From Hexactinellida sp. DTS-2022 (lineage: Eukaryota > Porifera > Hexactinellida), in contig JAPNXP010000001.1 of the NCBI GenBank assembly GCA_028753945.1, positions 10,902,501 through 10,966,500 of the forward strand: 64,000 nt of DNA, read 5' to 3'. The first letter of the stretch is position 1, and every line of letters starts with the position of its first letter. Shown piece after piece: positions 1 to 64,000 of the stretch. The position numbers were made by a program, and so were the translations under genes. Below the pieces are notes generated by a model that had not been told where the DNA came from, searched no databases, and saw only the letters and a list, made by a program, of their open reading frames with translations.

Positions 1-846
1 ATATTTAGGACAGACTCTCTCTTTGCAGGAGCAATAGCCTCAGGCAAAGGAGTCATTGTCAATTGGGAACTTGGGAATGTTTCATTCAATAGAGAACATA
101 TTTCATCTATGTCTTCTATGGGCTCAATATGAGAAGAGGATTTAAAAACTTCCCTATAGACTACATTTCTAATCCAAACTTCCCCAGATTTTGATTTGTC
201 AGTTCCACATACCATTATTTTTAGTCCCAATGGATTTTTAACTCTACTCAATGCAACATAGAGTTGGCCATGACTAAAAATGGCTTCAGGGGATGGCAGA
301 TATAGACCAACGGTATCCAAACTCTGACCTTGCCCTTTGTTAATTGTGATACAATAGGCTAAGCGGATTGGAAACTGCCTCCTTCTGAGAATAAATGGAA
401 GTTCAGACTCAGAAGAAGTCAATATAATTCGTAGTATAAACACTCGCTTATGCTTGTTTGTACCAGTTGCGATCTCCGCGTCAATTACTCGGTTTGAGAA
501 TGCTCTAATAATCAACCGAGTACCATTACAAAGACCCTCATCGGGATCAAGGTTACGCAATAGAATTACAGTCGCAAACAATTTCAAGAATAGCCGATGA
601 GGGGGCATACCGTTAGGAGTGATGGAATTTAAAAACTCATTTGGAAAATTTACTGCAGCAGAACCTTCTACAGAATCTGCGCTCAACAGAGTTATACCAT
701 CACCAGGAAGCTGATGAATTACGTAATCGTTTATTAAATCAGCTGTATCATTTTTAGGACACAGAATAATTTTTTGACTTACATAATCACGATCAGCATA
801 ATTTACATTTATATCACCATAGACTGAAGTAACCAAGTCTGTAATG

Positions 847-1156
847 CAGTGGTTCTTAACCGGGGGGAAATTTCGGGAATATAAGGGGGAAATCAATTTC
901 GACAAAATTAATAATAATATTAAAACTTAAATAAAATAATACAAACCATATATTTTATCTACATAGGTCATAACAAAAGTACTGATCACCAATCATATTG
1001 ATGTTGTGAACTATTGTTTGCTAAATTTTCAACCAGCAGAAAGCTAATAAATTGTATGTTTGAGGCTACTTTTTTCCTTATACAAATGATGGTGGAAATC
1101 GGGTAGAGTGAACAGGCCAAAAGGGGAAATGAAATTAAAAAGGTTAAGAACCCCTG
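847..1156. mobile_element. hAT-type MITE inserted in the Helitron helicase
   Basis: The terminal inverted repeats are CAGTGGTTCTTAACC on the left and GGTTAAGAACCCCTG on the right. They are flanked by a perfect 8-bp target duplication, CTGTAATG, at 839-846 and 1157-1164. An 8-bp duplication and CAG..CTG ends are hAT hallmarks. The Helitron frame breaks off at one side and resumes at the other, so this insertion is younger than the Helitron copy. It carries no coding region. Confidence 0.92.
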
Positions 1157-4100
1157 CTGTAATGGAATCACCTGGTACTACAAATTTGTTATCTATGTGA
1201 ATCATTTGATTGTCATCCTCAGGTTCAGTGCCTTCTCCCACTCTTAATAAAAAGTTGGAAAATTTACTGACCTCGAGGGCATCTTGTGACAATAATGTTT
1301 GGAGACGCATATTTATAGTTAGCTTCATTACTTTAACATAACGCCAGAGATATGACCTGTTCAGACAGGAAGAGACCACTTCGGCTCTCGGCCCATGCTT
1401 AACCACAGGGGGTATCTGACGGAAGTCGCCTCCAAAAACCATTACTTTGCCACCAAAGGGGAGATCACAGGAACAAATATCCCTCAAACTGCGATCAACA
1501 CACTCAGCTACATGCTTATTTGACATGCACGCTTCATCCCATACCAAAAGTTTTGTACGCTTAATTAGCTGTGCCAAAGCACTCTGTTTCGAAATGTTAC
1601 ATACAGATAACTCATTGATATCAATGGGAACTTTCAACCTAGAGTGGACAGTCCGCCCTCCTGCGAGGAGGAGAGCGGCTATGCCACTGCTAGCTAACCC
1701 AAGGGCAATTTGACTCTTCGAGCGAACTTGAGCCAAAAGTATATTATAAAGGAATGTCTTCCCTGTGCCCCCGGGACCATCTACAAAGAATATTTTGGGA
1801 TACTGCTCAGAATCATTTACCGCTGCTATTATAGAGGTAAATACACTAAGCTGATCAGAATTAAGAGAAGGAACATCATGAACAACTATTGCTAGCTGCT
1901 CATCAACGTTATAATCTAATTCTCTCTGAATAATAAGAGCCTCCTCGTATGGACTTCTGGTATGAATGGGTATTGGCATCCCTGGGAAATCTGCTAGAGA
2001 TTTACCCTGGTTTTGCAAATGCTTATCAATATCCACTAATACAGCATTAAGTATGTGCTCATCGACCTCGATATCGGGCACAGATTTTCTAGCACGATGC
2101 AGAAAGTCATCAGAAAAAGCAAATTTATACTTTTCCCAAAGTGCCGCAGGATTACATGGTTCGTTATAGAGTAGTATGGTAACGAATAGATGACGTAACT
2201 GTGGAGGCATATGCCACGAAGCAGCCATATCCAAACACATATCATATTCGCTATCATCTTCCAGCAATCCGCGGTGGCATGCGGCCTCCTTGAAGGTACC
2301 ACAGACAGTTCCGTCAGGAAGAGTAGGAATAGCCTCAAAGCTGGTACAGCCAGTGACGTGATTCAACAGAATTCTCAAGTAGAACCGCTCTCCCTCAGTT
2401 GGATGAGCAGAAAACACTCGACCAACCATCTTACCGTGCCCCTTAACTCGCGGCTTCCATTCTCGCTTAGTTTTATCCCATACAAAATATTCAGGAAAAT
2501 CTAAGTAAGAGATTGCCCGAGCAGATGGAAATTTTTGGTTAGCTAGAAACCATCCTGTTAAAGTGGAATGTTTTTCTACACTTAACACATCCTCAATATC
2601 AGCGTCATCTCGAAAAACGACAGATTGCTGATTTTCAAGATGAAGAGCTAACCTCATCACATGTGGCAGATTAGCATGGAGATCGTAAGAAAATATTCTA
2701 TAGCAAGCCTCGCATGCAGATATATACCGAGCTTCCACATAATTCGATACTTCGTCTACCTTCCGAGGTTTATCAGTGTGATCACCCGACTGGAACTCGA
2801 TAATGGCTCGATCATGGCCTTTATAGACATACTTATAGAGGTACTTAACTGCTCTAACTGTGCTACAAATTTCAACGTTAATGTGAGCATTATACTTTAA
2901 CAAAAGGTATGGGTTATATGGTACAACCCAGCGATTGTCAAGCTTCATACCTGCTACCTCTACAGTACGGGAGTTATCTCTGCGCCGATACAATGGGTAA
3001 CCATCCTTAGTGGTGGTTATAACGTCAGAGAATTTCTTTGGGTATTGTTTAGCACATGAACCATTGCGCATACAAACAGCAGCCTTCTTTGCAGTACCAC
3101 ATGGACCATGTAACATACAGCGCTTCACAATCTGATGCAATCTCGGATTGAGATCAGGATCAGGAAGTTCAGCACATACAATCTTATCGTAATCAGAAGG
3201 GTCACGTGGTTTGCAATCATCAGCTAAGATCACCAATATATGAGCATGCGGAAGACCACGCTTCTGAAATTCAATTGTGTAGACGTGTGCAATGGGTTTA
3301 CCAAGAACATGTTTCTTAAGAATGTCATCTAGTAATTCCCTTAGCTTTTGTTTAAAAACACGAACAATTAAATCGGGACGATCAGTAGCCTTCTGGTTAG
3401 GCAAAAGACTACTCGTTATTTCGTCCCAAAGCGGATTACATGTAAATGTAATGAATAAATCTGGCTTACCAAATTTCCGCACTATTGTCATTGCGTCTTG
3501 ATAAAGTTGGAACATTTGCCTCGGAGAGTTGGTATAGCTCGAAGGTAGAATAATATTCCGTCCCAACTCAGTCGCATTGGTGTCTCCTTTGGCACAGCAT
3601 CAGCCAATCCACTATACAGATCCACTCGGATCTTCTGCTGATTGGTCTTAATGTAGTTGAGCCGCTGCTGCCCCATCTTAGCGTACATATCAACGATGTA
3701 CTGGTGGAACAGCCTTCCCGAGAGGTGCAGGTGGTTAAGCCCGCTCCTGAGCATCAGGCGATAGCTATAGAACTCCAGTGCAGTAACATCGCGTCTACCT
3801 CTGCTATGAGGGATACCAAGGTGCCAGCCATCATTTCCTAGGGGAAATAGTAAGACATAATGCAGCGAGTCATACGCACAGTGTGTTTCTGTGATCCTTT
3901 TGAGACCACCACTGTGGGCATGCAACACAATATCCCTGTTTGCAACTCCCTCAGAGTAACCTCCACCAGGGAACAGCACTGCAATTTCAGGAGCAGAAGG
4001 AGCATTGTATCGGCGTGGATCTGGGCAACCATCAGCTCTGATGATCAGCCTGATGTCCACTCCTCCTTGTGCTCGCATTTGATCAACTGCGTGCTTGAAG

Positions 4101-4740
4101 TGTGAGACATAGGGGTTAACCTCATGTAGCATTTGCTGCAAGGCCTTTAACTCAGGAAGTTTGGCCTCGCCTAGATGTCTCTGACGGTTTTCCACTTCAG
4201 CCTCTGCAGTACCGTCGTGTATGTAAATCTGGGCAAAAACTGGTGCCTCATCACTATTTGGAAGCAAACTTCCAATGTAATGGTGCACAACGCCCTGAAT
4301 ACGGAAGGTATATACACCACGTCTAGCATTAGCAAGCTCTTTGTCGATATTTGCTCCGAGGGAGCAAAACGCAAGGCTTGAGTTGTATGCTCGTATGTGG
4401 CTCCTGAAGTACTTGCCTCTGCTATCAGCAGCTGTGAGCAGATGGTCTAACAACTCAGGAAGTTTATCTAAGGAGGGAAGAACAACCTTGCCCTCTCCGC
4501 AACAGAGGGAAAACTTTGCACATGCTTTTGTACTTGTGGAAAGCTTTTCACTCTCCCAAAACTTAGCATCACAAATTGAACAATTATAGGACATACTACC
4601 TAATGAATGTTCATCAACCAAACCATCACTAACCTCAGAAGAGATTTGTGATCTGGCTAAATTGAGGTACCTCTTAGATTGGAGAGTCTTACTCGTCTCA
4701 TACAACAGAGTTCGGGACTTCAAACGAACAATTCGCTCAT

Positions 4741-5150
4741 TTTCAGACTCACTTTGTCTGAGGGTCTCCTGGTGTATGCGCTGGTACTCCAGGCGATCAG
4801 CTGACTGAGCCTCAGACTCACTTTGTCTGAGGGTCTCCTGGTGTATGCGCTGGTACTCCAGGCGATCAGCTGACTGAGCCTCAGACTCACTTTGTCTGAG
4901 GGTCTCCTGGTGTATGCGCTTGTACTCCAGGCGATCAGCTGACTGAGCCTCAGACTCACTTTGTCTGAGGGTCTCCTGGTTATACGCTGGTATTCCGGGC
5001 GATCAGCTGATTGAGCCTCAGACTCACTTTGTCTGAGGGTCTCCTGGTGTTTTCGCTTGTACTCCAAGCGCTCAGCTGATTCAGCCTCAGACTCGTTTTG
5101 TCTGAGGGCCTCCTGGTGTTTTCGCTTGCACTCTAAGCGCATAGCAGTCT
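4741..5150 (-). repeat. 69-bp tandem repeat coding the Helitron N-terminus
   Basis: About six units spaced 69 bp apart, with anchors at 4751, 4820, 4889, 4958, 5026 and 5095. Each codes a 23-residue charged unit around RLEYxRxHQETLRQSESEA. The 68-bp spacing between 4958 and 5026 exposes the one-base deletion that throws the frame. Charged arginine/glutamate-rich N-termini are common in Helitron proteins; near-identical repetition suggests recent unit turnover. Confidence 0.85.
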
Positions 5151-5519
5151 CTGCGTCAGACTGCGCCAGTCTCCGAGATGTTTGTCGCTCTCGTTGCTTC
5201 TCAAGACGGAGAGCTCTTTCGCCAGGAATCTCATTCTAACGCATTGAGCGCTTTCTCTCAGCTTCCGTCTTGAACGGTTTAGTATTAGGAAAATTATTAT
5301 CCGACATTCTTGAACAAAATTCAGTTTTAGCTCTAGACAGCTACTATACAGCTATTTATATTAAGCTCTCTGCATACTTAATTAGTTAATTCTCATTGGT
5401 TAATAATTAATGCATGTTATAAAATTAACTAATTAAATTAATAGTTAGAAGTAGAAAATTCTCATTGGTTAACTACACTATTTTACATTCTAATTAATCG
5501 AATTATCTATAGTATCATA

Positions 5520-5697
5520 CAGGGTTGGGTTCAATTATATTGTTAATTAATTCTATTGCAATTAATAAGTTTTTGACATAATTGTAATTGTAATTGTGAT
5601 TTAAAAACACAAATCCCTATAATTGTAATTGTAATTGTAGTTGAAATTATAAGGATAGCGTAATTGTAATTGAAAATTATAATTGATCCCAACCTTG
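5520..5697. mobile_element. hAT-type MITE of the CAGGGTTGGG family
   Basis: Ends CAGGGTTGGGTTCAATTAT and ATAATTGATCCCAACCTTG are flanked by a perfect 8-bp duplication GTATCATA at 5512-5519 and 5698-5705. The inside is mostly AATTGT/TAATTG low-complexity sequence. A related, more complex copy lies at 16297-16916. Confidence 0.88.
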
Positions 5698-5715
5698 GTA
5701 TCATATCTCATATTA

Positions 5716-6925
5716 TCTTTTTAGAAATTTTTAAATGCGAAATTCGAAATCAGCATACTTGTTTACCTATAATACCCGTTGAAAGCTAACTTCTAGGTTG
5801 ATTTTGAATTTTCATTAATTTGTTTACCTATTTTGTGTAAACAACAACAACAAATATTCATATGAGAAATTTATAAACGCGAAATTCGAAATCAGCATAC
5901 AGTACTTGTTTACCTATAAAACCCGTTGAAAGCTAACTTCTAGGTTGATTTTGAATTTTCATTAATTTGTTTACCTATTTTGTGTAAACAACAACAACAA
6001 ATATTAATATGATAAATTTATAAACGCGAAATTCGTGTTCGGCATACTTGTTTACCTATAAAACCCGTTTAAAGCTAACTTCTAGGTTGATTTTGAATTT
6101 TCATTAATTTGTTTACCTATTTTGTGTCAACAACAACAACAAATATTCATATTATAAATTTGTAAATGCGAAATTCGAAATCAGCATACTTGTTTACCTT
6201 TAATACCCGTTGGAAGCTAACTTCTAGGTTGATTTTGAATTTTCATTAATTTGTTTACCTATTTTGTGTCAACAACAACAACAAATATTCATATTATAAA
6301 TTTGTAAATGCGAAATTCGAAACCAGCATACTTGTTTACCTTTAATACCCGTTTAAAGCTAACTTCTAGGTTGATTTTGAATTTTCATTAATTTGTTTAC
6401 CTATTTTATGTAAACAACAAGAACAAATATTCATATGAGAAATTTATAAACGCGAAATTCGAAATCAGCATACTTGTTTACCTATAAAACCCGTTTAAAG
6501 CTAACTTCTAGGTTGATTTTGAATTTTCACTAATTTGTTTACCTATTTTATGTAAACAACAACAACAAATATTCATATGAGAAATTTATAAACGCGAAAT
6601 TCGAAATCAGCATACTTGTTTACCTATAATACCCGTTGAAAGCTAACTTCTAGGTTGATTTTGAATTTTCATTAATTTGTTTACCTATTTTGTTTAAACA
6701 ACAACAACAAATATTCATATGAGAAATTTATAAACGCGAAATTCGAAATCAGCATACAGTACTTGTTTACCTATAAAACCCGTTTAAAGCTAACTTCTAG
6801 GTTGGTTTTGAATTTTCATTAATTTGTTTACCTATTTTGTGTCAACAACAACAACAAATATTCATATTATAAATTTGTAAATGCGAAATTCGTGTTCAGC
6901 ATACTTGTTTACCTATTATAACATT
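5716..6925. repeat. 142-bp satellite array, about 8.5 units
   Basis: The anchor GCGAAATTCG starts at 5737, 5879, 6026, 6168, 6310, 6452, 6594, 6736 and 6883, giving a 142-bp spacing except where a 5-bp AGTAC insertion makes 147. Each unit holds an AACAACAACAACAAAT run. The insertion-bearing units at 5879 and 6736 are each followed by a unit with the variant CGTGTTC, so a six-unit block appears to repeat (857 bp). Diverged single monomers lie at about 12783-12895 and, inverted, at about 17215-17320. No coding content is seen. Confidence 0.92.
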
Positions 6926-6987
6926 TGAAAGTTAGTTTATATCCCAATATTAATTGCGGTTTCTTATCCCCCATCACTTTAAGATAA

Positions 6988-7030
6988 TCCGGACAAACAC
7001 ACACACAAACACACAAACACACAAACAACA
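6988..7030. repeat. CA-rich simple repeat
   Basis: A run of ACACACAC/AAACACAC sequence follows the satellite array. Confidence 0.8.
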
Positions 7031-8995
7031 ATCGAGATTTAATAATATAGATATTCAAATATTCGTTCGTTTTGGCGACTAAGTATTTTAAAGGTTGTTA
7101 CTAAAACCCGGGACGGGCGGGATAGCGGCGGGACATCCCGTTAAATGACTAAACCACGGGATATGGCTTTTGCTTCCTAAATAGTCCCACGTTTCATGGA
7201 AATTTAATTGTGCGAGTAGAAATGTCATTATAATGTTATTTGCAAAGTACGTATTAATAAATCAATTGTTATAGTAGGACAGATTAGCAAGTGGATGTGG
7301 ACATTCCGGACCAATGCACCAAACTTTAACCCCTCTAATTAACGGAAATTCCATGCTGATTCCGAATATCTTATTTTTTAAACGAATCAAATATCATTTG
7401 AAAAGTTATATTACATTTAGTGGTTAATGATAACTTGATAAGATATTAAAGGTAAAAGACGAGAGTTGTGTGAAAAACTGAAAATATTGCTAAAATATTG
7501 CTTCTCACAATTGAACATACTACATAGGTCTGTGCATTTCCAACGCGCTTTTCAGCACGCGCATCTACTTCCACATTCTATTTTACTCTTGCAGCTGCAT
7601 TACTAGTTCACTGCAGTGTTCCATACAGGAACCTATGATTGGTTATCATCATCAAGAGTCCAGCCCCCGACCTTCTCTAGTAGGTACGTATTGTTCAATC
7701 TGCTCACTGGTGCACCATACTTCAGACTGATATTCAACTCGTTTTGAGTGCTATGTTGTTAACTTGGCAAAACATTTCTTTTCTTGGTTGATCCACATTA
7801 TACAGATTACAGCCCTAATTATAAAGGATAACAGTGAAGCTTTCCAGCAAGTGAAAATACTGAGCATCGAACTCTACTTTTTATAAGGATTGAGTGCATT
7901 GTAGGCAAAGACAATTAGTTTGTCACGTCATGATAATTTTAGGTCCCTTGCCTCCTATGATGACTTCTTGCCTTACCCAAAAAATGCAGACGTAGTATTA
8001 TATCCAGTATAACTTGCCAACAAGAAACACGACTAGATCTGTGTCAACTGTGCACACTAGACATTTAGTACAGCTATTCTTAGAGGCAGTGACAGGGGCG
8101 TATCTAGGATTTGGTTGAGGGGGGAGGGTTCAGAGCATACGAGAATGATTTTATTGATCTTGTTTAGTTTGTAAATTATGATAACAATAATATACGTTTA
8201 ATAACATAACATTCTGTAAATTAGATTCCGAGAGCCGCTCGCTTATTCAGGAAAATCGATTTACTAACAAAACAATATTTCCACCTTGAAAACTTCTGCT
8301 TGTGTTCGCGGTTTCTTTCTGTGACCTCGAAATCTCTCTGATCTCATCTCGGATTGCTTTAAAATCTTTAAAGCTACAACTCCGGAACATCTGAGGACCT
8401 ATTGGCCAGAATCAGTAGCAGATGACAAACAAGCTGCGCAATCATGTTGCTTTTGTTCTTCTAGAACTAGTGGGGCAGGAGATCTGTCGAGATCGCTTAG
8501 TGGGTGAGTAAATCTGTGATCACCTAGTGAGGTAGGACCTGGTTCCAAGAGCTTGAGATCTTGTTCATTAGGCTTATGACTGCAAGCAGTCTCGTCTTCC
8601 CCTATTTGTTGATGAACATTAGAAACATTGAAACAACAACAACAACAACTTGTAAGGATGAGACGAGACATTAGAATATTCTTCAATACAAACTTTGAGG
8701 TGGTGTGTAGGAAAATGTTCATAGATAGAGTTCTGACAGAATATGTAGTGATAACTATAAAATATACGTATTGAATTAGATTGAGAAGTTAGAACTACGA
8801 GCCTTTCGGTCTCGGTCGCTTCGCGACCTTTGTTTGTTCGTGTTAGACACTACACAACACAATTAACGGCAGCTTCGCGGCCTTACCCTCCTCAAAGATT
8901 ACTCATAGTTAAACCTGTGACCCACCTGCGACTAAAGACACCCACCTGGGACTTTAGTCGGAAAAAATACTCCATACAAGTGTGTTATATGGCGA
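7031..8995. other. AT-rich intergenic DNA, no supported gene
   Basis: I see no convincing gene. A GC-rich patch at about 7108-7165 and the GGGGCGTATCTAG segment at about 8096 look like fragments of miniature elements; the latter resembles the GGGCGTAG-ended hAT family at 41152-41294. An open frame on the minus strand at 8399-8722 has no recognisable domain and ends in cysteine codons made by an AAC run. Confidence 0.5.
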
Positions 8996-9071
8996 ACAGT
9001 CCGTGTAGCGAAGTGTCCAGTAGCGAACTGTCCGTAGCGAAGTGTCCGTGTAGCGAACTGTCCGTATTCCC
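8996..9071. repeat. Short minisatellite, GTCCGTGTAGCGAA units
   Basis: Four to five imperfect units of about 15 to 18 bp (GTCC-GT/AG-TAGCGAA-CT/GT) follow one another, alternating AAGT and AACT endings. Confidence 0.75.
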
Positions 9072-9138
9072 TATACTAAGTAGTATAACTTAGTATAAAT
9101 ACTAGTAAACTAAATGCAAATTATAAAAAAATAAAAAT

Positions 9139-9737
9139 TTAAAATTTCTTGCCACTTCTCGTACGTTTCGGGGAAATATCTGAACGAACTTCTGTCGCGG
9201 AACTCGAAACAGATTCCATCAAAAATGAAACCTGTGAATTCAAAGATTCTATTTCCTTATCCCTACTCCTAATGGCCTCCTCTACATCCTTAGAACGCTG
9301 CTTCCAAATGATGGAAAACTGTTGTTGTTCTTCATTAACTTTTCTCTGAGATATCGTTACCTCCTCTTGCAAACTGGCTGTCTCCCTCTGCGAATGCATG
9401 ATTGCTTTCATCTCATTACGAATCGCCCGTAAGTCCTCGAAACTGCTGTCCCTAGACAGTTGAGGTAATACTGCAACATCGCAAGGAGATTGTGAAACTT
9501 CCAATAAAGGAAGTGAAGTGGTGCCGACAGACACGTTTCTGCCTGACTGACGGAAGATATGCGACGATCGCCACCAGAAGACCCTCCGCGATCGCCACCA
9601 GGTGAGCCTGGATCGTTTACTAGATCAGGCACGTCAACTCGGGGAACTTCATCCCGGAGAACATGCTGCTCAACTCGGGGAACCTGATCCTGTCCGCGAT
9701 TTCGAGGAATACAGCAAAGGAGTTGTCGCGCGCACTC
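9139..9737 (-). pseudogene. Relic coding segment with a coiled coil, family unknown
   Basis: I do not recognise this gene. Two overlapping minus-strand frames join if one frameshift near 9550 is allowed. The first part is rich in VPRVEQ/VPRVDV and a GG-D-R-rich linker. The second runs from about 9534 to the stop at 9139 and codes about 130 residues, with a long heptad-like stretch (LRAIRNEMKAIM to EIESLNSQVSFLMESV) and a basic tail PKRTRSGKKF. Codon use is more GC-balanced than the flanks, which favours real coding history. It may be a transposon accessory or gag-like protein or a host exon; nothing in the sequence decides which. Confidence 0.45.
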
Positions 9738-9760
9738 ACCATTTTCCTGAATACTACTTG

Positions 9761-10504
9761 AGAGATTCGATTCACAGTGAACATAAAAAGGAAAAACTAA
9801 CTAAGCCCCTCGACTTGAAAGCTAATTAGATAGAATTTTTAATATATTGTAACAAATTTAATCACGTGTGTAATCTACAAATGATCATGTAGTGTACAAT
9901 ATACTTAATTATCTTATCAATAAAATATTGTATCTATATTCTTCGAATCTTCCTAAGTTTGGATCTTTAGTTGATTGAGTAAGAAGGGAGCCCGTTAGTA
10001 AATTCTGTTTAATGCCATTCATTCATTTTGTATTGATAATAAATAATACTATTAGTTATTTATTTTAGCAATGTTATCCACGGTTGAGTTGAACTAAGGC
10101 AACAAATTCCTTATTTGATTTAATTTGTTTTAATTCATTAAATAGAAGCCAGCTGGAATTTATATGTTAAATCAATATAATTATCGCAAGTTGAAACAAT
10201 AGAGTAGGATTTAACAAGTTAAATCAATATATTTATCGCAAGTTGAAACAATAGAGTAAGATTTATCAAGTTAAATCAATATAATTATTACAAGTTGAAA
10301 CATTCGAATTAGATTTAACAGTTTTATTGAAATTGAAGTGTGAGTAAACAAAGGAAATCTGCAACTCAATTGTGGCACAATCTAAGCCCAATTTGAAAAT
10401 TCGTGCACTGTGAAAAGGTGTAGAATTTAATTTTCTATCCAAATATGTAAATTTTATGAACCTCACTATTTATTATTTTATGTTATCAAGTATAATTAGT
10501 TTAA
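9761..10504. other. AT-rich DNA with a dispersed-repeat copy
   Basis: No gene is seen. From about 10080 to 10470 the sequence contains AAGTTGAAACAAT-AG-TAGGATTTAACA segments that recur in direct and inverted form at 11160-11310 and 12170-12330, so it belongs to the same repeat family as the long inverted-repeat structure to its right. Confidence 0.55.
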
Positions 10505-10654
10505 GAGAATACTTATCCACCGATCATCGGCGTTTGTATTAAAAACCTCGCTACTTTCTACCGATGATGTTTTTTATAAACATAAAAAAACAATCGGTAG
10601 AAAGTAGCGAGGTTTTTTAATACAAACGCCAATGATCGGTGGATAAGTATTCCC
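10505..10654. mobile_element. Foldback MITE with a 9-bp duplication, Mutator-type
   Basis: Two nearly perfect arms of about 62 bp, starting GAGAATACTTATCCACCGAT and ending in its near-complement GGATAAGTATTCCC, surround a short AT-rich loop. The flanks are a perfect 9-bp direct repeat TTAGTTTAA at 10496-10504 and 10655-10663. A 9-bp duplication is typical of the Mutator superfamily. Noncoding. Confidence 0.88.
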
Positions 10655-10807
10655 TTAGTTTAAATAGGTGTTAAATTATTTGATCAAAAATCGTAACCCC
10701 AGGTGCAAATTAGACGGTCACTTCGCAACTACATGCCAAATTTCAGCCCTTAATGTATACAGTTGTGGCCAGGGCACTGCTACGGAGAAATAATAAAAAT
10801 AATAAAA

Positions 10808-10937
10808 ATAATAAAATCCAAAATTGCAGCCTGTGCCGACGCATGTTACTTTGGTGGCACTATATTTTGTTGGTTGTTTATTGATACTGCCTCCAAAGGA
10901 ACATGCTGTCGGCACAGGCTGCAATTTTGGATTTTTA
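10808..10937. mobile_element. Foldback MITE, TCCAAAATTGCAGCCTGTGCCGA family, copy 1
   Basis: The left arm ATCCAAAATTGCAGCCTGTG is mirrored by the right arm ending CACAGGCTGCAATTTTGGAT, and the arms continue through CATGTTCCTTTGGAGGCA-like sequence. A second copy with the same arms lies at 11984-12107. No target duplication is clear. Noncoding. Confidence 0.75.
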
Positions 10938-12550
10938 TTATTGGTCCGTAGCCTCTACTGAACAGAGTTTTACTAACTAAGAGCCCAAATTTTCAGGATA
11001 TGTGTCTCATGGGTTATAGATGTGCACCTGGGTTCACGATTTTTTATTGCACTTTTTTGGACTCATTTTTACACCTGTTTAATGTTAAAAAAAGCACAAT
11101 AAATAGTGCGAGAATATTCAATTTATATGCATTCGATAGAGAATCTAATTCTACACCTTGTCACAGTGCACGAATTTTTAAATTGGGTTTCGTTTGTTCC
11201 ACAATTGAGTTGGAAATTTCCTTTGTTTACAAACACTTCAGTTTAGTTGAAAGTGTTAATTCTAATTCCATTGTTTCAACTTGTAATAATTATATTGATT
11301 CAACTTGAGGGATCGAGTAGGCTTCTATTTTCTAATTAAAAACTAAGATTATATTTCCATAACAACGACAAATAATATGAGTATATTTTCCAGAATATTA
11401 TTGCACAATGGATATACTGTCATAATTAATTCTAATTAATTCAGTTTGTATTTAACCGATACACATGCTTCCACTTTGTTTATTGGGTTATCTAATGTGG
11501 GGAATTCAGATATGTAGCCAAATTAATTGCAAATTAATAGTTATTTCAAATAATTAAACATAATAATGGTGTTAAATTATTAATATATTTAAATAATTAT
11601 TAATTAGTGTTAGTTAAATATCATTAATCTCAGAAATCATAGCAGATAGAAACAAACTTCAATTATCAATTGGTCCTTATGCCACGTGCCACCTAGACAA
11701 GTGGGTCTTGACACCTTGAGGAAGTGATGACATCGTCAAAAAAATGAGTTTACAATTTTGCGAATTCGATGTTTCTAAGCCTTAAGGCATTGGTTCAAGT
11801 ATAATGATGACTCACCACCCACATAAAAAATGCTGACTCATCATCTATTATATTCATGCGAAAACTAGAATATCCTCAAATAAAGTGGGCATAAAAGGAA
11901 ACCTCCGACACTTTAAGGGACATATCATACATATACACCATTCTGAAATGGTTAAACACCTTATATTGATGATGACATGACAAAAAATCCAAAATTGCAG
12001 CTGTTCCGACAGCATTTTCCTTTGGAGGCACTCAATTAACCAGCCACCATATATAGTGCCTCCAAAGGAACATGCACTCGGCACAGCTTCAATTTTGGAT
12101 TTTTTATCTGTCGTTGTTATCGAAAATATAATCTTAGTTTTCAATTAGAAAATAGAAGCCTACTCGATCTCCCAAGTTGAATCAATATACTTATTACAAG
12201 TTGAAACAATGGAATTAGATTTAACACTTTCAACTGAACTGAAGTGTTTTGTAAACAAAGGAAATTTGTAACTCGATTGTGGCACAAACGAAACACAATT
12301 TGAAAATTTGTATAGACCCATCAGAAGCAGAATTTTATGGTGAATCCAATGCTAACATAAAAATGGGGTTTAGTAAAAGGTCTTTGACTTATGGACCATA
12401 CAAATTTCTAAACGTGTTAAAAATGTTTCCAAAATTTGTTAATCAGAAATCGTGACCCCAGGTGCACATCTGTAACCCATGAGACACCCATCCTGAAAAT
12501 TTGGGCTCTTAGTTAATAAAACTCTGTTCTGTGGAGAGGATACGGATGGA
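10938..12550. repeat. Long inverted-repeat element, arms about 450 bp
   Basis: The left arm (about 10938-11390) and right arm (about 12104-12550) are inverted copies. Shared blocks include GAGCCCAAATTTTCAGGAT with CTCATGGGTTA-AGATGTGCACCTGGG, and GATCGAGTAGGCTTCTATTTTCTAATT with CAACGACA. About 100 bp inside each arm has diverged. The centre (11390-11983) is AT-rich and noncoding. A partial third copy of the outer end lies at about 17080-17170. It looks like a nonautonomous foldback element; no target duplication could be fixed. Confidence 0.7.
11984..12107. mobile_element. Foldback MITE, TCCAAAATTGCAGC family, copy 2
   Basis: Same arms as the copy at 10808-10937: AATCCAAAATTGCAGC-TG and its inverse, with CCTTTGGAGGCACT on both sides of a short centre. 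It sits at the inner end of the right arm of the long inverted-repeat element. Confidence 0.72.
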
Positions 12551-13727
12551 AAATAATAATAACTAACCAAGGCACTGAGATTAGAACTGGGCCACTATAC
12601 TATCAGGGGCGTAGCACGGCTCTGGAATGTCTCGTACAAAACAGTTAAAAGTGGTCGGGAAAAACTGGACCCTCTTATATAATATAGTTACAGCAAATTA
12701 AAACTGGTCCGGCCAAAATCGGACCAGCCGGTAACGGCCGCTACGCAGCCTTACTCACCCCTAAACCATTCATTATATGACTTTCATAATTTTTATTTTC
12801 ACCAATTTATCTACATATTTTGTGAAATAACAACAATGAATATTCATATTAAAAAAATTTTAATGCAAAATTCGGAATCAGCATACTTGTTTTTCCTGTA
12901 CCATAGTTGTAGAATAAAAAATACTGTTAGAAAACGTCTTTATTTTATCAGTATATAATTGAAGCTCCTCAAGAGGTAATTCCAGGATTAAGTTGAGCAG
13001 TACGTTGCCTCTTGTACATCATTTTCAGGGAGAAGCAAATACATTGCAGATTCGGACAATGAACTTGCTATTGGCCCTATTGCAACATGAGGAAATTTAA
13101 AACCGCGAAAAATCTCATATTATGAACGTAGGAGTGCTAAAATTGCATATTCCATACTCTGACATACAAGAGTATATAATTTCATGTTAAATTGTTCACT
13201 CAAATTCATGAGCCATTGTTTACACTAGATTCTATTTAAGTATATAGAAAATATACCTCAGTTTATAGGCATCATATAATAATACATTAGACTCTCGTTA
13301 ATATCTAAATAAGGGGACTATCAACATTTGTCCGTATTAGTCCTAGGATTGCCAACCCTCCCGAATTGGCCGGGAGTCTCCCGGAATCAGACCGAGTCTC
13401 CCGAAAATCAGCAAATCCAATCCGGGAGATTTTGAAACTCTAAAAATGCTAATCACGAGCCTACTTTACCTATTATACCTTTGACAGTTAATTTATTTAA
13501 ATATATGCACCCACCATTACCGTATTGCTTTGTATAAGCGCTTGTTTGAATACATGGCGGAACTTATTCGAAGCAATACCGTATCATTTATGTTTTCATG
13601 CCTATGTACTATGTTTTCATGCCTATGTACTAGTCCCATAACTCCCAAGCCAGTAATTCATAGTTAATGTATTTAATAAGATCGGTCTCGAGGGGGAGGG
13701 AGTGGCTGTCATCCTCCTGGCCACAAA
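12551..13727. other. AT-rich repeat ground with element fragments
   Basis: The segment has no supported gene. At about 12605-12760 it holds a GGGGCGTAGC..GCTACGC-ended hAT-like fragment. At about 12783-12895 it holds a diverged 142-bp satellite monomer. At about 13347-13440 it holds GATTGCCAACCCTCCC-type sequence, which shares the TTGCCAACC ending with a piece near 33168. The rest (12896-13346, 13445-13727) shows nothing I can name. Confidence 0.5.
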
Positions 13728-13886
13728 TTATAATTTTAGTTTTTGCTTCTTTGAGAGGTGATACAGCTTGCTTTTTACTTTGTGGACTCCCAAGCCCATC
13801 TCTTCCCCTATTTTCGCATAGTCTGCTCCATATTTCTGGCTTAGTCGTAATACCTGACTTTCCTCCATCTCTGTCCAACGTCTTTT
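13728..13886 (-). CDS. Myb/SANT-like DNA-binding exon
   Basis: Read on the minus strand from 13886 to a TAA at 13730-13728, the frame gives about 52 residues with the Myb/SANT signature: RRWTEMEESQVLRL, then KYGADYAKIGEEMG, then VHKVKSKLYHLSKK. The spacing of the aromatic residues (W, Y..Y) and the Ile-Gly turn fits one Myb-like repeat. It is preceded by a possible splice acceptor (GTTTTATATAG at 13897-13887) and by an in-frame TAG across that junction, so it would be a terminal exon. Its phase does not match the donor of the exon at 17426-17736. It may come from a host gene or a transposon, since Harbinger and other elements carry Myb/SANT proteins. No partner exon is identified. Confidence 0.5.
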   Translation of the reverse strand, partial: KRRWTEMEESQVLRLSQKYGADYAKIGEEMGLGVHKVKSKLYHLSKKQKLKL

Positions 13887-15921
13887 CTATATAAAACTCA
13901 TAAACTAAATTGTGATGACTTGTTGTTAGTTTTTACTTTGCCAACTACCACAATGCAATTCCCAATATATTATACATGTATTTATAATTTATAAATACAA
14001 GACAATATATATATTGATTTATGTATGAACAGCGGTTCATATGTGACTGCAACTAATATATTAGTATGTACGAGAAGAAAATAAATAAATCCGGACGGAT
14101 AAAGACAAGTAAAAACAAGTAATTTATTATACAATATAAGGCATTATTCATATTATGTATATTTAACTTATATCAATGATCTGTGTCACTATTGTAATGA
14201 GAATTAGGTAAATCCAAACAAAAAAGGACCGAGATATTACAGCAGCGTTTCTCAACCTTTTTCAGTCTGTCTCCCCCTTAGCAAATCGAGGCAATTCCCA
14301 TCGCCCCCCTCCGATTGTATTATATTGCACTGACCGGAGGGCGGGTTCCATTTATAAGTCAAACCGCCATTTTATCGCCCACGTTGAGAAACACTGTATT
14401 ATACCGTCACTATTTATATTATAGAATTAATTAATGCAAGTTATACTACATGATGTTGTGAATTATTCAAAATTGATGTGTATAAGAAAGGTATCAAAAT
14501 ACGTAAATGTACATATAACTGACTGCAAAGGCATACCTCCTTAGGAATCTAAAAGGGTAAATTACATCAAACAATATTGTTTTATCTTCAAAAAACTATG
14601 AATCTATAATTTTCATAGATAGCGCATAACGGCCACGCGAAATATTTTACACAAAAGGGGCAAATCAAGTAAATTCAATGACTACCATTATTCTAATACA
14701 CCATAAAGAGTATTGATAATCAGCTCACCTTGGCAGCAGGCTTTTGGGGCGTCTGGGCGCCTATGTGCCTGCGGCGTTGTGTGTATTGGTCTAAAAAATT
14801 ATCTCGTGATAAAACCGCACAAAATAAAGTATAATCTTAACGAATACGTAGTTTTTCATTATATTCAAAGTGATATTCGGTTGACCGAATAGTTATCATA
14901 ATCGTTTTTAGATTTAATACAGTTTTTAGATTAGGTAAACCGAATATATTAACTTCCCAACCAAATACCGAAACGATATTCGGAAATTAGAGGAGTACCT
15001 CCTTAGTCGAACACTGTTAATACGAGTTTTCGGCTAGTGTGAACACAATTTTTGGATCCTCCAAAGGATTTTCAGTGATACCGGTTAATACTAATTTGGA
15101 TAAGGTAAACAAAAATCTTGACGGCTCATTAGTATAGTCGTATTAACGTGGTTATTTTATATGTAGTATTTTCAAAATAGTATTTGGTCCAACCGAACAG
15201 GACTAATCAGTTGCAACCTTGAATAATAAAGATGTTCTGTAATAAATATAACTTACGAAATATTTTCTGGAGTAAATGGGGTGGGCGGTGAGGGGGCGGT
15301 GGCAAAAGAATAATTTAGAGTTCGGGTGGCAGAATGTTTAATAGCTTAAAGAATCATAGTTTTCCCTTTCTCTTGATAGCTTGTGAAAAAGATCTTCAAG
15401 TTGTCTTTACAACTCTAGGAAATCCTCTATTAAATTACTGTCAACCAAATTTGTTTTGACAAGTATTCTCCGATAATCCGAGATTTTTCATTTTGCGGAG
15501 CTAACAACCTGAAGACAAATTGCGCTAACGATTACCCAAAGAAGAGAAAAAGAACTTAGTTGATGTATGCTACAATTTCCGTGTATTAAGTTAACAGTTT
15601 GATTACCTCATTTTTTACAGCACCTTGCCTAGTTTGAATCGAGTTGCAAACAAATACTGTCTACTAGCTATCGTTAATAGCAACACCAGGGGTTAATTAA
15701 ATCTGTTCGTTTTATCAGGAAAATCATATAAACTAGATTCACTTTTGTTTTCTGTAGTGTAGGGTAACTGTTTCGATACAAATGATATTGGTTAATACGA
15801 ATTCCGGATAAGGCAAACGCATTTTGACGGTCGACTGATATTCGTACTAACGAGGTTCTATTGTATTTATAGAATTATTTACTTAAATCTGATTTCGGCT
15901 TTTTTATTTTAACAAATCATT
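13887..15921. other. AT-rich intergenic DNA, no supported gene
   Basis: Apart from the hAT-type element at 14243-14396, I see only AT-rich sequence. There are fragments of the GGTTAATACGAATTCCGGATAAGGC..GTTCTA(C/T)TGTA miniature family at about 15780-15872 and less clearly at 15000-15150. No exon, RNA gene or promoter can be supported. Confidence 0.5.
14243..14396. mobile_element. hAT-type MITE, CAGCGTTTCTCAACC ends
   Basis: The left end CAGCGTTTCTCAACC is mirrored by GTTGAGAAACACTG on the right. The flanking octamers TATTACAG and TATTATAC match at six of eight positions, as expected of an aged 8-bp duplication. Noncoding. Confidence 0.72.
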
Positions 15922-16087
15922 TATATAGAGCTCAGCTCTAGTAGAGTTCAGATTTTTAGTATGTGTATTCAGGCACTGAGGAAGGTCAGTTTTTTCCCAG
16001 GGTTTGAAATTGACCTTCAGAAAGTAAGCCTGGGGTTTTAGTATGGGACAAAATCTGAAACTCTACTAAGAGCAAAAGCTCTATATA
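15922..16087. mobile_element. MITE, TTATATAGAGCTCAGCTCT family, copy 1
   Basis: The ends TTATATAGAGCTCAGCTC and GAGCAAAAGCTCTATATAA are inverted, with GTAGAGTTCAGATTTT just inside. A second copy in the opposite orientation lies at 24799-24963; both share the inner sequence around CCTGGGGTTTTAGTATGGGA. Noncoding. Confidence 0.75.
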
Positions 16088-16296
16088 AACATTCTCATAT
16101 TTTAAAACTTCGTAAACAATATATTTCATATCTGTGTGAAGTTATGTTTACTAAATTCCCTAAATAAACAATTACCTCTGTGATGTCAGGTTTCTGGATG
16201 ATGAATGAGATATAGAAAAGTATATATACTAAATATACCTAAAATGACAACTGTGCCAACTACGTAGTGACCCTCATTAAAATTACTGCTTGCTAG

Positions 16297-16916
16297 CAGG
16301 GTTGGGTACAATTACAATTGTAATTAATTAAATTACAATTAATTCCTTTTTTGAAATAATTGTAATTGTAATTGTAATTGAAAAACACAAATCCCTATAA
16401 TTGTAATTGTAATTGAAATACACAAATTCCTATAATTGTAATTGTAATTGTAATTACAAAAGACTAATCCAATTTGGAAATTTTGATTGTAATAAATTGT
16501 TCTTAAAAGCAGACCGAAAAATTGTCGATTACACGTTTTCTAGTGTCATTTATATTACAAATTATTAGACACCAGTATGGCTTGGCTTGACATTTTTGCT
16601 ACACTTCTAATAGGGGGTTGATTTTACATGAATAAATGGCTTCTCTTTGTAATCATGAGGGTATATACGTAAATATTGAGCATTCAGTTCTCAGCCATCT
16701 ACCTACTCATAGTATTGGATTCAATTATAACTGTTACTTTTTTGACATAATTGTAATTGTAATTGTAACTGTAACTGTAATTGAAAAACACAAATAAGTA
16801 TAATTTAATTGTAATTGAAAACACAAATCCTTATAATTGTAATTGTAATTGAAAACACAAATCCTTATAATTGTAATTGTAATTGTAGTGGAAAATTATA
16901 ATTGAACCCAACCCTG
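16297..16916. mobile_element. hAT-type MITE, CAGGGTTGGG family, composite copy
   Basis: The left end CAGGGTTGGGTACAATTACA and right end ATAATTGAACCCAACCCTG match the element at 5520-5697. Flanking octamers CTTGCTAG and CCTGTTAG agree at six of eight positions. The copy is longer than the family member and holds unrelated AT-rich sequence at about 16470-16720, perhaps a further insertion. Large parts are AATTGTAATTGTAATT low-complexity sequence. Confidence 0.62.
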
Positions 16917-16934
16917 CCTGTTAGTTATCTATTT

Positions 16935-17055
16935 TTACTGTGCCGACTATACTATGGTATAGTGGCCCAGTATTGGAATGATTGCCTTCTTATAATATTG
17001 TTATTATTATTATTACTGTGCCGACAATACTATAGTATAATGGCCCAGTTCAAAA
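16935..17055. repeat. Two short palindromic repeats, ACTGTGCCGAC(T/A)ATACTAT
   Basis: At about 16937 and 17017, two copies of ACTGTGCCGAC-ATACTAT-GTATA-TGGCCCAGT-like sequence lie about 80 bp apart. Part of it (GGGCCACTATACTAT) recurs inverted near 12590. They look like ends of a small element family. Confidence 0.5.
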
Positions 17056-17425
17056 TCTTATTGCTTGGTATTTTGGTTCGTATCCTCTCCACAGAACAGT
17101 TTTATTAAGCCCAAATTTTCAGGATATGTCCATGGGTTACAGATGTGAACCTGGGTCACAAATCATGATAAATTAATCATCAAATTAGATTAGCTAGTTT
17201 TAATTGGGCAAACTCGGAAAGTATGCTAATTCCGAATTTCGCATTTCTAAATTTCGAAAATGAATATTTTATGTTGTTCTTGTTGCTGTTGTCTAACATA
17301 ATGAGCAAACTTATTGATGAAAATTCAAATGATCCTATAAACGAGTACTAGTATAACTATCGTCGCGAAACAAACAAACAAATTAAAGTAGAGAATAAAC
17401 AAGAATACACATGAATAATACTTAC

Positions 17426-17736
17426 CTTATTAGACTCCCCAAGGGGCCCCTCCCCCTGTCCGGAACAAGTAAGAGGACGGCCGCCATGTCAACCATGACG
17501 GCCGTCCTCATTGCATCTATCGTGCTGGCCCGGGAATTCCGGGCGGTGGCCTCGGAGTCGCGGAGGTTAGCTCGCTCCACCGCCCGGAATATCTCTAATC
17601 GTTGTTCCAGGGGGAGGGGCCCGCCAGTAGCAGGCGTGATTGTTGGAGTTGGGGCGGTAAACCCGAAATTTTGACAGGGGGGGCTGTCCCCAGTAGTATT
17701 GGGGGGGCTGTCCGGGGGGTAGTTTGGGGTAGCCAT
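17426..17736 (-). CDS. GC-rich orphan first exon, proline-rich, product unknown
   Basis: I do not recognise the product. On the minus strand an ATG at 17736-17734 in good context (AAAATGG) opens a 103-codon frame that ends at a strong splice donor, G|GTAAGT (17425-17420), in phase 2. The first 45 residues are rich in proline, glycine and threonine; the second half is helix-like (LEQRLEIFRAVERANLRDSEATARN). The segment is sharply GC-rich in an AT-rich neighbourhood, like the exons of DDX1, SPEF2 and kinesin, which argues for a host exon or a recently moved piece of one. A perfect short inverted pair, GACGGCCG(C/T), lies at 17475-17506. No downstream exon could be tied to it. Confidence 0.5.
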
Positions 17737-17968
17737 TTTCTAACATAAACAATTGGAAATATACATTGTTGGGTATATTAATAACAATAACTGCAGTTAT
17801 AACGAAGTCTGATATAATGAATTAACTACTTATAACGAAATGGAGATTTCCCCAATAGCACTAAATGCATAAATTATATTCCGCTTTTCGGAATAAAACG
17901 AAGGAATTTACAGGCTCAAGCACTTCGTTATAACGAGAGTTCATTGTAAATGTAATATTCCTTTTATA

Positions 17969-19245
17969 CTACTGTATTTCTCGGTCAATTATCCGATTCG
18001 GGCAACCAATTATCCTATTCGAGCAATCAACAATTATAGTGATATATTTGATATAATAGTGATAATGAATACAGTTAATTAATATAGGATAAAGTGATTT
18101 ATTGGATATATATATTGGAATAATGTAGCTGCTAGAGATTTTCAAGGCGTATTGCTCTCGAACTGTTGCTGTCAATACATGGTAGAACGAATTCAGGCAA
18201 GTTGCTGGAGTAATTTGAGCCAAAGCATTTGGGCATAATTGCAATAGTTTATCTCTCCTTGCACTTACCATAGTTTGGCCCTCAATTGGTATAATTGGTC
18301 CTTGAGCGCCGAGAGTTCGTTTTATATAGGATTTTAGACTTTGGAAGCACAACTCAATCGGATTCAACTCGCAACTGTATGGAGGGAGGCGTTTCAATTC
18401 GATGTGTGAAGGGATAGAAGCTTCAAGTCTATTTTCAATCCCACGGTGACAAGGAGCGTTGTCAAGTACGATAAATGCCGTGTCAACTGAGCTACTTGGT
18501 TCCAATGCCAAACCAAACGAGAGATGGAATAATTCACTTATAAATTGATCAAAATGTGTTTGTTTAGCACCTCCGAAAAGGATTTTGAATGGACCAGTCC
18601 AACACCTGGACAGATAGCACATATCAGAGTGACATGGGGAGTTCGTTGATTGTCAGCAACCCTTCGAGCTGGCAATCCTTGAATTGATCGACCACGATTC
18701 CGAGCGGTATATAAGCCAAATCCACACTCGTCAACGTAACAAAATCTTGCTCCTATTTCATGCTGTTCTTGCAACCATAGAGCATGAGTTCTTCTACAAT
18801 CTTTGTTTGCGGGTGAATTACGTACACTCGGAAGTAATTCAAGTTTTTTTACTGTAATTAAGCATCCTTCAAGACACCGAGCGATTGTAGATATCGAAAC
18901 AGTTATCCCTCGTTCGAGAAGTAGTTTATTTCTCATCTCGCCAAGAGTGATATCGGGACGGGCTTCAATGGAAATTAAGAGAAGACTTTTCGAATCCTCG
19001 TCCAACTTTTTTCCTCTTGGACCACCGCGAAGTTTGGTAGAATATTGTCTGGTGCTACAAATTCTGTAAGCGGTATCCTTCTTAACGCCAAACAATCTGG
19101 TCATCTGTTTATAGGTTACTCCCGACTCGTGGGCATCGATAAGTCTTTGCCGTAATTCATTTGAAATTGCTCTCCCACCTCGTGAAATAGCAACTGTAGA
19201 TGATGTGGCAGAGTGTTGTCCTGCATCGTATGAACTGGAAGCCAT
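17969..19245 (-). pseudogene. Tc1/mariner-like transposase with one frameshift
   Basis: DDE transposase of the IS630-Tc1-mariner group. From the ATG at 19245 the first frame codes an N-terminal helix-turn-helix (SNELRQRLIDAHESGVTYKQ, then FGVKKDTAYRI), a second HTH (DITLGEMRNKLL), and the first catalytic Asp in CYVDECGFGL. After a frameshift near 18590 it continues with the second Asp in IVLDNAPCHRG and the Glu in LPPYSCELNPIE. I count 35 residues between the second D and E, against the usual 34 in Tc1. The TAG stop is the last three bases of the element (17971-17969), so the reading frame runs through the whole terminal repeat. Apart from the single frameshift the gene is open, so the insertion is probably young. 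Confidence 0.9.
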
Positions 19246-19432
19246 AATTTATGATGAATATTTGAATATTTAGGAATATATTTATTTCGTATTACTTTGT
19301 TTTATACTAATCAACCCAGTATCCTAAATAGATAAACCAATGAAAATCAAAAGTAATTCCGATCGGATAATTGGTTGACCCAATCGGATAATTGGTTGCC
19401 CGAATCGGATAATTGACCGAGAAATACAGTAG
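17969..19432 (-). mobile_element. Tc1/mariner-like transposon, nearly complete
   Basis: The element starts CTACTGTATTTCTCGGTCAA at 17969 and ends with the inverse at 19432, each flanked by a TA dinucleotide (17967-17968 and 19433-19434), the Tc1/mariner target duplication. The inverted ends match for about 50 bp and include two direct copies of ATTATCCGATTCG/CCAATTATCC. The inside is filled by a single transposase gene on the minus strand. Confidence 0.93.
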
Positions 19433-20071
19433 TACGTAATATGTATAGTAAAATACAGTACACCCTCGCTAACCGACCCACTCTAATCCGAACAGGAGTG
19501 GCATTTTTGAAGGAGGAAAACTTCTAACGAACCCAAACAGGGATTTATCAAGGAATGTTTGGGCAATAAAAATCTGGACAGCACCTGGCACCAAATTAAG
19601 TGCCAAACCGGCTCCTAATTAAACCACACTGCAAGCACCTTTGCAACTAAACCGATGCCTGGCTGGTACCAAAAGTGCCGGCCAGACATCTAGATAAACC
19701 CCTGGAGACAAGCCTACTCTGAAACAATAGTACTACTGTTACGTGGGTCACTAGCGGCCACCTAAAATATTAATTTATGATTACCTGTAATATAATCAAC
19801 CTGTGTATTAAGTTATGCTCAGGGGGTAAGTGTTACCAATGTGACAGCTCGTATTTTTTATTACGTAAATGGAAAAATGCGTGATGTAGGGATTTCGTTA
19901 ATTTTTCGTTACATAACCGAAGATTTTTCTGCGCACCAAATTCAGTTTGAGGTCAGCCGCCCAAATATTATATTTGCATTAGGTCTTTTGGAGTATCTCT
20001 CGATTTTAGCATGTCTGGAAAAGTATTGTTCAAGTTTACGAACCTGGATGACTGGCCGTTACTATCAGGTT
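19433..20071. other. AT-rich intergenic DNA with MITE fragments
   Basis: No gene is seen. CAGGGATTTATC at 19538 and GATAAACCCCTG near 19695 look like the two ends of an old hAT-type element, but the flanking octamers do not match. CAGTACACCCTCGCTAACCG near 19456 resembles a mariner-type end without a partner. Confidence 0.45.
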
Positions 20072-20256
20072 CAAGGTTTCATCCAGGCGTATGCAGCGCG
20101 CCTGGAGGCGCGTGAATTTGGAAGGAAACATTTCTAGGCGCGCGAAAATCGATAGATGCTTCCATAGACGTAATCCAAAATGAGTAATTTAGGCGTGTGC
20201 GAGCGAGCTCAAACTAAATCTAGGCGCGCGGGAAATTATGTCTGGATGAAAGCCTG
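20072..20256. mobile_element. hAT-type MITE with a GCGCGC-rich centre
   Basis: Ends CAAGGTTTCATCCAG and CTGGATGAAAGCCTG are flanked by a perfect 8-bp duplication ATCAGGTT (20064-20071 and 20257-20264). The centre has several GGCGCGC motifs. A related left end, CAGGGGTTTATCCAGGAGCGCGCC, lies at 22073 without a clear right end. Confidence 0.88.
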
Positions 20257-20269
20257 ATCAGGTTCCACA

Positions 20270-20520
20270 GTTTTTATTAAATACAACCGGCATTTAATTT
20301 GAAAAGGCATTATTTGGATGCAAGCGAGGCCGAAGGGCCGAGTGCAAGTTGTAAGAACGCGGACGAGCAGGTATGGATAATATTTTTTGGTTTAAGGAAC
20401 GTGGAAAGAAAATTAGACCGAAAATTGCAAATTTGGGCCAGACGAACGATGACAAATTTAAATAATACATACTGAGTAGTATATATTATCCGAAAAAGAA
20501 TATATGAATAGAAATACACA
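20270..20520. repeat. Dispersed repeat with GAGCAGGT/GCGAGGCCG motifs
   Basis: The stretch containing ATTTAATTTGAAAAG, CAAGCGAGG-CCG and GCGGACGAGCAG recurs in diverged form at about 25600-25735. Its right end (GGACACGCGTAGCGCGGACGAGCAGCTT) recurs at about 57916-57945. Function unknown; probably a short interspersed element. Confidence 0.55.
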
Positions 20521-21181
20521 AAGTTTATATCTCACTGGAATTACCGACATCTGAAATAGATGACTCGGCAAAGGAACTTGTTAAAAAATTTCGAACCTAC
20601 ATTAACAGGACATGGATCAGTGGAAATATTAACCTCTCAGTATTCTATTACGAAAATGCGACAAACTATGGCCCCGAATCTTATCATAAATCACTAAAGT
20701 CCTATATTAAAACTCCACATTCAAACATATGGAAATTTATGGCCTATTTGAAGTTTGAACAACATCATTACAGATAATGACATTGAATTTCAGCGATGCT
20801 GGAAAACAAAGAAATAACTAGAGATGCGAATTCCTGTACAAAGGCCAAAAAAGCAAAACGAAATGAATGTAAAGAAAATACCTGAATGGTTTTTATAGTA
20901 CAAGTGAATACCTAGATGCAATTTCATTAACAATTGGCCGTGAACATTTCAAACCTTATATTTCATCGAAAGTTTCAGATATAACAATAAATGAAAATGA
21001 AACTGACGAAAATGAATTTACACCCGATCCCGATCAGTGCCACGTATGTCTAATGCCAATGCAGTCAAATTTTGCACTATTGCATGGTGATTGTGTACAT
21101 GGTGGGTTTTGTGAAGCTTGTGCTAATCAACTCTCGAATATGGGTACCAATTGTCCAATTTGTCGGGAACCAATTAATTGA
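20520..21181 (+). pseudogene. Mutator-like transposase C-terminus joined to a RING finger
   Basis: From about 20520 a plus-strand frame reads KVYISLELPTSEIDD and then FRTYINRTWISGNI, followed by ENATNYGPESYHKSLKSYIK and HSNIWKFMAYLK. This is the end of the MULE transposase domain, where the TN-(N/Y)-xxE-xxH block carries the catalytic Glu. After a damaged stretch (about 20765-20895) the frame resumes with GFYSTSEYLDAISL and runs into a RING finger: CHVCLMPM, then HGDCVHGGFCEACANQL, then NCPICREPIN, and a TGA at 21181. The Cys/His spacing fits a C3HC4-type RING, the usual E3 ubiquitin ligase domain. The N-terminal two thirds of the transposase is missing. A host RING gene is unlikely because the transposase lies directly upstream. 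Confidence 0.75.
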
Positions 21182-21404
21182 ATAGTAAGGATTTTTCAAT
21201 AAATTGCATCTCAATACGTATTCACATTAATCTGTAATTTCATTAATTACTTTATTATTTGTATTGCTCATTATTCACATCAATAAATCCAAAGTCACTT
21301 GATGCATTTTATCGAGAAAATTAGGAGTAATTTTACACTTCAATATCAAATTGTTTGCAGAGTTTAGATTTTATGATTCATTATTCTCTTATATTCAGGA
21401 TACA

Positions 21405-21665
21405 TTTTCTAGGACAAATTCCAACCTTTGAATATTTGTAGGACAAATTCCAAAATAGTAGTAAGACAAATTCTAACCTTTGAATATATTTGTAGGACAA
21501 ATTCCAAAATAGTAGTAGATTATTAGGACAAATTCCAACCTTTGAATATTTGTAGGACAAAATCCAAAATAGTAGTAGGACAAATTCCAAACTTTGAATA
21601 TCGGTAGGACAAATTCCACTATTTTGCATATAGGAAAAATTCAGAGAGTTTTGTAGGACAAATCC
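21405..21665. repeat. Minisatellite, TAGGACAAATTCCAA units
   Basis: Imperfect units alternate TAGGACAAATTCCAAAATAGTAG and GGACAAATTCCAACCTTTGAATAT-TTTG, giving a composite period of roughly 55 to 60 bp. The minus strand happens to stay open across it, but the resulting protein is only the repeat. Confidence 0.82.
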
Positions 21666-21695
21666 AGCAACAATGTTAAAGGTGTGGAAAAAGTA

Positions 21696-21852
21696 CAGTA
21701 TTAACCTTGTTAATAGGAACACGGTTAATAAGAACACTAATTCAGTCCCATTCAAAGCCTTTTCAATTGAAATTACATTGGTTAATACGAATTCCGGATA
21801 AGGCGAAATAATTTTACGGTCCCCTGATGTTCGTACAAACAAGGTTCTACTG
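21696..21852. mobile_element. TA-flanked MITE, CAGTAGAACC-type ends
   Basis: Left end CAGTATTAACCTTGTTAATA and right end ACAAGGTTCTACTG are inverted and flanked by TA. It contains the family sequence GGTTAATACGAATTCCGGATAAGGCGAA, shared with copies near 15790, 47680 and 51740. Noncoding, Tc1/mariner or pogo type. Confidence 0.75.
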
Positions 21853-23305
21853 TATTTGATATATTTCTCAAATATTTGTTTTGAAGGCTAAAGCCCACCA
21901 TATACAATTTCCTGAAACAATGTTGCATGCAACATTTATTTTCGTGCAACATTGTTGCATGAAAATTGCTTTATTACACATGGTAAAATATTATTTTAAA
22001 ACTGAAATTGTTGTAAATCGCTACTTTCACTTATTTTCACTGAAACTTTTATGGAGGGATATACAATGAAGCAGGGGTTTATCCAGGAGCGCGCCATACG
22101 CCTAGAGGCCTATAAATTGGGCTATGTTTGCGTTTAGGGGCGCGAAAACTGCCGAAACTCCATATAGAGTAATACTAAACTAACCTTTTAGGCGTACAAA
22201 ATTCATACTCTAGTGGCCTTAGGGAAATTAGGAGCGTTCAATTTGAGTCCTGTATAATACCCTGCAATGAAGGTCATTGATATTTGACTAATACTATTAT
22301 AGATATGTAATCAGGCACATTTTGCAGCCTAAATAGCGGAACTACGAAGGTATAACACGTAGTATACAAATTACATACTCAGCTATTTAGTACAATTCAA
22401 AAATAGATGCGGGATATTGTCCAGGTGTGATCACAGGAACTGGTCAACTGGAGCATTGATTCCATGTACCTGGGCATTGAGAAGCACTAATGTCCACTAA
22501 TTGGAAAATTCATTGCAGAGTATACAAGAGGAAGCTAAGACATATACCCGCAAATAAATGCAAGAAAAGGTTCTTAGTTGAACAAAAGTAGCAATCCAAC
22601 AACACAGGCCCAGGGCCGGGGAGAAGACTGAACCGCCACTAATTATGTAAGTAAAAATAAATAATATAAGCAAACTTCGATCGTATACATACACGAATAA
22701 AATAGTTACCTTAGTGGTTTTCCAGAAGAACATTTTATCGAGTTGAATTATGAAAAGTAGAAATAATCTAATCACAATGAATATGTATATATATACATAG
22801 CGTATATACTGTAGTCACAGTAACCATTTATTTGTTATGAAATTTGTTCGCATTTACATCATACTTGGTTATAACATCATTTCCTGTGGAAGGATAAATT
22901 CACATTCTTGAAACTGTCTGCGGTTAGTTTTTGAGTCATATGATATCCTTCTCAAATGTGAATAGTAAATGGTTTTCAAATTTTGTATAGGTAAGCATGT
23001 TCGCGATTTGGGATGGGGAATATGTTGGTACTATTGGTAAATTTGGTATACACAGTTGTATTAAATTTCTCGTATCTATCTTCTCACTTTGCTAAACGTG
23101 AGAATATGTCATAATTTTGAATCCTAAGATCTTCGCATTTTATAGGAACTAGCATAGGTGCAAAGTGCAAATTAATAAACTATTTACTTGGTATTAAACT
23201 TGTGTTACCAAAATATTTTAGATCACTCACATAGTATTGAAAAGAACAGGACACATCTTAACTGATAACTTCAAATAAGTGTTTAATTGATATTCTCTAT
23301 ACCTA
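21853..23305. other. AT-rich intergenic DNA, no supported gene
   Basis: Contains a lone hAT-type end at 22073 (CAGGGGTTTATCCAGG with GCGCGCC inside) and otherwise AT-rich sequence in which I see no exon or RNA gene. Confidence 0.45.
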
Positions 23306-24340
23306 CAGTAGTCTCCCAAAACGGACACTCCGAGAAGCGGACAACACCTCTACAACGGACAAACATCATGGAACGGAATGAATTTACCATACATGTATTC
23401 TTAAGCATTCTCCAAGAAGCGGACAACTCCGAATTCCGAAAAACGGACCTGGAACTGGCCCCGAATGGTGTGTCTTAACACACCAAAGAACGGACAGCCA
23501 GAAACTATACCCAATAATTTTCATGAATATATCAAATTTAACAAGATAATAAGTGGCTATACAAGTCCAGTGTCCAGTCTCACTTCCATGTAAGCTTTGG
23601 GTCGATATAAATGGTTCATGGTAACCCCGTACAAGTTAATTGATCTTCAAAATTTGAATATTAGCATCTATCCTGGTTAAGACTTGACTGGCCTTTTAAA
23701 AAAGTAATCAAGATGTACTTATACAAAGTTCCCAAGACTGTATACCAGTGGCGCAAAAAGGGGGGGGGCGTGTACCCCCCCCGTAAAAGTTGAAGGGGCA
23801 AAATTAATGGTGCGGGTATTGCCGTGCCCTCTGGATAAAATATCAAATGTTCAATATAATTTAGAATAGTAAATATACGTATAATTCATTCAAAACCAAT
23901 CGATATCTGGAAATCTCGCAATCAATTTTTTTTCTGGGGAGCCCGCGCCCCCCTAACCTTAACCTCATACTTGTAAAACTTTGCGCCCATGTTGTTGTAT
24001 ACCATTCTATATTGTAGTTTTGTACTTGTATGTAGTAGTTTATCCATATCCCACTCAATATTAAGCCTGACATAAACCTTGAAAATTGTGGACTGGGGTC
24101 TCAATAATAAATAGTGAAATCTAGCTATGTTAGCAAGTGACTCATCAGTCACTATATTTTCTCTAAAGTAACACTTGTAACTATCTCCTGTAACTATTCA
24201 GCCTTAATGAATAACACACCATTCAAAATTATGTATTTGGATAATTTCAAATAGATAAGGACGAGTACCCGAGAAGCGGACATTCTAAACAACGGACAAA
24301 GCCAAGTTCCCAATGTGTCCATTATTCGGAGACTTCACTG
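23306..24340. mobile_element. TA-flanked element with pogo-like GGACA-rich ends
   Basis: The left end CAGTAGTCTCCCAAAACGGA is partly mirrored by the right end TCCATTATTCGGAGACTTCACTG, with TA on both sides. Both ends carry repeated AACGGACA/GCGGACA motifs, shared with the short element at 25821-26007. The inside holds a G/C-run fragment near 23757-23785 and AT-rich sequence; no transposase is left. It may be one element with a later insertion or two partial copies. Confidence 0.6.
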
Positions 24341-24798
24341 TAGTCAGTTCTCTCTAATAGTCCACTTATCTATTTGTCCACCAGAATTTTGTTGTACAAT
24401 CAAATCCAAATAATCAAGTTATACTCGTTCCTTACACATTAAAAAATTTAATATTCCACTTTCTAAATGTCTAATTATCTACTAGTCCACTTTTGTAATT
24501 TATTACATATCTATTGTTTCAATAGCATCGATATTATTTAGGTCAACGTCCACATGGGGCTCCTCTAGTTACAAGTGGACTGGTAGAAAGACGAGATATC
24601 CAACGCAGTTCATACTCCTAAGTCCTAATAGTATATAACCTCAATTATAATTGCTTGTACTAATACTTTATGGGAAAATCCCAAAATACTAAAGTTTTTT
24701 CAATTAATTCCAATTCTGCTCTAGTTATTGTCAATAAAGTGAAATTCAAGATCTACTCAAGTTTAGAAAGGCTATATTTGGTTTATCTTATGGGAATC
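24341..24798. other. AT-rich intergenic DNA
   Basis: Nothing I can name is visible here. Confidence 0.4.
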
Positions 24799-24963
24799 CT
24801 TATATAGAGCTGAGCTTTGTAGAGTTCAGATTTTATCCCATACTAAAAGCCCAGGCTTACTTTCTAAAGGTCAATTTCGAACTCTGGAAAAAAACTGACC
24901 TTTCTCAGTGCATGAATACACATAGTGAAAAACTGAACTCTACAAAGCTCAGCTCTATATAAG
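24799..24963. mobile_element. MITE, CTTATATAGAGCTGAGCTTT family, copy 2
   Basis: Inverted ends CTTATATAGAGCTGAGCTTTG and CAAAGCTCAGCTCTATATAAG surround the same inner sequence as the copy at 15922-16087, in the opposite orientation. Noncoding. Confidence 0.8.
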
Positions 24964-24989
24964 TAATTTCTTATCTTATATATTAAATC

Positions 24990-25400
24990 ACAATGTTTTT
25001 GTGTTTGTTTGTTTGTTCAGATTTGATTGAGTTAAAAGCTACAGACTTGAAATTTGGCAGGGGGGTAGGGAATACTGTATGTACAAACAAGTTCAATATC
25101 TAAAAAATATTCACATCTTCCATCACTAAAGGTGTAAATACCTTTAGCCAATTAAATTCGAGGGTTGTTCCAGTATGGATTAGCAGCTAGCATTCAATTA
25201 GTATAATTGAATGATTTAGTGTCTGTCAAATGTTAAGTGTGCATTATAGAATACTGAGACAGTAATCTAATTGGTCGAGAGGAAGTTCAGGCATCTAATC
25301 AGTTATTGGTGTTCTGTCTGTCTAGCTATACATTTCTAACATTTCATTGTGTTATTTGATATAAAATTATTATCAATCAATACAATGAATTCTCCACATC
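24990..25400. repeat. Dispersed repeat family, copy 1 of 3
   Basis: Sequence with TTTGTTCAGATTTGATTGAG, GCTACAGACTTGAAATTTGG and GGGTTGTTCCAGTATGGATTAGCAGCTAGCATTCAA recurs at about 57690-57930, with a shorter copy at about 27655-27790. Noncoding; type unknown. Confidence 0.65.
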
Positions 25401-25764
25401 CCAAAGTTAGGAGTCCACTGATACAATTTATTACTATTATTAGTGATATTTATTTTATATTTGGAGTTGGTATATTATTATACACGGACAAGCTTTAATT
25501 TTAATATCTGGAAAATGATCTGTTCAAATTAGCATAAATATCCAATTTATTTACTCGGTCCTTATATAAACCTATAGCTAGGATCTACGGATATAAAATA
25601 GACAGCGAGGGGCCACTCATCAAGTACGACATTTAATTTGAAAAGTAACATGCTTGAAATACAAGCGAGGGCCGCAGGCCCGAGTACAAATTGTAATGAC
25701 GCGCGTAGAGCAGACGAGCAGCTTGTACTAATAAATATTTGTGGTTGGAGCACAATACTAGTTT

Positions 25765-26155
25765 CAATAATCCAATAAAACTTGATTATATTTGGTATAA
25801 TCCAATAAAACTTGAGTATACAGTGGAGCCTCCCATAACGGACACTCCAAATAGCGGACAACCTCTAAATAACGGACAACCCTCGTGGCACGGATTTATT
25901 TATTTAGCATATGTCTAATAGAAAAGCAACCTCTAAATATCGGACAACCTCTAAATAACGGACAACGGTTTCGGTCCTAAGGTGTCCGTTGTTCAGAGGC
26001 TCTACTGTATTTGCAATAATTTATAAAACTTGAGTATATTTGCAATAATCCTATAAAACTTGAGTATATTTGCAATAATCCTATAAAACTTGAGTATATT
26101 TGCAATATCCAATAAAACTTCAGTATATTTGGAAAAACTTTAGTATGTTTACAAA
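25765..26155. repeat. 31-bp minisatellite split by a MITE
   Basis: Units of about 31 bp (AAAACTTGAGTATATTTGCAATAATCCTAT) lie on both sides of the element at 25821-26007: two diverged units on the left and about five on the right. The array is therefore older than the insertion. Confidence 0.82.
25821..26007. mobile_element. TA-flanked MITE, pogo/Tigger-like ends
   Basis: Ends CAGTGGAGCCTCCCATAACG and CAGAGGCTCTACTG are inverted and flanked by TA (25819-25820, 26008-26009). The inside repeats GGACAACCTCTAAATA. Noncoding relative of the element at 23306-24340. Confidence 0.85.
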
Positions 26156-26618
26156 TTAGTTGAGTATTGTTGAGTATATTTGGAAATTTTCAAAAAAGTT
26201 GAGTATTTTTGGAATTTCCCCAATACTTCATACTATTGTTTGTATCGTATATATGACCATTGATGTACTAAAGGCTAAATTCTTTAATAGTCCACCTGGT
26301 TCCATTTCCAAATGGTGGACTATTAGACAGAACATACTGTAGTTAAACATTAATTATTGTGGTTGTAAGCGAACAATATAATAAATGAATTGTGGCGCAG
26401 CCAGAGGTAAAATGAAAATTCATGGACTGCCATCAGGTTTAGAATTTTAGTGTGCATTCAAAGCATATATCATATAGAAATATCTTCTACTGCACAATAA
26501 TAAATTCTTGCATAATAAAGAAACCTTGGTTGGTGAACACATGCACTTGTAATAGTGATTTGTTATAAATATAAATCATACTATTTTATCAATAATATAT
26601 TTCACCTGAATCCTAATA

Positions 26619-26718
26619 CAGTGGATGCCGGTTATAAGCACATCGTCGGGAATTGCACTTAAGGTGCTTATAACCGGCATGTTCTTATAACCGGTGTGCT
26701 TATATCCGACATCTACTG
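26619..26718. mobile_element. TA-flanked MITE, CAGTGGATGCCGGTTATAAG family
   Basis: Ends CAGTGGATGCCGGTTATAAG and CCGACATCTACTG are inverted with flanking TA. Related copies are at 57091-57257 and, in part, at about 62805-62964. Noncoding. Confidence 0.82.
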
Positions 26719-28184
26719 TATTGATTTCGTTTATAGTACGCCTCAAGTTATCAAATTTACATCAAGTCAAAATATGTTTTCTACATGCTAGTATACTACG
26801 TATGTACATCCCAGTGAATATTTACTTGAACACCAAATCCATATATACAAGTGGAAATATATACTTGACTATATGCAAATTACACAATCAATTATGTCTT
26901 ACAGTCACAAAGCGATACGAGAAGGGTTGGAAAGAAAAAGATATAACAAAGAGCTAGGTTCCCGAACATTGTTTCAAGTTGCCACTAACAGATATTTTGA
27001 AAATGTACCTCTATATATACGTAGAGGAAATTACAAATTAAATAATTGATAGTTCAAATGATTCCCCTTTAGGCTTTATTAAATTTTCTATCACTTCTCA
27101 ACACGATCCTAAGAATGAAACTGGGAAGAAATTTTTCCTATACTTGCATTAGATTACGAATTTTCTTTACCTTACCCTGTCTCTATTGCTACAGCAGAAA
27201 TCTTGTCAGTAAATTAATAACTACTTATAAGTACACTGTAACAAAGATGTCAGGTTTAATTTCCTTTACTAAGTATCGAAAATGAGTTAGCAATAACAAT
27301 TGATTTCAACTCTGTAATATCGATATCTTTAGTATGATAAAGGCTCGAATAGGTTGCTTTAGAGAGGATATTACGTATACCTAGATGGCGTAATAGAAAT
27401 AATAATTTATAGGTTCACTAAAAAGTAGATAAGAACTCATAATTTTAATGCATAAACCGCAGATAAAACATTTTTGAGAAAATCATTGGTCAGCCCGTGT
27501 TCTATTTAGCCAGGAGCCCAAAGACTATCTCCATGCCTCACACTTCAGAATAAGTAAGACTACGAGTCCCAGAAAGCTGAAAATTTGTATACAGAAGTAA
27601 TTTTGTACTGCGACAACGATCCATTGGTTTTAGACGAGAAATATTCACATTTAATTAAAGGTGACAAAATATGTTAGCCAATTAAATTCGAGGTTTTGTT
27701 ATTATGGACTAGCTAATAGCTATACTTAATTCAATTGTATAAATAGATTGTGCACATAATAGAAAGATTTTCTGAGGTTGCAATCTGATTGAGTGAAAAT
27801 AAATTCATCTAACCAATTAATAATTTGTCTATTCTATCGCATGTTTTTCTTTAGGATAATTTGGATTCGAGCTATCCTTATCTTGCAACTGAAATTTATT
27901 GAGCTACTAATGGGAGGATTTGAATTTCCCAAACAAATTACACTGTATATAGTATTCTTAGTAAATCGCACATAATTCGCGCCCTTTAAGAGATAAGTTA
28001 TATAAAAATCTGAATATTTAATAGAACATGTACATTAATGATGCGGACACGTTGGTCACACCAGATCACCAATATGCTTACTCATTATCGCATGATGACG
28101 TAATCACTAAATTTCACATTGTTAAATTCTACTATTTTAGGCCTATTTACGCTTTATAATCAATATTAGGAGTATATAAACCAC
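26719..28184. other. AT-rich intergenic DNA
   Basis: Holds the short copy of the dispersed repeat at about 27655-27790 and otherwise AT-rich sequence. No gene is supported. Confidence 0.45.
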
Positions 28185-28211
28185 ACACCAACCGCTTCGC
28201 GGTTGGTGTGT
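28185..28211. repeat. Perfect hairpin with a TTC loop
   Basis: CACACCAACCGC is followed by TTC and its exact complement GCGGTTGGTGTG, a 12-bp stem. The next 45 bases repeat GCGAAGCG/CTTCGC-type sequence, also seen near 8815-8880. Confidence 0.75.
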
Positions 28212-28389
28212 CGTTGTGTTCTGCCGCGAAGCGACCTAGCAAGCGAAGCGCGCTAGTAATAAGTAAATCTCTAGTCCTATTCAATACTGACAATATATAT
28301 CTAAACGAATGACATAAATTCAATTCATTGATATCTTAACACATACAACATGTAATATAAAAGTACATACAACATGTAATAATATAAGG

Positions 28390-28570
28390 GGGCTGACTGA
28401 ATAGTGGAATCTAGTGGAATCTAGTGGAACATGGAATTACTAAATTATAGTGGAATTGACTGAACGGTGGAATCGAGTGGATTTTCTAAAAACCGACTGA
28501 ACAGTGGAATCGAGTGGAATCTTTGACTGAACAGTGGAATCGAATGGAATTTGACTGAATAGTGCAGTCG
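28390..28570. repeat. Minisatellite, GACTGAACAGTGGAATCGAGTGGAAT units
   Basis: Four to five imperfect units of about 25 to 50 bp carry GACTGAA-AGTGGAATC(G/T)AGTGGAAT. No coding content is seen. Confidence 0.75.
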
Positions 28571-30989
28571 TACTACCACCAGCTATATGAGAACATTGGA
28601 AATTTGTCTTTTGCATATTTCCAAATGGGTAACAATTATGCTGACTACAAATTCAATATAATATTTAATGTCCCATTGAAAAAATATAATACCGGGTTAG
28701 TAAGCTAATCATACCCGGGTGTCGAATAGTAATCAAAATTTAATAACCGGGTATTACCCGAGTGTTTGTGAACCGGTTTCACAACTAATGTGAAGTTTTT
28801 TGTTTACTTTTTTATGTAAAGTAACATTGAAATTGTTTGCTAGACAGCTAAAGCCACCCAAGTTATTATCTGGTGGATATAAACAACCTTTTAAACTTTT
28901 TCTCATACCTAACATATGCAATAAGTACGTATACAAATTATCAATTTAAGTTGACGGCCTAATCCGTTCATTATCCAAATTAAGGGTATCCTGTATTGAT
29001 ATTCGGGCGAATACGGTGAATCTCAGAATTGCATAATTTACGACTAGGAATACTCTAGATGAGATAGAGATTGACTTCTATGATTTTATTTTTCTTAATT
29101 TTCAATAAAGATGGTGTTTTTTAATAAAATATGACGTCGACTTCCTTATATGGGCATGGCAATTTTTCAAAAAAATTGTTGAATCTTTTTGAATTTTTGA
29201 ACATATTATTATGAGACTATTTCCTCTCAATATTAATTTTTATTTTTTATATTTTTGCAGAAGAAACGATGCTATAGGACATTTTTTCAAAATAATTATA
29301 TAACGCTGTAGTGCACTAAACTAGCGTTATAAAATTTTAGAAGAAATTTTTTTCAATTCTAGATCAAGGGTCTGAGGATGGATCATGTGTTACCCCAGAG
29401 AAATTTTTTGACTTTCTGATAATTATTCTTAGTTTTATAAGCATTCTAGGGCTGCGGCCCACGAATTTCTCCGAATTTCAGCATCAAAAGAGGTGATAAA
29501 ATTCTGCACTGCCATATATTGTGTCCCAAAATTAAAAAATTCGGAATCTACAGGTCAAAATATATAGGTTCACGTCAAAAAGTTCAGGAATATGTCAAAA
29601 ATTAGGAAATTAGGGGCATAAAAGAAGATGAAGGGTATGTAAGACCCGGTGATCTTATATTACTGTGGCAAATTGGACTGCAGGATAATTCTGTTATTCT
29701 TCATAAAAATGCGTCAGCTTCTTATCTATACGTAGCATTTGGAATCAACACTTTTACAATAATATATCATGAGTTATGACCAATTTATGACTATGGTTTT
29801 GTCTGTTTTGTCATATTTTCACACCTCAAGGCCCTCAAATATACAATAATGTATTATATAAATCCCCAATTTGGTAATACAAAGATGGAAATAGCATTTG
29901 CGCACAAAATGAGACGTTACACGACACGATCCAATCATTATTCGATAGGTTATGGACTTTTGCCCCTCAGAAGGGGGCAAAAAATCTGACATTTCACACC
30001 TGTTGATATTTCAGAAACGCTTTGAGATAAAATGATTATAGCCATTAGAAAATACTGTAAATACCTGACTTTCTATACGTTTATAATACATTTTAGGACT
30101 CTAGGTGTCACAATTTTTAACATGACCATATATGGTAATTTGATGTGCCCAATTTTGCTGACGAAGCAAATTTTCTAACTCTTGATCTCTGGACAGCAGA
30201 GACTAGCTCTAAAATTCTAATCACATCATGATACTATTTCCAACTCATTGGATAAACTTTTGGGATTATATTATAAATCGAATGATGTGTTCTGATTTCA
30301 AATGCCCAAATATGGTGGTGTCAAAGTGGCAATATTTTAATAAGCTGACAAAAATCCAACTTTTGATCCAAATGAGATAGAGCTTAGCTCTAAATTGCTA
30401 AAAAAAAGTCTAATTCAATTTCAAATGACATTATCTATTTTATGCAGTTTTGGAACTCCTTTTCTTCGTACTTTCATATTCTGGACTCAGCCTGAGTCAG
30501 CCACTTCGACACAAATTAATTAAGTTCTAATTATGAAGGTATAAAAAAAGACCATTTGGGCAGAATGATGTAAAAAAGAGAATTTTTATTCTAGAAAGTC
30601 AAACTTTTTTTAAAAATGCTCAGTAAATGTAGGCGCATGTTTTCAATCACGGTTGTTTTGGCATTATAATACAAAAAAATTGAATTAGATACTTTTAATG
30701 AAAAATATTGTTTTTTTTTGACCAATTTCACAAAAATGACAAAAACATGGAGTAGATTAAAGAAAAAGCACATTAGGTCTGATTGAAAACATCGAGTATT
30801 GACTCAGGTATAATTTATAATTGACATGTTTCGCGCTAAAAAGTAACATAAATTTTTTTTTTCATTCTTTGGCTAGTATGGATTAGGCCTATATTGACAT
30901 TGTCTAGTTCATAACTAGGAATATATACATAGTAGAACTCTAATATTTTCAGGGATATCTTAGAATACTTAGTACTATCCAAAAACGCA
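28571..30989. other. AT-rich intergenic DNA, no supported gene
   Basis: About 2.4 kb without a convincing gene. The motif ACCATATATGGTAATT near 30125 recurs near 31690, 32155 and 43868, so part of this stretch is probably transposon-derived. It may be the 3' noncoding end of the element that carries the Ulp1/PHD gene to its right. Confidence 0.4.
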
Positions 30990-31469
30990 CTAAAACATTA
31001 GGTCGTCGGGTGTCGAAGAATCAACTTCAAAAATCAACTTCAATGCTTTACAAAGACTGCATTTGAATGTCTTCACCTGCGTGTTCACATTTGAAAAACC
31101 GACACAAAGAAAATGGAACCACTGTTTGCATTGAGGACACTCTACCATATAATAAAAAGCATAAGATGGCAAGCGGCAAAGGCAGAACAGTTCGATTTCG
31201 AACTGAAAACTCGTATTTCTTACGATTTTCTGATTCCGTCCTGGAAATTAAGAGAAATTGTGTAATTTTCTAATTCCGAATACATTGCTAAGGTGTACCC
31301 GCATTCTATCCTGTCTCCACTTTAACAAGCTTGGATTTTCTCCCATTGCAATAGCCCTGCACATTGCAATAGCAAAGAGCCCACAATCACACCCACTTCT
31401 TTGTTGCTGTATAGGAGCCACACTGAGTGTTAAATTTCCTACCTCTTTGCGGTACAATAAGGCCAGCTC

Positions 31470-32381
31470 ATGGCCTACTATATTATACGGCTAGATAAGT
31501 CAAGTATTTACCATTTTATTTCCAGGCCAGTGTTTACTTTCTAATTGCTCGTAAAATACATTACCTATTTTCATGGAATATACTAAACTTAGGTTTTCAA
31601 ATACGCTGGAAACATGTAAAATACTTTTGAGAATGATTTCTCATCGGATTTAACCACGATGACGTAATCAAATATACATACCCATATATGGTAATTAATA
31701 CTAATTATGAAGTAGAGATTTGAAGTGGAGATTGAAGTAGAGATTCAGTGAACATTAGCTAAATAAGTCACAAGAACGGTCATTAAACTGACTGGGCAAC
31801 ATGTACGTCGTCAAACAGCACTTTTAAGACTTAGATTAAAATCTAACTACAGTCAACATCCGGTAACTCGAATGCCCGTTACGCGCGAACATTCGCTATT
31901 TCGAACGGATTTTTCATTCCCCTGAGGGTTCGAGTTACCGGATGTTGACTGTATACATTTCAAAAAATACAAAACATATGGTTTGATAACAATAGTATAA
32001 TTATTTACTTACATTGACGTTGAAAAGAATTTGAGTGAAAGGAATGACATAATTTGTTACTGTAGTTAGTTTTTAACAAGAAAAATGCATTAGGATATAA
32101 AAAACGGCAAAGTTAGATTCTCAAATTATCTAAAAAATTAACATCTATTTAACATAATTACCATATATGGGTATGTATATTTGATTACGTCATTGGGGTT
32201 AAATCCGATGAGAAATCATTCTCAAAAGTATTTTAGATGTTTCCAGCGTATTTGAAAACCTAAGTTCAGTTTATTCCATGACAATAGGTAATTTATTTAC
32301 GAGCAATTAGAAAGTAAACACTGGCCTGGAAATAAAATGGCAAATACTTGACTTATCTAGCCGTAGTATATAGTAGGCCAT
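31470..32381. mobile_element. Long-TIR Mutator-type nonautonomous element inside the Ulp1 gene
   Basis: Inverted arms of about 240 bp start ATGGCCTACTATATTATACGG at 31470 and end in the inverse at 32381. The 9-bp flanks GGCCAGCTC (31461-31469) and GGCCAGCTG (32382-32390) match at eight positions. A 9-bp duplication with long terminal repeats fits the Mutator superfamily. The centre (about 31705-32150) is AT-rich and carries a younger MITE at 31850-31951. Noncoding. Confidence 0.85.
31850..31951. mobile_element. Palindromic TA-flanked MITE, CAGTCAACATCCGGTAACTC family, copy 1
   Basis: Ends CAGTCAACATCCGGTAACTC and GAGTTACCGGATGTTGACTG are perfectly inverted and flanked by TA. Two more copies are at 51856-51956 and 57581-57665. 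It is nested in the Mutator-type element at 31470-32381. Confidence 0.9.
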
Positions 32382-32609
32382 GGCCAGCTGTATATCAAGA
32401 CCCTCGCTGGTCGACTCCATGAATAGTGAGTCGTATAAAAACACTTGACCTTTCTCGTTAATAATATGTCGGGGGATGCGAGTTCCGATAAGCAAGTGGA
32501 TGTAATTTTTCGGACCAAATACGAGGCGGCATAGTCACAAGTGGAAGGAGGGGCTTTACTCCACATAATTGTGCGATACTTGGTGAAGGGGATGATATAT
32601 CATAAATCT

Positions 32610-32665
32610 CCAAGTTAAGTGAATCTCTCAAAAGGGGTGCCTTTTGAGAGATTCACTTAACTTGG
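32610..32665. repeat. Perfect 26-bp hairpin with a 4-base loop
   Basis: The arm at 32610-32635, starting CCAAGTTAAGTGAATCTCTC, is exactly complemented at 32640-32665 with GGTG between. No mismatch is present, so it is either recent or maintained. Confidence 0.9.
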
Positions 32666-32749
32666 GGGGGAAATATTCACTAGATGTATCAATGTCTACA
32701 TCTCCTTCAACTTGTATAGGATCTGAGTGAGTTGATATTTGGAATGAAA

Positions 32750-32905
32750 TAAAATATGTATGATTATCCATTAGCTCGGGTATATTATCCATTGGCTCAG
32801 GTGTATTATCCATTGGCTCAGGTATACAGTAGAACCTCCCAATTCCGGACATCTCAGAACCGGGAACCTCCTTAAACCGGGCAACATTTTGGTATAAGTT
32901 AAAAA
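32750..32905. repeat. 21-bp direct repeats beside a MITE end
   Basis: Three units of ATTATCCATTGGCTCAGGT(G/A)T lie at about 32761-32825. They abut TACAGTAGAACCTCCCAATTCCGGACA, a left end of the CAGTAGAACC family with no clear right end. Confidence 0.6.
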
Positions 32906-33164
32906 TTAATTCGCCATTTTTCTTGGAATTAGCCCCAAAATATAGTTTATCTTTGCAGATTTGTATGTCAAACATGTTACTAAAGTAGAACCACCCTTAT
33001 ATGGGCGGTAAATATTGGTTTGGGTTTGGCCATATGGTAATCTCGCTACTTATATACGATTCATAATCGAAATTTATGAACTCTTTGGGTAAACTTATAC
33101 CAATCAGATGTGGAGGTGCGTATCAGGTCAGACAACAGGTATTGAGACATCAGAAGATAAAGTC

Positions 33165-33262
33165 AGGGTTGCCAACCTCTGAAAACAAAAAAGCGGGAGA
33201 TTTTGCCATTTTGGCGAGAGTTTTATCAAAAAAGCGGGGGGTCGAAGATGAAATAACGGGAG
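33165..33262. mobile_element. hAT-like fragment, CAGGGTTGCCAACC end
   Basis: CAGGGTTGCCAACCTC followed by GCGGGAGATTTT and GCGAGAG resembles a truncated hAT-type end; related GGATTGCCAACCCTCCCG sequence lies near 13348. No right end is found. Confidence 0.45.
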
Positions 33263-34697
33263 AAGAGCGGGAGACACAAAATATATGCCATTTCTTTGAA
33301 TCTATCTTGAAAGAACGATACAATATTATTATTTTTTATGTTTGATATCTACAATTAGGAAACGCTTATTTTGATAGTTGTATCTATCAAATTTCTTCCC
33401 GCGTATCTCGTATTCAACCCAATGTCTGCAATAATACAACAAAAACGAAATAGCTAGATTAATTAATTATATTTTTTTTACAAATTATGTTTTTTAATCA
33501 GATATACGTAGATGTAGCAATTTAAATATCTTCGAAAGTTCTCGTAATTTATGGACATTTTTCTTGAGATTTCAAGGAATTTCATGACGATTAGGCCATC
33601 AGATTTGTAATATGTGTTGTAAACTTAATCCACCCCTGGTTGCATAGATCGACATATAAACCAAACGAGAAAAAAAATCACCACTCTTCTTCAAATCAAA
33701 CACTCTTCTTCAGATCAAACACTCATCTTCAGATCAAACACTGTTCAAGATCAAAAATAAACTTATCATCAAAACTTCATAAAACAAACATTGAAAAATG
33801 TTCACAAAAGTTGCTTCAATAATCACTCACCAAATGATACCCTGGACTCCAGAACTAATTTTTATATTCTTAGGGCGAAATTCTCTGTTCAAAAGTTCTT
33901 TTGCTTACATCTTGCAGAGTTTTTAATTCTCTACCTACTTCTATTAACTTAATAACTCAGTCGCAACATTCAACCTTTTTTCTCCACTAAATTTCTTGAG
34001 ATATCATCCATCTTTTCAACTTATTATAATAATATTGTATTTTACCATTATTATTTCTTTACTTCTTCTATATTTCCGAACACTTCCTGAAGTATCAAAC
34101 CTGGAGCTCAAGGCTCTTTTAATCTTCAGCAATTTCTTGTTAGCCATTTATTTGTTCTTAATTTATTTTATGTTTGTTTTTGTCTCAGTATTCTCTGTAG
34201 AAAAGAGGACCCTAAGGAAGATCACTTGATTCACTTCATGTGATTAGGCTTTCCTTTCAAAATAAAATATTTCATTTTATTTCATCTACTACATACAATA
34301 TGTGTTCGTATCATGTCGTATGTACTTTTATATTACATGTTGTATGTACTTTTATATTTTTACTTTTATATTACATGTTGTTGTACTTATATTACATTCT
34401 TATTGTTCTAATTTCTAAAAATAATACCCCTTGAGACGGAGAGGTCGGATTGTTGTTTGGGCAGGAAGAGTGAGGATGTCTTCCCAGATTAGTGCCCCGA
34501 AGATTAATATTTCTATAAGGCAGAGTTGAAAGATATTATGGGGCATATCCACACTTCTTGTGGCAGCAGTAATTACAGTGTTGTTGATATTTGGTGTTGT
34601 GGAGTAAACTAGGGACCTCGAAAATATCTCAGTTCTAGTTCAGAAGAAGATAGTTCCGAAAGGTTTTGATTTTGGAGGAACTTCGCAAGGTAATTAT
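33263..34697. other. AT-rich DNA with a short minisatellite
   Basis: No gene is supported. At about 33683-33757 four units of roughly 20 bp (CACTCTTCTTCAGATCAAA) are repeated. At about 34300-34400 ATGTCGTATGTACTTTTATATTACATGTTG-like units repeat, and similar units lie inverted near 28340-28385. Confidence 0.45.
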
Positions 34698-36090
34698 GTG
34701 TTTTCAGCTCCTGTAACTCCCTTACTAAATATAAAGAAACGGAGAGTTCTTGTTGGCTCTAAAAAGCGTCCTAATAAATTCGGTGGACACATAAAGCGCG
34801 AAAAGGTGGCCTTAGCTCATGAGTACACTCCCGTTCCTACAAATAGCAGCCAAACAAGTGTAACGGAGTCTCTTGATGTTATTGAGCTATCCGATAAGGT
34901 CCCCATAATTTATGTGGAGACCCAAAACGAGACTATACCATTTTGGATAGCCAGGAACATCAAGAAACTCCGTTATGTGAAAGTTAACCTAAGCTTACAA
35001 CTGCCCAATTAATAATCTCCAAAGGCATTTTACAAAATATTCCACTTGAGGAAATGGAGATTTTTGTGGACAGAAAATCTTTATTGCAACATGAATCGGG
35101 ACAATGTAAAACAGAAGCGCAGAAATAAACTGTTAGAGAGCTATATGATCTACATCGGCCATCCACGCTTAGGGATTTGAAAATGGAGAGATAATTGGGG
35201 TGAGAATGAAGATTTATTGGAGATATCTAATAAAATACATCTCTACCTGATAACATCATTGATAAAATAACATCTTTATATGGTTTTGTTGTAAAGTAGC
35301 ATAAATATTGTGAGAAGGGTGCTGATTCATTTTGCATGTATGAGAAGGCCATAGCTTTTGGAGATACAGTTCCAAACATCCCATGTGCATCGGTTTAGCT
35401 TGTAGGGATCGTGTTTTAGATATTTTAGCCCCATATTTTTCGCTGTCATTTTTGGAAAAGTTTCAGGGTGGTAGCACCTCAAATCTGAATGAGAACCTTC
35501 ATGGGATGATTTGGAATTATATTAGTAAAACTAAGCCGACAGAATTGAGTTTGATAAATTTATGATGTAGTTTAGCTACTATTCGTTTCAACAAAGGGCT
35601 AGCTGGCATTAAAATACAGTTGAAACCGGATATTTTTAACACCGGATATTTTTAACATTCGGATATTTTTAACAAATTTTCGTGAAAAGAATGTGTTAAA
35701 AATATCCGGTTTCAACTGTATACTAAATAGTTTAGGATTAAACAACTTACTATATTTCAATAGGTAAATTAGTAAAATAGTTTGATAATGAGAGAATTTT
35801 AAATAGTGTAAGATGCGTAAATAATACTAAGCGTAGATGGTCCCTGAAACAGGCAAAGCGCTCAGGGAAGCGTGGAGCTACTTATAAGAGCGGGGCCTAT
35901 TCCCAAGCAACAAGCGTGCCACCGAATATGGACAGCAATTGTAAAATATGTGGAGGGAGTGAAGATAGTGGAATATTAACAAGGCTGGTAGTAGTATTAG
36001 AAGAGATGTTAGTGTATGTATGGACTGGTTGTGCTGTGATATATGTAACGGTTGGCACCATAATGCTTAAGGAATATAGATGTTTTAGCT
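34698..36090 (+). pseudogene. Mutator-like transposase with a PHD finger, heavily damaged
   Basis: An open plus-strand piece (34698-35012, about 105 residues, basic, with IKKRRVLVGSKKRPNKFGGH) is followed by damaged sequence. Blocks of an animal Mutator-like transposase then appear: CEKGADSFCMYEKAIAFGD (about 35305-35370), GGSTSNLNENLHGMIWNYISK (about 35467-35530) and the partner FNKGLAG (about 35590). A TA-flanked MITE interrupts at 35617-35718. A PHD finger follows: SNCKICGG near 35932, then, after a frameshift, WLCCDICNGWHHNA near 36031-36075. A matching relic lies at 42880-43490. The C-x-(T/S)-(Q/S)-N-x-NE-x-LH-xx-(I/L)W block is characteristic of this transposase group. Confidence 0.7.
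35617..35718. mobile_element. TA-flanked MITE, CAGTTGAAACCGGATATTTT
   Basis: Ends CAGTTGAAACCGGATATTTT and AAAATATCCGGTTTCAACTG are perfectly inverted with flanking TA; the inside repeats GGATATTTTTAACA three times. It interrupts the transposase relic. Noncoding. Confidence 0.88.
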
Positions 36091-36241
36091 GTTTGTGTTG
36101 AAGATGATTTGTGGATATACCCCGCATGTAACTGTTCTTAGTCGTTTTAAATTTCTATCTTGTATAATTTGTAAAAGTAGATATTTTGTTATATTGTTTA
36201 AAAATACTCTCAATCATTTTTGTAATACTTGTAATAATTTT

Positions 36242-36429
36242 ATGATTGTGAAGTTAGCAGTGAAAAATTCAAAAAACCATGTGCAACTTAACACCCTATA
36301 ACTTAGTCATGCATCAACCGATTGAGGTGCCATTTGGACTCAGATAATTTCAGCCTAGAAGGTTGCTGTGATTTTAACTAGAACTCTCCTTAACACCTCT
36401 ACACCAGACAGTGACATAGCAAATATTAT
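36242..36429. repeat. Left terminal inverted repeat unit
   Basis: Contains AAGTTAGCAGTGAAAAA, CCATGTGCAACTTAACACCC, GGTGCCATTTGGACTCAGAT and CCAGACAGTGACATAGCAAA, all present in inverse order at the right end. Confidence 0.92.
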
Positions 36430-36889
36430 CTATCTTTTATGCATCATCGCACTTGTCTTTGGAACAGTAGATCTGGATTTGTATGTACCTTTTCTGGAGA
36501 AAAAGCATATTATGTATTATTCGAGTGTAGGTACTAATCTAGTTAATACAACTTTCAAACTTGGTTAAAAAGAATTAGTACGTACTAAGTTGAAGTACGT
36601 ATTAACCGAGTTCTATGTAATGTCTAACTTCCTGCTTCATACTCATTTTGTTTTTCATTGTATGTTTCTAATTGGTAAACTTAATGTCATCAACACTTAC
36701 TTGTACCAATCTATGGATTCTGTTGATGTTAGATTATTTTGGCTATATAGCTATATAACTATATAATGATTATATTGCTACATATACTTTTCAAACGACT
36801 TTGTATTCGAATGGTAATCTATTTTTATTTGATAATTATCTTTAATTTCAATCGTTTTATAACCTTCTCTTGAAAACTTGGCAAGGAGG

Positions 36890-39800
36890 ATGGATTATTT
36901 TGAAAATTGGATCTGTTACCTTTCAAAAGCAAAATTTGATATAATTTTCTCTTCCAAATCTACATTTTACTTCCTTTTGCTCATTCAATGTGGTGATATT
37001 GAGCTAAATCCAGGACCTATTACATCAGGTGAGTGTATAATTTAATTGTAGTGTATCAATATTATCCAATTTATAATATGTATATTTTAGTTGATGAAAG
37101 GATTTCTCAAAAAGATCTGGTTTCTAAGATTTTAGATGCCTTATTTTTATTAGGAGTAAACGTGTCTGATATTGGAACAAATCGGCTATACAATTTTAAT
37201 TGGCGTCTCTCTCATTCACTTTGGGGGAAATTATCAAAATCTATATTTGGTAGCAATCGTGCAGCCTATAGAGCCAAGATAATGAATATGTGGCGTAGTA
37301 ATCAATCAAAAATTATAAAAATTCAGCAAAGTTACCCAGTTTCCTGTTCTCATTGTGAATCTGTACTTACCTTACCAATTAGTATACATGTCCACAATTT
37401 TCCTCCTTCATTTTTCTTAACCTATCCAGGAAAATTATTCAAACAGGCAAACAAGATAATACGTTCCAATGATGTCAAATATATTAATAATACTAATTCA
37501 GTTGATCCTATCTCCACACTTCCTCGTAACCAACAATGTCTTGACTTTATGCCCAATTTCACCCATAATTTTACCCCACTTGAGGATTATACCTCTATTG
37601 ATAGTGTCTCCTCAAAGAACTATGCCACAGTCCAAAACGCGTCCAACACGGAATCTAAGATCTCTTTTGAATTTTCATTAACTCAAGACGAATGGAGCCT
37701 TATATCTCCACATTAACAGTGAAAATAGATTAAGTAAGGAATGGACAAATGTTTTCAGTAAAAAGATATCAGTTGTGCATCCATATTGTGTCATTCAATA
37801 TCTCTATCACCGTATTAACAAGAGTACTGCAACTCGAAACTTTGCTTATCTTGTAGTGGAAGCAATTTGTAAGTTTAAGAATTGTATCAGGCTTAAAATT
37901 TTCATACGCGTTATTCCTCATCTGGATGTCAGAAATATCTCTGTTGAAGTCAATGTTACGGGAACTATTTCTGAACAACATTTTAATAATAAAATCTCGC
38001 ATTCTCGAAAATTATTTGGACTGGATAGGGAAAAGCTTGCTGAGAAATTGGCCCAAAATTCAACAGTAATATTTATTATGATCAATTTGCTTGTTCTAAA
38101 AGCTTAGAAGTCGCTAAGCATGGGAATCTTAACTTTTTAAAATCTCAAGAGCTTCTTAGAAAAGTCAAATCTGAACATGAATCAAAGTGCAGATTTAGCG
38201 ACGACATGTGGCAAGATATTATCATTACTAAAAAGGCTTATGAAAGCAATATTAAAGGTAATGTTATAGATGGTTATATTCAAAGTGTTTCTCAATGCCC
38301 TGTTGTAGTTCATATGCACAGCGAGGAACAGATACTTCTCATTAGAAAACTACAAGCTAATAAATTGATGTTGCATTTAGATGCTACTGGCTCCGTTGTA
38401 AGAAAAATTGACAAATTCCATAAAAAGATTCTGTATTATGCCTTAGTAGTAAGACATCCGGAAGCCCAAATTAGTCCATTACCACTTGCAGAGATGCTAA
38501 GTAGTGAACACACTAACGTTGAAATTACTCATTTCCTCAACAAATGGTATTATAATGTGAAAAGGATTCTAAATAATGAAACTACCTTCACCCATGTTGA
38601 AGTTGATTTTAGTTGGCCCATGTTACACAGCGTCTGTAATTGCTTTTATGCACAAACTCTAGATATGTATTTAAACGCTTGTTGGGAGAGATTATATCCA
38701 GATGCGATTTCTACTTATCGTATAAAGACTGTGCTACATATATGTTCTGCACATATTATGCACCGCTTTAGCTACAAGATCGATCGAAATTAAATAAGAG
38801 ACTTAATGAAATGGATCAACTATTTACTTCCTTATGCATGCTATGCCTATCACGGGTAAGGTATTTTGAGATTGAACAATATGTCGAAAAACTTGAGAGT
38901 GCAATAGGTCCAAATTATGAAGATTACGTACTAGAAATAGAATATTTAACAGAGATTGACGAAGAACTGCCCAACGAAATGGGGGATAGTGCTACCTATA
39001 GAAAAAAGTCGCCTTTTGGGAAGCATTTTGATTCTATACCAAAAAAATGCTACAGTTATGTTCAAAAATTAGAAAGTCAGCAAAGTAATACAATATTTGG
39101 TGAAAATTGTGAATTATATTTACCTTGTTTACCTGAGTTTCTAGCTACCCACTATATGCCAATAAGCCCTTTGTGGAGCGGTTTGATTGTTGGCCCAGCA
39201 TTATTTCCTGAAAAGGTCAAAGTTACACTTACTAACTCCATAGCAGAAAATTGGATGAGGATTGTCAAAAAGAATATTTTAAAAGACGAATCAAAGTTAA
39301 GACCAGGGGATTTTATAAGAAAAATGTACGAAGGAATATCTGGCAGAATCAAAGCTTTTGACTTTGCGTTTCTCCCAATAAGTAGCAAAGTCTTGAGAAA
39401 AACAAATAGAAAAAGAAAATGGATTGATACAGAGGTTGAAGAAATTTGGGAGAGGCGCGCAAAAGCAAGCGTAGTTATTTTAAATCAAAGAAAATGTCGA
39501 TTACGACAGGTTCAAGTAAAATTAATCCTAGAGTTAAAAAGATGCCTAATTCTCGTAAAAATATTGCAAAGGGGGAAGCGATAATTACAAACCAATTATT
39601 AGAGGAAATTACTTCAACTAGTAAAAGTCCATACTCTAGAACGAAAGATGGTCATATAAATGAGTTATCAAGTGAAGAGAGTATCTTGGAAGTGATAGAA
39701 GTAAAATATTTCTATCATGGACAATTTATTCCTGTAAATGCTGTATGGCAACGTCAAAAATGCAAGGAATTTATGTTTACATTTGTAGGAGGGGTGGTTT

Positions 39801-40342
39801 ATGAAAACGAAGCTGATGACAAGACAGTTGAAATTCGAAAAGTAGCTCCATCGAAGGAAAAGCGGATTTCACCAGATGGGAATTGTCTCTTCAGTTCACT
39901 CTCTTATGTTATAGCTGGAACCGATTCTTATCATAAAGAAATACGCGAGTTATTAATTCAAAATATGACAAATAAATATCGGGAAATATGCACTAATTAC
40001 TGCAGTGCACATTATGATTTACTTCCTGAAAATCATTGTAAATCAATAGAAGATTACCTCAAAGTCAGCATGATGGATCGTGTTGGCTCTTGGGGGACGG
40101 ATTTAGAATTATTCCTAGCAGCTCAAATTCTTAGAACTGATATATTTGTTTATAAAGATGAAGATCATGTTTGGAACAAATTTTCAGCATATGGATTCAA
40201 TGATAAACGTGATATCACACGAATTAACAGAAAAAGAGTTTATTTACGCCTTTATTTCAGTCACTTTCAACCTGTGTTAAAAGTGAACAAAGTGGAAAAA
40301 GTATTAAACAATAACTATGTACAGGATATTGAATCACTATAA
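36890..40342 (+). pseudogene. 2A-like peptide / Mutator-like DDE transposase / OTU protease polyprotein gene
   Basis: Exon 1 (36890-37028) starts MDYFENW and contains FLLLIQCGDIELNPGP, a full 2A-like ribosome-skipping motif, at residues 28-43. A 62-bp intron (GTGAGT..TTTTAG, 37029-37090, phase 1) follows. Exon 2 is broken by frameshifts near 37700, 38070, 38800 and 39445. It codes a Cys-rich DNA-binding-like region (ICKFKNC near 37870), then the DDE core: Asp in LMLHLDATGSVV (38380), Asp in HVEVDFSWPML (38605) and Glu in NSIAENWMRIVKK (39246). The chain continues in a shifted frame into an OTU cysteine protease with catalytic Cys in SPDGNCLFS (39884), a WGTDLE block, and His in YFSHFQPVL (40262). 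The OTU frame has no start of its own beyond an internal ATG at the frameshift, so transposase and protease were probably one chain. Two host exons in the window stay open for more than 1000 codons, so the frameshifts are likely real. Confidence 0.85.
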
Positions 40343-40680
40343 CTGGGTTCCGCAAACTAGGTTTTTCAGGCCGCATGCGGCCTGAAACAACCTTATGTGT
40401 GGCCTGATAGCTCAATGGCTTTCAGGCCACACATAAGGACAAATCCACCCTTCTCAAGTTCTCATTAAATATTATTGTAATTACTTTTATCATAACTGTA
40501 TAACCTTTTTACTAGAATCCTTTGTGCACTTTTTGTATAGTAATTAGTATAGTTCTAGTATTATAACAACATAATAGTTTTGTTATAAATTTCCAAAAAT
40601 TTATCGATATTGTTTGCGGCCTGAGGAAAATTTTGTTAAGATTATGTGGCCTGATATAAATGAAAGTTTGCGGAACCCTG
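40343..40680. mobile_element. hAT-type MITE inserted at the OTU stop codon
   Basis: Ends CTGGGTTCCGCAAACT and AGTTTGCGGAACCCTG are flanked by a perfect 8-bp duplication CACTATAA (40335-40342 and 40681-40688). The left duplication ends with the TAA stop of the OTU frame. Inside is a perfect 24-bp palindrome at 40364-40387 (TTTCAGGCCGCA and its inverse) and several GGCCTGA motifs. Confidence 0.93.
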
Positions 40681-40852
40681 CACTATAACAAAGGTGAAGT
40701 AAATAATCTAGGCAAAAGGAATACTCTTTGGTAGAAAGGGACAATCTTTGGTAATTAGAACAATTAGGCCATAACATATATTAGAACAAATTCATAATAA
40801 ATCTATTATCATTTATGATGAGTAGGTAGAGGGGAAAATTAAGGTTACAAAG

Positions 40853-41548
40853 TCTGGTGTAGAGGTGTTAGGGAGAGTTCTAGTTAAAATGACAGAAACC
40901 TCCTAGGCTGAAATTATCTGAGTCCAAATGGCACCTCAATTGGATGATGTATGACTAAGTTATAGGGTGTTAAGTTGCACATGGTTTTCAGAAACCATTT
41001 TTTTTGTCAAAATATAGCAATATTTGCTATGTCACTGTCTGGTGTAGAGGTGTTAGGGAGAGTTCTAGTTAAAATGACAGAAACCTCCTAGGCTGAAATC
41101 ATCTGAGTCCAAATGGCACCTCAATCGGTTGATGCATGACTAAGTTATAGGCATGGGCGTAGGGAGGGGGGGGGCAGTTGCCCCCCCCCTAGCTCAGCCA
41201 TTTTCACTCCCAGACCCCCTTTAAGTCGTACGCTACGCTCGCTGGTTGTACATTTGCCCCCCCCCCCCTAGATTTTGGCCTGGCTACGCCCTTGGTTATA
41301 GGGTGTTAAGTTGCACATGGTTTTCAGAAACCATTTTTCTTGTCAAAGTATAGCAATATTTGCTATGTCACTGTCTGGTGTAGAGGTGTTAGGGAGAGTT
41401 CTAGTTAAAATGACAGAAACCTGCTAGGCTGAAATAATCTGAGTCCAAATGGCACCTCAATCGGATGATGCATGACTAAGTTATAGCCTTATAGGGTGTT
41501 AAGTTGCACACGGTTTTTTGTTTTTTTCACTGCTAACTTCACAATCAT
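40853..41548. repeat. Right terminal repeat, three tandem 185-bp units
   Basis: Units start with TCTGGTGTAGAGGTGTTAGG at 40853, 41038 and 41374. The first spacing is 185 bp. The second is 336 bp, which is again 185 once the 143-bp MITE and its 8-bp duplication are subtracted. Only the outermost unit carries the terminal CACTGCTAACTTCACAATCAT. The units are inverse to the single left unit. Confidence 0.92.
41152..41294. mobile_element. hAT-type MITE, GGGCGTAG family, with G/C runs
   Basis: Ends CATGGGCGTAGGG and GGCTACGCCCTTG are flanked by an 8-bp duplication GTTATAGG (41144-41151 and 41295-41302). It interrupts the second right-end unit of the foldback element. Inside are long G and C runs. 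Related fragments lie near 8096, 12605 and 23755. Confidence 0.9.
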
Positions 41549-42879
41549 AATAATTTTATACTTTTTTCTATGGTTTTCTACTTATATAAATATAAATTTA
41601 TTTATAGATACAAATTTTATTATTAATAATGTTTGCTCAATAAATTATCAGTGTCTTTACAATATACTCTTCAGTGCTAAGGGATAACTATTATATACAC
41701 AAGAGGGGATGTGTTTCAGTGTTTGGCTATTGATAAATGTTACTTTGTATCTTTCAATTAGAATTAGCATGAAGAGGACTGTCGTCTATTTCCAAACATG
41801 TGAGGATTGCGTATTTTTACCAACTACAATAATATTTTACAAAAATGACAATTTTCAATGTGCAATTTCACTATATTACAACCCTATCTAATAATAGTCT
41901 GGAATTTACCAAATATATAATTGTTTTCGCAAATTAATGGGTGTAGAATGTAAAATTGACTTTTCAGAAAAAAATGTTTAAAAAATATAAATTTAGAAAA
42001 CTTGGCGGTGGAGGTGGAAGAGGCGGAGGCACTTGCTATATAAAATTCCTTGTAAGGTTAGAAATATTTATGGATACAATGTATTTTGCCCCCAATTGTA
42101 AGTAGATACAAGTTTCTATACAACAATGTTGATTTCCCAAAAAATTTATATTGTTTTTTCAAAAGCCATTACCAAAAATTTATATTGTTTTTTCAAAAGC
42201 CATTACCCTGAAATTTATATTGTTTTTTCTAAAGCCATTACCTCAAAAGTATTATTTTCGGACTTGTGTAGGATGCATTTAGTCAATATAGTACCTAGAA
42301 CAAAAGTCAACGGTTTCGATTGCTCTCATTTAGGGACATCATATGATTGTACTTATTCGTTCAATTTATATTACTTCAAGGGTTTTAATAAATATACAAA
42401 TAGTCACTTGAAAGTTTGTCACTAGCTATAAATACAGGAAGTTAAACAAATTATTCGCTCCAAACCAATATGTCATAAATTATTGATTTGTAAATTTTTG
42501 AATCCTAATTACACGAGTTACTTTTTTACTAGAATCATATAGATCTTGAAGATCTTGTAAACTTTTCCGAGGACCCCCACAACCACGATGACCAAAGGCG
42601 CGCCGAGGAGTCTGGGCCAGGCAGACTAGACTCCTGGAAATTATGAAACTAATAATAAGGTAATTACCACTCAATTTGTTTACTAATTTAATTGAGCTTC
42701 TTTAATTAAGCGTTTTTCTTTTAGAGTAAATTTAGACATAATTAATTAAATCAAATAGATTTAGACGAACTCTTCAAAAATAATGGATAACAGCGGTTAG
42801 AAAGGAAGAATGTCTTGGACACGTCAGAAGCGTGTCAAAAAACACCTACGCAAAAAGTCCCAAATCTTCAAAGGACTAC
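41549..42879. other. AT-rich DNA with a 33-bp tandem repeat
   Basis: At about 42142-42243 three units of AATTTATATTGTTTTTTCAAAAGCCATTACC repeat. A more GC-balanced patch at about 42575-42640 opens a minus-strand frame (AQTPRRAFGHRGCGG) that I cannot assign. Nothing else is supported. Confidence 0.45.
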
Positions 42880-43490
42880 CAGAAGCTAAAACAAACAGGA
42901 TGGCGCACTTGTACGCTTTGTAATAGTCCAACACCGTGGGGGGAAAGTGCTCGCGAAATACACGATGCCCTACAGGTCCTACTCCTCCGCACACAATAGA
43001 ACATGATAGTTGTCCGGAGGCTTCTGCTTCCTGGTGCTACTACCTGAAATTAGTAGCAAAACATCTGGAGGATACTAGTTCCATTCCATTTCTAGCACCA
43101 TTTCTAACCGTTGCGGAGTTCAATTCTACCACGGAAATCTTTCAAGTCTTCGCCTCTCTAGCTCTATCTTTTTGCCACACCATAACTCTAGGGAAGACCC
43201 AAAACTCAAACGAAAGCCTTCACAGTATGTTATGGCATATTGCTTCGAAGGCAAACAGAGTGGGACACAAGTCCCTTGTTGCGTGTACGGCTGAAGGATC
43301 GTTATCCATTCAGTTCTGATTAAAGAACTTGGACTGACGGCAGGTCATTAAACACTTCAGTACTTTTCTAGACGCGATCGCCGAAAGTCACTCAGAGGTG
43401 CAGTCAAGTGGCGAAGAGCTCCCGAAACTATGAACAGTGGGTTTGCTGCCATCAGTGCGAAGAATGGTACCACTGCACTGAAGCTGATTA
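42880..43490 (+). pseudogene. Mutator-like transposase fragment with a PHD half-finger
   Basis: Plus-strand blocks read IEHDSCPEASASWCYYLKL (about 42997-43053) and then ITLGKTQNSNESLHSMLWHIASK (starting about 43183), the same transposase signatures as in the relic at 34698-36090 and better preserved. After a break, a frame at about 43427-43490 reads NYEQWVCCHQCEEWYHC, the second half of a PHD finger, ending at TAG. No TIR or Ulp1 part is visible next to it. The codon use is more GC-balanced than the flanks, so this copy may be from a younger lineage. Confidence 0.7.
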
Positions 43491-44495
43491 GAGATCAAGA
43501 ATAAGCGCCAATTGACGGAATAATATTTCTGCAAGAACTGCGATTCTTTGAATTGATTCCTTTTATTGTATAATTGAGTTAGAATGATAAATAGAAAGTC
43601 AATATGAACCCTCTTAGTTCCAATACACCAAAAACATAATTATATATCTACTTCCTAATTCTTTATTTCAATTGTAACTCTTACAAAGTTCGAAAAAGGC
43701 CAGTAATGCGACAAAATCCATAAATATCCATGGTTTTAACTTTTAAGAGAAATATAACATTTATGATCTAGAATTATATTATAAAACTAATGAGAACATA
43801 TGACTTCATATGTTGTGCATGGTGCTAATTAAAAATTTCTTCAAAAACGCTTTTTCGGGTACTTGACCATATATGGTCATAACCGGTTTATAAACTGGCT
43901 TGTCAGAGAGAGTTTCCACAAGCAAATAATTCGTAGACAATACTCAAAAAATTATATAGCTCAATCACTACATCTGACTGTCTTTAACCACAAATACCAT
44001 AAATTGGCATCTTGATTTTATACATCTAGTACGCGAGAATCGAATATGTTACTAAGATCAAAAAGTGTTATTTCCAATATAAATTTACCATTAATTAAAC
44101 ACCTTTTGAAGCACTATGATATCCCTGGTTGCCAATTTGCACCATAATATGAGTCCGTAAATTGTCATATACTTATGCCTTCATTTATGGGATAGTGGGG
44201 ATAAACTTTGATCGAGATTATCTCAATATAATTATTAGACGGAGCCTTGTTGCTATTACCCCAGATTGTGACATAGATAAGATTAGGTTGAGATCTCAAT
44301 TATTTCTACAATTTCTATAACACTAACCTGTAATTCTGATAGAAGGAATGAGCCAAAACTTCAATAAATAATAGACAAACAATTTCAATAATAAAATAAA
44401 TATTCAAAAATCCGGACTTCAGACGGTCTCCCTTTTAATTAAAAGCACTCCGTTAATTAAATTTCTATGTTGTGCTCGGTTCATTAGACGAAGCT
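43491..44495. other. Intergenic DNA upstream of DDX1
   Basis: AT-rich. ACCATATATGGTCAT near 43868 matches the recurring ACCATATATGGT motif seen near 30125 and 31690. I see no exon; the DDX1 promoter should lie in the right part, but no core element can be pointed to with confidence. Confidence 0.45.
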
Positions 44496-47400
44496 ATGAG
44501 TGCGTTTTCTGACTTTGGAGTGACGCCCGAACTGGTGCAGGCCATAGAGGAGATGGATTGGCTGCTGCCGACTGACGTGCAGGCAGAAGCCATCCCTCTC
44601 ATTCTCGGGGGCGGGGATGTGCTGATAGCCGCGGAAACCGGGAGCGGAAAGACGGGCGCGTTCTGTCTGCCAATTCTCCAGATAGTGCAGGAGGCCCTGG
44701 TCAACCAGCTGGAGGGAAAGTCCATCCACACCCCTCAGAAGTGCACCCTGAACTTCTGGGACCGAGACGAGAACATGGCCATCTCGCGGGAGGGCCTCGT
44801 CTGTCAGTCCCGAGACCCGAACTGGCAGGGCTGTCGGGCCACCTGGGGCGTGGTGGAGGAGGGCCGCTACTACTACGAGGCGACAGTTACCGACGAGGGG
44901 CTCTGTCGGATTGGGTGGTCCACACTGGAGGGGAGACTCGAGCTGGGAAAGGACGAATTGGGGTACGGGTTCGGGGGCACCGGCAAGAAGTCCTTCAACT
45001 CTCAGTTCGACACCTACGGGGACAAGTTCGGTAAGAACGACACGCTGGGCTGCTACCTGGACCTGTGCGCCAAGGAGATTAGCTACGCGAAGAACGGGAA
45101 GGACATGGGCATTGCTTTCCGGATAGACAAAGACCTGGTCGGCCGGCCCTTCTTCCCCGCGTGTACCATCAAGAACGCAGAACTCAGTTTCAACTTCGGA
45201 GACAAGGAATTCCAGTCGGACATGCCTGAGGGATACACGGCCCTGAGCAAGAGTAAGCACGTGTCTTCTACATTAACGGAGTTCTCGCAGAAGTCGACTC
45301 AGCCGAAGAGCAAGAAGCGGTCCCCTATCGGGCTCATCCTGGAGCCGTCCCGCGAGCTGGCGCACCAGACCATGGATCAGATAATGCTATTCAAGCGGCA
45401 CATGTCTCACCCCGAGGTCAAGGAGCTGGCCGTTGTGGGCGGGGACTCGGCCAAGGTGCAGATGGAGAAGCTGGGTCAGGGCGTGGACATCGTGTGCGGG
45501 ACCCCGGGCCGACTGGACGACCTGATATCGACAGGAGTGCTCTCTCTGGAGCGGATTCAGTTCCTGGTGCTGGACGAGGCGGACGGGCTGCTCAGCCAGG
45601 GACACGGGGAGGTCATAGACAAGATACACAACATGATCCCTAAGGTTAGCTATGCTACTAATCACCTATGTACTACAATGCTATCCTACTCGAATAATAG
45701 GCTCCTAAGGGGTTTAAAATGATAATAGCGAATCTACATCTAGGTAGGTAACTAGGAAAATCCGTGAATAAATTATCATGCGACACCGCATAAGCACTTG
45801 AAGGGAGTTAGTTGACAGGTTAATGGTCTATAACGTATTTCCTCAAATAGCAATTAGTAGCTCTACTCAAATAATAGCGGAGCCTACTATTACTAATAGC
45901 CTAGGCTACAATTCGAGTAAATACAGTATATATACTATCTCTGTTGTGTGTTCGCTAGATACACTCTAACGGCCAGAGACTGCAGATGATCGTGTGCTCC
46001 GCCACGCTGCACAACTTCGAGGTTAAGAAGTTGGCGCAGCGACTGATGTACTTCCCGACCTGGGTGGACCTGAAGGGACAGGACTCCGTGCCCGAGACAG
46101 TGCACCACGTGGTGTATAGAGTGGACCCGAGGCTGGACACCAGCTGGCACGATATGAAGTCACACATACGGACAGACGGAGTGCACTTCCATGACGACAC
46201 ATATCACGGGGGCACACAGCAGCCCGAGGCTCTCTCAGAAGCAGTCAAGCTCCTCAAAGGTACGCACTCTATTGCACATTGACAGGGATTCAATATTACT
46301 GATTTAGTATTACAGTAGAACCTCGTTAGTACTGTTGTATGAGATTTTTACTCCATTAGATTCTTACTGTACTTTGAAAACAAGGACCATGGACGATTCA
46401 TTGCTATGAAATTCTTACTACCATGAGATTTTTAAACAATTTTTATTCTTTCTCACCTGTAGCTGTATTCTCAAGATCTATTCTAAATATAATTGCGTGT
46501 TAACCACATGAATAATCAATTTATAGAGGATTAACAATAATTTGATTAGAAAAACATATAAAAAGTAGCTACAAATACAAATTGTCTCGAGAAGGAATAT
46601 AGTTACAGCTTACTCAATATAGTTAGTTACAGCTTCCTCACTTCCTATTCAATGATATTAGATTTCGATGCTCTATCTCCAACCAATTTTCTGAGAATTG
46701 TGATTATACATTCAAATGGTTCTACACTTTTTGCTCATAATGCACAGCATCCCGTGAATTAATGCACTACATGCTGTAAAAAAAGCATGCTGTAAAAAAA
46801 GCATGCTGCAAAAAAAGCATGCTGCAAAAAAAGCATGCTGCAAAAAAAGCATGCTGTAAAAAAAGCATGCTGTAAAAAAAGCATGCTGCAAAAAAAGCAT
46901 GCTGTAAAAAAAGCATGCTGTAAAAAAAGCATGCTGTAAAAAAAGCATGCTGCAAAAAAAGCATGCTGTAAAAAAAGCATGCTGTAAAAAAAGCATGCTG
47001 TAAAAAAAGCATGCTGCAAAAAAAGCATGCTGTAAAAAAAGCATGCTGCAAAAAAAGCATGCTGTAAAAAAAGCATGCTGCAAAAAAAGCATGCTGTAAA
47101 AAAAGCATGCTGCAAAAAAAGCAGGGCTTTTCACGAGTCATTTGATTGACTCGAGGACTCGCGAGTCACCACGAGTCATCGAGTCAGACTCGGTGATTCG
47201 AGTCACTGAATTTTGTCACGAGTCAATTGTTGTCACGAGTCAACAGGACTCGCGAATTAGATTATCGATGTGTACCTATGGTAAGAATAAGTATTGGAAA
47301 TTAAATATATACTGTACCTATATGTTCTATTACTAATCTGATTTTGATCAAAATTCGAAAAACCCATGATTATCAAAATATATCATCTGATGGATTGATG

Positions 47401-49713
47401 ACTCACAAGTCTTTGATTCAGACTCGGTGACTCGAGTCACCGAATTTGTCACGAGTAAATTGACTCGGTGACTCGAGTCAGTTGACTCGGTGACTCATGA
47501 AAAGCCCTGAAAAAAAGCATTGCGGGCATATCAGCGATTGGAAGAATCTCATAGCAGTGAATCATCCACGGTCCTTATATTCAAAGTTTAGTGAGAATCT
47601 AATGGTAGTAAAATCTCATACAACAGTACGAACACAGTTATTACGAATTTCAGGATAAGACGAACAAACAGTTGCACAAAATCTGGTCCCCACAATGGCT
47701 ATTCAATGGGTAATACCCCGGTTAATACGAACTCCGAAAAAAGCGAACAAATTTTTAACGTCCGTTGGTGTTCGTATTAACGATGTTCTACTGTATTTGA
47801 TTTTTTTTTCGATTAATATACATCATTGATTTGGATGAACATAATTCAAATTTTATAAAAGTTATTCAATTGCTATTTGGGCAGTGAATATAATTTGTAA
47901 TATTACGACAAAATAACTACGATTGAAAATTTAAAATACCTTTTCCCCATTTCAAATAGTTAAAATCAACATTAAATCAATTGATTTAGATTTAGATTTT
48001 TTATTTAAATCATTGTTTTACTATCCCTACCGGGCATTGACTTCTTAGGTTAATTGAGGAATGGTAATTAATTTAAATCGCATTTATTTATACGTTTGAA
48101 TATTACCAGAATATTAATACGTAGATACATGTATAGTAAACATTAGATTTAACGACTTCGGCTTTTGCGATAAATCGCTAATAACGACTTTTTCTCCTGT
48201 CCAGGGGTCCGTAGGAGTATTTGAACTAATTCGGGCATATCTCATTTAGTGACATATCGGATATAGTGACCCTTTAGCCTACCCAAACGAGTCTCGTTAT
48301 ATCCAATGTTTGCTGTATACAGTAACAGATAACTACAGTGATTATATATATACTTTTGCACAAGTAATTTTACACAATTGACATATATTGACCCAATTAA
48401 TAGAAATTTTGCATTATTCGAAGCGAATATTGAGTGGAAAAATCACTTCATTAACCAGTGACCCATTAAGCGGATTTGACTGTATTTTAATTTATTATTT
48501 ATTATTTATTTGATATACTACAGTAAAACCTCGTTAGTAGGAACAACAGGGGACTGTCAAAACTTGTTCTCCTTATCCGGATTTCGTATTACCCATTATC
48601 ATTTATATTTAAAAGGCTTTGAAGGCAACTGAAATAGTGTTCATATTAACCGTGTTTGTACTGACACTACTATTAATTTCCTGTGAGACTGTTTTTAACT
48701 CATTGAATGGACTTATTCGAGTTTAGACAAAATTAGCTAATTAGTTAATTATCTCCATGTAATATAAGCGGATTGTTTTGTACGCATATCACAAATGATT
48801 TCTATTATGTCTGTAATCTTTCCAAATTTATTGACTTGAATGGGTAATATATAAATAATTATAATTCGCTTTTGATTGATATTCAAATGGTATGTCATAG
48901 CATGCTATGGGTATGTATTTAGGTGCATACATGCTTGTCTATTTATTCCCTTTATTTGCTGCTGTCTGACTAACTCGTGCCACAGGTGAGCTCGTCGTGA
49001 GGGCTATCAAGGAGCTCAAGATGGACCAGGGGTTAATATTCTGTCGCACAAAGCTGGACTGCGATAACATGGAGAGGTTCCTGAACTTCAGAGCCCTCAA
49101 GGTGGAGAAGAACCCCTCTCTCTTCTCCTGTGTGTGTCTGCATGCAGACAGACGTCCGCAGGAGCGAAAGGGCAACCTGGAGTCCTTCAAGACGAACCGC
49201 GTCCGGTTCCTGATCTGCACGGACGTGGCGGCCAGAGGGCTGGACCTGAAGGGGACCCCCTACGTCATCAACCTCATGATGCCGGACGACAAGATGAACT
49301 ACGTGCACCGCATCGGGCGGGTGGGGCGCGCGGAGCGCATGGGCCTCGCGCTTTCCTTCGCCTCCACCGTCCCCGAGAAGGTGTGGTACCACTCGTGTCC
49401 CAGCCGCGGGAAGGGCTGCAACAACACGAGTCTCAAGGAGGAGGGCGGCTGCTGCATCTGGTACGACGAGCAGCAGTGTCTCGGGGACATTGAGGAGCAC
49501 CTGGGCGTCACCATCCCGGAGATAGACGCGTCTCTGCACGTCCCGGAGAACGAGTTCGACGGGAAGGTCTCCTACGGACTGAGGAGGGAGACAGCCGGGT
49601 CCTGCTACCAGGGACACGTCGAGACCGTGCGGCCCTCTCTCGACAAGCTCATGCGTCTCGAGAGGGAGGCGCAGCGGTACTTCCTCAAAGGAAAGTTAGG
49701 CTACAACACTTAG
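44496..49713 (+). CDS. DDX1: ATP-dependent RNA helicase DDX1
   Basis: DEAD-box RNA helicase with a SPRY insert; in animals DDX1 acts in the tRNA ligase complex, RNA 3'-end processing and R-loop handling. Three exons: 44496-45644, 45959-46259 and 48986-49713 (phase 0 then phase 1, all GT..AG), giving 725 residues against about 740 in human. The start is ATG 44496 (MSAFSDFGV), matching the human N-terminus. Walker A AETGSGKT is at residues 46-53. The SPRY domain sits at about residues 85-260, between motifs I and Ia as is usual for DDX1. The DEAD motif is [11 protein letters not shown] near residue 360, with CSATLHN in exon 2 and [13 protein letters not shown] in exon 3. Intron 1 is 314 bp; intron 2 (2726 bp) carries a nest of transposons. 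The next gene starts 166 bp downstream. Confidence 0.97.
46771..47123. repeat. 16-bp minisatellite, GCATGCTG(T/C)AAAAAAA, 22 units
   Basis: Twenty-two head-to-tail 16-bp units, each with the palindrome GCATGC and a run of seven A. Only one position varies, T or C after GCTG, in the order T T C C C T T C T T T C T T T C T C T C T C. One further unit start lies beyond the hAT insertion (AAAAAAAGCATTG at 47510). Because 16 is not a multiple of three and no stop arises, all three minus-strand frames stay open, which is an artefact and not a protein. Confidence 0.95.
47122..47509. mobile_element. hAT-type MITE with GACTCG subterminal repeats
   Basis: Ends CAGGGCTTTTCACGAGTCA and TGACTCATGAAAAGCCCTG are inverted. 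The 8-bp duplication AAAAAAAG (47114-47121 and 47510-47517) comes from the minisatellite, so the element inserted into that array. Both sides are packed with GACTCG/CGAGTC hexamers, which look like transposase binding sites. Confidence 0.93.
48134..48315. mobile_element. TA-flanked MITE, (C/T)AGTAAACATT family
   Basis: Ends TAGTAAACATTAGATTTAACG and ATATCCAATGTTTGCTG are imperfectly inverted and TA-flanked. A better preserved copy is at 62349-62518. Lies in DDX1 intron 2. Noncoding. Confidence 0.7.
48524..48665. mobile_element. CAGTAAAACCTCGTTAG family fragment
   Basis: Starts CAGTAAAACCTCGTTAGTAGGAAC after TA and includes GTTCATATTAACCGTGTTTGTACT, shared with the right part of the family near 57040. 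The right end is lost. Lies in DDX1 intron 2. Confidence 0.6.
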
Positions 49714-49879
49714 TGATACTAGTTATACACTCAATTGTTGGATTGGTAGGTATGCAATCAATTTCCTTTCAGAACCACTTGGAATTTGTTGTTATTTGCA
49801 ATATGGGAACTAGCAAGCTACACTTACCCGTATTACACTGCAAGAGTCTCAACAGTGCTATTATAATACCCTAGCTAGC

Positions 49880-52800
49880 ATGGCAGACATCCTGTGTCGC
49901 TGGGTTAACCAGGAGATAGAGCCGGAGCCGCACCTGGAGGCCGCCAGTCTCGCGCACCAGCTCAGCAACGGGTATCCCTACGGACTCATTCTGTCCAGGT
50001 ACGGGCTGCAGGAGGACTTCGCCAGCTTCCACAGGGGGCACTCCTCCGAAGCTAAACTGAACAACTTCACGCTCCTGGAGCCCGCGCTCCGTCTGCTGGG
50101 TATCCACCTGAAGCCGCAGGCCGTGAGCGAGATAGTTAACCAGAAGGGACACGCGGCCGTGCAGCTGCTCTACCGACTGTTCGTGTCTCTGGGCAGCTCT
50201 CGCAGCGACCTCAAGCGGAGCCTGCTGCAGGTGAGTGCGTGACGTCACGGGGTGAGTTTATATCTGCCGCAGGGACAGAGGGGGCAGCTGGGCAGCGCGG
50301 AGGGCCAGTGGTACCGGGACCGGCTCCGGCAACAGACCCTCCGACAGTCCGACCTGGACTTCGAGGCGCTGGTGCTCCGCTACGAGCAGAAGCGGAGTCT
50401 CAAGGAGCGGGGGCTGAGGGAGCGGGACGCACAGCTGGAGCGCGAGGGGGTGCTGGCCAGACAGAGGAAGATAGCCGAACAGCTGGGAGAGGGGAGACTG
50501 AAGCGGGAGAGACAGGCTCAGCTGTTCCGGAGCATGAGACTCAGTCCCCTCAAGACTGCCCCCAGTCCCGCCTCCCTGGAGTCTGGGAGACCCAACAGGA
50601 GACAGCGGTATGTCAGGCATTCCTATCCTCCTCTTAGGTCGCTAGGATTACTGTTGTATGCTTAGGTCTCTGACTGCTAAGCAGAACAAGCGGAGAGAAG
50701 CGAGAGAGGTCTCGGATCAGCTGGAGGAGTTCGAGAGGAGACAGCTGCTGCATCTGACCCCGCACTCCGACCTGCCGCCCCTCTCCCAGCCGGCCCCCCT
50801 CTCCCCCCTCTCCGGGTCCGTGACAGCTGTAGAGAGCGAGGGCTCTCTCGACTCCTCCATTCCATACTCCGAGACTGGTAGTCTAGCGGAGCCCGACAAC
50901 AGGTAGGGCCGATTGGCACTCTCAATGTTTCATACAGGATTTGCATACACGGGAGGCAATCTGGGATATGTATGTTCTTAAGGGGGGGCATAAATTAAAC
51001 TTCGTAGTGTAAGTGGTTTTTCTAGGGGAGGGGGGGGCACTTGAAGAAGCAGGGGGAAAATTCCCCCCTACAACCCCCTGTATAAACCCTGACTCTCTAC
51101 CGTAGTGATACCCGGGGTGTGTAGGTATGTGGCTCGTCTGCAGGCGGGCGGGCTGCGGCGCAGAGAGCTGGCGCAAATGCGGGCCTCGCGGAGACGGCGG
51201 ATCCTGGCGGAGCAGCTGCGGGGCGAGGAGGCCCGCGCGGAGGAGCAGAAGGAGGAGCTGCTGGTGAAGCGACTGATGCGGCAGAGCCAGCAGGAGCAGC
51301 GGGCCGCCACGCAGCTGCTGCAGGTTAAGCAGAACAAGGAGGTCATCCGGGAGAATAGGGCTAACAAGCAGAAACAGCTGGAAGAGGAGAGGCGGAGACA
51401 GTTCAGCGAAGCTCTGGACAGAGAGGCGCAGCTGGCGGAGGCTGATAAGGCCCTGTATGCGGAGCAGGTACGTATACTCTATATGCTGATTTACTAACGA
51501 GGTTCTACTATATTATTTGCTGCTTTATACGTAAATGCTGGAGCAGGCTTCTTAAAATATACAGTAGAACAGGGTTTTTTTTAAGGCCGATCTTGGTGTA
51601 AAATTTGCACCAAGATTTTTTGGAGTTCACCACGATTCGGGTCGGCAGCGGCCTCTGCAGTGTTGAGTTACACCAAGGCCGCGTGAGTTGTATCAAGGTC
51701 TCAACCTTAAAATAAAACCTGCAGTAGAACCTCGTTAGTACGGTTAATACGTACTCCGGGTAAGACGAACAGATTTGCAACGTCCGTTGGTGTTCGTATT
51801 TACTTATTGAGATAACTGGAATTGCATGGTATTGAGTGAATGACTGAAGTATATACAGTCAACATCCGGTAACTCGAACCCTCAGGGGAATTAAAAATCC
51901 GTTCGAGATAACGAATGTTCGAGTTAACGGGCATTCGAGTTACCGGATGTTGACTGTACTACCAAACTAAGGAGACTTGTATAACATCGATTATCGGTTG
52001 ACTCCCGTTTAGATAAAACAGCAGCAGGAGCTGCACCGGGAGCTGCGGCGCCAGCAGGAGAAGAAGAGCGCAGAGAAGAGTCGGGCGTCCTGTCGGGAGA
52101 TAGCGCTTCTGTTTGCCGACCTCGCTTGCAAGATTGCTCAGTACCACGAGATGACGGACCGACAAATACCGAGTAAAGTGCTGGTGGGATGGAAGTCCCT
52201 GCTCCTGGCGGGCTACTCCCCGTTCCAGAACGAAACCGAGGAGGACTACCCCCCTCTCTCCGCGGCCCCTGCTCCCGACCCGGAGCAGCGCGCGCTGCTG
52301 GACGAGCAGGACTTCCTCTCGTACCTCTACTGGCGCGAGGAGTGGAGCCGCTCCGAGGAGGGCTCTCCTCTCAGCACCCCCTTCAACCTCATCCTGCGAC
52401 ACATCGTGTCCAGACTCTACGCGGCCGCCTTCCCGCCCCCGGCCCCGCCCACGCCTCCCGAGCTGCCCGCGTTCCAGTTCACCGGCTGCGTCCTGGGTCC
52501 GCCCTTCTCCGGCAAGTCCTCCGTCCTCAGCGCCCTCTCCCAGCGCACCGGCGTCCTGGTGCTGGACCTGGTGCGCCTGGTGCACGAGGCCATCCAGGCG
52601 CACAAGAGCAACGAGCTGGAGGAGCTCAGGACCGAGAAGTCCCCTGTCCCCCTCGAGACGGCACCCCAATCAGTCCAGGAGAGACCCGACAAGCTCAAGA
52701 GCATGAGCAGTAAGAAGAAGCTCCTGAAGGGCGCTAGCACCGGCGGCATATCTCTCCGGAGCGGATCCTCTCGCAGCGCCAAGAAGGAGGAGGAGCCCGC

Positions 52801-55800
52801 TGTCAGCACACTCACCCCCAGCATGGAGGAGGCCCCCTCTCCCGACCCGAGCACCCCCCAGTGGGTCCCCTCTCCCCGGGCGCTGCTGGGCAGACACGCC
52901 TCCGACCTGCTCAAGCGAGGAGACAGCCTAGAGGACCAGCTGTTGGTGGACATCCTGCTACAGCAGATTCGCGCGCTCCCGGAAGGCTGTTCCTGGATAA
53001 TCGATGGGTTCCCTAAAACCCTGGTCCAAGCGCAGCTGCTGGAGAGACAGCTCTCCGGTTACGAGCCCCCCTCTAACCCCCCCAAGCTGCGCACCTCCCG
53101 CGAGGCCCGGGAGTGGGGCGGACAGAGGCTGTCCATCCTGGCGCAGGGGCTGGAGCACGAGCAGCACGTGGCAGCGCCGCGCAGCTACCTGCAGAGCGTA
53201 GTATTCCTGAACCTGTCAGACAAGCTGGCCATCAGACGGGGCCTGGGGCAGCAGGTTAACAAGAGGACCAAGGACAAGTTCCACATCGAGTTCAGTCCCG
53301 CTCCCTCCAGTGTTAAGCAGGCTGAGCTGTCGCGCGTCAGCTGCAACCGACTGGACATGCTGCAGTACATGCTGGCGAACTACGCGGAGAGCGCGCCCTA
53401 TCTCGAGGAGTGGTTTAGGCGATTCGGCAACGCCAAGTTCCTCGAGGGAGCTAACACGATCCAGAACCTAACTCAGAAGGTTGAGGACATTCTCTTCTCT
53501 ACTTCTCTGCTGCCCGCGCCGCTGCAGGCTGCCCCCAGTCCCGAGGCCCCGGAGCCCGCTGAGGAGCCGGAGAGAGAGGCGGAGTCAGCTGTGCGGCCGG
53601 GGCAGCCTGGGTGGGAGTACTGCGATAGAGCTATTCCTAGCGAGGTAACTCTGTTCCTGGCTAGCCTGTGGGAGGCCACGGAGCACTACTACATCACTGC
53701 GTGCAAGGAGTCCTTCTCTTCTCTGCGGCAGTCGCAGCACATAGACTGCAAGTACATCTTCCAGACGCGGGAGGAGTTCCGCGAGTACCTGAAGCGGCCC
53801 GACCAGAAACAGGTGATCGTATCTCAGTTCCAGCGGAAGTACAACGAGCTGCCAGCCGACCTCCGCGCGGACAGAGAGGTGAAGGCTGAGTTCCATCAGC
53901 GCGTGGAGGACCTCAAGAAGAACCACCTCTGGGACATCAGCGACAAGCGGAAGCACAACGCAGAGCTGGAGCTCGCGCACATCAAGGACAACAATTGGTT
54001 GGAGGACAACACCGGCTACCTGACCAACCTGTTCATCTCTCTGCTGCAGACCGAGCTCAGCAGGTGCCAGGACACTCTGAGGCTCATACACGACTACTAC
54101 GAGCTGATGCGGGGCCGCCCCCTCTCGGATCTGCCAGCGCAGATAGTGGTCCCTCTGCTGGAGCTGCCGGACGCACAGGCGGTGCTGGAGTCCATAAGCG
54201 GGACTTCCATCGTCCCGGTAGAGTCTGAGGGGGCAGAGGGGGCAGAGGAGGGGAGAGCTGTGCAGAGACCCCCTCTCATGCCGCGATACGAGTACAAGGG
54301 CGAGCTACTGCCTTCCAGAGAAGACAAGGGGAAGAAAAAGCTGGACAAGAAAACTTCAGAAAAGTCGTTTGTCGCAGACGTGCTAGAGCTGGAGTCCTCG
54401 GACCCAGACGAGCAGCAGCTCCTGCAGGCCTACTGTCTGACGCACAACAACGTGAACAACCTCTGCTACGGGGAGTACGTCATGCGCGAGGAGGTGGAGC
54501 AGGAGCGGTTAGAAAGGGACAGGAAGGAAGGGGACGATAAGAGCAAGATGGGGAAAGCGACCCCCGCCAAGAAGGGGGGCAAGGCGCCCGGGACCCCAGT
54601 GGGGAAGAAGGGCGGCGGCAAGCAGGCCGAGCTGACTCCGGAGCCAGTCGCCTCCGACACACAGATACTCCCCGAGGTGGCGAGGGCGAGGAGGGATGAG
54701 GACCATCTGCTGGACGAGTTCATGGAGGCAGTCAAGCTGGAAGAGAGCTATTCCAAGTATAGAATGGAACAGCTGAAGAACAAGGGCATTGCCATGATCC
54801 GGGAACTGAAGTCTAAAGTGACCAGTCTGTATGGAGACATGGAGGAGTGGATCGGCCACAGATTCAAGGAGGAGATGGCTAGCATCAACGACCTCTCCCA
54901 GTACATACACCAGGCTATTGAAAACGAGATAAAGATAAAGCCAGTCCTCAACTTGAGCGGGACTCAGTTCCTTATAGAGTCCTCTATGGTGACCTACCAG
55001 GAGTCCCCCAGGCCTCGTCCCTCCACGCCCCCTGAGGACAGCATGAGTGGGGCCCTCACCGTGCTGCAGCTGGAGGCGCTGGTCACCTCGCTATCCCTCT
55101 CTGCCCCTCTCGGGGTCATCAGCATTCAGGAGTTCATGCAGTTCCTCTCCGACAACGCCTCCAAGTCCAACCCGATGCCCGACTTCTCCTCCGATCAGCT
55201 GCTCGCAGTCCTCACGCAGATATCCTGGGACGGACACTACGTTAACTGGAAGAACTTCATCGTCAGCCTAGCGCGCCCGTACCCCGCCCCCTCACTGGAC
55301 ACCCTCGCGGACACCCTGAGTCGCTTCCGAGACAGGTTCCCGTCGGGGCGAGTGGACCGAGAGGAGTACCTCTCCGAGGACATCTGGTTCCAGTCCCGCC
55401 CGAGAGATCCGGCCGAGTACGAAGACCCGGAGGCTCAGCTCAGGTTCGACAGGAACTTTACGATGCGGAGTCTGTTCTTCGACATATTCGCAGACCCCAA
55501 CACGGACCTGCTGGACTACGAGGACATGCTGCTGTACTTCTGTGCCGAGGCCTCTCCCAACACGGGTCTGCTGACCGCTATGAGTCTCCTCAAAGGCACA
55601 GATGTCCCCGTGCCAGAAGAGGCCACCCCCGAGCTGCTCTCAGCCATTGCATTCTCCCAAGAAGAGCTATTCAAGCTGTTCTACTATAACCAGTGCGACA
55701 CCACGCAGTCAGAAATGTCCTTATTTACTACCCCAATCAATATAGAGGAGGTGTTCTCGAGCCTAGACCCCGTGGGGGTTAACGAGCTCACCTACGCACA

Positions 55801-55942
55801 GCTGCTCTCATACCCTGTCTTCACAGAGATCATACACTCTAACACTCTGTACTATATGTTTGATCCCGCTACGACGATATTCAACTTTACCACTGCTCAG
55901 CACTCCGAGACTAGTTTAATGTCTGAGCAGCCACTCAACTGA
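49880..55942 (+). CDS. SPEF2: Sperm flagellar protein 2 homologue
   Basis: Axonemal protein of the central-pair apparatus, needed for motile cilia and sperm tails. Five exons: 49880-50230, 50273-50607, 50666-50902, 51125-51467 and 52013-55942, all GT..AG with consistent phases, giving 1731 residues (human about 1820). Exon 1 codes the N-terminal CH-like domain (MADILCRWVNQEI to LLYRLFVSL). Exons 2-4 code a long charged coiled coil including LMRQSQQEQRA and EALDREAQLAEA. Exon 5, one open exon of 1310 codons, begins with more coil, then an adenylate-kinase-like domain with P-loop GPPFSGKSS (about residue 584) and SWIIDGFPKTLVQA (about residue 750), and further helical and EF-hand-like regions. 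Intron 1 is only 42 bp. Intron 4 (545 bp) holds two or three miniature elements. Confidence 0.96.
51562..51806. mobile_element. CAGTAGAACCTCGTTAG family MITE, split, in SPEF2 intron 4
   Basis: CAGTAGAA at 51562 is interrupted by a hAT-type insertion and resumes at 51722 as CAGTAGAACCTCGTTAGTACGGTTAATACGTACTCCGGG. The right end is worn (GTTCGTATTTACTTATTGAG). TA precedes the left end. Confidence 0.7.
51570..51721. mobile_element. hAT-type MITE inside the CAGTAGAACC element
   Basis: Ends CAGGGTTTTTTTTAAGG and CCTTAAAATAAAACCTG are inverted and flanked by a perfect 8-bp duplication CAGTAGAA (51562-51569 and 51722-51729), which is the start of the host MITE. Noncoding. Confidence 0.88.
51856..51956. 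mobile_element. Palindromic MITE, CAGTCAACATCCGG family, copy 2
   Basis: The perfect inverted ends CAGTCAACATCCGGTAACTC and GAGTTACCGGATGTTGACTG are flanked by TA. Lies 56 bp before SPEF2 exon 5. Confidence 0.9.
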
Positions 55943-57090
55943 TCTCACACTTAGTCATGTCCCGTATTACTCTTATTTAATTTCTTGAGCTTGATGCATT
56001 ACCTATTTATCCATGCTATATCCTTATTAAATCGAATAAGTATTATTTGTTGGATTTCGGTTGTAAGTAGTATCGCAATTTCCCACAATTTCCCTACAAA
56101 ACCAATTTATAATAAGTTAAAACACCCAGAGTCACCCTGATACCAATCATACCATTAAGTTATCCAACCAGAAGATCAAATAACTACGTAGATTCCTAAG
56201 TACTTTATATGTTGCTATACACTTCATATGAATTCTGCTCTCTACTAAACATACACAGATTCTCACTTCCTCTTCAGTGAACCCTATTTTTATTTAGTTA
56301 TGCACTTCTCTGTTGAAGGCTACAGAGAATTCCAGCAAACAGTTACAACTTACAATCCCTGCAAATCCAAATATACCACATTTATAGACATTGTATTGAG
56401 TTCCTAAATTAGATTAAGAACCTGTTATAATCAGTGTGTGAATGAGCGGTAGTCAGATAAGTTGTGAATAGGAATTCATAAGTAAATTTAGTTGTTCATT
56501 CATTGAGAGAATCAATTGAATTCAAAACAATTATTTAAGCTGAGTCTTTCGAACTCTGTAACTATTCAATATTAGTGAAATTAAATTGTCCCTGGACATA
56601 TTAAATACGTAATTTTTTAAATAAATAGTTTTTGGGTAGACAAAACACCTAGACAAGTTTAATGATATTCATGCAACAATTCGGATTATTATTATTGAAG
56701 CTATAAGACTCTGTGATGTGGTAATTATTATTTTAATAAGTTATTTGTTTGCCACGAACAATTAGTTGAAAATTGCAACCTTGATAATCAGATTATTCAT
56801 TGTAACCTGTGCGAATACCGCTTCAACACAGTTTTCTCAAATTCCTGACAAACTTCATTTAGAGCCACAATAATACAGTAATATCAATATTGAAAACTTT
56901 TTACGTTATGTAGTATGTTCCAATACTTTCGACTCTTCAAATTATTTGTTTGATTCGCCTTATTCTATTCAGGTCGTATTAATTATTCACTAATATAAAT
57001 TTGTATTTTTGAAAAGGCTTAGAACTGGAATAATGTTCATATTAACCGTGTTGATATTAACGAGGTGAGGTTCTACTGTATACTATAATA
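55943..57090. other. Intergenic DNA downstream of SPEF2
   Basis: AT-rich. Near 56970-57080 it holds the right part of a CAGTAGAACC-type MITE (CATATTAACCGTGTTGATATTAACGAGGTGAGGTTCTACTG). No gene is supported. Confidence 0.5.
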
Positions 57091-57257
57091 CAGTAGATGC
57101 CAGATATAATAATTATCACTTATAAGAACATGCCGCCGGATATATTAACATTCTACTGGAAATCGTTTGCAACATATACGTACACTATATAATTTATGCC
57201 GGTTATAAGAACATTATATGCAGTTACCGACGATGTTCTTATAACCGGCATCAACTG
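57091..57257. mobile_element. TA-flanked MITE, CAGTAGATGCC..GGCATCAACTG
   Basis: Ends CAGTAGATGCCAGATATAA and TTATAACCGGCATCAACTG are inverted and TA-flanked; ACTTATAAGAACATGCCG inside repeats the family motif of the copy at 26619-26718. Confidence 0.82.
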
Positions 57258-57580
57258 TACGTAGTATAATATAATACCTTATACATATATTAATTCACAC
57301 TGGGTTTTTTTGCCTGTCCTGTTTAGATTCAAATTAAGTTGACCCTGAGGCTGCCAGGAAGCGAAAACGAGGAGGCTAAGAAATTCAATTGATGCAATAT
57401 TTAATGAATTATGGTCCCTCATAACCACTTCTATATGTAATAAATTAATAATACAAATATATTGTGCTGAATAGTAGTAATCACTTAGAAAGAATGACAA
57501 AATCAAATTAAACATCAACTTATACGTAATTTGGTGAGTTTTACTTTTACTTTTTTTTTGGAATAAATTTTTTGCATATA

Positions 57581-57665
57581 CAGTCAACATCCGGTAACTC
57601 GAACCCTCAGGGGAATGAAAAATCCGTTCGAGATAACGGGCATTCGAGTTACCGGATGTTGACTG
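57581..57665. mobile_element. Palindromic MITE, CAGTCAACATCCGG family, copy 3
   Basis: Same perfect ends as the copies at 31850 and 51856, TA-flanked, but with a shorter centre (85 bp in total). Confidence 0.9.
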
Positions 57666-57679
57666 TATTTAATCACAAA

Positions 57680-57950
57680 GATCTGTTTTTTTTGTTCGGA
57701 GTTGATTGAGGAACTGGTATGAGCTACAAACTTGAAATTCGGAAGGCGGCTAGGGAACTGCATCTATAAACTATTTTAAATACTATCTAAGAAAAATCTT
57801 CACATCCTCCCTACAAAAGGTGAGAGGGTTGTCCCAATATGGATTTGCAGCTAGCATTCAATTTGTATAAATTGATTTAGTTTCTCCGTCGATTGGTTAA
57901 GTGTGCATTATAGAAGGACACGCGTAGCGCGGACGAGCAGCTTATAATAA
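57680..57950. repeat. Dispersed repeat family, copy 3
   Basis: Matches 24990-25400 through GGAGTTGATTGAGGAACTGG, GCTACAAACTTGAAATTCGG, GGGTTGTCCCAATATGGATTTGCAGCTAGCATTCAA and AAGTGTGCATTATAGAA. Ends in CGCGTAGCGCGGACGAGCAGCTTATAAT, as the repeats near 20360 and 25715 do. Confidence 0.65.
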
Positions 57951-58880
57951 TTAAATGCATTATTTATTTATTTATTAACATATTGAGCAGGTCATTGTTT
58001 GTCGAAATACGACTTTATTATATTAATTAGAGCTGAATCCAATACTGATGGAGTCAAAATCTTTGATGACCAAATAACTTGATTCTACATAAGTGATTCC
58101 AAAATTATAGCAGCATAAGTATTCCTGCTGTTAATTAATTATGCCATAACATTATACTGTTATTGCACCTGGTTTGTTTAGGAATGCAATTTAGCCGCAT
58201 CATTTGTATGCGGCAGTATATATTGAAGAACGCTCTGCTGTTCGCAGTAATCGATTTGTATTGAATAGATCTAATTTATTCAGTACAAATTGGAAAACAT
58301 CCCCCACTAAACCACTATGTTTCATCTTATATGTATATATTAATACATCCGCACCGAATTATCTGTAGATTCTTTCTCTGTTGTTGCTAACATTTTTCAG
58401 CAAAATTATGTCAAAATCCCCTCTTTCAAAACAATTATAATAATACTATATAACCAGATTCTGAGAAACACCTTTAGATGCTTGCGCCAGTTGTGGAACA
58501 GTATAAGAGCTTATATATATCTATGAAGCAGAACTATTCCTTCTGTTGTAATTACACAGCCAATACTCTGCATTGTACCAGGAGCCAGCAGCCCACCCCA
58601 AATTGCGTAGATACTATAGTGCAGTTCGTCATCCGATCTATTTATACGTATGTAATACAGATAGACGTATAAATAGTTGCTACTATGCGGCTACTAAATT
58701 ATCTAGGGTCAACTTGAGTATGACAAATCCCTGTAATATGGCTTAGTGTGTCGCAAGTTGAATAGAGTGGTGTCGAATACGCTTGTCAGCGTATGCTTGA
58801 AAACAATTAGGACTAGCTTCTATTAACGTTCTATAAATGCTTCATCACAGTATTACTATGCAATTTGTTTGTAGCTAGCA
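57951..58880. other. Region upstream of the kinesin gene
   Basis: AT-rich. A short inverted repeat at about 58637-58676 (CTATTTATACGT..ACGTATAAATAG) could form a 12-bp stem. It also contains two TATAAATA-like boxes, but about 210 to 240 bp before the ATG, so a promoter role is only possible. Confidence 0.45.
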
Positions 58881-61800
58881 ATGAGTGAAGACTCGGGTTC
58901 CTGTAATATCCGTGTGGTGTGCCGAGTGAGGCCTCTCAACAGCAAAGAAGTCGCACTCGGCGGAGAACAATGCGTCACATTCCCCAGACCAAATGTCATA
59001 TCTGTGCAAGGAGCTAATTATCCGTTCGACAATGTATTCGAACCCAACACAACGCAGTTTGAAGTATACGATATAACAGCAAAGCCTATCATAAAGGACG
59101 TCTTGAATGGGTTCAATGGAACTATATTCGCCTATGGACAAACTGCAAGCGGCAAAACGCACACAATGGAAGGCAACCTATCAGAACCCGAGCAGCACGG
59201 CATCACCCCGCGAATAGTCAACGACATCTTCGATTACATCTACAACATGGACCCCGCTAGCAACGTGGAATTCACACTAAAGGTGTCATATTTCGAGGTT
59301 TACAACGAAGAGCTACGCGACCTCCTGGACCTGACCAAAGGAAAGCTCTCTATCCACGAGGACCGGACGGGCAGGCCGTTCGTCAAAGGCCTCAGCGAAC
59401 ACGCCGTGGGCTCCCCGGAGGAAATAATGGATCTGATAGAGGACGGGAAGTCGAACAGACACGTGTCAGTGACTAACATGAACGAGCATAGCTCGCGTAG
59501 CCACTCGGTGTTCATATTCCAGGTCTGCCAGGAGAATATCGAGACCAAGCGAAAGCTGCTCGGCAAGCTCTACCTGGTGGACCTGGCCGGCTCCGAGAAG
59601 GCCAAGAAGACGGGGGCAGAGGGGAACACGCTCAACGAAGCGAAGAGCATCAACATGTCCCTGCTCTGTCTGGGCAACGTGATAGAGGGCCTGGTGCTGA
59701 AGAAGTCGCACATTCCCTATCGGGACAGCAAGCTGACGCGCATCCTGCAGGAGAGTCTCGGCGGGAACGCCAGAACCACGATAGCCATCTGCGTGTCCCC
59801 CTCCTCCTTCAACGAGATGGAGACCAAGAACACCATCCTGTTCGGGAGCAGGGCCAAGACTATTAAGAACGTTGTGATACGGAACGAAGAGCTGACAGCC
59901 GACGAGTGGAAGGCTCGCTACAACAAGCTGAAGAAGCAGTACAGAGGGATCGTGGCCTGTCTCAACTCGGTGCAGGAGGAGGTCAAGCGGTGGAGGGGCG
60001 GGGAGAGCGTCCCGGAGGAGGATTGGTCCAAGCTAGCGGCTGCTCCAGACGATAAGTCGACAGCTGCGGACACGCCCCTCTCCGACCCGAAACCGGCCGC
60101 CGAGTCGGGACTGCTGGATCCCCTGTACTCCTTCAGCTCGGCGCACTCGAGCCCGCTGCCGCGGGCTCCCTCCGCCCCGCCCGACTGGGAGGAGGAGAAG
60201 GCGCAGCTGATCAGCTGTTCTGACCGCAAGGAGGAGGAGCTCTGCGGACTGAGACAGGAGCTGGAGGAGGCGCAGGAGAGCCAGAGCGAGCTGTCCGAGC
60301 GGTCGGAGGAGCTGCTCATGGAGAGCGACGGTCTCAAGGACAGGCTCCTCGAGACGGAGAATGACGTAGCCAAGAGTCATGACGAGCTGCTGCAGGTGAT
60401 CTCCGAGCTGCAGAAGCTCGCGCTGACCACCGAGGAGCTCTCCAACGACAAGCAGGCCACGTCCGAGCGCTGTCTCTCTCTCGAGGCGGAGCTTAATAGG
60501 GAGAGGAGATCGGCCGAGACAACGCAGAGCGTGTACATCTCTTTCAAAGCTAGAACAGGGCAGATGCTAACCGCGCTATTCTCCGACCTCCGGGGCCTGG
60601 GCCGCACGCTCCGCTCCGAGAAGAGCGTCGTGTTTGACCCGGAGTCTATCGACAGTCAGCTGAGCGACGATATGCTGACGCGGCTGACCATCTACATCAC
60701 AGACATGAGGAGCAACGCGCAGACGGCTCTGCAGAACCTAGCCACCTCCGAGTCTTCCAATAACGAACTGCGCATTAAGAAGAGAGACATGGAGAAGGAT
60801 CTGGAGAAGCTGAAACGCGCCAACCGAGAGTCGGAGCTGAAGGTAAAGAAGATCCTCGGGCAGTTCCGCATGTACTCGGCGCAGAGCGAAGAGAGCCTGC
60901 ACAGCCCGCTGGGGGAGCAGGAACAGATGACCAACCTAACCAACCAGGTAGAGAAACAGATCGACAACCACAAGGTTCAACTGGATTCCGTTCGCAACGA
61001 GCTGGCAATGAAGAATCGTATTCTGATAGAGACAGAGGAGCAGGTGGCGGAGAGAGAGGACCAGATTAAAGATTTGGAGCTCGACCTCAGGTTCTACCAG
61101 GACGGCCTTAAGGAGAAAGAGAATAAACTGAAACAGCTAAACTCGAATCTGAAAGTTAAGTCCGAAGCCAGTCTGGACCTGTACAGTCTCTCCCAGCCTC
61201 TGCAGGACGGGGGTCGGAAGATGTCTACCATTAGAAACAAACTGCTCGCGAGAATGAAGACTGAGAGCGTGGACAGGAGCGTTAAGAACGTTAACGAAGA
61301 GAGACTCAAGTTGGTCGAGAAGAACTTTGAGCAGCTGAGCACGCGCTACAAGGAGAAGCAGAAGGAGAGCGACTTCCTCTCCCAGGAATGCTTCAAGTTC
61401 GAGAGCATCCTCAGCTCCAAGGAGAAGCAGCTGGAGAAGCTCAAGCAGTACATGGAGACGATGACGGATGTATACGAGAAGACCGTCGCTCAGTTCAGAA
61501 ACGAGGCCGAGACCCTGCGGAAGGCGCAGGTGCAGCAGCGCAGCGCCAGAGGCAGGTTCACCTCCTCCTCCTCCAGCGGGCCTCGCGTCGCGGTTGTTAA
61601 GACCATCCGCGCGGGCGTGGGAAAGCTGAAGCCCCGCATCCCGGAGCCCACGGTCCTCAGACGGACGGAATCCGGACAGCGGTTCGTGCCTGCCCCGGCG
61701 AGCTCTGCGCCGCTGAGACCGCTGCAGGCTATAACTCCATTTCCGGAGCAGGCGCAGTCTAAGCTACGCGCGCCCTCCGTCCAGATGTCCCAATCCTCCC

Positions 61801-61955
61801 TGCAGGTCTCGCAGACAGCGGGACACGCGCGGGCCCCGGTCACGCCCCCGCCCGGGCCTCCCAAGAGCGACCTGGGACAGAAGCTGCCCCGCTTGCTCCG
61901 CCCCAAGACCTCAATAGACCATTTCTCCACCCGGCCCGTCAATGGACACGTTTAG
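58881..61955 (+). CDS. KIF5: Kinesin-1 heavy chain (KIF5-type), single exon
   Basis: Plus-end-directed microtubule motor that carries vesicles, organelles and RNA granules. The intronless frame codes 1024 residues (animal KIF5 proteins are about 960-1030). The motor domain covers about residues 8-332: P-loop GQTASGKT at 86-93, switch I NEHSSRSHS at 201-209, switch II DLAGSE at 234-239, and neck linker TIKNVV at 327-332, followed by the kinesin-1 marker EELTADEWKARY and RWRGGE. A long coiled-coil stalk with a proline-rich break at about 385-435 runs to about residue 890. The tail has a basic segment, but the usual IAK autoinhibitory motif (QIAKPIRPG in animals) appears as AVVKTIRAG near residue 905. 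The ATG at 58881 (MSEDSG) is the natural start. Confidence 0.97.
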   Translation: MSEDSGSCNIRVVCRVRPLNSKEVALGGEQCVTFPRPNVISVQGANYPFDNVFEPNTTQFEVYDITAKPIIKDVLNGFNGTIFAYGQTASGKTHTMEGNLSEPEQHGITPRIVNDIFDYIYNMDPASNVEFTLKVSYFEVYNEELRDLLDLTKGKLSIHEDRTGRPFVKGLSEHAVGSPEEIMDLIEDGKSNRHVSVTNMNEHSSRSHSVFIFQVCQENIETKRKLLGKLYLVDLAGSEKAKKTGAEGNTLNEAKSINMSLLCLGNVIEGLVLKKSHIPYRDSKLTRILQESLGGNARTTIAICVSPSSFNEMETKNTILFGSRAKTIKNVVIRNEELTADEWKARYNKLKKQYRGIVACLNSVQEEVKRWRGGESVPEEDWSKLAAAPDDKSTAADTPLSDPKPAAESGLLDPLYSFSSAHSSPLPRAPSAPPDWEEEKAQLISCSDRKEEELCGLRQELEEAQESQSELSERSEELLMESDGLKDRLLETENDVAKSHDELLQVISELQKLALTTEELSNDKQATSERCLSLEAELNRERRSAETTQSVYISFKARTGQMLTALFSDLRGLGRTLRSEKSVVFDPESIDSQLSDDMLTRLTIYITDMRSNAQTALQNLATSESSNNELRIKKRDMEKDLEKLKRANRESELKVKKILGQFRMYSAQSEESLHSPLGEQEQMTNLTNQVEKQIDNHKVQLDSVRNELAMKNRILIETEEQVAEREDQIKDLELDLRFYQDGLKEKENKLKQLNSNLKVKSEASLDLYSLSQPLQDGGRKMSTIRNKLLARMKTESVDRSVKNVNEERLKLVEKNFEQLSTRYKEKQKESDFLSQECFKFESILSSKEKQLEKLKQYMETMTDVYEKTVAQFRNEAETLRKAQVQQRSARGRFTSSSSSGPRVAVVKTIRAGVGKLKPRIPEPTVLRRTESGQRFVPAPASSAPLRPLQAITPFPEQAQSKLRAPSVQMSQSSLQVSQTAGHARAPVTPPPGPPKSDLGQKLPRLLRPKTSIDHFSTRPVNGHV

Positions 61956-64000
61956 GCAATTGCTACATACGGGTAGTCTAGCACTGTGTAGTATCGTACA
62001 TTGTAAGTTTGATTATTGCCTTACACATTGCTCAATATCACTCGATGTTGTTTTATCCAAGATTCTAGTCTTATTTTATACTGTAAATGTTATTCATCAT
62101 GATTTGTATAAATTGGACTAATGTTTTAGAGTAAATAGGATGTTTGTATTCTAATATGTAAATATCAGATTAATTAATTGATTTGTTATTTAATTAATTG
62201 TACTTAATTGATTTTTAAGTTTCCTTTTCACGGCTGTATTAATTAATTAATAGTCTTTTATTGCATTACAATTAATTATTATTCTTACAACACTCTTTCT
62301 TACACAATTATTTAGGCAGTCACGAAAATAGCTACTCGGATATACGTACAGTAAACATTCGATTAACAACACTCATTTGTGCAGGCTAAAAAAGGTCACT
62401 ATATCCGATATGTCACTAAGTCCGAAGAGTTCAAATACTGCAACGGACCTCTGGCCAAAAGAAAAAAGTTATTAGCTATTTGTCGCTAAAGCCGATGTCG
62501 TTAAATCCAATGTTACTGTAGTATTAGAAATAACTAATGGTAGCTTACGATAAATTTTGTCAGTCCCACTACTGTACTATCCATGGTCGGGGATATACTT
62601 TAATACAACAGGAGTTACAGGACTAAGTCAATAATTAGTAATTTATTCTGAATTCTTGGGGATCTAGTTGATCGCTTATTTTCTAATGTACTATTTAATA
62701 ACAACAGGTAAACCTCCGAGATACGACATCATCGGGAGAATAATTTTGTGCCGTATTTCGTAGGGTGCCCTTATTGAGCCTTAGTACTGTTTTAAAGTCG
62801 TATATAAGCACACCGGTTATAAGAACATATCGGATATAAGCACACTATGTTGGAAAACGGTTGCCATATACCCTGTATAATTTTTGTCGGTTATAAGAAC
62901 ATGCACATGTCGGTTATAAGCACATTAAGCGTTCCCGACGATGTGTTATAACCGGCATCCACTGATAACATACAGTCAGGTTCTTTTATTATAAGATTCA
63001 ATCGACCAAAAATTGTGTTCATAATAGAGAGACTTGACAATTAGCGAACTCAACTTAATACAAACCCTATGTAAGTTGTTAAATTGGGACCATAGGGCTT
63101 GTTCATCATAAAAAGATTTTCATATTAAGCAGACGAAAATTGTTCACAATAAGCAAACCTGCCTTGTATTGATACTAATAAGTACAATAGTTTTTTTTTA
63201 AACCATTAAGTGTTGACTGCAAAACAATATATCTTGGTTGCAATAGTAGCATCCTCTTTTCCATGGCCCAAACTTCGAGGAACTTTTGAACATTTCAAGT
63301 TCCACTATCGCCTCCGTTCAGTATAAATAGAGAGGGATATAAGGCTTTTACTGAATTTAAATCTATACCGATTAACCGAGGAGCTGGTTTTGGCCTAGAG
63401 ATTCCATGTGTCTATAATGGAACTAAATTATATAGATCGAATGGAGGAAATTTTGGATTTCGTTATTTTCATGTAGACTCCTCTAGTACTAGTATTACTT
63501 ATCAGTAATTGTATTTTTACAATTACATAGTATTAGTAATTACTAATTTTAAAAAAATTTAAATAAATAAATGTTTAAGTGGCTATTTGAGAAATTATTT
63601 ATGAATTGTATCATTATTTGGGATATATCAGATTATTGTTACATCTCGGAGCTAATTTTGCATTTTATATTTCAATCCGGATTCATTTAGTTGCCGTATC
63701 TCGAGGTGTCCTATCTCAGAGTTTCAAGAGGTACTATTTGTATAGGAAATCAATCGGTGGAATGGGATTGTGCCGCCTTGGGAGGTTTACCTGTAATTGA
63801 GTTAGATTCTAAGATCCGAGAAAATGAATTATATTTTCAATCTCATCCGAGAACTTTCAAAAAAGTGGCACCTATTATCGAATGAACAGACAGATAAGAT
63901 AACTATAGGAGTCATTTCCATGTTTTAGATATGGTAAGTATACAATGTGATCAGTATATTATACAGCCATTTGTAAATACGCTCCTAATCCTGGTCAGAT
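61956..64000. other. Intergenic DNA downstream of kinesin, MITE-rich
   Basis: AT-rich, with TTAATTAA-type runs at 62165-62280. It holds the MITE at 62349-62518, a partial CAGTGGATGCCGG family copy at about 62805-62964, and CGAGATACGACATC/CCGTATTTCG sequence near 62716-62765 that recurs near 63640-63720. No gene is supported; open frames near 63606-63885 show no domain. Confidence 0.5.
62349..62518. mobile_element. TA-flanked MITE, CAGTAAACATTCGATTAA family
   Basis: Ends CAGTAAACATTCGATTAAC and GTTAAATCCAATGTTACTG are imperfectly inverted and TA-flanked. The inside GGTCACTATATCCGATATGTCACTAA matches the copy at 48134-48315 in inverse order. Confidence 0.82.

Follow-up and report, generated by a model that had tools for sequence, protein, structure and literature searches.

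Several described DNA transposons share individual features with the element analyzed here. Rehavkus elements carry a minisatellite before the 3' terminal inverted repeat (TIR) and have PHD as a stated feature (PMC6446971), and Table 1 of the same source (Dupeyron et al. 2019) lists MuDR-6_HM of Hydra (Mutator group 14) among the MULEs, with one ORF holding an 'Ovarian Tumour Gene' and with neither TIR nor target-site duplication given. According to the cited sections of PMC2836005, domains that cut ubiquitin or SUMO have turned up repeatedly on transposons of unrelated groups (Ginger1, some Mutators and Helitrons); Ginger1 transposases have a C-terminal OTU or Ulp1 domain, one of them together with PHD, and Ulp1-bearing Mutator elements are present in plants, hydra and lancelet. 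A role of such domains in transposition is suggested there, and no test of it was found in the literature searched. The 2A motif, D(V/I)ExNPGP (PMC12846837), has been described in viruses, in non-LTR retrotransposons and in sea urchin NLR proteins, where it ends an N-terminal leader as a 2A-like signal sequence (PMC12846837, PMC4981915).

The present element lies in the window, a 64,000-bp stretch of contig JAPNXP010000001.1 of the sponge Hexactinellida sp. DTS-2022, and its features are collected in Table 1. When compared by description rather than by Rehavkus sequence, its anatomy is most like that of Rehavkus, the sister group of Mutator. As in Rehavkus (Repbase; Rehavkus-1_TC, Rehavkus-1_HR), there is a 9-bp duplication, tandem (mini)satellite units lie in or before the inverted ends (units of 173-333 bp), and PHD matches occur in some relatives of our clade that lack OTU, although only that of P0018 is above the Pfam cut-off and those of P0008 and P0012-P0015 are below it; Pfam gave no PHD match in L060, L062, L063, P0001 and P0003. 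Our clade departs from Rehavkus in its OTU domain, in the lack of a PHD match and in a 2A leader, which is frequently present. MuDR-6_HM, compared by its table entry, likewise has an OTU on a Mutator-type element, and the Ulp1-bearing Mutators also encode a ubiquitin-like-protein protease, but one of another fold. The FB/NOF foldback elements are defined by NOF protein homology and by ends repeated in short units, those of our element and its relatives measuring 173-333 bp, and the transposases of the P element, ISCth4 and Hermes differ in their flanking domains and are 10-13% identical to ours. Whereas the Ginger1 transposase is Gypsy-integrase-like, no integrase (rve) match was obtained at E<=1 in five pieces of our element or in three open proteins. 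Target duplications of Ginger elements are about 4 bp long. The sea urchin leaders precede immune-receptor-like proteins, whereas here the predicted 2A site precedes a transposase. The first-pass annotation, made from the letters of the window, had known of no described element with this architecture, which was too broad a statement in view of MuDR-6_HM (PMC6446971) and Ginger1 (PMC2836005), as far as the cited parts of both sources go; a search of one literature collection found no closer description of an OTU-Mutator.

Table 1. Features of the element and its flanks (positions in the window)
Feature	Position	Strand	Remarks
Whole element, including two nested insertions	36242..41548	+	5307 bp
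Left 9-bp target-site duplication	36233..36241	.	AATAATTTT
Right 9-bp target-site duplication	41549..41557	.	AATAATTTT
5' terminal inverted repeat	36242..36427	+	single unit of ~185 bp
3' terminal inverted repeat	40774..41548	-	~3 tandem units (40774, 40959, 41295) plus terminal 60 bp
Predicted exon 1, coding for a leader peptide with the 2A motif at its end	36890..37028	+	donor GT at 37029; same layout in family B
2A/StopGo motif	36992..37018	+	GDIELNPGP
Predicted exon 2, transposase N-terminal region	37091..37716	+	acceptor AG ends at 37090
Transposase piece, shifted frame	37682..38107	+	corresponds, judged by eye, to the Cys/His cluster region conserved in aligned relatives
Transposase catalytic piece	38044..38793	+	D codons 38380 and 38605; CxxH 38743-38754
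Transposase piece holding motif E	38772..39584	+	E codon 39246
OTU-like cysteine protease domain	39440..40342	+	Cys codon 39884; His codon 40262
Nested non-autonomous insertion	40343..40680	.	338 bp; inverted ends CAGGGTTCCGCAAACT (left end CTGGG); 8-bp duplication CACTATAA
Nested insertion	41152..41294	.	143 bp; inverted ends CAxGGGCGTAG; 8-bp duplication GTTATAGG

The inverted ends and the perfect 9-bp duplication of the first-pass annotation are both present, the first 60 bp of the element being identical at 57 positions to the reverse complement of its last 60 bp. In agreement with this, a paralogue of the insertion site (C1:11164108-11165011) joins both element flanks (95% and 96% identity) around a single AATAATTTT, and the junction of this empty site is exact and coincides with the 9-bp repeat of the window element. 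A chance origin of the 9-bp repeat in AT-rich DNA was also considered and was dropped because this empty site exists. The window element is a genuine insertion of a cut-and-paste DNA transposon, and the empty site, the 9-bp duplications and the young multi-copy families demonstrate its past mobility. The annotation had called the transposon complete, which is correct for its ends and incorrect for its coding capacity: instead of one open frame of about 3.4 kb, the gene consists of five pieces that change frame (37033-37716, 37682-38107, 38044-38793, 38772-39584 and 39440-40342), with at least four frame changes and two small insertions, and the window copy is decayed. Predicted exon 1 is 139 nt long and its donor reads CAG/GTGAGT. 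The 338-bp nested insertion we take to be hAT-like, judging by its ends and the length of its duplication.

Relatives with open genes are present elsewhere in the host genome, and in families A, B and C the transposase and the C-terminal OTU share one reading frame. In family A, 15 copies have paired ends; exact 9-bp duplications flank 13 of these, a single transposase match is accompanied by a single OTU match in 14, and in eight the two lie in one frame of 1254-1255 codons. The C2 copy of this family has no duplication (2 of 9 positions match), and the duplication of L061, as judged by eye, is 8 bp. The possibility that the OTU is a nested, unrelated gene was dropped because it co-occurs with the transposase and shares a single frame with it. 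The domain travels with the transposase, and both outcomes that the first-pass annotation had named as refuting its reading, an OTU that is a separate gene in other copies and empty sites out of register with the 9-bp repeats, were checked and decided in favor of that reading. In the terminus family of the window element, five of the seven pairs of ends are flanked by exact 9-bp duplications (window, L013, L014, L016/L017 and L019), the candidate duplication of L015 matches at 6 of 9 positions, and the flanks of L010, whose ends were found, give no matching duplication. The fetched sequence contained only the left end of L009, L011 and L018, no element end for L012 and, over 6.2 kb, no convincing inverted ends for family C. 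The TIRs measure about 185 bp in the window, 338 bp (99% identity) in family A and at least 553 bp in family B, whose outer end lies beyond the sequence examined, and the tandem end units are of 185 bp (x2.6 and x4.2, in L014), 333 bp (x1.9, family A) and 173 bp (x3, family C).

The DDE-type motifs were found where they had been claimed, with the two D codons of the window copy 75 residues apart, and in this copy and its relatives the motifs D, D, C/DxxH (between the second D and E) and E follow in order. The E motif was located in L022, L023, P0012 and P0020, and none was found in P0004, P0006, P0009 and P0019; in that region these four seem to be truncated or divergent. The modeled core has a DDE RNase-H fold, and its nearest structures are the P element, ISCth4 (presumably an IS256-family transposase) and Hermes; because ISCth4 and the P element tie, with Hermes and the integrases behind, the fold picks no single superfamily. 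The transposase would use DDE catalysis, and the Cys/His cluster is a probable zinc finger, which may bind DNA. An ordinary canonical MULE of the Phantom or MuDR type, merely diverged beyond Pfam, would account for the 9-bp duplications, a length inside the 8-11 bp range of the Mutator superfamily, the long inverted ends, the CxxH between the second D and E and the fold match to ISCth4, but it appears unlikely, because PF10551 (MULE transposase) gave no match at E<=1 in the five element pieces or the three open proteins; the host genome itself contains at least 150 PF10551 matches above the cut-off. Comparison by hhalign of the family (28 rows) with five frames of the host's own canonical MULEs revealed no similarity either (probability 0.1), a weak test because the MULE profile is shallow (5 rows). 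The interpretation of the first-pass annotation is partly supported: it holds for a DNA transposon that makes 9-bp duplications, for the DDE-type transposase with a C-terminal OTU in one frame and for the upstream 2A motif. The element is built like the Mutator group, but its sequence does not support a canonical MULE, and its anatomy points to Rehavkus. A scan of viral contigs with the family alignment yielded 76 pattern matches, none of which was confirmed as a relative. A structure search among viral proteins gave one conspicuous hit, O92526 of Bracoviriform inaniti (E=8.1e-10).

Upstream of the transposase, the 2A peptide that had been noticed ends predicted exon 1, and its sequence agrees with the published motif as cited (PMC12846837). 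Motifs of the GDIExNPGP type are found at the end of exon 1 in several diverged subfamilies, and in 8 of the 10 loci with the exon-2 motif in reach they lie 208-258 bp upstream of it. The motif is absent from families A and C and altered in family B, as might be expected of a chance match or of a fossil that causes no ribosome skipping; nevertheless, this spacing, the position in diverged subfamilies and the fit to the published motif make such an origin improbable and suggest that the leader may have StopGo activity. No DNA transposon bearing a 2A site was found in a search of one literature collection.

The OTU fold with its Cys and His was recovered by Pfam (PF02338, E=7.6e-11 on 39440-40342), the catalytic residues being the Cys of DGNC and the His of SHFQP. 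The structures closest to it are those of deubiquitinases and of OTUs from nairoviruses, several of them solved with ubiquitin or ISG15, and the domain would be expected to strip ubiquitin or a ubiquitin-like protein from its substrate. The earlier idea of a polyprotein agrees with a different role, that of a protease acting in cis to process a putative transposase polyprotein, and so does the C-terminal location of the OTU after a low-confidence linker (residues 596-617 and 622-686 of the model, pLDDT under 50). We consider self-processing quite improbable given these nearest structures and the presence of Ulp1 in the same slot in relatives outside the OTU clade (PHD also occurs there, more weakly), and therefore the handling of ubiquitin or SUMO fits better. 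It is very unlikely, too, that the element simply carries along a captured OTU that plays no part in transposition. Mutator-type elements do capture pieces of host genes (PMC6446971), and 60 of 146 transposase loci have no OTU among the matches listed, but the OTU-bearing rows form one clade in a tree of 29 proteins, young families keep the frame unbroken and dN/dS is low. This ratio was low for both domains in pairs of more than 50% identity (37 for OTU, 22 for the transposase), of which only 9 and 3 had measurable dS, partly high (up to 3.4), the others being saturated save for one near-identical pair per domain; the OTU and the transposase both look selectively constrained at this level of comparison.

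We propose that the element is probably a Mutator/Rehavkus-like cut-and-paste DNA transposon whose gene would encode first a short leader, closed in several subfamilies by a 2A/StopGo site, and then an N-terminal region, the Cys/His-rich probable zinc finger, the DDE core and, last, the OTU domain. Ribosomes would skip at NPG/P and free the transposase from the leader, and the transposase would bind to the units that make up the inverted ends, cut with a 9-bp stagger and move the element. The OTU domain would act on the transposase itself or on local chromatin or repair factors and free them of ubiquitin or a ubiquitin-like protein, which would protect the transposase or ease repair. Placed before a DNA transposase, a 2A site would bring translational recoding into the control of transposition. 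More tentatively, these elements could represent a separate transposase superfamily next to MULE and Rehavkus. A ubiquitin/SUMO-deconjugating module, exchanged between clades, would be a standard working part of it (OTU here, Ulp1 with PHD in another clade and a putative USP-like box in P0007), and in part of the OTU clade a StopGo leader would gate the release of the transposase; if true, such a DNA transposon would itself manage both how it is translated and its ubiquitin state. The recently multiplied open copies and the sister clade with another protease in the slot offer a natural series on the role of the protease. Two more facing pairs of ends of 96-98% identity were observed in the genome, one on C14 (5.9 kb) and one on C13 (2.2 kb).

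The genome searched comprised 112 Mb in 18 contigs, the window lying on contig C1. The terminal 60 bp at the start of the window element match its inverted end at 57 of 60 positions, and AATAATTTT borders it on the left and on the right. Its flanks are part of a repeat with 29 genome matches, the window included, among which an empty paralogue on C1 (95% to the left flank and 96% to the right) lacks the element, runs uninterrupted across the target and contains AATAATTTT once. Because this paralogue carries a single AATAATTTT, the limits of the element and its 9-bp duplication are real. Paralogues on contigs C4 and C12 were likewise uninterrupted, the target itself being diverged there. Of the 29 matches to the flanking repeat (window included), 20 lie on contig C11, which makes up about 14% of the genome, a bias that perhaps hints at an unusual chromosome. 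Part of the left flank resembles by eye a broken PHD finger (CKICGG ... CCDICNGWHH) spread over two frames; Pfam gave no match to this stretch.

The gene of the window element changes frame at least four times, so the protein cannot be made from this copy in its present state. Relatives in the same genome have open frames of 1255 codons in family A (loci L060 and L061), 1260 in family B (L062) and 1349 in family C (L063), each with both the OTU and the transposase motifs. Among the 40 best-scored family A-type termini of the genome, 30 (terminal identity at least 99%) formed 15 facing pairs 5.8-11.7 kb apart; 14 pairs enclosed a single match each to transposase and OTU, and a 5.85-kb copy on C12 had the transposase match only. 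The element has moved, and its families hold near-identical recent copies. The transposase frame was 1254-1255 codons long in 8 of the 15 copies and only 678-1211 in 7, so that roughly half of the family A copies look broken. Genome-wide, at least 150 transposase matches merged into at least 146 loci, and the OTU matches into at least 123. At least 86 of the 146 transposase loci listed have an OTU downstream on the same strand within 4 kb, one has it upstream and two on the opposite strand; conversely, a transposase lies upstream of at least 86 of the 123 merged OTU loci listed.

Selection on both domains was analyzed in 37 OTU and 22 transposase pairs of more than 50% identity, dS being measurable in 9 and 3, respectively. 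The dN/dS values were 0.10, 0.10, 0.11, 0.11, 0.13, 0.14, 0.22, 0.23 and 0.50 for OTU (the last one resting on 189 sites) and 0.06, 0.20 and 0.22 for the transposase. Since these values are alike, constraint on the OTU is about as strict as that on the transposase, within the limits set by the saturated dS. Transposase and OTU are coded in one frame, under constraint.

At its 5' end the window element has a single unit of about 185 bp, and at its 3' end about three such units, which a 143-bp insertion interrupts; directly past the OTU stop codon lies a hAT-like insertion of 338 bp. Locus L014, with the same type of terminus, has larger arrays, with 2.6 units at the 5' end and 4.2 at the 3' end. 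The terminal units measure 333 bp in family A and 173 bp in family C, and blastn showed no similarity of these two families to the window element. An exact 9-bp duplication was found in five of seven end pairs of the window terminus family (window, L013, L014, L016/L017 and L019); in L015 6 of 9 positions match, and in L010 none was found. In family A, 13 of 15 end pairs have an exact 9-bp duplication, one has 8 bp (by eye) and one lacks it. Locus L019 holds a non-autonomous copy of 320 bp, which has both termini and the perfect 9-bp duplication TAATTTGAG. In the longer matches of L013, L014 and L015 to the window element, terminal units are about 90-97% identical and coding parts about 71-78%; the ends look homogenised or exchanged across families in a satellite-like manner. 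Family A copies with near-identical terminal 100 bp vary from 5.8 to 11.7 kb, perhaps through array expansion or nested insertions.

The predicted exon 1 of the window element closes with GDIELNPGP, a 2A (StopGo) motif. Of the 19 transposase loci whose orientation could be set (L035 left out), 10 contain NPGP or a near form, and it lies 208-258 bp upstream of the exon-2 motif in 8 of the 10 loci with that motif in reach, being absent in the other two (L021 and L034). Diverged subfamilies retain it (GDIEINPGP, GDIEVNPGP, RDIELNPGP, GDVEVNPGP); family B, which shares the exon layout of the window element, has GGIEINPGP; none was found in the stretch examined of families A and C. A stop codon falls within the motif in L030, and in several copies the leader ahead of the motif is already interrupted by stops. 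In several leaders hydrophobic residues are abundant (by eye) before the motif, as in the sea urchin NLR leaders, which are described as combining signal and 2A functions (PMC4981915).

Two protein searches yielded 20 related proteins (P00xx), and an unrooted tree of 29 rows was built. An OTU clade of 15 rows (support 100/100) showed the OTU motif in 10; it was not seen in L031, P0002, P0004, P0005 and P0006, mostly short or cut. A second clade of 10 rows (support 100/100) bears Ulp1 and/or PHD: Pfam detected Ulp1 in P0008, P0012 (at cut-off), P0013 and P0015, and PHD, below cut-off, in these four and P0014; P0011 and P0016 have a Ulp1-like motif only, and no such domain was seen in P0017, P0019 and P0020, the first two being outside the Pfam scan. 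In P0018 a PHD above cut-off lies internally, P0010 carries Ulp1 but sits on a very long branch, and P0007 has a C-terminal USP-like Cys box seen by eye only, with no Pfam match. Protease type tracks transposase clade, which would fit a single gain of OTU in its clade, with another module elsewhere. Four proteins (P0009, P0013, P0014 and P0016) have Asn for the first motif Asp, but all four retain the second D, and the E was located in three; they are possibly domesticated. The sole viral structure matching the transposase model with E<0.001 was BFVD O92526 of Bracoviriform inaniti (544 residues, 8.1e-10), perhaps a related transposon within wasp proviral DNA.

The first-pass annotation had the anatomy right: ends, 9-bp duplication, 2A motif, and transposase and OTU in one frame, as found in relatives. 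Its family name, Mutator-like, agrees with the 9-bp duplication and the inverted ends, but the canonical MULE profile PF10551 matched none of five window-element pieces or three open proteins of families A-C, while giving at least 150 matches above cut-off in this genome, many with long open frames. A shallow hhalign profile of five MULE frames of the host genome showed no similarity either. Rehavkus, which serves as MULE outgroup (PMC6446971), resembles the window family in its 9-bp duplication and in having inverted ends built of tandem units, as described in PMC10218199, but its PHD feature was not seen in the OTU clade. Because of this lack, and because the comparison rests on described features, the element is not filed as Rehavkus, although its build resembles that of Rehavkus. 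OTU domains on transposases are already known from MuDR-6_HM (PMC6446971) and Ginger1 (PMC2836005); the element is well delimited and the variant is new.

As to its working, StopGo at the 2A motif would release the leader, the transposase would bind the tandem terminal units and carry out DDE-type strand transfer, and the OTU may deubiquitinate the transposase, or chromatin and repair proteins nearby. The discussion of the Ginger paper (PMC2836005) suggests the same general role for OTU and Ulp1 domains. The boldest question raised is whether a separate superfamily is formed by transposases that swap proteases and have a StopGo leader.

Coordinates of the window element, its insertion site and other features
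Feature	Location	Strand	Remarks
Window element	window 36242-41548		
Flanking (target) repeat	window 35700-36241 + 41549-41940		
PHD-like stretch	window 35781-36101		
Empty paralogue	C1:11164108-11165011		
Non-autonomous copy	L019 501-820 (C1:14746761-14747080)		
Helitron	window 1044-5002	-	Helitron_like_N + PIF1 helicase, two overlapping frames
Tc1/mariner-like transposase	window 17969-19248	-	two frames; DDE_3; Sleeping Beauty HTH below cut-off

Genes near the window element code for a DEAD-box helicase with SPRY, a SPEF2-like protein and a kinesin, which point to a eukaryote, probably an animal. The Helitron of the window has a tandem peptide repeat close to its start.
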